NCBI GenBank assembly: GCA_903878285.1
Contig: CAIRHB010000016.1
Location: 1 to 33,918, forward strand
DNA from: Candidatus Adlerbacteria bacterium
Lineage (GTDB): Bacteria > Patescibacteriota > Minisyncoccia > Phycocordibacterales > SBAW01
Length of the DNA: 33,918 nt
Direction of reading: 5' to 3'
The notes under the pieces were generated by a model. That model saw only the letters and a list, made by a program, of their open reading frames with translations. It was not told the origin of the DNA and did no database searches. The position numbers and the translations under genes are program-made. Positions 1 to 33,918 of the stretch are shown here, in pieces (positions within the stretch are counted from its first letter, which is position 1; each line of letters starts with the position of its first letter).

Positions 1-64
1 GTTCCTTGGATGCTGTCCGATACTCGTTCACGAACTGCTGGTAAATCTCCTTCTTGGTACCCAT
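1..64 (-). CDS. 5' end of a truncated CDS, possibly integrase/transposase (MGTKKEIYQQFVNEYRTASKE...)
   Basis: Reverse complement of 1-64 opens with ATG and stays open to the window edge; the N-terminus resembles DDE integrases starting '..Y..ASK.EKG.ILD'. Only 21 codons visible. Confidence 0.3.
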   Translation of the reverse strand, partial: MGTKKEIYQQFVNEYRTASKE

Positions 65-157
65 ATGCATATGTGGGCACGGTAACAGGAATTGTGAGCC
101 CCGCGAGAGGGTGTGGGTAACATTATTTGTGAGCTACAGCGATAAATATAAAAACCT

Positions 158-970
158 ATGTCTAGCGCCGATAGTTACTATTTGTATCTTGATGATTCGG
201 GGATACGTTTTCCTGATAAACAACAACGCCCAGTTCGTGAGGATGGACTCGACCATTTTGCACTTGGCGGCATCTTGGTACGAGAGGATGACCGTAGCGA
301 CATAATAGATGCATGTAAAGAGTTGCGTCGAAAGTGGCGAATCACCTATCCGCTGCGCTCGTCTGATATGCGTGGCAAACGTGGACATTTTGTCTGGCTT
401 GCAGAGCGATCCGCTCACGATGCCTTTTTTGCCGACCTTAACGGCTATCTCTGCTCCATTCCCGTTATCGGTTTTGCTGCGGTGGTAGACAGGGTTGGGT
501 ACAATAATCGGTATGAAGAAAAGTATGGCGACAAGCGGTGGTGGATGTGTAAAACGGCCTTTTCAATCCTGATAGAACAAGCAGCAAAATATGTTGCCGA
601 AAGGGGAGGTCGGTTGAAGATTCGTTTTGAGGAAAGTGGTAAAAAAGAAGATCGTGCGATTATAGAATACTGGAAAGATTTAAAAAGTGTCGGTATGCCA
701 TTTGATAGCATCACTTCGGCTAAATATGGAGTACTGAGAGCCGAGGATTTCCAGTGTGTCTTGTGGGGAGAACCAGAACGCCAAACCAAAAAATCACCAC
801 TCCTACAGATTGCGGATGTGTATTTGTATCCGATGGTAAGGGGTGGTTATGACAAGCAGTACATCCCGTATAAGATTCTCATGGACAATGCGAAGATTAT
901 CGACGCACTCCTGTCCGAAGACAAACTGGCAAGTTGTGGAGTCAAATATAGCTGTTTCGATGTTCGATAA
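158..970 (+). CDS. DUF3800 domain-containing protein
   Basis: ORF 270 aa; N-terminal YLYLDDSGIRF...FALGGILV and C-terminal SPLLQIADVYLYPM are typical of DUF3800. Confidence 0.75.
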   Translation: MSSADSYYLYLDDSGIRFPDKQQRPVREDGLDHFALGGILVREDDRSDIIDACKELRRKWRITYPLRSSDMRGKRGHFVWLAERSAHDAFFADLNGYLCSIPVIGFAAVVDRVGYNNRYEEKYGDKRWWMCKTAFSILIEQAAKYVAERGGRLKIRFEESGKKEDRAIIEYWKDLKSVGMPFDSITSAKYGVLRAEDFQCVLWGEPERQTKKSPLLQIADVYLYPMVRGGYDKQYIPYKILMDNAKIIDALLSEDKLASCGVKYSCFDVR

Positions 971-983
971 TGTGTCCGTTGTA

Positions 984-1015
984 GTAAAAAACCCAGATAA
1001 ATCTGGGTTTTTTAC
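984..1015. terminator. Perfect bidirectional intrinsic terminator
   Basis: gtaaaaaacccagat-aa-atctgggttttttac: 15-bp perfect stem with A/T tracts on both sides, just after the DUF3800 stop. Confidence 0.9.
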
Positions 1016-1102
1016 CGGCCCGCAATGCGGACCCCGGGGCTTTCGCCCATATTGCTATTATACATAGGTTGCCGAGCCGTCTCAAGTTATGCACAGGTGG
1101 TG

Positions 1103-1108
1103 TATACT
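1103..1108 (+). promoter_or_regulatory. -10 element TATACT of leaderless promoter
   Basis: TATACT 8 nt upstream of ATG 1117. Confidence 0.55.
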
Positions 1109-1116
1109 CTCGTGGT

Positions 1117-2013
1117 ATGAACGAAAAAGTTTTGCAGCACTACCTTACGTTTAGTACCTACACCAACCCAGGGTTGTATCAAGATCTGCTTGTACGCGAT
1201 GTGCCAGACAATATTCGCGAGTTGGGGCTGCTGGTGCGCCAGAATGTTATTCATCGCACCACGCTCGCTGAGGGGAATGTGGGGTCGAATGCTGATCTGC
1301 GGTTTGGCGACATGACCCGTGTCCCGTGGTGGCGGCAGTCAGAGGATGATGTGTTGCCGACTGCAGCGGCTATGTTTGCCGAGCTCTATCGGCGCGACCA
1401 GCGCGGCTTGGTGCATGACCGAAAGCCCGAGGACAAGCTCGTGCTCACGTGCCGATTTGTCCATGTGATGGTGGCGAGTATTTTAAAATCGAAAGGCATT
1501 CCTGCGCGAGTCCGCTCGGGCAACGCGCCCTATTTCGATATGGGCGAATTGGGTAAGGTGAGTGCCGACCACTGGATAGCGCAATATTGGTATGCGAAAG
1601 AGAGTCGCTGGGTGACTATCGATGTGGACGGGAGTTTGAGTCTTGATGCCAACTTTGACCCATACGACATGCCCGAGGGTGTCTTCGATTTCCCCGCGGA
1701 CGCATGGCTCGCGATTCGTGCTGGCACAGACGACCCGCAGCGTTTTTGGAACGCATTGCCCATTCGCGGCACGATCGTGGTGCTGTGGTCGCTGTTCTAC
1801 GACTTCCACTGCTTGATGAACAGCGAAGTAATCTACCCACATCATCCGCACAGTGCTCTGCCGAACGTGTTCGGAACGCTCACCGAAACAGAGTTGGCAC
1901 AGATCGACAACCTTGCTCGGCTGATGCAAAAACCAGACAAAAACTTCGACGAACTCAAACACATCTGGGAGACCAACAAAAGCTTCCACCTCCTTGAAGG
2001 CGGGTTGTTGTAG
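1117..2013 (+). CDS. Transglutaminase-like domain protein
   Basis: Start moved to internal ATG (MNEKVLQHY) behind the -10 box. Motifs: CRFVHVMVASILKSKGIPARVRSG, ADHWIAQYW, WVTIDVDG (Cys-His-Asp order). Confidence 0.65.
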   Translation: MNEKVLQHYLTFSTYTNPGLYQDLLVRDVPDNIRELGLLVRQNVIHRTTLAEGNVGSNADLRFGDMTRVPWWRQSEDDVLPTAAAMFAELYRRDQRGLVHDRKPEDKLVLTCRFVHVMVASILKSKGIPARVRSGNAPYFDMGELGKVSADHWIAQYWYAKESRWVTIDVDGSLSLDANFDPYDMPEGVFDFPADAWLAIRAGTDDPQRFWNALPIRGTIVVLWSLFYDFHCLMNSEVIYPHHPHSALPNVFGTLTETELAQIDNLARLMQKPDKNFDELKHIWETNKSFHLLEGGLL

Positions 2014-2019
2014 GGATAT

Positions 2020-3393
2020 TTATTTCTTCTCAACAATATCGTGCGTGCCGCGATTAAAATTAAAGCGGTCGGGGGTGGTATCAAGATACAGTTCGAGACC
2101 AACGTCTTTGCATACATCGAGCATTGATTCTCCAATCGTTTGTGCGATGGTACGCAGTGTGGGGTGGACAGCAACGCCGGAGCGTAGCTCGACGAGCCAG
2201 ATGAGCGCGGGTAGGTCGCCCGTGACGCGGCAGGGGACACGGTAGCCCATTGGGATAAAGTATTGTGCGTTAGTATCGCAGAGTCCAAGTGCTGCGACTG
2301 CCTTTTCATATATTGCGAGAAACGAACGCGCCTTGCCTTGCAGTGCGCTCGGCATCTGCTCGAAATACCACTCTGCAAACCCGTGCCGCGCGGTGACGAG
2401 TGGCATGCGCTGGGTAACAGCGCGGTGTCGCTGGATATCGCGAAATGAGCCGAAGTCGAGCAGGAATGAGTAGCGCAATATGCCACACTCGCTGAGATAT
2501 TTTGGCGGCTCGGTTTTGGTGGGGCGATCGGCAAGGATACGCGCGTATTGATTTTTTAGTAGTGTGTGATCGAGCCCGTCGTACTCAAGTGTGACGCCCT
2601 GTGTGCCATGCCACGCGTCGTCGCCGTCAAAGTAGTAGTGGTCGCGTAACCAATCTTTTGTATATGCCTCGCTTGCCTCGTAGTGTTTTTGTCCAAACGA
2701 GCTCGGATGCATCTCAGCGAGCGCGTCTTGTATTGCAGTGGCAATGTCTCGAACCTCGGCGAGCGGATGGTTGCGCAGGCGAGCAAGATGGTCGGCAGCA
2801 GCGCGCAGCTGGGTGTGCCACGCGAGATTGGTCGCCGCTCCTGCAGGCAGAAACCCGCGCATGATGTCGAATGCGCGTGCATCGATTGCTTTTCGCCACA
2901 CTTTCTCATTCTCGTTTTCTTGCTTTGGGTGGCGACGGGCGAGCTCCGCCTTCATGGTGGCGAGCCCTTCAAGATAAAAGGCACGTAGTGACTCAAGCAG
3001 GTCGGTACTTTTCGGTGTTCCGACAGGGTTGCCAAACGGCTGGTTGGAAAAGTCTATGTAGCGCGTCGATGATTCTTGTCCGTTGTACAATCGCGAGTCC
3101 TGTATCGCTTTTGCGGCGAGCATCGAGACGCCCTCGATAAAAATAGTGGTGGTGCCACAGTCGCCAATCGACTTGTGCCCGTAGCCAACGTAGTACGACG
3201 CCATAAAGTCCCGCGCACCTTTTTTTGCGAGCATTGCGAGGTGTGCGTCGACGCCGCCGACCGAGCGCGAGTGCAGTGCTTGCAGCATCGCGTCCGCTTC
3301 GGCAGTAATGAGCGCGCCTGTGTCGAGGACAACCACGCGACCACTCCCTGATAATTCGCGGCGGACATGCTCGAGTTCTTCGTAGGTGGTCAT
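2020..3393 (-). CDS. ThyX-like (FAD-dependent thymidylate synthase-like) protein with two ThyX-like repeats
   Basis: 457 aa; N-half GHKSIGDCGTTTIFIEG...NGQESSTRYIDFS, C-half ECGILRYSFLLDFGSFRDIQRHRAVTQRM resemble the ThyX S/RY and RHR motif regions respectively. Confidence 0.65.
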   Translation of the reverse strand: MTTYEELEHVRRELSGSGRVVVLDTGALITAEADAMLQALHSRSVGGVDAHLAMLAKKGARDFMASYYVGYGHKSIGDCGTTTIFIEGVSMLAAKAIQDSRLYNGQESSTRYIDFSNQPFGNPVGTPKSTDLLESLRAFYLEGLATMKAELARRHPKQENENEKVWRKAIDARAFDIMRGFLPAGAATNLAWHTQLRAAADHLARLRNHPLAEVRDIATAIQDALAEMHPSSFGQKHYEASEAYTKDWLRDHYYFDGDDAWHGTQGVTLEYDGLDHTLLKNQYARILADRPTKTEPPKYLSECGILRYSFLLDFGSFRDIQRHRAVTQRMPLVTARHGFAEWYFEQMPSALQGKARSFLAIYEKAVAALGLCDTNAQYFIPMGYRVPCRVTGDLPALIWLVELRSGVAVHPTLRTIAQTIGESMLDVCKDVGLELYLDTTPDRFNFNRGTHDIVEKK

Positions 3394-3449
3394 GCTGAGT
3401 TTCGTTTAGTCGGGCTATGTAATATCTGTCGAGTGCTATACTTCGGTCA

Positions 3450-4124
3450 CTATTTTTTAGTGATATCGCGATCGAGATAGAGTCGCGGCAACATCATCTC
3501 CGGCTTCCACGACTTTTTTAGTGCCGCAAGTGATGTGCTCGATTGATATTTGCCGCCCTGTGCGTAGTCGGTTGCAAGTATTGGCCCTGTTTCATAGAAG
3601 ATAATTTGCGCGATGCGGCGCCCCACCACCAATGGGATATAATAGTGCGCCGAATTGTTGGTGATTTCCATCGTCCAGCGATTGGTATAGCCGACATCGC
3701 CCCAGCCAGCGCATTTGCATACCTCAATAAAGCTGCGCCCCAAGCTCGAACGTGCTTTCATCATGGTCGTGATGTGGTTTTTGCCGCCGATATATTCCTG
3801 CGTGTGTCCCAAAATGGTTTCGCCCGGGGCGAGGAGGATTACCTGGTCGTCCGGCGATATGCCGTTAAAATCAAAACGATAGTTTTTCAGCACCTCTTTT
3901 GCTTTCTGTGCCTTATGCGGCTTGGTTCCCCAAACGCGGTCAACATGGTTTTTGTCATAAATGTTGTAGACGTTCTCAAAATGCAGCGGGTGTTGTTCGG
4001 CAAAAAAGTATTCGCCCAATGTGACATCATAGCTGGAGGTGGCCAAGTTCTCGCGATGAAATGGCTCAATGACAATATCACCCTTCTTTCGTTCTTCTAA
4101 AATCTGTTTGTCTGAAAGTGCCAT
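3450..4124 (-). CDS. dcd: dCTP deaminase family protein
   Basis: Start trimmed to MALSDKQILEERKKGDIVIEPF; ARSSLGRSFIEVCKCAGWGDVGYTNRWTMEITNNS matches the dCTP deaminase/dUTPase active-site region. Confidence 0.85.
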   Translation of the reverse strand: MALSDKQILEERKKGDIVIEPFHRENLATSSYDVTLGEYFFAEQHPLHFENVYNIYDKNHVDRVWGTKPHKAQKAKEVLKNYRFDFNGISPDDQVILLAPGETILGHTQEYIGGKNHITTMMKARSSLGRSFIEVCKCAGWGDVGYTNRWTMEITNNSAHYYIPLVVGRRIAQIIFYETGPILATDYAQGGKYQSSTSLAALKKSWKPEMMLPRLYLDRDITKK

Positions 4125-4179
4125 ATAATTTTGTTTTTTTGTACCCACACTGTAGCATAGAGAAACAACACGAGACACT

Positions 4180-4872
4180 ATGGACAAAAAAGGAAAACTT
4201 ATTGTAATAGATGGCTCGGACGGGGTAGGGAAAGCGACACAAACCAAGCTGTTGGTAGAGCGCCTCAAAAAAGAGAAAATTCCTGTGGCGACGCTCGACT
4301 TCCCACAGTACTACAATAACCTGTTTGGCAAGCTGGTTGGCGAGTGTTTGTCAGGGAAGTATGGCGATTTTATTGCGCTCGACCCACATATTGCATCGGT
4401 GCTCTATGCTGCAGACCGGTTTGAGTCAAAGCAAAAAATAGAAACGTGGCTCGCTGCGGGGAAGACCGTTGTGCTCGACCGGTACGTGAGCGCCAACCAG
4501 ATGCATCAAGGCGGCAAGATCCACGACCCTAAAAAGCGTCGCGCGTTTTTGCGCTGGCTCGACCAGATGGAGCACGGGGTGTTTGGGCTCCCACGCTCAG
4601 ATATCATTTTGTATCTGCACCTGCCTGTTGCTATTTCGCTTGAGCTATTGCAAAAAAAAGAGACAGCCGCAGGCAAAAAATATGTGACCAAGGGTGCAAA
4701 AGATTTGGCCGAGAGCGACACGTTCCACCAGCTCGCGTCACAGGAAGGTGCGCTGCGGTTGGTTAAAGCACAAAACAATTGGAAGAAGATTGACTGCGCG
4801 GACAAGAACGGGATTCTTCCACGTGATGTGATCCACGAGCGAGTTTTTTCAGAGGTGATGCAGGTGTTATGA
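4180..4872 (+). CDS. tmk: Thymidylate kinase
   Basis: P-loop VIDGSDGVGKATQTKLL, DFPQYYNN, LDRYVSANQMHQG. Confidence 0.88.
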   Translation: MDKKGKLIVIDGSDGVGKATQTKLLVERLKKEKIPVATLDFPQYYNNLFGKLVGECLSGKYGDFIALDPHIASVLYAADRFESKQKIETWLAAGKTVVLDRYVSANQMHQGGKIHDPKKRRAFLRWLDQMEHGVFGLPRSDIILYLHLPVAISLELLQKKETAAGKKYVTKGAKDLAESDTFHQLASQEGALRLVKAQNNWKKIDCADKNGILPRDVIHERVFSEVMQVL

Positions 4873-4879
4873 TAGGCAT

Positions 4880-5215
4880 ATGGATTTTACTGAATACCAA
4901 AGGCTTGCAAGTCGAACAGCGACATATCTACAGGATGACCAGATATTCAGAATGATGTATTTGAGCATGGGTCTTGCTGGCGAAAGTGGTGAAGTAATTG
5001 AAAAAGTAAAAAAAATTGTGCGTAATGATAAAGGTGCAATCTCAGACGAGAAGCGTGAAGCCATAAGAAACGAACTTGGTGATGTGCTCTGGTATATTTC
5101 TGAACTCGCTCGAGCGTTCGATATCCCTCTTGAACAGGTCGTTCAGGCAAATATCCAAAAAATCACTGATCGTGCTGCGCGGGGTGTCATTGAAAGCGAA
5201 GGAGATAATCGATAA
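4880..5215 (+). CDS. MazG-like nucleotide pyrophosphohydrolase
   Basis: YLSMGLAGESGEVIEKVKK...NELGDVLWYISELARAFDI matches the MazG-like helical NTP-PPase motif (EE..E/ExxD). Confidence 0.85.
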   Translation: MDFTEYQRLASRTATYLQDDQIFRMMYLSMGLAGESGEVIEKVKKIVRNDKGAISDEKREAIRNELGDVLWYISELARAFDIPLEQVVQANIQKITDRAARGVIESEGDNR

Positions 5216-5226
5216 ACTCTTCTACT

Positions 5227-6513
5227 ATGTACCCACACATCAAACAGCAAGACGCAGAACTCTTTGCGGCGCTCGAGGGAGAAGAGATGCGCGAGCGGGA
5301 AGGGTTGGAACTGATTCCGTCCGAGAACTATGTGTCGCAGGCGGTGCGCGAGGCGCAGGGCTCGATTTTGACAAATAAGTATGCGGAGGGGTACCCAGGG
5401 AAGCGCTACTACGGCGGGCAGGAGTTTACTGATGCTGCCGAGTCTCTCGCGATCGAGCGAGCCAAGAAGTTGTTTGGTGCAGGGTTTGCCAACGTGCAGC
5501 CACACTCGGGCGCGAACGCAAACATCGCGATGTATATGGCGCTGCTCTCGCCCGGCGACACTGTGCTCGGCATGGACCTCTCGCACGGCGGGCACCTGAC
5601 CCACGGGCACCCCGTGACCTATATCACCAAGTTTTTTAATTTCGTGCGCTACAAGATGAAGGATGTCGAGACCGGCGAGATCGACTACGACGACATGCTG
5701 CGGGTCGCCAAAGAGACAAAACCCAAAATTATTTTGGCGGGATTTTCTGCCTACAGCCGTGAGCTGGACTATGAAAAGTTTGCGGCGATTGCCCGCGAGG
5801 TTGGAGCATATGCCGTGATGGATGCAGCGCATATCGCAGGGCTCATTGCGGGTGGTGTTGCAAAGAATCCATTTGACTTCGGCTTTGATATTATCACCAC
5901 GACGACGCACAAGACGCTGCGCGGCCCCCGCGGCGGGATGATACTGACGCGCGCGGGCGAAGTGGCTGGTATGCCAACCGGAGAGGAGATTGCAAAAAAG
6001 GTAGACAAGGCGGTGTTCCCTGGGCTCCAAGGCGGGCCGCTGATGCATATTATCGCTGCCAAAGCGGTCGCGTTTGGCGAGGCGCTGCAGCCGTCGTTCA
6101 AGACCTACGCGGCGCAGATTCTCAAGAACGCAAAAGCGATGGAGACAGTATTCAAGGCAAATAACGTGCGCATGCTCGGTGGCGGCACGAGTAATCATCT
6201 CATCTTGGCAGACGTGTTCGGCTTATTGGGCATCCCGGGCAAAGAGGCAGAAAAAGTATTGGACACCGTCGGCATCACGCTCAACAAAAATATGATTGCC
6301 GACGACCCTCGTGGGCCGATGGACCCATCGGGCATCCGCTTCGGCACACCTGCGATTACCACGCGCGGGTTCGCCGAAAAGGAGAGTACTCGTGTCGCAG
6401 AGCTCATGCTCCAGGCACTTCGCGACCGTGCAGACCAATCCAAGCTCGACACCATTCATCAAGAGATCAAAACTCTCTGCGCGAAGTTTCCGATTCCCGA
6501 TTCGTTTCAGTAG
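5227..6513 (+). CDS. glyA: Serine hydroxymethyltransferase
   Basis: LELIPSENYVS, NKYAEGYPGKRYYGG, TTTTHKTLRGPRGGMIL. Confidence 0.97.
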   Translation: MYPHIKQQDAELFAALEGEEMREREGLELIPSENYVSQAVREAQGSILTNKYAEGYPGKRYYGGQEFTDAAESLAIERAKKLFGAGFANVQPHSGANANIAMYMALLSPGDTVLGMDLSHGGHLTHGHPVTYITKFFNFVRYKMKDVETGEIDYDDMLRVAKETKPKIILAGFSAYSRELDYEKFAAIAREVGAYAVMDAAHIAGLIAGGVAKNPFDFGFDIITTTTHKTLRGPRGGMILTRAGEVAGMPTGEEIAKKVDKAVFPGLQGGPLMHIIAAKAVAFGEALQPSFKTYAAQILKNAKAMETVFKANNVRMLGGGTSNHLILADVFGLLGIPGKEAEKVLDTVGITLNKNMIADDPRGPMDPSGIRFGTPAITTRGFAEKESTRVAELMLQALRDRADQSKLDTIHQEIKTLCAKFPIPDSFQ

Positions 6514-6555
6514 CGTTTCGCAGTAGGCTAGAGAAGCGTTTGCGCGTTTTTCTTG

Positions 6556-6561
6556 TACAAT
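6556..6561 (+). promoter_or_regulatory. -10 element TACAAT
   Basis: TACAAT exactly 6 nt upstream of ATG 6568. Confidence 0.5.
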
Positions 6562-6567
6562 ACCCAT

Positions 6568-7749
6568 ATGCATCGCGTGTGGATAGTATTTTTGTCGCTG
6601 TGGAAGAAGTACGAGCGCGTGTTTTGGCTCGGCACGCTGGCGCTTGGGTTCGTGTTCGACCTCTTTCTCGCCAAGAGCCCCGAGAGCGTCGCTGACAATA
6701 TCCTGCTCGTCTCGTATCTATTTATTGCCGCGGCATGCATCGTGCTGCTTAATCGACGCTCTGTATCCTCACATCGACACGCAAACCCCGACACATCGAT
6801 TGTGTCAGTCGGCGAGCCAATTCTGCTCATTCTTATCCTTCAATTTTGCTTTGGTGGCTTGGCGAGCAACCTGCTCATCCTCTACGGCAAGAGCGGGACA
6901 CTCGGCGGCAGTTTGTTGTTTGTTGCGCTGCTTGCGGCGTTCGCGCTTGGCAACGAGTTTCTCAAGAGTCGCTACGCGCTGATGCGACTCAATATCGCGG
7001 TCTACTACTTTCTCCTCGTGACCTACCTCGTCATCGCGGTGCCGACGTTTATCATCCATAAGATTGGGCTGCCGACGTTTCTCATCGCAGTTGGTGCAAG
7101 CCTCGCGGTGATGCTCGTACTCGCGGTCGTGCTGTACCTGGTCGTATTTCGGCATAACCGCTGGCAACTGTTCGAGATGCTGGCGCTCGTGGGCACCATC
7201 TGCCTCACGTTCGTCGGGTTCTATTTGCTCAACATCATCCCGCCCGTGCCGCTGTCGCTGAAGTCGATCGGCGTCTACCACTCGGTCACGGTGCTGCCCG
7301 ACGCCGCCACGCGCTCCGACGGCGCGCGATATGCAGCGAGCTTCGAGCCGCCCGAGTGGTACGCCTTTTGGCGCGACACGTCCGCCACCTTTACACTCGA
7401 CACGTCCGCCAACGCGAGCGCATCGCAAGGTGATCTCTATAGTACAACTGCGGGCGAGAGTGCCTACTGCTTTAGCGCCGTCTACGCGCCGGGCGGCCTG
7501 TCGACGCCGATTGTCCATCGGTGGGAGCAGTATGACGCTGTGGCAAAAAAGTGGCAGACACGTTCGTTCGTCTCATTCCCGATCAATGGTGGGCGCGATG
7601 GCGGCTACCGCGGCTATAGTATCGAGACGCCGTCAATCGGCATCTGGCGCTGTGATGTCGAGACCTCCTCGGGGCAGCTCATCGGTCGCATCTCCTTCGC
7701 CGTGGTCGCCGCGACCACGACGCCCACCCTCTCGACAACGACGCTGTAG
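6568..7749 (+). CDS. Hypothetical multi-pass membrane protein
   Basis: MHRVWIVFLSLWKKYERVFWLG...; several hydrophobic segments in the N-terminal half, soluble C-terminal region. Confidence 0.75.
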   Translation: MHRVWIVFLSLWKKYERVFWLGTLALGFVFDLFLAKSPESVADNILLVSYLFIAAACIVLLNRRSVSSHRHANPDTSIVSVGEPILLILILQFCFGGLASNLLILYGKSGTLGGSLLFVALLAAFALGNEFLKSRYALMRLNIAVYYFLLVTYLVIAVPTFIIHKIGLPTFLIAVGASLAVMLVLAVVLYLVVFRHNRWQLFEMLALVGTICLTFVGFYLLNIIPPVPLSLKSIGVYHSVTVLPDAATRSDGARYAASFEPPEWYAFWRDTSATFTLDTSANASASQGDLYSTTAGESAYCFSAVYAPGGLSTPIVHRWEQYDAVAKKWQTRSFVSFPINGGRDGGYRGYSIETPSIGIWRCDVETSSGQLIGRISFAVVAATTTPTLSTTTL

Positions 7750-7776
7750 TGTCTTTATATGTAGCACCTTTTCTGC

Positions 7777-7782
7777 TACTGT
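7777..7782 (+). promoter_or_regulatory. Extended -10 (TGC TACTGT)
   Basis: 6 nt upstream of ATG 7789. Confidence 0.45.
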
Positions 7783-7788
7783 ATGCAC

Positions 7789-9516
7789 ATGCAACAGGAG
7801 ATTACTGCCGCAATCCAAAAAGCCCTTGCTGTGCTTGATCTGCCCAAGGTCTCTTTTACGGTTGAGCGGCCGGCAGAGTTGCTGCATGGCGATTATTACA
7901 CCAATGTGGCGATGGTTGTATTTCGAAAGCTTGCTGCCGCTGTGGATTCACATGCGGATGAAATCCATTGGGCTGGTAAGTGGAAGAATCCGCATGAACT
8001 CGCGCAGCATCTGAAAAAAGAATTGCACGGCAAAATCGATGGTGTCGAAAAAATCGAAGTCGCAGGCCCCGGCTTTATCAACTTCTATCTGTCGCGCGAC
8101 GCAATCGTTTCCGAGATACAAAAAGCAGCAACCGATGCGTCGTGGGGTAGCAACTCGCTCCAGCGGGATAAGACGGTGATGGTGGAGTATACGCAGCCAA
8201 ATCCATTCAAGCCATTTCATATCGGGCACTTGATGAGCAACACGTTTGGTGAGTCGTTGGTGCGTTTGTTGCGAAATGCGAACGCAAAAGTGATACCAGT
8301 CAATTACCAAGGCGATGTTGGTTTGCATATTGCAAAAGCGATTTGGGGTTTGCAAAAGAAAGGATATGATGCCAGTGATGTGTTAGAAATCGGCGAAGCA
8401 TACGTGTTTGGCAATACTGCTTACGAAGATGATGTTGATGCAAAAACAGAAATTATCACTATCAACAAGCAGGTGTACGCGCAAGATCCAGCAATCATGC
8501 CGCTGTATACTCGTGGTCGTGCAGTGACACTTGCGCGATTCGAAGAGATTTACGCGATGCTCGGTACGCATTTTGAACACTACTTTTTTGAAAGCGAGGT
8601 GTGGAAGGTGGGCGAGCAGTTGGTCCGCGACGGTTTGCAAAAAGGTGTGTTCGAGGAGAGCGAGGGTGCGATTGTGTTTCGTGGTGAGAAAGCTGGGCTG
8701 CATACACGCGTGTTTATCACCAAAGAAGGATTGCCGACGTATGATGCAAAAGATCTGGGGCTCGCGATGGCGAAGCTTGCGTATGCGTCGTTTGATTTGT
8801 CTATCACAGTGACCGCTACTGAACAGGGAGAATATTTTAAAGTGGTGTTTGAAGCGCTTGCCGAGCTGCGACCCGAGCTGCGTGGGAAATTTATCCGCGT
8901 GACACACGGGCTACTCAAACTCACGACCGGCAAGATGTCGTCGCGCAAAGGGAATGTGATTACGGGCGAGTCGCTCTTGCTGGATTTGAAAGAGGCAGCG
9001 AAGGAGAAGATGCAGGGGCGCGAGTTGCCTGACGCAGACAAGGTTGCCGAGCAGGTCGCGGTGGGCGCGATTAAGTACGCGGTGCTCAAGCAGGGGAGCG
9101 GCAAGGATATCATTTTTGATCCAGAAAAATCGCTGTCGCTCGAGGGTGACTCGGGGCCGTACTTGCAGTACGCGCTGGTGCGTGCGCGGTCGCTGATTAA
9201 AAAAGCGGAAGAGGCAAACGTGTCCGACGCAGTGATTGATCTTTCTGATATCGCGGAGTTTGTTGCTGCGCTTACCCTTGATCGCGTTCTGATTCATTTT
9301 CCAGAAGTGGTCGAGCACGCTGTGCAAGAACTCGAGCCGCACTACGTTACGACGTACCTCACTGAGCTCGCTGCCGCGTTCAACTCGTGGTATGCAAACA
9401 CGCGCGTCATCGGCGGCGAATATCCATCCTACGCGCTCACCCTCGCCCGCGCGTTTGAGCACACGATGTCCCGCGGCCTCGCCCTCCTCGGCATCCCCGC
9501 GCCAGAGGAGATGTAA
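7789..9516 (+). CDS. argS: Arginyl-tRNA synthetase
   Basis: VEYTQPNPFKPFHIGHLMSNTFGESLVRLLR...VNYQGDVGLHIAKAIWG, KMSSRKGNVI. Second ATG (7789) preferred from promoter spacing. Confidence 0.95.
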   Translation: MQQEITAAIQKALAVLDLPKVSFTVERPAELLHGDYYTNVAMVVFRKLAAAVDSHADEIHWAGKWKNPHELAQHLKKELHGKIDGVEKIEVAGPGFINFYLSRDAIVSEIQKAATDASWGSNSLQRDKTVMVEYTQPNPFKPFHIGHLMSNTFGESLVRLLRNANAKVIPVNYQGDVGLHIAKAIWGLQKKGYDASDVLEIGEAYVFGNTAYEDDVDAKTEIITINKQVYAQDPAIMPLYTRGRAVTLARFEEIYAMLGTHFEHYFFESEVWKVGEQLVRDGLQKGVFEESEGAIVFRGEKAGLHTRVFITKEGLPTYDAKDLGLAMAKLAYASFDLSITVTATEQGEYFKVVFEALAELRPELRGKFIRVTHGLLKLTTGKMSSRKGNVITGESLLLDLKEAAKEKMQGRELPDADKVAEQVAVGAIKYAVLKQGSGKDIIFDPEKSLSLEGDSGPYLQYALVRARSLIKKAEEANVSDAVIDLSDIAEFVAALTLDRVLIHFPEVVEHAVQELEPHYVTTYLTELAAAFNSWYANTRVIGGEYPSYALTLARAFEHTMSRGLALLGIPAPEEM

Positions 9517-9549
9517 AAAAGTTCAGGGTCACCAGTGATGGCGACCCTG
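9515..9549 (-). terminator. Intrinsic terminator downstream of the GcrA-like gene
   Basis: On the minus strand CAGGGTC-g-CCA-tcac-TGG-t-GACCCTG followed by gaacTTTTTT. Confidence 0.8.
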
Positions 9550-9559
9550 TTGCAGCACG

Positions 9560-10120
9560 TTATGCCCTGACTTCTTCGCGCTTGTCGCGAACTTTTATGT
9601 ACGCGACCGCCGCATGCTCAGCGCAGTACGGCTTGCCTGGGATGGTATTGCCGTCGCAGAAGCGGAAGTTGGGTGTGCCGGGATCACCCAAAGGCCAGAG
9701 GCAGGCGTGTGTTCGGAACGTTCTCGCTTGTGCTGCGGGAGTCGGAGTTTCTAATTGTGGCGCGGTGGGGCATGTGTCGCTGGAGTTTTTTTCCACGAGT
9801 CTTTTTCTGACAGTATCGATGTGTACACGGGCAGCCCGTGCTACTTCGGCTGGGCGATGACCTATCGCCAAAAGTGCACGAACTTGTTTCTCTTTCTCGT
9901 CATCCAATTTCCTTTGCTGAAATTCTGGACGCGCGGGTAGATTCAGTCGATGTGCTTTGCCAACCACGGCGTCTTTCGAAATACCCATCCGCCGACCAAT
10001 GTTTGGCGTGGAAAGAAGTCTTCCTGTCTCGTCTACCGTGCTCCATAATTCTCTGAGAAGAGCGATGGTTTCGTCATTCCAGTCAACTATATTTCTCGGC
10101 ATGCCGTGAATACTCCCCAT
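9560..10120 (-). CDS. GcrA-like regulator
   Basis: N-term WNDETIALLRELW...RRMGISKDAVVGKAHRLNLPAR; C-term CLWPLGDPGTPNFRFCDGNTIPGKPYCAEHAAVAY; both match GcrA family blocks. An extra HTH-like segment (AIGHRPAEVARAARVHIDTVRKRL) lies between. Start could be 10102. Confidence 0.75.
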   Translation of the reverse strand: MGSIHGMPRNIVDWNDETIALLRELWSTVDETGRLLSTPNIGRRMGISKDAVVGKAHRLNLPARPEFQQRKLDDEKEKQVRALLAIGHRPAEVARAARVHIDTVRKRLVEKNSSDTCPTAPQLETPTPAAQARTFRTHACLWPLGDPGTPNFRFCDGNTIPGKPYCAEHAAVAYIKVRDKREEVRA

Positions 10121-10240
10121 TTCTGTTAGAGTCTTCCAAGACGTCTCGTGCGGGACTGCTGCAGCAGAACTGTAACTGGCTGCAGCATACCTGAAAATCG
10201 TATGAAAAGTCCACTGCTATCACCAAACAGTGTTATCTGG

Positions 10241-10246
10241 TATAGT
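10241..10246 (+). promoter_or_regulatory. Extended -10 (TGG TATAGT) of ileS
   Basis: Exactly 6 nt upstream of ATG 10253. Confidence 0.6.
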
Positions 10247-10252
10247 TCTTTC

Positions 10253-13200
10253 ATGGACAGCAAGACGGAGGGTGGGGAAGAATTGAATCCAGTGGTGCAG
10301 AAGCCAAAAGGTGCGTTTGCACTGCGCGAGGAGGAGGTGTTGGACTTTTGGAACAAGGAGAAGATTTTTGAAAAGACGCTGGAGAAGAAGGCACCCAAAG
10401 GCGAGTATGTGTTTTATGACGGCCCGCCGTTTGCGACTGGCTTGCCACACTACGGCCACCTACTCCAGAGCGCGCTCAAGGACGCGATCCCGCGCTACAA
10501 GACGATGCAAGGCTACCGTGTGTCACGACAGTGGGGGTGGGATTGCCATGGCCTGCCACTCGAGAATCAGATCGAGCAGGAGCTGGGATTTAAAACCAAG
10601 CGTGACATCGAGCAGTATGGGATCGAGAAGTTTAATGCTGCGGCAAAGAATGCCGTGCTGCGCTACGCTGCCGACTGGCGACGCATCATCCCGCGCGTTG
10701 GGCGCTGGGCGGACATGGAGCACGACTACAAGACGATGGACGCAACCTACACCGAGTCGGTCTGGTGGGCGTTTAAGACACTCTACGACAAAGGGCTGAT
10801 TTATGAAGGGTTTAAAGCGATGCACCTGTGTCCGCGCTGCGGGACGACGCTGTCGAACTTCGAGGTCGCGCAGGGCTATCAAGATATCGACGACCACGCG
10901 GTGACGGTCAAACTGCCGCTCGTTGATGAGCCAGAGACAGCACTGCTCATTTGGACAACGACGCCGTGGACATTGCCGGGCAACTCGGCTGCTGCGGTCA
11001 ACGCAGGTGCAACCTATGTCAAAGTGCGCACCGACGAGGGCTTTGTGATTGTTGCCAAAGAACTGATGCGCAAGGTGCTCGGCGAACATGCGCAGGTATT
11101 TGGCGAAATCCTTGGCAAGGAGTTGGTCGGGCAGCGCTACGAGCCGCCGTTTGCTTATTTCAAAGATCTGGTACACAAGCACAAAACGCATGCATGGAAG
11201 GTGTATGCGGCGCCGTATGTCACGCTCGAGGATGGCACCGGCATTGTCCACCTCGCACCCGCCTACGGCGCCGAGGATTTGGAATTGGCACAAAAAGAAA
11301 AGATTCCGCTCATCCACCACGTCACCGATGACGGCAAGTTTGTCGCCGCGGTCACCGATTTCGCGGGGCTGCCAGTCAAGCCGAAAGGTCGACATATGGA
11401 GACCGATGTGAAGGTGATCGAACTCCTACGCGCAAAAGGGCTGCTCTTTAAAGATGAAAAGATCAAGCACTCCTACCCGCACTGCTGGCGCTGCGACACG
11501 CCGCTGCTCAACTGGGCTGCCAACTCCTGGTTTGTCAAAGTGTCGGCACTGAAGTCGCAACTCTTGCGAGAGAATAAAAAAGTAACGTGGGTGCCAGGCC
11601 ACGTGGGGCAGGGGCGCTTCGCGAAGCTAATCGAGAGCGCGCCAGACTGGGCAATCTCACGCAGCCGCTATTGGGGCGCGCCGATTCCTGTCTGGCGACA
11701 CTCCAAAACAAAAGAGATCAAAGTGATCGGCTCGGTCGCCGACCTGCTCCCTTTGGTGCGCCGCTCGGGCAACCGCTACTTCGTGATGCGCCACGGCGAG
11801 GCAGAGCAAAACACGCTCGGCATCATCAGCTCGAGTATTGAGAAGCAGTACGCACTCACCGAAAAGGGGAGGGACGTGGCACGTGAGGCGGCAGAGAAAT
11901 TAAAAGCAGCTGGCACCAAGATCGATATGATCTGCGTCTCGCCACTCTTGCGCACACAGCAAACCGCAAAAATCGCAGCTGACATTCTTGGTGTTTCGCC
12001 GGACAGAATTTTCGTTGATGAGCGTTTGCGCGAGATGATCTTCGGCGAACTTGAGGAGCATACAGTAGCAGAACATAAAGCGCTCTACAGCAACTCCGCT
12101 GAAACACTCTCAGATAAACCAGAAGGAGGTGAAAGTGCGATGGAGGTCAAGCGTCGTGTTGGTGCATTTCTATTCGAGTTGGAGTCTCGATACCCAAATA
12201 AAAATATTCTGATTGTTTCGCATGGCAACCCGCTATGGATGCTTGCGGCAGCTGCCGATGGTGCTACAAAAGAGCGTACGTGGGAGTTGTACAAAACCGC
12301 CTACCCACACAAAGGGCGTATCACCGAGTTGCCCTTCGCGCCGTACCCGCACAACGACGACTACGAGCTCGACCTGCACCGCCCGTACATCGACGACCTC
12401 TCGCTTGGCAACTCGATCGCGGGCGAGTGGCAGCGCGTGCCCGACGTCTTCGACTGCTGGTTCGAGTCGGGCTCGATGCCCTTTGCGTCGCATCACTATC
12501 CGTTCGACAAGACGGTGTTTAATCCCAAACGTTTCCTCGGCCTCTTTCCGAAAGGGTTTCCCGCTGGGTTTATCGCCGAGGGGATTGATCAAACCCGTGG
12601 CTGGTTTTACTCGATGATCGTGCTCGGGGTGGGGCTGTTTGGCCACACGCCCTACAAGGCGGTCGTGACCAACGGCATGATACTCGCCGAGGACGGCCGC
12701 AAGATGAGCAAAAAGCTCAAGAACTATCCCGACCCGATGGACGTGGTCGACCAGTTTGGCGCGGATGCGCTGCGCTACTATATCCTCTCGTCGCCTGTGA
12801 TTCGCGGCGAGGACTTACGCTTTGCGGCACGCGGTGTCGAGGAGGTATCTAAAAAATTGCTGATGCGTCTTGATAACGTGCGGAGTTTTTATGATTTGTA
12901 CGCACCTGCGCAGCAACCAACCGATGTCGCGTCGCCGGAAACTCTCTCGCAAAAGTCCTCAGCGGCTCCCAGACTATTTGCTCGAGAGTTATCGGCTTCG
13001 CTTTCGATACATCCGCTCGACCGCTGGATTCTTTCGCGACTCAATGAGTTGGTGCGCGATGCGACACAGGGCTACGAGACGTACGAGCTCGACCTCGCGA
13101 CGCGGCCGCTGGCAGGATTCATTGACGACCTCTCGACCTGGTACCTGCGCCGATCGCGCGACCGGTTTAAAACTGACAGCGCTGCTCCCGCTTCGCATCT

Positions 13201-13921
13201 GGCAGATAAAGATGCTGCGCTCGCGACACTGCGCCAGGTGCTACTGACGGTGTCGAAAGTGATGGCACCGGCGATGCCGTTCTTTGCCGACGACCTCTAC
13301 CGCCGACTGCGCGCCGAGAGTGACCCCGAGAGCGTGCACCTCGCCGACTGGCCAGTGGCGGGCGCAATCGACACAGCACTGCTTGCCGACATGCAGCGCG
13401 TGCGCGATATCTCGTCGCGCGGGCTCGAGCTGCGCGAAAAGGCGGGGATCAAAATCCGCCAACCGCTCGCCTCGCTTGCGGCAACATCCCTCCCCATCGA
13501 CCCAGCGTTGCACCAAATCATCGCCGATGAGTTGAATGTAAAACAGGTGATCGAAGCGACTCCAGTTGTATCAGATGTGCAAACCGCTGGCGGTATACAG
13601 ACCGATGATGTGTTGCTCAACATCGAGCTTACGCCTGAACTGCGCGAAGAGGGTTTGGTACGCGAACTTGTCCGTGCCGTGCAAGATGTGCGCAAGAAGA
13701 CAGGGCTCGTCATCGCCGATCATCCCACTGTGTATATCTACACCAACGCCGGGGGTAGCACCTTCTTCCAAAAAAACGCGTCGCAGATCGAGAGTCAGAC
13801 GAACGCATCTCTCGTAATCGAGCAGGGCGATGTATCCGAAGCCGTTGACGCTATCGACGGGTTGCCATTTCCACTCATGCTTTCTGTGAAGGGAGATCAT
13901 GCATCAGATCACAACAACTGA
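10253..13921 (+). CDS. ileS: Isoleucyl-tRNA synthetase with internal histidine-phosphatase domain
   Basis: GLPHYGHLL (HIGH), LIWTTTPWTLPGN, SRSRYWGAPIPVW, EDGRKMSKKLKNYPDP (KMSKS), LDRWILSRLNEL. Start moved to M36 of the ORF because of the promoter. Confidence 0.95.
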   Translation: MDSKTEGGEELNPVVQKPKGAFALREEEVLDFWNKEKIFEKTLEKKAPKGEYVFYDGPPFATGLPHYGHLLQSALKDAIPRYKTMQGYRVSRQWGWDCHGLPLENQIEQELGFKTKRDIEQYGIEKFNAAAKNAVLRYAADWRRIIPRVGRWADMEHDYKTMDATYTESVWWAFKTLYDKGLIYEGFKAMHLCPRCGTTLSNFEVAQGYQDIDDHAVTVKLPLVDEPETALLIWTTTPWTLPGNSAAAVNAGATYVKVRTDEGFVIVAKELMRKVLGEHAQVFGEILGKELVGQRYEPPFAYFKDLVHKHKTHAWKVYAAPYVTLEDGTGIVHLAPAYGAEDLELAQKEKIPLIHHVTDDGKFVAAVTDFAGLPVKPKGRHMETDVKVIELLRAKGLLFKDEKIKHSYPHCWRCDTPLLNWAANSWFVKVSALKSQLLRENKKVTWVPGHVGQGRFAKLIESAPDWAISRSRYWGAPIPVWRHSKTKEIKVIGSVADLLPLVRRSGNRYFVMRHGEAEQNTLGIISSSIEKQYALTEKGRDVAREAAEKLKAAGTKIDMICVSPLLRTQQTAKIAADILGVSPDRIFVDERLREMIFGELEEHTVAEHKALYSNSAETLSDKPEGGESAMEVKRRVGAFLFELESRYPNKNILIVSHGNPLWMLAAAADGATKERTWELYKTAYPHKGRITELPFAPYPHNDDYELDLHRPYIDDLSLGNSIAGEWQRVPDVFDCWFESGSMPFASHHYPFDKTVFNPKRFLGLFPKGFPAGFIAEGIDQTRGWFYSMIVLGVGLFGHTPYKAVVTNGMILAEDGRKMSKKLKNYPDPMDVVDQFGADALRYYILSSPVIRGEDLRFAARGVEEVSKKLLMRLDNVRSFYDLYAPAQQPTDVASPETLSQKSSAAPRLFARELSASLSIHPLDRWILSRLNELVRDATQGYETYELDLATRPLAGFIDDLSTWYLRRSRDRFKTDSAAPASHLADKDAALATLRQVLLTVSKVMAPAMPFFADDLYRRLRAESDPESVHLADWPVAGAIDTALLADMQRVRDISSRGLELREKAGIKIRQPLASLAATSLPIDPALHQIIADELNVKQVIEATPVVSDVQTAGGIQTDDVLLNIELTPELREEGLVRELVRAVQDVRKKTGLVIADHPTVYIYTNAGGSTFFQKNASQIESQTNASLVIEQGDVSEAVDAIDGLPFPLMLSVKGDHASDHNN
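11760..12350 (+). other. Histidine phosphatase (phosphoglycerate mutase-like) domain inserted in IleRS
   Basis: YFVMRHGEAEQNTLG, SPLLRTQQTAKIAADIL, DERLREMIFGELEEHT, GGESAMEVKRRV, ILIVSHGNPLWML: all catalytic blocks retained, in frame. Confidence 0.92.
12929..13001. repeat. In-frame palindromic element inside ileS
   Basis: gcgtcgccggaaactctctcgcaaaagtc ... gactatttgctcgagagttatcggcttcgc forms a stem of about 24 paired positions with a ~14-nt loop. Confidence 0.7.
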
Positions 13922-14471
13922 CGCGCTCGTCTTGGGCAAGCGTGGGGTAGGGGAGGCGAATGTGCTTGTATCACTCCTCACGCGCGACTTGGGGCTCCTG
14001 CGCGTGTCGGCGCGCTCGGCGCGGCTTGATGTGTCGAAGTTGCGCTATGGGCTCGAGCCGCTCACTCGCGCGCGGTACTCGATGGTGCGCGGCAGACATG
14101 AGTGGAAGTTGACCGGCGTCGCTATGCCGAGGCGATTGCCACCTACTACCTCGCGCGAGCAGCGGCAGGCGGCGGGTCGCATCGCGCGACTCCTGCTACG
14201 GCTGATCCACGGCGAGGAGCCAGTGCCCGATCTGTACGCGACCGTTGTTGCTGGTCTTGATGCGCTCCTATCAATATCCGAGATAGAGAGTGTTGAGTGT
14301 GTGCTCGTATTGCGCATCCTCTCGCAGCTCGGCTATGTGTCCGACACCGCTGAGGCACAGCCATTTCTTGTGTCGACCGCGTTTACTCCCGAAGTGCTCG
14401 CGGCCGCTACGGCATCCCGCCTCCCCCTGGTCCACATCATCAATGCCTCAATCGCTGTTACAGGACTCTGA
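13899..14471 (+). CDS. recO: DNA repair protein RecO (short form)
   Basis: TTDALVLGKRGVGEANVLVSLLTRDLGLLRVSARSARLDVSKLRYGLEPLTRARYSMVRGR; overlaps the ileS 3' end. Confidence 0.8.
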   Translation: MHQITTTDALVLGKRGVGEANVLVSLLTRDLGLLRVSARSARLDVSKLRYGLEPLTRARYSMVRGRHEWKLTGVAMPRRLPPTTSREQRQAAGRIARLLLRLIHGEEPVPDLYATVVAGLDALLSISEIESVECVLVLRILSQLGYVSDTAEAQPFLVSTAFTPEVLAAATASRLPLVHIINASIAVTGL

Positions 14472-14500
14472 GACACTCCTGTGGTGTGTCACGTAGATGG

Positions 14501-14506
14501 TATACT
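14501..14506 (+). promoter_or_regulatory. Extended -10 (TGG TATACT)
   Basis: Exactly 6 nt upstream of ATG 14513. Confidence 0.6.
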
Positions 14507-14512
14507 TCTTGT

Positions 14513-16573
14513 ATGGCTCGACGGGGGGATAAAAAAGAGGATGCGGTCGAGGGATTAAAGGACTCGCTCTATTCACGCACGCATGAGCTAGAGTCGCACA
14601 TCGAGTCGCGCACACCGTTGTCGTCTAAGCGAGACCAGGTGCCGACTGCGTGGAGCGACATCCGCCCTGCGCGGCAGGAGCAGGTTGCCAGCGTGGCAGC
14701 AAGCCCGGTTGAGCCGACTAAACCAACGTCGCCGACACAGACAAAGCCCGCTCCGGGGCGCTATGACCCGCTACAGGACACGCCCTACGTAAAGCCAAAC
14801 TTTCTTCAAGCACCTATGGCACGAAAAAAACGTCTCTCATGGTCGACTAAATTTCTTATCACCTCCAGCGTGTTCTTTCTTGGCGCAGTTGGTGTTGCTG
14901 CATATCTGTTTGTCTACGGCGGTAACACGATCTCATCACAAAATATCGACATGCAGATCATCGCGCCGTCGCTGGTCGACGCAGGTAAGACGACCTCAAT
15001 CCAGGTACTGGTCAGCAACCGAAACCAGGTGCCGCTCCAGTTGGTCGATCTGATCATGGACTATCCAGACGGCACGCGAGATCCAGCTGATCAAACAAAA
15101 GCGTTGAGCCACGAGCGACAGAGTGTCGGCACTATCACCTCCGGGCAACAGATAAAGCGCGTTGTGTCGGCACTGTTTTATGGTCAGGCAGGCGTGACGC
15201 AGAATCTGAGCGCGACGCTCGAGTATACGATTCCCGGGTCTAACGCCGTGTTTCAAAAGCAGGTGAGCGCGACCTTTCTCGTTGGCTCGTCGCCGATATC
15301 GGTGTCGGTCAACACGCCGACCGAGGCGATTACCGGTCAGCAGTTTGGTTTCGATGTGGTGGTGCAGAGCAACGCCGCAGCGCCGATCGACAACGTGATG
15401 CTGCAGGGGCAGTATCCGTTCGGATTCTCGATCATCAGTTCGACACCGCCGGCGGATGCGGGTGGCACGGTGTGGCGGCTGGGTACGCTCGCGCCAGGCG
15501 CATCGCAGACCATACACATCGTTGGCTCGATCGACGGGCAAGACGGCGACCAACGCGTCTTCCGCTTCTTGGTTGGTTCTGATGCCGATTCGACCGACAC
15601 GGTGGTCAAGGTGCCGTTCCTATCGGTGCCGCAGATGCTCACGGTGCGCCGGCCGTTTATCTCGGCAAGTATCGCGGTCGGGAGCCAAAGCGGTAAGACG
15701 GTCACGGCGGTTGCGGGTGCTTCGCAGGTAGGCGTGATCACTTGGCAGAATAATCTTCCCGACACAGTGTCGAACATGCAGGTGGTGCTCACACTCGTGG
15801 GCTCGGTACTCGACGCCAAGTCAATCAACTCGGGCGACGGATTCTACCAATCGACAAACAATACGATCACTTGGACAAAAGACCAGGTGCCAACGCTGGC
15901 GAGTGTGCCTCCGGGCGGGACCGGGACGCTCAGCTTTACCTTCGCGACGCTTCCGCCTGGCAGTGGCGGCACAGTGTATGCAAACCCGACCGTCGACCTA
16001 TCGGTGAGTGTGTCGGGCGTGCGCCCGGGTCAAGACAGTGTGCCAGAGACCGTTGCCTCCGCGGCGAGTACGCAGGTGGTGCTGTCGTCGCTCTTGGGGC
16101 TCACGGCGCAGGCGCTCCACTTCTCGGGGACGTTCCCCAACACGGGCGCAATGCCGCCAGTAGTAGGAAAGCCAACGTCGTACACGATTCTCTGGACGGC
16201 GGCGAATTCTTCCAATACTATTGCCAATGCTGCGGTGTCGGCGACTTTGCCGCCGTATGTACAGTTTGTTGCCGCGCAGCCGGGGAGTAACATCACCTAC
16301 GATGCACCGAGCCGCACGGTCATCTGGAACATCGGCGATCTCAAGGCGGGGGCAGGATACAGCTCGGGCACGGTGGCGGGGTCTTTCCAGATCGCGTTCA
16401 CGCCGAGTGTCTCGCAGGTAGGTAGCGAGCCTGCGCTTACGGGGCAGGCAACGCTTACGGGGCAAGACCGCTTCGCGAATGTAAAAGTGCAGACAACCGC
16501 CGACGCGCCGAGCACACTCCTCAACGCCGACAGTGGGTTCACAGGCAGTATGGGGCAGGTGGTGGGGCAGTAG
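14513..16573 (+). CDS. Single-TM surface protein with DUF11-like repeats
   Basis: Charged N-terminus, TM FLITSSVFFLGAVGVAAYLFVYG, then repeated beta-sandwich segments (ITGQQFGFDVVVQSNAAAPIDNVMLQGQYP..., TSYTILWTAANSSNTIANAAVSATLPPYVQF...). Confidence 0.7.
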   Translation: MARRGDKKEDAVEGLKDSLYSRTHELESHIESRTPLSSKRDQVPTAWSDIRPARQEQVASVAASPVEPTKPTSPTQTKPAPGRYDPLQDTPYVKPNFLQAPMARKKRLSWSTKFLITSSVFFLGAVGVAAYLFVYGGNTISSQNIDMQIIAPSLVDAGKTTSIQVLVSNRNQVPLQLVDLIMDYPDGTRDPADQTKALSHERQSVGTITSGQQIKRVVSALFYGQAGVTQNLSATLEYTIPGSNAVFQKQVSATFLVGSSPISVSVNTPTEAITGQQFGFDVVVQSNAAAPIDNVMLQGQYPFGFSIISSTPPADAGGTVWRLGTLAPGASQTIHIVGSIDGQDGDQRVFRFLVGSDADSTDTVVKVPFLSVPQMLTVRRPFISASIAVGSQSGKTVTAVAGASQVGVITWQNNLPDTVSNMQVVLTLVGSVLDAKSINSGDGFYQSTNNTITWTKDQVPTLASVPPGGTGTLSFTFATLPPGSGGTVYANPTVDLSVSVSGVRPGQDSVPETVASAASTQVVLSSLLGLTAQALHFSGTFPNTGAMPPVVGKPTSYTILWTAANSSNTIANAAVSATLPPYVQFVAAQPGSNITYDAPSRTVIWNIGDLKAGAGYSSGTVAGSFQIAFTPSVSQVGSEPALTGQATLTGQDRFANVKVQTTADAPSTLLNADSGFTGSMGQVVGQ

Positions 16574-16609
16574 GAATCTATACGGATACAACGAATGTAT
16601 TGAAAAAAC

Positions 16610-18022
16610 ATGACTGAAAGAAATCCCGACACACTGATGGAAAAGATTGTCTCGCTGTGCAAGCGGCGCGGCTTTGTCTACCAAGGGTCAGAAATTTATG
16701 GCGGGCTCGCGGGTATTTACGACTTTGGCCCGCGCGGTGTCGAACTTTTACATAATCTAAAAGCGGCATGGTGGCGCGCCAACGTATACGACAAAGAAAA
16801 TTACTACGGACTCGACTCGGGCATGTTTAAAAATCCGCGGGTGTGGGAGGCGAGCGGGCACACGAGCGGCTTCTCCGACCCTCTTGCCGAGTGTCGCAAG
16901 TGTAATACGCGTGTCCGTGTCGACAAAGAGCTCGCAAAGGTTGGCGTTGTCGCTGACGAAAAAATGTCCGAGAAAGAACTCAATGATCTTTTCGATGCAC
17001 ATCGCGGCGAGATCACCTGTCCGCAGTGTGGCAAGAAGGACTTTACTGCCGTGCGCGCATTTAATCTGTTGGTCAAAACAAATCTCGGCGATTTTACCTC
17101 AACGGGGAGCGAGCCGGTGTACCTGCCGGGCGAGGCGTGCCAAGGTATTTACCTCAACTTTAAAAATATTCTCGATACGCTGCAGCCAAAGCTCCCGTTT
17201 GGCGTGGTGCAAATTGGCAAAGCGTTTCGCAACGAAATTTCGCCACGCAACTTTCTCTTTCGCTTGCGTGAGTTTGAGCAGGCCGATACACAACTCTTCA
17301 TCAAGCCACACCAAAACAAAGATGCGTATGAGCAGATCAAACAAGACCGATGGAATTGGTATCTTGCAATCGGCATCCGCGAGGAAAATTTGCGCTGGAA
17401 GCAGCACGAGAATCTTGTCTTTTATGCAAAGGATGCGTGGGATATCGAGTACAACTTCCCAGCGCTCGGCTTTGACGAGTTGGAGGGGATTCATGACCGT
17501 ACCGATTACGACCTCACTCAGCACCAGCAGTTTTCGGGTATCGACCTGCGCTACACCGACCCCGAAACAGGCGAGAAGTTTGTGCCCTGGATACTCGAGA
17601 CGTCGGTGGGGTTGAGCCGTATGTCCTTGGCGGTGCTCGCGGATGCCTACACCGAGGATGACCTCGGTGGTGAGACACGCGTGTTCCTCAAATTTAAACC
17701 ATCAATTGCGCCCGTCAAAGCGGCGGTGTTTCCACTGCTCAAGAATAAGCCAGAATTGGTCGCGAAAGCTCGCGAGGTGTACCAGATGCTCAAGAAAGAA
17801 ATCCCACAAATTGTCTGGGACGACAACGGCAACATCGGCAAGCGCTACCGAAGGCAGGACGAAATCGGCACGCCGTTTTGCATCACTATCGACTTTGACA
17901 CGCTCGGCGAGACTCCCGAGATGCAGGACACCGTCACACTGCGCGACCGCGACACCGGCGAGCAGCAGCGCGTGAAAATTGACGAGCTTGTGGAGCTGTT
18001 GACTAAAGCTATCAAAGTTTAG
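16610..18022 (+). CDS. glyS: Glycyl-tRNA synthetase, single-chain (alpha2) type
   Basis: RRGFVYQGSEIYGGLAGIYDFGPRGVELLHNLKAAWW, FRNEISPRNFLFRLREFEQADTQLF, ETSVGLSRMSLAVLADAY. Confidence 0.95.
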   Translation: MTERNPDTLMEKIVSLCKRRGFVYQGSEIYGGLAGIYDFGPRGVELLHNLKAAWWRANVYDKENYYGLDSGMFKNPRVWEASGHTSGFSDPLAECRKCNTRVRVDKELAKVGVVADEKMSEKELNDLFDAHRGEITCPQCGKKDFTAVRAFNLLVKTNLGDFTSTGSEPVYLPGEACQGIYLNFKNILDTLQPKLPFGVVQIGKAFRNEISPRNFLFRLREFEQADTQLFIKPHQNKDAYEQIKQDRWNWYLAIGIREENLRWKQHENLVFYAKDAWDIEYNFPALGFDELEGIHDRTDYDLTQHQQFSGIDLRYTDPETGEKFVPWILETSVGLSRMSLAVLADAYTEDDLGGETRVFLKFKPSIAPVKAAVFPLLKNKPELVAKAREVYQMLKKEIPQIVWDDNGNIGKRYRRQDEIGTPFCITIDFDTLGETPEMQDTVTLRDRDTGEQQRVKIDELVELLTKAIKV

Positions 18023-18079
18023 TACAACGTAGGCAGTCAAACTCGAGATGGCTCGGGTTCGAATCGACATGAGGATAAT

Positions 18080-18298
18080 ATGTTCGAGCAAAGGTATCCG
18101 GAGTGCGAAGGGTATGTATTGAATGGAAGGGTGGTGACAGAGCCAACATTGAATCCCGCAGGCGAATTGATCCGGGTTGTTACCGCAGGGAACGGTGCTT
18201 TTGGGTGTGGTTCTCTGTACGAATACTTCGACAAGAATGATGGCCGATGGAGGAGAATCCCAGAATCCGATATTTACCATAGTTCGTCGGGTATGTGA
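18080..18298 (+). CDS. Small hypothetical protein
   Basis: 72-aa ORF immediately preceded by gGATAATatg; no recognised domain. Confidence 0.35.
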   Translation: MFEQRYPECEGYVLNGRVVTEPTLNPAGELIRVVTAGNGAFGCGSLYEYFDKNDGRWRRIPESDIYHSSSGM

Positions 18299-18364
18299 TC
18301 TTGTCTCCGTGCCCATCGCCCGCACCTTTTCCAGATTGGAGGGGTGCGGGCTGGCTGTTTGTGC

Positions 18365-18370
18365 TATCAT
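18365..18370 (+). promoter_or_regulatory. Extended -10 (TGC TATCAT)
   Basis: 8 nt upstream of ATG 18379. Confidence 0.5.
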
Positions 18371-18378
18371 TCAAATAT

Positions 18379-19461
18379 ATGCACGAGCGTAATGATACGA
18401 GCCACAGCAACGACAAGGGTGCCGTCAGTATCCATATCACCTCGGGGAGTATTGTGAAGACCCTGCTCTTTTTGGTGCTGTTTGGCTTGCTGTGGTATCT
18501 GCGCGACTACGTGCTCATGCTGCTCTCCGCAGTGGTCATCGCCTCGGCGATTGAGCCCGGTGTTGCCGCGCTCGTGCGGCGCCGGTTTTCGCGTCTTCTT
18601 GCGGTAATTACGATATACGTTGGGGTGGTGGCGGGGTTTGTCAGTGTGCTTATATTTTTTGTGCCACCGATACTCAACGATGCGGCAAACTTTCTACAGC
18701 AGCTGCCCGCGGCGCTCTCGACGGTCAATGTTGCCGACTGGACGCATGGCGTGTTGCCGAGCTCGGTGGGCAGCACGCTCAACTCGGCGGCAGTGCTGCG
18801 CGAGCTGTCGACTACAATTGGCAACTCGACCGGCGGTGTGTTTACAACAGTGTCCGCGTTCTTTGGCGGTCTAACATCATTCGTGCTCATCGTCGTCTTT
18901 TCATTCTATCTCTCCGTGCAGGAGACCGGCGTTGATGACTTTTTGCGTATCGTTACTCCGGCGAAAAATCAGGCATACGTGCTCGGGCTGTGGAAGCGCT
19001 CGCAGTATAAAATCGGCAAGTGGATGCAGGGGCAATTAATCCTCGGCTTCTTGGTGGGCATTCTACTGTACTTGGGGCTGCTTATTCTTGGTGTCCCGCA
19101 CGCGCTCCTGCTTGCGGTCTTGGCAGGAGTGTTTGAGTTGATTCCCGTCTTCGGGCAGATTCTCGCGATGATCCCCGCTGTTGCTGTCGGCTTTATCGCC
19201 GGAGGTGTCACCGAAGCGCTGCTCATCACGGGGTTGTATGTCATCGTGCAGCAGTTTGAAGCGCATCTCATTTACCCGCTCGTGGTCAAGAAGATCGTTG
19301 GCGTGCCACCACTTCTCGTTATCCTCGCACTCTTGGTCGGCTTTAAGTTGGTGGGATTCCTTGGTGTGTTGCTGTCTGTGCCGATCGCTGGCGCGATACA
19401 GGAGTTCGTCGGCGATATCGACAGAAAGAACCGTCTTGCGCTCAAAGGCAGTGCGGAGTAG
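18379..19461 (+). CDS. AI-2E family transporter (UPF0118/PerM-like)
   Basis: LRDYVLMLLSAVVIASAIEPGVAALVRR, GVFELIPVFGQILAMIPAVAVGFI, QFEAHLIYPLVVKKIVGVPPLLVILALLVG. Confidence 0.9.
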   Translation: MHERNDTSHSNDKGAVSIHITSGSIVKTLLFLVLFGLLWYLRDYVLMLLSAVVIASAIEPGVAALVRRRFSRLLAVITIYVGVVAGFVSVLIFFVPPILNDAANFLQQLPAALSTVNVADWTHGVLPSSVGSTLNSAAVLRELSTTIGNSTGGVFTTVSAFFGGLTSFVLIVVFSFYLSVQETGVDDFLRIVTPAKNQAYVLGLWKRSQYKIGKWMQGQLILGFLVGILLYLGLLILGVPHALLLAVLAGVFELIPVFGQILAMIPAVAVGFIAGGVTEALLITGLYVIVQQFEAHLIYPLVVKKIVGVPPLLVILALLVGFKLVGFLGVLLSVPIAGAIQEFVGDIDRKNRLALKGSAE

Positions 19462-19470
19462 GGTTGCAGT

Positions 19471-21000
19471 ATGGAACAGAAACCTCTCTATATCACCACA
19501 ACGCTCCCATATGTGAACGCTGACCCGCATATCGGCTTCGCACTTGAGGCAGTGCAGGCGGATATCATCGCGCGCTATCATCGCCTCGCGGGGAGGGAAG
19601 TGTTTTTTAATACTGGCACCGATGAACATGGACAAAAGATTTTCCAAAAGGCAGCCGAGGCAGGGCAGGATGTGCAAGCATATGTCGACCACTTCGCTGC
19701 GCAGTTTCGCAAGTTGAAAGAGGGACTCAATCTATCCAACGATGTGTTTATCCGCACCACCGACCCCGCGCACATTGCAGCAGCGCAGGAGTTGTGGCAG
19801 CGATGTGTGCAAAATGTTGACGCCGAAGGTCGCCCTGATATTTACAAAAAAAAGTACAAAGGTTTGTACTGTGTCGGCGATGAGATGTTTCTCAAAGAGA
19901 CTGATCTGGTTGATGGTAAGTGTCCGAACCATCCAAACATGCAGCCAGTCGAGATTGAGGAGGAAAATTATTTCTTCCGCTTGAGTCGCTATCAAAGTTA
20001 TTTGCACGACTATCTTTCGAACTCGTCGGTCATTCTGCCCGAGTGGCGTCGCGAGGAGGCACTGAAGTTTGTCGACGGCGGGTTGGAGGATTTTAGCATC
20101 TCGCGTGAGACCGCGCGCATGAGTTGGGGCATCCCTGTGCCCGGCGACACAACACAGGTGATGTATGTTTGGTTTGATGCGCTCACCAACTACATCTCGA
20201 CCTTAGGTTGGCCCCACTCCGCCGAGGCTTCGCAGGACAAGCCCGACTCGACTGATTTGTTTGAAAAGTTTTGGAACAATGGCGAGGTGGTGCAGATGGC
20301 GGGCAAAGATCAAGTGCGCTTTCAGTCCATCATGTGGCAGGCGATGCTTAAATCGGGCGGCATCAAAGCGACCGACACAGTGGTCTACCATGGTTTTATT
20401 ACCTCGGGCGGGCAGAAGATGTCCAAGTCGCTCGGCAATGTGATCGAGCCACTCGCGATTGCTCGCGAATATGGTGTCGACGCGCTGCGCTACTTCCTTG
20501 CACGTCATATCCATCCATTCGAAGATTCCGACTTCACGATGGAGCGGTTTAAGGAGCTATATAACGCTAATCTTGCAAACGGATTGGGGAATCTTGTTCG
20601 CAGAGTTATTACTTTGGCTAGGAATAATGGTGTTGAGTTGGAAAAAGATGAGAGGGACAGTTTTGACGAGATAGTCAGAGGTAACGACCAGATATACCAG
20701 GCTTTCATTAGAAACTTAGAAAGCTACAAGATTAGCGATGCCCTCGATATGATTTTTGGTCGTGATGTGCCTCACACCGCAATCGGCTGGATGGACAATT
20801 CAATTACCCAAAATAAGCCGTTCGAGCTGGTAAAGACTGATCTAAAAGCTGGACAGGAGGCAATCTGGTGGCTCATGAAAGATTTGTGGAGCGTAGCAAC
20901 TCTACTTGAGCCTATTATGCCAGATGCTTCGATAAAGATTCGCGAGGCAATAGTCGAGAATAAAACAGATATCCCAATGTTGTTCCCGCGGAAAGAATAA
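19471..21000 (+). CDS. metG: Methionyl-tRNA synthetase
   Basis: YITTTLPYVNADPHIGFALEAVQADIIARYHRL, GTDEHGQKI, FITSGGQKMSKSLGNVI. Confidence 0.96.
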   Translation: MEQKPLYITTTLPYVNADPHIGFALEAVQADIIARYHRLAGREVFFNTGTDEHGQKIFQKAAEAGQDVQAYVDHFAAQFRKLKEGLNLSNDVFIRTTDPAHIAAAQELWQRCVQNVDAEGRPDIYKKKYKGLYCVGDEMFLKETDLVDGKCPNHPNMQPVEIEEENYFFRLSRYQSYLHDYLSNSSVILPEWRREEALKFVDGGLEDFSISRETARMSWGIPVPGDTTQVMYVWFDALTNYISTLGWPHSAEASQDKPDSTDLFEKFWNNGEVVQMAGKDQVRFQSIMWQAMLKSGGIKATDTVVYHGFITSGGQKMSKSLGNVIEPLAIAREYGVDALRYFLARHIHPFEDSDFTMERFKELYNANLANGLGNLVRRVITLARNNGVELEKDERDSFDEIVRGNDQIYQAFIRNLESYKISDALDMIFGRDVPHTAIGWMDNSITQNKPFELVKTDLKAGQEAIWWLMKDLWSVATLLEPIMPDASIKIREAIVENKTDIPMLFPRKE

Positions 21001-21914
21001 TGCGCTATTTCGACGCACATATGCACGTACAGTTTGTTGCCTTTGACGAGGATAGGGAGGCGGTGTTTGCGCGTGCACGCGAGGCGGGTGTGGGGATGAA
21101 CATGGTCGGCACACAGCAAGACACGTCGCGCGCGGCGGTCGAGATGGCACACCTGCTCGACGCCGATGGACAAGAGTATGCGGATGTATACGCGACGGTC
21201 GGCTTGCACCCTGTCCACACAGCGAAGTCGTTTCATGATGAAAAAGAGTTGGGAGAACAGGGCAAAGCATTTACCTCGCGCGGCGAGCAGTTCGACTTTG
21301 ATGTGTATAAAAAACTCGCCGAAGACCCAAAAGTAATCGCGATAGGCGAGTGCGGGCTCGACTACTATCGACTCGAGGAGGATACGAAAAAAGTTCAGAC
21401 TGAAGCGTTTTTGGCACAGATCGAGCTAGCAAACACGCTCAAAAAGCCGCTAATGCTGCATATTCGCAATGGTGCAAAGTCTGCTGGTGTTGCCGATACG
21501 CTTGCCCGGCATCACGACGGGGTTGCTCAGCACGATGGTGGGAGTGACGCCTACCTCGATGCGCTCGCGCTGGTGAAGCAGCATGCGCAGGTGCAGGGCG
21601 ACGTGCACTTTTTTGCGGGTTCGTGGGACATCGCGAGGCAGTTTCTCGACCTTGGCTTTTATTTGTCCTTTACGGGCGTGGTCACCTTTACGCACGACTA
21701 CGACGAGGTGGTGCGCAATACTCCGCTCGACCGGCTATTGTCCGAGACCGACGCTCCCTACGTGACGCCTGTCCCGCACCGCGGCCGCAAGAACGAGCCC
21801 GCCTACATCCCCGACATCGTCCGCGCGCTCGCCCGCATCAAACAGGTCGACGAAGAGGTGCTGCGCGAGCAGTTGCTGAAGAATACACAGGCATTTTTTG
21901 GTATTTCGGTATAA
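21000..21914 (+). CDS. tatD: TatD family hydrolase
   Basis: YFDAHMHVQF, VGLHPVH, IGECGLDYY, LSETDAPYVTPVPHRGRKNEPAYIPDIV; start overlaps metG stop (taATG). Confidence 0.9.
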   Translation: MRYFDAHMHVQFVAFDEDREAVFARAREAGVGMNMVGTQQDTSRAAVEMAHLLDADGQEYADVYATVGLHPVHTAKSFHDEKELGEQGKAFTSRGEQFDFDVYKKLAEDPKVIAIGECGLDYYRLEEDTKKVQTEAFLAQIELANTLKKPLMLHIRNGAKSAGVADTLARHHDGVAQHDGGSDAYLDALALVKQHAQVQGDVHFFAGSWDIARQFLDLGFYLSFTGVVTFTHDYDEVVRNTPLDRLLSETDAPYVTPVPHRGRKNEPAYIPDIVRALARIKQVDEEVLREQLLKNTQAFFGISV

Positions 21915-21948
21915 CGAGGGCGCAGGTTGCAGAAACCAATAGTTCTGG

Positions 21949-21954
21949 TACAGT
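21949..21954 (+). promoter_or_regulatory. Extended -10 (TGG TACAGT) of rpsF
   Basis: Exactly 6 nt upstream of ATG 21961. Confidence 0.5.
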
Positions 21955-21960
21955 GTCGCC

Positions 21961-22470
21961 ATGGCTACAAAAAAGTCGCATCCTGCTGACGCAGGGTTAT
22001 CCCAAGCGGCTGGCGAGCGAGCCATTTACGAGGTCGGTTTCCACATTGTCCCCACGGTCGGTGAGGACGGCGTGGCGGCAGTCGTAGAGTTCGTTCGCTC
22101 TTTGCTTGGGACTGCAGAAATTATCAATGAGCAGTTCCCGCAGAAAATGACGCTCGCCTACACGGTCGAGCGCTCCGACGCTGGTCGTCGCGAGAAGTAC
22201 ACCGAGGCATTTTTTGGTCACATCAAGTTTGCGCTCGAGCGCGAGGCACTCCCTGCGCTCTCGGCAGCATTAACCGCAAAGAAGGAAGTCTTGCGCTTTC
22301 TCATCATCGAGACCACGCGCGAGGATATCACCGCGGCTCCGCGCCGCGCCGTGTTCTCGTCCGACCGCCTTGAGGGCGAGGTGATCAAGAAGCCGGTCGT
22401 CGAGGAGGCAGCGAAGGTCGCGGTGTCCGACGAGGACTTGGACAAGTCGATCGACGCGCTGGTCGCCTAA
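21961..22470 (+). CDS. rpsF: Ribosomal protein bS6
   Basis: YEVGFHIVPTVGEDGVAAVVEFVRSLL...KMTLAYTVER..YTEAFFGHIKFAL, synteny with ssb and rpsR. Confidence 0.85.
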   Translation: MATKKSHPADAGLSQAAGERAIYEVGFHIVPTVGEDGVAAVVEFVRSLLGTAEIINEQFPQKMTLAYTVERSDAGRREKYTEAFFGHIKFALEREALPALSAALTAKKEVLRFLIIETTREDITAAPRRAVFSSDRLEGEVIKKPVVEEAAKVAVSDEDLDKSIDALVA

Positions 22471-22554
22471 TGTAGATTCAGCAGCACTCTTCGTGCCCCG
22501 TGCAAACAGTAGTACTATAGAAGGGCGATTCTATACCAACTAATAACGAACGAT

Positions 22555-23043
22555 ATGTACATCAACAAAGCGATGGTGTTTGGCAACTTGACCCGCGACC
22601 CCGAGATGCGCGCGCTGCCCTCGGGCGGGAGCGTCACGTCGTTTAGCATCGCGACCAACCGCACGTTTAAAAAGGCGGATGGCAGCAAGCAGGAGGATGT
22701 GCAGTTCCACAACATTGTCGTCTTTGGCAAACAGGCCGAGACCTGCGCGCAGTACCTTAAAAAAGGTTCAAGCGCCTATGTCGAAGGTCGCTTGCAGACG
22801 AGGAGCTGGGACAGCGAGAAGGGCAAGCAGTACCGCACCGAGATCCTCGCCGAGACAGTGCAGTTTGGCCCGCGCTCGGCAGGTAGCGGGGCAGGGGCGT
22901 CTGGCGGATCCTACGAGAGTGGCGACGCCGAGCCCGCATCCGTCCCGCCGTTTGGTGGCGCGAGCAGCGGCAGCAAACCCGTGCGCGAAGACGCGATCGA
23001 CTACCCACAGGAGGACATCAATCCTGATGACATTCCGTTCTAG
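22555..23043 (+). CDS. ssb: Single-stranded DNA-binding protein
   Basis: NKAMVFGNLTRDPEMRALPSGGSVTSFSIATNRTFKKADG, acidic C-tail DINPDDIPF. Confidence 0.96.
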   Translation: MYINKAMVFGNLTRDPEMRALPSGGSVTSFSIATNRTFKKADGSKQEDVQFHNIVVFGKQAETCAQYLKKGSSAYVEGRLQTRSWDSEKGKQYRTEILAETVQFGPRSAGSGAGASGGSYESGDAEPASVPPFGGASSGSKPVREDAIDYPQEDINPDDIPF

Positions 23044-23114
23044 TGTGTGTTTCCAATCCTATACTCAATCGATCCAGTAGTTAGTACTCATTAGAAATTA
23101 GAATAAGTATTCGT

Positions 23115-23315
23115 ATGGCAACAAAAGATACCTACGTCGCGCAGTTTAAGGCGCTCGACTACAAAGATGTCGAGGTGCTGCGCAAGTTCATCAACCCGCA
23201 CGGCAAGATTATGTCGCGCCGCCGCACCGGCCTCTCGGCGCCCAACCAGCGCGCGCTCGCCGAGGCAGTCAAACGTGCCCGCTTTATGGCACTCTTGCCG
23301 TACATCGTCCGATAA
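23115..23315 (+). CDS. rpsR: Ribosomal protein bS18
   Basis: [54 protein letters not shown]. Confidence 0.96.
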
Positions 23316-23342
23316 TATAAAAGGTGTCAGGTACCTTTTTTA

Positions 23343-23376
23343 CAAAAAGACCTCGGAGCACTCCGCGGTCTTTTTG
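23343..23376 (+). terminator. Intrinsic terminator after rpsR
   Basis: caaaaagacctcgg-agcact-ccgcggtctttttg hairpin with T-run. Confidence 0.88.
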
Positions 23377-23406
23377 TGTTTGCGTGGCACACTATGTGCG
23401 TTGTGC

Positions 23407-23412
23407 TATACT
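23407..23412 (+). promoter_or_regulatory. Extended -10 (TGC TATACT)
   Basis: Exactly 6 nt upstream of ATG 23419. Confidence 0.6.
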
Positions 23413-23418
23413 TTCTGC

Positions 23419-23610
23419 ATGAGTATCGCTGATACAAAAACGTCGGTAGGGGGTGGGCTGGTTGGGTCGGTGCGGCGCTTTGGGCAAAACGGCGTCTTAT
23501 ACGAGGTGTTGCGTGAGGTCGACAAGGACTCGGTGCTTATCCATGTGCTCGATACAAAAGAGGAGACTGCGTATCCGATCCGCGACGCGCTCCAAGACCC
23601 TAACGAATAG
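23419..23610 (+). CDS. DUF5397-like small protein
   Basis: 63 aa: MSIADTKTSVGGGLVGSVRRFGQNGVLYEVLREVDKDSVLIHVLDTKEETAYPIRDALQDPNE; RFG..G..YEVL and YP...AL.DP pattern. Confidence 0.55.
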   Translation: MSIADTKTSVGGGLVGSVRRFGQNGVLYEVLREVDKDSVLIHVLDTKEETAYPIRDALQDPNE

Positions 23611-23615
23611 CCCTT

Positions 23616-23750
23616 ATGTTTGCCATCACTTTCGACTTTCAAGCAATCATCGCACTCAAGGCGCTCGATTGGTTTGCGCCGTCTGTTCGTGACATCCGCG
23701 CGTTCCGCATCGAGCAATGGTCTGATTTCACTGCGGTTATCAAGAAGTAA
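23616..23750 (+). CDS. Micro-ORF, 44 aa, unknown (below the ORF-track cutoff)
   Basis: ATG 5 nt after the previous stop: MFAITFDFQAIIALKALDWFAPSVRDIRAFRIEQWSDFTAVIKK*. Confidence 0.4.
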   Translation: MFAITFDFQAIIALKALDWFAPSVRDIRAFRIEQWSDFTAVIKK

Positions 23751-23792
23751 CGACTCGATTTGCAATAAAAATACTTGTATGAAATGATAGTG

Positions 23793-24039
23793 GTGGGTGA
23801 GGAGTCTGAAAACCTCTACAGCATTTTTGTCCGACCAAGTCGGACACGCCAGTTAATGTGCTGGGTCCTTGAGGTGAGAGGGATTGGATTTTTCGACACC
23901 AGTCCCAGACCACAAAGCTAAGGCATCTGGAAGTGACGGAGTCCTAGGGATTCCTTCCGCCGAAGCTTGGGGCAGTGGCTTGTGTTACCCTGGCAAGTTA
24001 CACAAGCATCAAAATACTGCGGTAGGATTCCTCACCCAC
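23793..24039 (+). ncRNA. Structured noncoding RNA candidate, family not recognised
   Basis: 11-bp perfect closing helix (23793-23803 with 24029-24039, extendable with G-U pairs) enclosing hairpins 23829-23845, 23880-23906, 23938-23954 and 23978-24007; no convincing ORF; terminator follows. Confidence 0.75.
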
Positions 24040-24046
24040 TTCGTCT

Positions 24047-24080
24047 AGCCCCTCGCGTCCGCGCTGGGGGTTCTTTTTTT
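24047..24080 (+). terminator. Intrinsic terminator of the ncRNA candidate
   Basis: agcccctcgcg-tc-cgcgctgggggtt followed by cTTTTTTT. Confidence 0.88.
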
Positions 24081-24158
24081 GTTGCACACTAATACTGTTG
24101 ACTGATACTATATGGACGGACGTCGGCTAGAAATAGAAACCCTGGTGGGAGACACCAA

Positions 24159-24530
24159 ATGTCGGACACTGATACGCTCACTTGCGCCTTTGCTGGGCAA
24201 CGCTTCATTGCAAGTGTACACGATCTCCCCGACGATTATGATGATATCGGGAAAGTCGAGATTGCGTTCGAGGGCAGGCATGCCGATAGAATGTCGGACC
24301 AACTCGTGTTCAAATGGGCACACCCCGACAAAGACTTTGCAAATCCTCAGCGGGTTTACGATGCGATTGCGTCAGTTGCAGAGGCGATGGGATTCGTGGC
24401 GGTGCCGAATCCAGGGCGCGGTAAACTTTTCGGTATATGCTTCTTCGATCTGGTAGGGGATCTGTCAAAGTTCAACCCCGAACAGTTTATCACGTGTATC
24501 GCCTACGAACTGCGCGGCATGGCCGAATAG
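24159..24530 (+). CDS. Hypothetical protein
   Basis: 123-aa ORF, MSDTDTLTCAFAGQRFIASVHDLPDDYDDIGKVEIAFEG...; followed by terminator. Confidence 0.55.
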   Translation: MSDTDTLTCAFAGQRFIASVHDLPDDYDDIGKVEIAFEGRHADRMSDQLVFKWAHPDKDFANPQRVYDAIASVAEAMGFVAVPNPGRGKLFGICFFDLVGDLSKFNPEQFITCIAYELRGMAE

Positions 24531-24544
24531 TTTTTGGGTGGCAA

Positions 24545-24587
24545 AACCCACGGGACAATCTGCGTCCTCGTGGGTTGTTCTGTTTTT
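24545..24587. terminator. Intrinsic terminator between convergent genes
   Basis: aacccacg-ggac-aatctgc-gtcc-t-cgtgggtt then gttctgTTTTT; opposite strand also has a T-run (gggtttt). Confidence 0.8.
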
Positions 24588-24598
24588 AGAATCGACTT

Positions 24599-25192
24599 TT
24601 ACTTCTTATCCACCCTTTCAACATACTGCCCGGTTTCGGTGTTGATGCGGACGAGGTCGCCCTCATTGATAAATAGGGGAGCATTGATGACAGTGCCTGT
24701 CTCGAGCGTGATCTGCTTGCTGCCGCCCTGCGCCGTGTTGCCGCGTACCGCTGGCGGCGCTTCTTTGACCAGCAACTCGACTTTAATCGGCACGCGCACC
24801 GAGATGATCCGACCGTCCTCGTCGTCGCTCTTGGGGTCGGCAAAGAGCACTGCCTCGACGACCGTGTTCGCTTTCAAGAATTGTCCCACGGTGCCGACCA
24901 AGTCGCTCGACAATGCAAAGCGCTCGGACGGATTCTTGACCGAGCAGAACCAGTACTCGCCCTTGTTTGTGTAGAGATACTTCACCTCCTTGGTCGAGAG
25001 GTCTGCCTCCTCGGCCTTCTCTGCCTGATGGAACGCCTGTTCGGTCACCTTGCCGGTGATGAGGTGGCGCAGTTTGGTCTGGTTGACCGGTTTGCGCATT
25101 TGTTTGCGAAAGACGTGCGCGTCGAGCACTTCGTACGGCTCTCCCTCGAGTAAAATCACTTTCTTCGGCAAGATTTCGTTGTATTCAAGCAT
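24599..25192 (-). CDS. efp: Elongation factor P, non-canonical loop
   Basis: Start trimmed to MLEYNEILPKKVILLEGEPYEVLDAHVF...; TKLRHLITGKVTEQAFHQAEK, GQFLKANTVVEAVLF, ITLETGTVINAPLFINEGDLVRINTETGQYVERV. Confidence 0.9.
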   Translation of the reverse strand: MLEYNEILPKKVILLEGEPYEVLDAHVFRKQMRKPVNQTKLRHLITGKVTEQAFHQAEKAEEADLSTKEVKYLYTNKGEYWFCSVKNPSERFALSSDLVGTVGQFLKANTVVEAVLFADPKSDDEDGRIISVRVPIKVELLVKEAPPAVRGNTAQGGSKQITLETGTVINAPLFINEGDLVRINTETGQYVERVDKK

Positions 25193-25300
25193 ATATAGTT
25201 TCGATAACTCCTGCATTGTAGCCAAAAATCGCAGATTGTCCAACTTTCGCGAAACCAACCCCACATCTCGTCAGTTATAGTAGATGAAACGGCTATGCTA

Positions 25301-25306
25301 TATAGT
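25301..25306 (+). promoter_or_regulatory. -10 element TATAGT
   Basis: Exactly 6 nt upstream of ATG 25313. Confidence 0.55.
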
Positions 25307-25312
25307 GTACTC

Positions 25313-25906
25313 ATGACCAGCAACTATCTCTCGATGGAGGACGAGTGGGAGGGGAAGCCCGACGAGGATATCTTGGCGGCGTCGGTGACGCGTCCGTCGC
25401 TGTTCGCACTCTTGGTGCGAAAGTACGAAGCGCCATTCTTGCGCAAGGCAGTGGGGATTGTCCGCTCTGCCGAGGAGGCAGAAGACGTGGTGCAGGAGGC
25501 GTTTACCAAGATATATCTCAATGCGAGCAAGTTTAAAAAGCAGGAGGGCGCGAGTTTCTCGTCCTGGGGCTATCGCATATTAGTCAACACCGCGCTCACG
25601 CACTACGCGCGCCGTCGCCGCGAGCAGGGTGTCCGTGCCGACATCGACCCCGAGATATTTGAGCTCATTCCCGACAAAAACCTCCGCCAGTTTGAGAAAA
25701 AAGAGATGATGGACGAAGTCGCGTCGATCCTCACACGCATCCCGCCAGTCTTTGCTCGTGCGCTGACCGCTTTCTTTATCGAGGGCAAGACGCAGGACGA
25801 GATGGCAGCCGCCGAGGACGTGTCGGTCGGGGCGATCAAGACGCGGGTGCACCGCGCCAAGCGGGAGTTTAAAAAGGTGTATGATTCGATAACGAACACA
25901 GCATAA
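25313..25906 (+). CDS. RNA polymerase sigma-70 family (ECF-type) factor
   Basis: LFALLVRKYEAPFLRKAVGIVRSAEEAEDVVQEAFTKIYLNASKF (region 2), FIEGKTQDEMAAAEDVSVGAIKTRVHRAKREFKK (region 4). Confidence 0.88.
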   Translation: MTSNYLSMEDEWEGKPDEDILAASVTRPSLFALLVRKYEAPFLRKAVGIVRSAEEAEDVVQEAFTKIYLNASKFKKQEGASFSSWGYRILVNTALTHYARRRREQGVRADIDPEIFELIPDKNLRQFEKKEMMDEVASILTRIPPVFARALTAFFIEGKTQDEMAAAEDVSVGAIKTRVHRAKREFKKVYDSITNTA

Positions 25907-25963
25907 TCGGGTTGGCAGGTAGCCGGTCAGTAACGTTAGCTACTAGAAATCACTTATATAAGT

Positions 25964-26314
25964 ATGAAACAGAACACGACGATAGAGCAGCAGGTGATGG
26001 CGAGCGTGGCGGTGGTGTACGCAGCGCGGCAACTCACGAGCGCGACCGCGCTCAAGGTCTACGCGCTTGGTGTTTCCCTCGCGGGTGTTGCCGCGTTTGT
26101 TTCGGTGCCACATGTGGCGGCAAACTTTATCGCGGTCGAAAGCGGCGGGCTTGGCAGCATCACGTCCTACCTGCTGTCGGCAGTCACGGGCACGCGGCTC
26201 GTCGTCCAGCTCGCGCTCGGGGTAGCGACGGTGGCCGGGGTTTCGTTTGTGGTTGATGCCGCGCGCTCCCTCCTAGCCACTCCACGCAGCACGCTTGCCA
26301 CGCAGCGAGCGTAG
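25964..26314 (+). CDS. Small hypothetical membrane protein
   Basis: 116 aa with hydrophobic segments; directly downstream of the sigma factor gene. Confidence 0.55.
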   Translation: MKQNTTIEQQVMASVAVVYAARQLTSATALKVYALGVSLAGVAAFVSVPHVAANFIAVESGGLGSITSYLLSAVTGTRLVVQLALGVATVAGVSFVVDAARSLLATPRSTLATQRA

Positions 26315-26341
26315 TAGTGCCTTTCAAAATCTCGCTTGAGA

Positions 26342-27409
26342 TTATTCCTCGTCATCCGACCCTTGCTTGGTCATCGTCTTGGCAGAGCCCGAGGCGAGCG
26401 CCGCTTGGATCTGTTTTAATAGATCGTTGCCAACTTTCGGGTTCTCGCGCAGGTAGGTGCGCGATGCGTCGTAGCCGCGGCCGAGCTTCTCTTCGCCAAA
26501 CGAGTACGAGCTGCCCGACTTTTTAACCAACCCGAGCGACTCGCCAAGTGCCAAGAGCTCGCCCTCGCGGCTGATGCCCTCGTTGTAGAGCAGGTCAAAC
26601 TCCGTCTTGCGAAACGGTGCCGCGATTTTGTTTTTAACCACCTTGACGCGATGTCGCCCGCCGACCACCTCCTCACCTTTTTTAATCTGTGCGATGCGGC
26701 GGATGTCGAGCCGTACCGAGGTATAGAACTTGAGTGCCTTGCCGCCCGGCGTGGTCTCGGGGTTGCCAAACATCATGCCGATCTGCATGCGGATCTGGTT
26801 GATAAAAATCACGATGGTCTTCGACTTCGCGGTAATCGCGGTGAGCTTGCGCAGTGCCTGTGACATCAGCCGCGCCTGCTTGCCGACATGCATCGCGCCC
26901 ATGTCACCCTCGATCTCGTCCTTCGGCGTCAGCGCCGCGACCGAGTCGATGACGACGATATCGATTTTGCCGCTTCGGACAAGCGACTCGACGATCTCGA
27001 GTGCTTGCTCGCCAGTGTCCGGCTGTGAGACCAAGAGCTCGTCGAGGCGCACGCCGATCTTCTTTGCGTACTCCGGGTCGAGCGCATGCTCCGCGTCGAT
27101 AAACGCACAAATGCCGCCCTTCTTTTGTGCCTCGGCGATTGCGTGCAGGGTAAGAGTGGTTTTGCCCGATGACTCTGGCCCAAAGATCTCGATGATGCGT
27201 CCGCGTGGGTAGCCGCCGATGCCGAGCGCCCAGTCGAGGCCAATTGACCCAGAGGGAATCGCGTCGATATCAACGCGCGCAGTGTCGTCGAGCTTCATGA
27301 TCGCCTCGTCGCCAAACTTGGTCTTGATCTCGCGGATTGCCGCGTCGATGGCGCTCGTGTCGCGCTTGGGTGTGCCGTCTGATGCCACGCTGTCTTTCTT
27401 CTTTGCCAT
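26342..27409 (-). CDS. recA: Recombinase RecA
   Basis: Start trimmed to [63 protein letters not shown]. Confidence 0.97.
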
Positions 27410-27449
27410 ACAAAATGGGTTACTCAATAATTCTCTCTAGTATACAGGA

Positions 27450-27791
27450 TTACACCGGGCAGTAGTCGAGCACCGTGAGCGCGACCCGGGTTGAGGCGCG
27501 TCTGCCAAAGCGGTCGATACTCGCGACCGTGACAACCGTGTAGCCCGGCGGCGGTGACAATGTGGCCTCAAAGTTGCCCGCAGGGTCGGTGAATGCGGGC
27601 GCATCGTCGATGGTAAAAAATGACACATTTTTTGCGGTTCCACGCACCGTGATCGTTGGCCCTGCCACCGCCGCGCCGTTGGCAGGCGAGCTGATTACGA
27701 CCTCTGGCCCTTCGATAATCTTGCGCGCCTCAAAGAGCCCGTAGCCCGCAACGAGCGCGATCATGATACCGATAAGTAGCTTTGTTGGCAT
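27450..27791 (-). CDS. Small membrane-anchored protein with Ig-like domain
   Basis: N-terminal TM LLIGIMIALVAGYGLFEA then VVISSPANGAAVAGPTITVRGTAKNVSFFTIDD...NFEATLSPPPGYTVVTVASIDRFGR. Confidence 0.7.
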   Translation of the reverse strand: MPTKLLIGIMIALVAGYGLFEARKIIEGPEVVISSPANGAAVAGPTITVRGTAKNVSFFTIDDAPAFTDPAGNFEATLSPPPGYTVVTVASIDRFGRRASTRVALTVLDYCPV

Positions 27792-27794
27792 AGA

Positions 27795-30092
27795 TTAAAA
27801 CTCTTCAACAGTGTTCTGGCTATTCCCATTGCCACTTGTTCCGATTTGCGTCGAGGAACCCTTTTCAAGCACCTCGCGCGGTTTTGCGCCGTCGCCGGGG
27901 CCGATCACGCCGCGCTCCTCCAGAGTGTCGATGAGTCGCGCCGCGCGCGCATAGCCGACCCCGAGCTTGCGCTGGATATACGAGGTCGACGCCTTGCCCG
28001 CTTCGATCACCGCCATGCGCGCTGCCTCGTACATATCGTCGTCAGTGTCGTCATCAAGCCCTCCCGAGCTGCCAGAGTCGTTCAGTGAGATGCTCGTGGT
28101 GCCTGGCAGTGGTGCCGCGATATCGACCGGCAGCTCGGCGTCGTTGTGTTTGACGATAAAGTCGACGATCTTCTTCACTTCGTTTTCGCTGATAAATGCG
28201 CTCTGGAGGCGCACTGGTTTGTTCATGTCCGAGGAGAGGTACAGCATATCACCCGCGCCCAGCAGCGACTCTGCCCCGCCTTGGTCGAGGATGGTACGAG
28301 AGTCGATCTGCGAGGCAACCTGGAGCGCCACGCGCGATGGCACGTTTGCTTTAATCAGCCCCGTAATCACGTTGACGCTCGGGCGCTGGGTCGAGAGGAT
28401 CAGGTGGATACCGACCGCGCGGCTCATCTGCGCCAGCCGCACAATCGCGCTTTCGAGCTCGCGCGGGTAGCTCTGCATGATGTCGGCGAGTTCGTCGATG
28501 ATGATCACGATATACGGCATCGCCTCGGGTACTGGCTCGGCATCTTCGGCACTCGGCGCGCCCGATTTTCTAAATTTTTCCAGTGCAGGGGTGAGGATGT
28601 TCTGGTGATACGACTCAATGTCGCGCACGCGACACTCCTCGAGGATGTTATAGCGCCGCTCCATCTCCTTGCCTGCCCAGCGCAGCGCGAGGATCGCCTT
28701 CTTGGCGTCGGTGATAACCGGCGTCAGGAGATGCGGCAGCGAGCGGTACAGCGTCAGCTCGACGCGCTTGGGGTCGATAAAGATAAAGCGCATCTGCTGC
28801 GGCCCGCAGCGGTAGAGCAGTGAGTTGACGATCGCATGGATTGTCACCGACTTGCCCGAGCCAGTGGCGCCTGCTACCAGCGCGTGCGGCATCTTGGCAA
28901 CGTTGGCAAAGAAGGAGCCTCCCGCGATATCACGCCCAAGCGCGACCAGGAGCGGCTTTGGCGAGTCGGTAAACTCGTGCGACTCCAGGAGCGTCCCCAA
29001 GCCCACCGTCACCTTTGCCGAGTTTGGCACCTCGATGCCGACCAGCGACTTGCCAGGTATAGGCGCCTCGATGCGCACCGACGAGGCAGAGAGCGCGAGC
29101 TCAAGGTTTTTTTGCAGAGTGAGGATCTTCTGCAGGCGCACGCCTTCGGCAGGCTTGACCGCGTAGCGGGTGACCGACGGGCCGATGGAGATCTCGTCAA
29201 GCTCGACCACGATGCCAAAGTTTGCCAGCGTGCGTTTGATGATGTTGGCGTTTGCTTTGATGTCGCCAACACCAGGGCGGCCTTTGTCGCGCTCCAACAA
29301 GGAGAGCGGCGGTGGCACATACTGCCCGAGCATGCTCTTGAGGTTGGCGGCGGCGGTGCGCGCCTGGATATCTCTTGCCGACGGCTGCGCGGCGGCCAGC
29401 GGGCGGGCAGGAGCAATAAGAGGCGCTTGTATGGGCACATCTTCTGTATCTTTTCTGTCAGTGTCGGCAGCTTCGACTGCTCTCTCGTTCTCTATATCAT
29501 CATCGACTTCTCCATCTTCATCAGGAAGTTCGTCTGCCTCGAGCGAAGTCGAGGGGTCGCCGTGGTAGAGCATGCCCCACAACCCCTTGGCACCCGCGGC
29601 AACCAGCCGCCCAATCGCAACAAACGGCTCCGGCGAGATGCGCCCCTCCAAGAGTACGAGCAGCGATATGAGCGCAATGCTCCACAGGAGGATCAGTGCC
29701 GCATAGACGTCAAAGAGATGCACCATCGGGTGTGCGATCCACCCGCCGACCAGCCCTCCATCTTGGAAGGTGATATCAAGGAACCCAAGCCCCGTAAAAA
29801 AGAAGACGCCGCTTGCAACCAGTTTAAGTACGGGCAGCCCTTGTTCGTTTTCGCGCAGCGTGCTCCATGCGATCATAAAGAAGAGTATCGGCAGCAAGAA
29901 GTAGCCGACTCCAAGTAGGTAGTCGAAGAAACGGTACGCATCGTTTCCAGCGATCCCCGCGGCGCTAAACGGTGCCAACGAGAGGAACACGCCGACGACA
30001 AACAGTAGCACAATTAGCACCGAGCGTTTGGTGTGGTCGGGGATAGCGATCGAGGGCAGGCGCTCCTTCTGTTTCGTTTGTTTCTTTGCCAT
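27795..30092 (-). CDS. ftsK: DNA translocase FtsK/SpoIIIE
   Basis: N-terminal TMs; HALVAGATGSGKSVTIHAIVNSLLYR; FIDPKRVELTLY; ILSTQRPSVNVITGLIKANVPSRVALQVASQIDSRTILD; gamma-like C-terminal wHTH. Confidence 0.96.
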   Translation of the reverse strand: MAKKQTKQKERLPSIAIPDHTKRSVLIVLLFVVGVFLSLAPFSAAGIAGNDAYRFFDYLLGVGYFLLPILFFMIAWSTLRENEQGLPVLKLVASGVFFFTGLGFLDITFQDGGLVGGWIAHPMVHLFDVYAALILLWSIALISLLVLLEGRISPEPFVAIGRLVAAGAKGLWGMLYHGDPSTSLEADELPDEDGEVDDDIENERAVEAADTDRKDTEDVPIQAPLIAPARPLAAAQPSARDIQARTAAANLKSMLGQYVPPPLSLLERDKGRPGVGDIKANANIIKRTLANFGIVVELDEISIGPSVTRYAVKPAEGVRLQKILTLQKNLELALSASSVRIEAPIPGKSLVGIEVPNSAKVTVGLGTLLESHEFTDSPKPLLVALGRDIAGGSFFANVAKMPHALVAGATGSGKSVTIHAIVNSLLYRCGPQQMRFIFIDPKRVELTLYRSLPHLLTPVITDAKKAILALRWAGKEMERRYNILEECRVRDIESYHQNILTPALEKFRKSGAPSAEDAEPVPEAMPYIVIIIDELADIMQSYPRELESAIVRLAQMSRAVGIHLILSTQRPSVNVITGLIKANVPSRVALQVASQIDSRTILDQGGAESLLGAGDMLYLSSDMNKPVRLQSAFISENEVKKIVDFIVKHNDAELPVDIAAPLPGTTSISLNDSGSSGGLDDDTDDDMYEAARMAVIEAGKASTSYIQRKLGVGYARAARLIDTLEERGVIGPGDGAKPREVLEKGSSTQIGTSGNGNSQNTVEEF

Positions 30093-30281
30093 ATAACGGC
30101 TCTATTCTAACACGTTCTGGCGCTATAGGGTGGTAGCGCTTGGCTAGGCGCACCATTCGTGCAGCGTTTGTGCAAAAACGGTCGCAGTGTGTATACTCAA
30201 GGTCATAGTTTGTCTCTGATATGTCCGAGAATGAGTAAAGGACAATAAGACAAAATATACGACAGCATAAGGACAAACAGC

Positions 30282-31082
30282 ATGTCTCATACACCAGCGC
30301 AGTTTCATGAATCAGCAATCCGCTCCGCCCTTTTTAAAGGACGCAGCGATGTCTATTTTTGCTTCCTTAAGACAGAAAAAATTGCACACGTTCTGACTGT
30401 TCTGGCAGAGCGTGCGTCAGAGACACACCGACACACCCTCGAAGACCTCGCGCGAGCTGCAACACTACTGCCTGCGAGTGTTGCACGTTATGCCGCTGGG
30501 CAGGAGCAGCCAGGCGTCGTTTTGGCGGGACTTTTTTCGACACTCGCAGCAGTGCGGCTTGCTGATACGCAGGGTGCACTGACCAAACAAAATGCACAGA
30601 TTATTGCCGCGGAGTGCGAACATCTGATCACTCGGCTTGGGGATGCGCTACGTGTGTCACCCTTTGTATCCGTCGATGACTTTGCGCTGCCGCCGCTCCC
30701 GCAACCAGCCGAGCGTCTGCTACCACTGCTGTCCGAGTATGGTCAGCCGTCTTTGAGCGTGTCTCACAAGCAGGGCAGTGTGCCAGATGGTAGTAAGAGA
30801 CACGCAGGAGTTATAAAGGACAGTATACAAAATGGTGTACCGACAGCTGTCCAGAGCAGTGGCTCAAAAGAGCAGCAAGCGCGGCTTGAGGCGATCAAAA
30901 GAGTTGTCTTTGAAAAGGGGCGAGTGTCGATAAAAGACATCTCCGCCGTGGTGCGTGGTTGCAGCGAAAAGACAATCCAACGCGAGCTGGCGACCTTAAT
31001 AGTTGCAGGGCTCGTACAGAAGGTAGGACAACGCCGCTGGAGCGTATATGTGCCCGCATCAGGAGTGACAAAAGTCAATTGA
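30282..31082 (+). CDS. DNA-binding protein with C-terminal winged HTH
   Basis: RLEAIKRVVFEKGRVSIKDISAVVRGCSEKTIQRELATLIVAGLVQKVGQRRWSVY; AAGGA about 10 nt upstream of ATG. Confidence 0.7.
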   Translation: MSHTPAQFHESAIRSALFKGRSDVYFCFLKTEKIAHVLTVLAERASETHRHTLEDLARAATLLPASVARYAAGQEQPGVVLAGLFSTLAAVRLADTQGALTKQNAQIIAAECEHLITRLGDALRVSPFVSVDDFALPPLPQPAERLLPLLSEYGQPSLSVSHKQGSVPDGSKRHAGVIKDSIQNGVPTAVQSSGSKEQQARLEAIKRVVFEKGRVSIKDISAVVRGCSEKTIQRELATLIVAGLVQKVGQRRWSVYVPASGVTKVN

Positions 31083-31180
31083 CCTGCACCCCTATTTGGA
31101 GTAGTGTACAGAGACGTGGAAATGCTATCAGATGCCTCGCTTTGGCGGGCGTTTGTGCGCTGTTGTCCACAGGGTTGGCT

Positions 31181-31210
31181 TTGCAGTAGAAGCCAATACC
31201 GCTCTATACT
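31181..31210 (+). promoter_or_regulatory. sigma70-type promoter candidate for the S-layer-like gene (TTGCAG-18-TATACT)
   Basis: -35 at 31181-31186, -10 at 31205-31210. Confidence 0.55.
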
Positions 31211-31558
31211 AAACAGCAGTAGCTGTACGGTAGTAGCGGCAGGCAACTGCAGGCAGGATTGATTGCTCGTTGACAACAGAATAGCGAAAGCAAACGCAGA
31301 TCTAAAAAGTGTTACGCACTTTCAGACACTCTTCATCCCACCATGGCTGCATATACCGCGCGTCCCTAACTCCCCTCACTACCCAATCGTCTTGCTTGTT
31401 CGTGTCGCAGTTGTGCGATGTTGCGTCGTTTCTTTTTTAAACAAAAGAATAGCGGCGTGCGTTGCGCACTGCGCACGAGTGGGGAAGACGGGTAGAACGT
31501 TTGGTTCTCTTTTATCCGTGATTACAAGTTAATTATCAAGTTCGCATTAATAACAGTT

Positions 31559-33918
31559 ATGACTATTACCCAAAGTTCTACACGACTCGTCGCGTATGCG
31601 GCAGGTGCAGTGTTGGCTGCGGCAGTCGCCTTTGGCGGCCTCGTAGCAATCCCAGCACACGCAGCATCGCTCACGTCGGCGCAGGTTCAGGCGATCGTCT
31701 CGCTGCTCCAGTCCTTCGGGGCGGATCAGAACACGATCAACAATGTTCAGGCGTCGCTCGCTGGTCAGCCGACCACCGGTACTACCGGTACGACGGTTAC
31801 CACAACTGGTTCGTTCTCGTACGTTTGGAACAAAGACCTCCAGGTCGGTTCCACTGGTGCTGATGTGAAAGCATTGCAGCAGTTCCTTAATCAGACCGCT
31901 TCGACCCAGATCGCAGCATCGGGCGCCGGTTCTCCAGGCTTGGAGAGCACGACCTTTGGTCCTGCAACGAAGGCAGCAGTAATCAAGTTCCAGAAGCTCT
32001 ACGGGATCAACCCGACAGGCACTGTGGGACCACTTACTCGCGCAAAGCTCAATGCGCTCGCAGCAGGTAGCACGACCACCACGACAACGACTGGCGGTAC
32101 GACCACCACTACTGGCGCAACAGGCACCGCGACTGTCTCGGCAGCAACACAGCCGGCAAATGCGATCGCTCCGCAAGGCGCGTCTCGCGTTCCGTTCACC
32201 GCCTTCACCGTGACGGCAGGTGCACAGGCTGTAACGCTCAACAGCGTCTCGGTCACTCGTCAGGGTCCGTCGCTCGATACTGACTTCTCTGGTGTTATCC
32301 TCGTCGACTCGTCGACCGGCATCCAGTACGGTACCTCGCGCGTCCTTGATGCAAACCACTCGGCAACCATCGGTACACCGGTCACTATCCCGGCAGGAAC
32401 ATCCAAGACCTTCTGGGTCGAGGGTAACATCGCGCCGCTGAGTGGTTCTGTCCCTGGTTCTGGTGACGTCGCATCGTTTGCTGTCACCGCAGTCAACACC
32501 ACCGCGACGGTGTCCGGCTCGCTCCCGATTGTGGGCGCAAGCAACACCATCAACACGGCGTTGACTATTGGTACAGCAACTTTGCAGTCGTCGTCGTTTG
32601 ACCCGAACGCAGCTTCGAGCCAGCCGATCGGTACGACCGGCTACCGCTTCACTGGTATCCGCATCCAGGCAGGTTCTGCTGAGGATCAGACCTTTAAGGC
32701 GATCACCTGGTACCAGTCTGGCTCGGCTTCCGGCCTTTCTAACGTTGTGACGATTGTCAACGGTACCTCGTACCCGACGACTGTCGACTCGACTGGCCGG
32801 TACTTCACCTCGACCTTCCCGAACGGTATCGTTATCCCGAAGGGTCAGTCGGTTGATGCATACATCCAGGCGGATCTCGGTTCGCAGACAACGCCGAACA
32901 CTTACGCAGAGTTCGACATCTACCGCTCGACTGATATCTACCTCGTGGGTAACACCTACGGCTTTGGTATCACCCCGGCTGGTAACTCGACTGACACCAC
33001 GAAGACCTACACCACTGGCTCAAACCATGGCACGATCTTCGTCTACAGCAGCAATGGTGTGAGCGGTACGCCGTGGGTAGAGGGCTCGGCTCTCACTGTC
33101 ACTGGTGGTACGTTCTCGACTATCCAGAACGCAACATCGGTTGGCGCACAGAACATCGCAGTGAACGTCTCGAATCAGCCGCTTGGTGGCTTCGTGACGA
33201 ACCTCACCGGCGAGGGTATCCAGGCACAGTCGATTGTTGTTCACTTCAGCTCGAGCGCAGCATTGCTCCCGCTCCAGAACGTTTCGCTCGTCGATGAGAC
33301 CGGCAAGACTGTCTCTGGTCCGTACAATGCAGTGCTTGTGAACGGTACTGGTTCCCCTGCATCGTCCACACAGCAGACGGTGACGTTCTCGGGTGCAACT
33401 ACGTTCCCGACCGGTTCCCACACCTACACCGTCAAGGGTCAGATACAGACACAAGCGGGTATAAATGGCGTCACTATATCGGCAAATATGGACCCCTCTA
33501 GTGACTGGACCAACCTCGTTGGTCAGACGAGTGGCAACACTGTCTCGATTGGTGTGACCAACTTCACGATGAACACGCAGACCGTCCAGGCAGCGTCGCT
33601 CACCGTGACGAATGGTTCGACCCCATCTTCGCAGAACGTTGTGTCAGGTGGTCAGAACGTTGTATTCGCAACGATCAACCTCAACGCACAGCAGTCTGGT
33701 GAAGATGTTCGCCTCTCGTCGCTTCCGCTCGCAGTCACCTTCGGTGGTACTCCGGTAGGCACTGCATCTAACTTGAGCAACTTCCAGCTCTGGCAGAACT
33801 ACGGCACCGCAAGTGCTTTGGCACTCAACACTGGTTCTCGCGTCATCAACAGCGCGCAGATCACTGGCTCGAGCGTTCCGTTTACCTTCGACAACACGCT
33901 CGTTGTTCCGAAAGGAAC
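31559..33918 (+). CDS. Secreted S-layer-like protein with peptidoglycan-binding domain (3' truncated)
   Basis: ATG 31559, signal peptide MTITQSSTRLVAYAAGAVLAAAVAFGGLVAIPAHA; PG-binding WNKDLQVGSTGADVKALQQFLNQ...STTFGPATKAAVIKFQKLYGINPTGTVGPLTRAKLNAL; Thr/Gly linkers; frame checked near the window end as VINSAQITGSSVPFTFDNTLVVPKG. Confidence 0.9.
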   Translation, partial: MTITQSSTRLVAYAAGAVLAAAVAFGGLVAIPAHAASLTSAQVQAIVSLLQSFGADQNTINNVQASLAGQPTTGTTGTTVTTTGSFSYVWNKDLQVGSTGADVKALQQFLNQTASTQIAASGAGSPGLESTTFGPATKAAVIKFQKLYGINPTGTVGPLTRAKLNALAAGSTTTTTTTGGTTTTTGATGTATVSAATQPANAIAPQGASRVPFTAFTVTAGAQAVTLNSVSVTRQGPSLDTDFSGVILVDSSTGIQYGTSRVLDANHSATIGTPVTIPAGTSKTFWVEGNIAPLSGSVPGSGDVASFAVTAVNTTATVSGSLPIVGASNTINTALTIGTATLQSSSFDPNAASSQPIGTTGYRFTGIRIQAGSAEDQTFKAITWYQSGSASGLSNVVTIVNGTSYPTTVDSTGRYFTSTFPNGIVIPKGQSVDAYIQADLGSQTTPNTYAEFDIYRSTDIYLVGNTYGFGITPAGNSTDTTKTYTTGSNHGTIFVYSSNGVSGTPWVEGSALTVTGGTFSTIQNATSVGAQNIAVNVSNQPLGGFVTNLTGEGIQAQSIVVHFSSSAALLPLQNVSLVDETGKTVSGPYNAVLVNGTGSPASSTQQTVTFSGATTFPTGSHTYTVKGQIQTQAGINGVTISANMDPSSDWTNLVGQTSGNTVSIGVTNFTMNTQTVQAASLTVTNGSTPSSQNVVSGGQNVVFATINLNAQQSGEDVRLSSLPLAVTFGGTPVGTASNLSNFQLWQNYGTASALALNTGSRVINSAQITGSSVPFTFDNTLVVPKG

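Follow-up and report, generated by a model that had tools for sequence, protein, structure and literature searches.

A histidine phosphatase domain embedded in the isoleucyl-tRNA synthetase of an Adlerbacteria genome and of related Patescibacteria

The ileS locus and its synthetase

The window analyzed here, that is, the whole stretch of 33,918 nucleotides from the forward strand of contig CAIRHB010000016.1 of a Candidatus Adlerbacteria bacterium (GCA_903878285.1), contains an ileS gene in a single open frame spanning 10148-13921 (Table 1). The mechanically assigned start is GTG 10148, ATG 10253 being likelier and giving a product of 1222 residues. This frame matches the class I isoleucyl-tRNA synthetase (IleRS) model TIGR00392 (3e-261, 869 bits versus a cut-off of 621), the match being split in two by a His_Phos_1 domain, in line with a preliminary description of this DNA that proposed a complete histidine phosphatase (HP) domain splitting the synthetase in frame.

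Pfam matches in the product include tRNA-synt_1, Anticodon_1, and DUF5915, and its best fold match is the IleRS2 of P. megaterium (8c8v), the top matches being type-2 IleRS structures. The HIGH and KMSKS signatures, the CP1 editing residues, the anticodon-binding domain, and DUF5915 are all found, and the parts that the same description had regarded as intact on both sides of the insert could be located as HYGH, TTT/Asp, and KMSKK. A 77-row alignment of complete proteins shows no variation at editing residues T223-225 and D330 or at the KMSKS lysines. A second complete ileS was not found in the genome of the window (0.93 Mb, 97.6% complete). The synthetase body is, by every test made, an ordinary type-2 IleRS.

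Table 1. Genes, domains, and signature residues at the ileS locus (window positions).
Feature	Position	Strand	Basis or remark
argS, upstream neighbor	7783..9513	+	
GcrA cell cycle regulator	9560-10120	-	PF07750, 3.3e-25; between argS and ileS
ileS, type-2 (eukaryote-like) IleRS with embedded HP	10253..13918	+	TIGR00392 (two pieces), Pfam, fold match
HIGH signature (HYGH)	10448..10459	+	
Editing-domain TTT (from TTTPWT)	10955..10963	+	invariant, 77/77
Editing-domain Asp in GTGIVHLAPAYGAED	11276..11278	+	invariant, 77/77
Inserted segment, about 205 aa	11756..12370	+	absent from uninterrupted relatives and solved IleRS
His_Phos_1 domain match	11780..12289 (aa 510-679)	+	Pfam PF00300, 1.3e-34, 120 bits versus gathering threshold of 21.7
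RHG, catalytic Arg and phospho-accepting His	11789..11797	+	invariant
Second phosphate-binding Arg (LRTQQTA)	11951..11953	+	invariant
Acid/base Glu (LREM)	12032..12034	+	invariant in 85 main-lineage inserts
Second catalytic His (SHG)	12221..12223	+	invariant in IleRS-borne copies
KMSKS signature (KMSKK)	12701..12715	+	
recO	13899..14468	+	overlaps ileS end; conserved neighbor

The GcrA family, a member of which is encoded between argS and ileS, is mainly alphaproteobacterial. A GcrA homolog with 43% identity also lies upstream of ileS in the nearest relative (L008, 3840-4364).

The inserted phosphatase domain

The insert is flanked by GSVADLLPL and DLHRPYID and occupies a loop past the CP1 editing domain, between the SRSRYWGAPIP strand and the DLHRP...DCWFESG strand of the Rossmann fold; at this point the alignment to yeast IleRS (8wnd) jumps from residue 491 to 499. 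Besides clearing the PF00300 gathering threshold (Table 1), it presents the RHG, Arg, Glu, and second His blocks where the preliminary description had placed them. The corresponding residues R501, H502, G503, R555, E582, and H645 are invariant in the 77-row alignment, and none of the 85 main-lineage inserts or of the five free copies encoded beside ileS has lost any of the RH/R/E/H set, with most surface positions of the insert varying while the catalytic residues stay fixed. Judged from its sequence, the insert is a complete branch-1 HP domain, and such conservation indicates that it is probably catalytically active.

None of the cut-offs of named HP equivalogs is reached by the insert, its scores being 73.6 versus 162.9 for CobC, 90.8 versus 225 for dPGM_arch, 61 versus 350 for PspA, and 49.8 versus 74.5 for SixA. 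The latter value bears on a protein-regulatory role, in which the HP would dephosphorylate phosphohistidine or phosphoserine on IleRS or on a partner, tuning charging. Such activities have counterparts, since HPs of the sort of E. coli SixA are reported to act on protein phosphohistidine (PMC12934123) and mycobacterial MutT1, a two-domain Nudix protein, is reported to dephosphorylate nucleoside diphosphate kinase via its Nudix domain (PMC11784022). Nonetheless, with the SixA model missed and no kinase partner linked to the ileS locus, we regard this role as improbable, and the reading developed below is that of a phosphatase serving the charging reaction itself.

Distribution, base composition, and selection

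Genomes of bacteria and archaea were scanned, giving 150 loci, 80 of which were kept; all 80 have an HP at the same place of a long IleRS frame. The named carriers are Patescibacteria, including Adlerbacteria, Nomurabacteria, Kaiserbacteria, Lloydbacteria, Campbellbacteria, Zambryskibacteria, and one Berkelbacteria, among others. When genomes were sampled evenly across the class to which the window belongs, the TIGR00392 match broke at about model position 500-510 in about 47 of 71, and 19 gave a continuous match; by PF00300, 38 of 55 genomes have an HP within a complete or fragmentary frame of IleRS size. Outside the class the architecture is sporadic, with 11 further HP-bearing IleRS in a 145-genome sample of the phylum. 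Several genomes (e.g., G304, G306, G310, G325, and G326) combine an uninterrupted ileS with no HP at all, suggesting that the activity is dispensable or replaceable.

Considering that (i) the insertion is shared by 80 independent records, none of the retrieved loci lacking it, (ii) it recurs in the 38 class genomes mentioned above, and (iii) the HP of the nearest relative is 93% identical, an assembly chimera or a recent horizontal acquisition in this genome alone can be dismissed with near certainty.

Base composition had been put forward as compatible with acquisition, on account of a lower GC content in the second half of the insert. The dip is real, with a GC content of 0.475-0.50 over about 11900-12300 and of 0.635 over 12300-12499, and GC3 values of 0.587 for the insert and 0.709 for the body. 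Nevertheless, the age implied by the class-wide distribution of the insert makes it no sign of recent acquisition, which finds no support either in the GC3 of the nearest relative (0.692 for the insert and 0.716 for the body) or in the spread within this very ileS, where GC3 of 603-nt windows goes from 0.567 to 0.786. Throughout the family the dip is mild (mean GC3 difference between insert and body of -0.046, with 61 of 77 genomes below zero). Comparison of the window with its nearest relative yields dN/dS ratios of 0.04 for the insert and 0.10 for the body, the former being rough because the dS of the insert (1.36) is near saturation; by this measure, the insert is under purifying selection.

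Separate phosphatase genes beside ileS

In five genomes with an uninterrupted ileS, an HP gene lies just upstream of it on the same strand, and in three of them both genes overlap. The HP gene runs 6-9 nt into the ileS frame in G321 and G299, with an overlap of 1 nt in G274, a genome reached via its HP, and the HP is 1.8 and 0.9 kb upstream of ileS in G338 and G318, respectively. Same-strand HPs less than 2 kb upstream are found in 4 of the 19 sampled class genomes with an uninterrupted IleRS; a simple binomial puts the probability of so many neighbors by chance at about 1e-8 to 7e-7. Three relatives display the order argS-HP-ileS-recO, their HP being encoded on its own (in G321 an HTH gene lies between argS and HP), and this order is matched by argS-[gcrA]-ileS(HP)-recO in the window. 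Moreover, when 33 free HPs are ordered by how closely they resemble the insert profile, the copies adjacent to ileS take places 1, 2, 3, 5, and 6. The conservation of a separate HP beside ileS in some relatives suggests a joint task of synthetase and phosphatase, so far undescribed, although genes of one operon may be expressed together with no chemistry in common. These separate genes also provide clean controls. In G318, a gene of the HD_4 family is situated between the free HP and ileS (L165:3542-4048).

When the insert was placed among free-standing phosphatases, as the preliminary description had suggested, the ileS-adjacent copies nested with the inserts, three within the main group of IleRS inserts and two next to an HP carried by an IleRS. 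On a quick tree of the IleRS body, the five cases with an adjacent HP are scattered, and 13 changes of the insert state are counted, no fewer than 7 of them on well-supported branches, a pattern to which transfer of whole ileS genes may contribute. With the ileS-adjacent copies included, the AU test rejects a single origin for the IleRS-borne HPs (p 0.0019) and likewise for synthetase-borne HPs as a whole (p 0.008). On the contrary, when these copies are omitted a single origin is not rejected (p 0.35 and 0.49), and multiple independent captures were consequently not retained as a conclusion. What stands, on the trees, is the placement of the free ileS-adjacent copies among the inserts.

Other synthetases and other cargo domains

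HP domains are also carried by ValRS, where, just like in IleRS, they follow the first half of the catalytic domain and precede the DxWFxS strand. They are rare there (L101, L103 with two, L104, L105, L106, L109, and L111), and some have damaged catalytic residues, as L101 and L106 (Glu to Asp and His to Ser in the latter). Two tandem HPs are present in the IleRS of one family (L099, L117, L118, L152, and L154). No HP was detected in LeuRS-sized frames of the 55 class genomes. Patescibacteria, known for their stripped-down genomes, thus equip IleRS and ValRS with additional enzymatic domains, phosphohydrolases among them.

Particular combinations include an IleRS with three HPs (L100:1667-6382, genome G243) and another with GNAT and HP domains (L102:2638-6990, genome G046), both having an HP after KMSKS and both encoded in genomes whose ValRS also contains an HP. 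One ValRS joins HAD-like, Ser_hydrolase, and HP domains in a single frame of 1277 aa (L109:1327-5157, genome G229). An IleRS from a genome without detected HP carries a NUDIX domain (aa 225-343) at a different insertion point (L175:4193-7780, genome G304). A strong HP match was also recorded in a 928-aa frame, by its size perhaps a ValRS (G327:C13:28892-29431), and a NUDIX match in a 912-aa open frame that is possibly another synthetase insertion (G008:C18:33661-33978). This last one is the single NUDIX-containing frame above 900 aa among the matches listed for the 145 phylum genomes, so NUDIX insertion looks rare and was discarded as a general pattern.

Such variety of cargo, namely NUDIX, GNAT, HAD, and Ser_hydrolase domains tolerated at various points of IleRS and ValRS, counts in favor of the main rival to a charging-related function. 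According to it, a general metabolic phosphatase, for instance a sugar-phosphate or phosphoserine-type HP, would simply ride in a loop that tolerates insertion, within an essential and well-expressed enzyme, its link to charging being co-expression only. The insert is the only HP detected in 21 of the 38 class genomes that carry it, so it could bear general HP duty, and its nearest relatives are broad-specificity HPs. The genome of the window itself has two further free HPs. On the contrary, the recurrence of the domain with IleRS (and ValRS) and with no other synthetase-sized frame in the 55 class genomes, barring the ValRS-sized one of 928 aa, together with the reappearance of free copies beside ileS in five separate lineages, speaks against mere lodging, and we rate such a scenario as a serious though minority possibility.

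Predicted structure of the whole protein

An AlphaFold model had been proposed as a check of the architecture, and both the whole protein and the HP are confidently predicted. Built with AlphaFold2 on the 77-row alignment, the model of 1118 residues reaches a pLDDT of 91.4 and a pTM of 0.88, and that of the HP alone a pLDDT of 92.2, the fold of the latter matching phosphoglycerate mutases, CobC, PspA-type, and riboflavin-pathway HPs. Since the pTM is above the ceiling of ~0.82 (918/1118) for a free-floating 200-residue domain, the orientation of the HP on IleRS is predicted to be fixed. This predicted rigidity speaks against a phosphatase that is only lodged in the loop.

A rigid placement would also be compatible with a structural or allosteric insert devoid of catalysis, like other insertions in aminoacyl-tRNA synthetases, an option that the preliminary description had left beside that of a phosphatase. 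However, the catalytic residues do not vary in any of the 85 main-lineage inserts while most surface positions do, and autonomous copies exist. This conservation, together with the separate HP genes next to ileS, speaks against a role that is only structural, which appears quite improbable, and thereby narrows the function of the insert.

A proposed coupling of the phosphatase to isoleucine charging

The complete fold, the invariant catalytic residues, the purifying selection, the confident placement, and the exchange between embedded and separate-gene states are all consistent with a working branch-1 HP, of the RH...R...E...H type and phosphohistidine mechanism, that would be permanently tethered to IleRS. 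Its host would be an otherwise normal IleRS, predicted to be editing-competent, with the HP sitting in the loop after the editing domain. Within the same cell, the HP would assist the charging of isoleucine, and sometimes of valine, most likely by dephosphorylating a nucleotide or a tRNA end that results from charging or would obstruct it, and embedding would set a 1:1 ratio and hold the phosphatase at the charging site. We lean, if only slightly, towards such an active and tethered phosphatase coupled to isoleucine (sometimes valine) charging. The presence of HPs in ValRS, and the 21 class genomes in which the insert is the sole HP detected, also speak for it, while the rarity and occasional decay of the ValRS copies, and the genomes with an uninterrupted ileS and no HP, weigh against it. 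The substrate step is a guess, with AMP or a related adenine nucleotide as first candidate, and any one named substrate class is unlikely to be the right one. About two thirds of the sampled class members combine an essential translation enzyme with a second, apparently active enzyme, which points to an unrecognized phosphatase step tied to isoleucine charging.

Among candidate substrates, (p)ppGpp or another RelA-type alarmone would make the HP quench a starvation signal at the synthetase. RelA_SpoT is present in 41 of the 55 class genomes, and the HD_4 gene between HP and ileS in G318 would fit this proposal. On the other hand, a RelA_SpoT domain was undetected in six genomes with an HP-bearing IleRS (G061, G075, G195, G290, G301, and G327), which makes (p)ppGpp unlikely as sole substrate, and alarmone quenching is in our view a very unlikely function.

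A broader version of the charging-coupled reading would regard IleRS and ValRS as docking frames for phosphohydrolases (HP, NUDIX, and HAD) that restore or protect chargeable tRNA, e.g., by clearing the CCA end of a 3'-phosphate, or of what a toxin-added 3'-pyrophosphate leaves behind, prior to charging. Toxins that pyrophosphorylate CCA ends exist and small alarmone hydrolases reverse them (PMC11559606). These toxins, together with the HD_4-type gene of G318, make a role at the tRNA 3' end attractive, but it is speculation and, as a general scheme, a long shot.

Relation to known enzymes

The protein belongs to a known kind, that of tRNA synthetases with an extra enzymatic domain, and for its phosphatase version no description was found in the open-access literature, nor did an NCBIfam model for an HP-bearing IleRS come up. 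With type-2 IleRS such as those of Priestia megaterium (IleRS2, 8c8v), yeast (8wnd), and T. thermophilus (1ile), which provide its best matches in fold and in sequence, it shares HIGH, the CP1 editing TTT and Asp, KMSKS, and the anticodon-binding domain, whereas these enzymes have few residues (7 in yeast 8wnd) where the window IleRS has the phosphatase of about 205 aa. With branch-1 HPs (CobC, PhoE, PspA-type, GpmB, archaeal-type dPGM, and the riboflavin HFP 9mmh), the insert shares the RHG, the second Arg, the Glu, the second His, and the alpha/beta fold. It differs from them in remaining below the named equivalog cut-offs, in being embedded in a synthetase, and in a conserved PHN...YELDLHRPYID exit that joins it to IleRS.

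An additional enzyme within IleRS is not without precedent, as the NCBIfam model NF040702 (ileS_w_GNAT) describes an IleRS with an N-acetyltransferase; the window enzyme scores 328 versus a cut-off of 1999 and has no GNAT match. The best-scoring named HP model for the insert is that of the bifunctional RNase H/acid phosphatase PRK07238 (94 versus a cut-off of 326), where an HP is likewise fused to an enzyme of nucleic-acid metabolism, end to end with RNase H in that case and by insertion into a synthetase in the present one.

Follow-up and report, generated by a model that had tools for sequence, protein, structure and literature searches.

Among the known palindromes that lie in frame within conserved genes are the Rickettsia palindromic elements (RPE) and the Wolbachia palindromic elements, short insertions in small-genome bacteria that occupy solvent-exposed sites of the encoded proteins and also occur as intergenic copies (PMC3767692, PMC2229807). 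REP elements, with their GTAG and CGTC superfamilies, are small hairpins that often lie downstream of genes and sometimes within repair or replication genes (PMC3733652). Reports of palindromes inserted in frame have so far come chiefly from Rickettsiales and a small number of other bacteria. Here we describe such a palindrome in the isoleucine--tRNA ligase gene (ileS) of a Candidatus Adlerbacteria genome, within a stretch of 33,918 nucleotides referred to throughout as the window. Sequence comparison suggests, with a probability that we put at roughly 80%, that the ileS copy belongs to a family of small mobile palindromes (~63-110 nt), non-autonomous and, within the genomes searched, restricted to a single order of Patescibacteria. 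A search by title and abstract of the literature outside subscription journals and preprints returned no palindromes of this sort from Patescibacteria/CPR, and the family is apparently undescribed until now.

The palindrome in ileS

The locus is composed of the following features.

10148..13921, + strand: host gene ileS, isoleucine--tRNA ligase (ORF and TIGR00392; start codon not settled)
12929..13001, + strand: whole palindrome, 24 bp round a 14-nt loop, translated in frame (sequence and fold)
12929..12954, + strand: left arm, GCGTCGCCGGAAACTCTCTCGCAAAA (arm comparison)
12955..12974, + strand: conserved core, GTCCTCAGCGGCTCCCAGAC (family consensus GTCCTCGG...tip...CCAGAC)
12975..13001, + strand: right arm, pairing with the left arm (arm comparison)
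12933..12998, + strand: approximate 66-nt insertion relative to the sister genome G005 (start within 12926-12937, end within 12991-13002)

The 73-mer at 12929-13001 reads as earlier described, and its RNA fold contains 24 pairs and a 14-nt loop with a minimum free energy of -33 kcal/mol (z -3.7), a stability that none of 200 shuffles reached. It shares the reading frame of the 1257-aa ORF at 10148-13921, which NCBIfam identifies as IleRS (TIGR00392), and adds a peptide of 22 residues to this protein. Fold and ORF thereby confirm the preliminary description, which had claimed a palindrome of ~24 bp with a ~14-nt loop in frame within ileS. The same IleRS carries a histidine-phosphatase (phosphoglycerate-mutase-like) domain inserted in the synthetase body at approximately aa 542-714 of the ORF, a domain also found in the IleRS of G167 (L148). 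Two further near-perfect short hairpins in the window, at 984-1015 and 23342-23377, one of them with a T-run, are probably ordinary terminators.

Copies and their insertion sites

A 101-nt probe revealed another copy elsewhere in this 0.93-Mb genome, inside an RlmI/RlmK-like methyltransferase gene, where it lies in the same frame and also forms a hairpin with stem letters that differ from those in ileS; the part common to both copies is CAAAAGTCCTC(A/G)GCGGCTCCCAGAC. The genome also holds a copy in tsaD, and further copies occur in relatives, so that the preliminary description's proposed check for additional copies gave a positive answer. Four are present in G025, a member of the window's genus: one within tsaD, one within comF on the opposite strand, and two at the ends of genes. 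A larger version, with a variable tip hairpin in its centre, occurs in orthologs of tsaD and of the methyltransferase gene and is arranged as GTCCTCGG(A/G)TCTCC-tip-GGCCAGAC or GTCCTCGGGTCG-tip-CTCAACCAGAC. A gapped search pattern built on the conserved centre (GTCCTC-G...tip...CCAGAC) matched at 139 places, spread over 48 of the 296 relatives searched, a total summed from the per-genome table in which a few nested matches are counted twice, whereas the same pattern reversed yielded 7. A set of 379 genomes from across the phylum, of which 362 lie outside the order, gave matches beyond the order that were isolated and lacked the consensus core. The remainder of the phylum is thus almost free of the element, which is, as far as searched, confined to one Patescibacteria order. 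A phage origin was considered and rejected, as three patterns run against IMG/VR returned no copy and the sole match (L319) is armless and looks like chance.

Comparison with related genomes provides filled and empty versions of the same sites. In G005, the closest sequenced relative of the window genome (87% identical to it in the methyltransferase), ileS is missing exactly 66 nt and tsaD 63 nt, each the length of the core plus both arms. The preliminary description had also proposed looking for precise absence from orthologs, and the segment indeed has no counterpart there, most clearly in this sister species. The edges of the ileS insertion are fixed no better than the ranges listed above, an excision displaced a little from the palindrome accounts for the data about as well, and at edges that are ambiguous by several bases a target duplication is not clearly discernible. 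The ileS site is empty in G005, G006, G020 and G030, whereas in G011, G002, G015 and G024 it is occupied by differing palindromes. In G025, comF exceeds most of its empty orthologs in length by roughly one whole palindrome, though some relatives have linkers of intermediate length. The palindrome at a given linker of ileS, tsaD or the methyltransferase gene varies from species to species, and tsaD has examples in both orientations; these linkers have therefore been hit repeatedly. Judged by these filled and empty sites, the whole palindrome, both arms included, was inserted, and copies are scattered, with sister species differing in those they carry.

Some palindromes at the same linkers lack the core GTCCTCGG, namely L116 and L113 (methyltransferase of G016 and G018), L120 (G029), and L030 and L028 (ileS of G025 and G009); these apparently represent other families of in-frame palindromes. 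In the tsaD of G020 (L057), an in-frame 21-nt palindrome, CCTGCCTGCCGGCAGGCAGG, encoding the peptide ACLPAGR, is nested inside an element shared with G006 (L055), in which it is missing, and a similar motif occurs in the tsaD of G002 (L066).

Of the 80 copies in the window's genus, 65 are in frame within long ORFs, in either orientation; the corresponding figure in other genera of the order is 9 of 43, and most copies there are found shortly after stop codons. Host genes include ileS, tsaD, polA, recG, recJ, dus, tgt, lepA, pnp, comF, the methyltransferase gene and others; the polA copy lies between the exonuclease and polymerase domains, and the same inter-domain linker is often occupied in different species. 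In an AlphaFold model of the methyltransferase, well-folded parts flank the insert, which is modelled as a loop of low confidence (pLDDT <50 at residues 135-145). Copies inside genes preserve the reading frame, and their peptide makes up an additional linker. Coding copies of both groups combined favour the sense strand (50 vs 24, p 0.003), an excess that stop-codon avoidance could explain. Here a separate lineage with reduced genomes bears in-frame palindromes in essential enzymes (IleRS, TsaD and DNA polymerase I), at linkers that are struck again and again across species.

Fixed centre and free stems

Complementary arms were present in 123 of the 129 distinct places that made up the sample for comparing anatomy. 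The median pairing score of a copy's own arms was 30, against 8 for swapped arms, and arm pairing reached 79% compared with 46% (maximum 49%) in 500 shuffles of partners, with three to four pair types at most variable arm positions. In the genus copies, pairing stops ~21 nt from the core, arm positions 2-4 are almost invariant A, and positions 11-15 and 19-21 are low in sequence information yet mostly paired, with <0.3 bits at positions 19-22 from the core. Tip stems compared within one genome, G014, are variable yet paired, as the arms are. Nearly all copies have their own tip and arm sequences, but complementarity is retained in both stems, and conservation is limited to the unpaired or near-loop core, a combination of stem variation and fixed non-helical letters that points to recognition of shape plus these letters. 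On its own, such covariation is no proof of selection on the host, since each copy may have been inserted already paired; in the tsaD of G006 and G020 arm changes are uncompensated, and the structure is therefore not clearly selected after insertion. In the methyltransferase of the window genome and G005 (L111, L112), the homologous arms differ at four neighbouring positions, and the changes affect both arms as though one had served as the template for its partner.

This inverted conservation, in which the centre is fixed and the stems are free, gives a hint of the mode of movement. A trans-acting factor may recognise a folded single strand, of DNA or RNA, through the non-helical core, reading GTC-CTC-GG / CC-A-GAC together with the flanking A-run and T-run, and stems of any sequence would consequently be allowed while they remain paired. 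Copies would persist where the protein tolerates an added surface loop or where they closely follow a stop codon, and harmful copies would be lost. We tentatively suggest that these palindromes could form a class of mobile elements that are recognised by their shape, in which a putative machine reads only the non-helical centre, the stems are free, and each insertion brings a new perfect palindrome into a gene; we regard this broader proposal as doubtful at present. New arms might come from long-lived lineages with drifting stems or from donors outside the genome. The many filled and empty species pairs make the mechanism testable by comparison.

Alternative origins and known systems

Some observations count against a mobile palindrome, among them the uncompensated arm changes in tsaD. 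The arms differ between copies even at young insertions, unlike those of an ordinary copy-and-paste element, and noncoding copies hug stop codons in the sense direction, mostly beginning within tens of bases of the stop (sense 28 vs 10, hand count), a placement also compatible with a role as terminator or RNA. The palindrome could accordingly serve the host as a structured RNA or as an element resembling a terminator, selected at gene ends and spread by duplication, with the coding copies as tolerated accidents; the A-run and T-run that flank the core, and the association of variable stems with conserved non-helical bases typical of structured RNA, agree with this. We nevertheless consider such an origin unlikely, given the 65 of 80 genus copies within long ORFs in either orientation, a presence that is patchy even between sister species, and the lack of any Rfam family matching the palindrome. 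Mobilisation as a REP-like element by RAYT, an IS200-like tyrosine transposase, appears slightly less probable still: PF01797 genes are common (181 of 296 genomes) and REPs likewise occur within and downstream of genes (PMC3733652), but 50 PF01797 loci (153 kb) contained no paired cores, G014 has 7 copies and no PF01797 match, and the element has a variable stem foot in place of a fixed GTAG tag.

If the arms were instead made at insertion by backward copying of the neighbouring target (snap-back or template switching), the mobile unit would be the core only. Arms are unique to nearly every copy, some being perfect over 18-27 nt, and G284 and G019 share inner arms while their outer 8-15 nt are unique and paired, all of which such copying would explain. 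The empty ileS and tsaD sites of G005, however, are short by the core and both arms, the 22-nt arm of the G022 copy is found nowhere else in the G022 genome, and outer arms show no excess of local matches over the control; target copying is disfavoured and is, in our judgment, improbable, slightly more so than the RAYT origin. That the hairpin arose by chance in a freely diverging linker would suit the variable length of the ileS linker among orthologs, but this has a negligible likelihood in view of the precise gain between sister species and the independent copies in many genes, and it is refuted by the repeated core.

The mobile palindrome favoured here can be set beside several known systems. 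It shares with MITEs a small size, non-autonomy, dispersal and inverted repeats; MITE terminal repeats, however, are conserved since they are read by the transposase, whereas the ends are the least conserved part of the Patescibacteria palindromes, which lack conserved terminal inverted repeats. Integron attC sites are recognised as a folded single strand in which the stems are free and the tip is variable, and they resemble the present element in this one respect, the folded-strand recognition being proposed here; GTTRRRY/RYYYAAC boxes are not apparent at its ends by eye, and it carries no cassettes. Like REPs, it is a small hairpin found at gene ends and inside genes, but REPs have a conserved tetranucleotide at one end and their GTAG types flank RAYT genes, whereas here the ends are variable and the 50 loci contained no RAYT neighbour. 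With RPE it has in common an in-frame palindrome in conserved protein genes, dispersed and absent from orthologs. The preliminary description had drawn an analogy with Rickettsia, which holds for the kind of element, a protein-coding palindromic one, and fails for its particulars: RPE measure 100-150 bp and most copies here 63-110 nt (63-66 nt in the window genome), RPE sequence is conserved family-wide and here only the centre is, with stems unconserved between copies, and a Rickettsia element as such is not shown. The core is unlike the tags described for RPE and REP families, RPE being set apart by description. RPE are nonetheless the nearest known kind.
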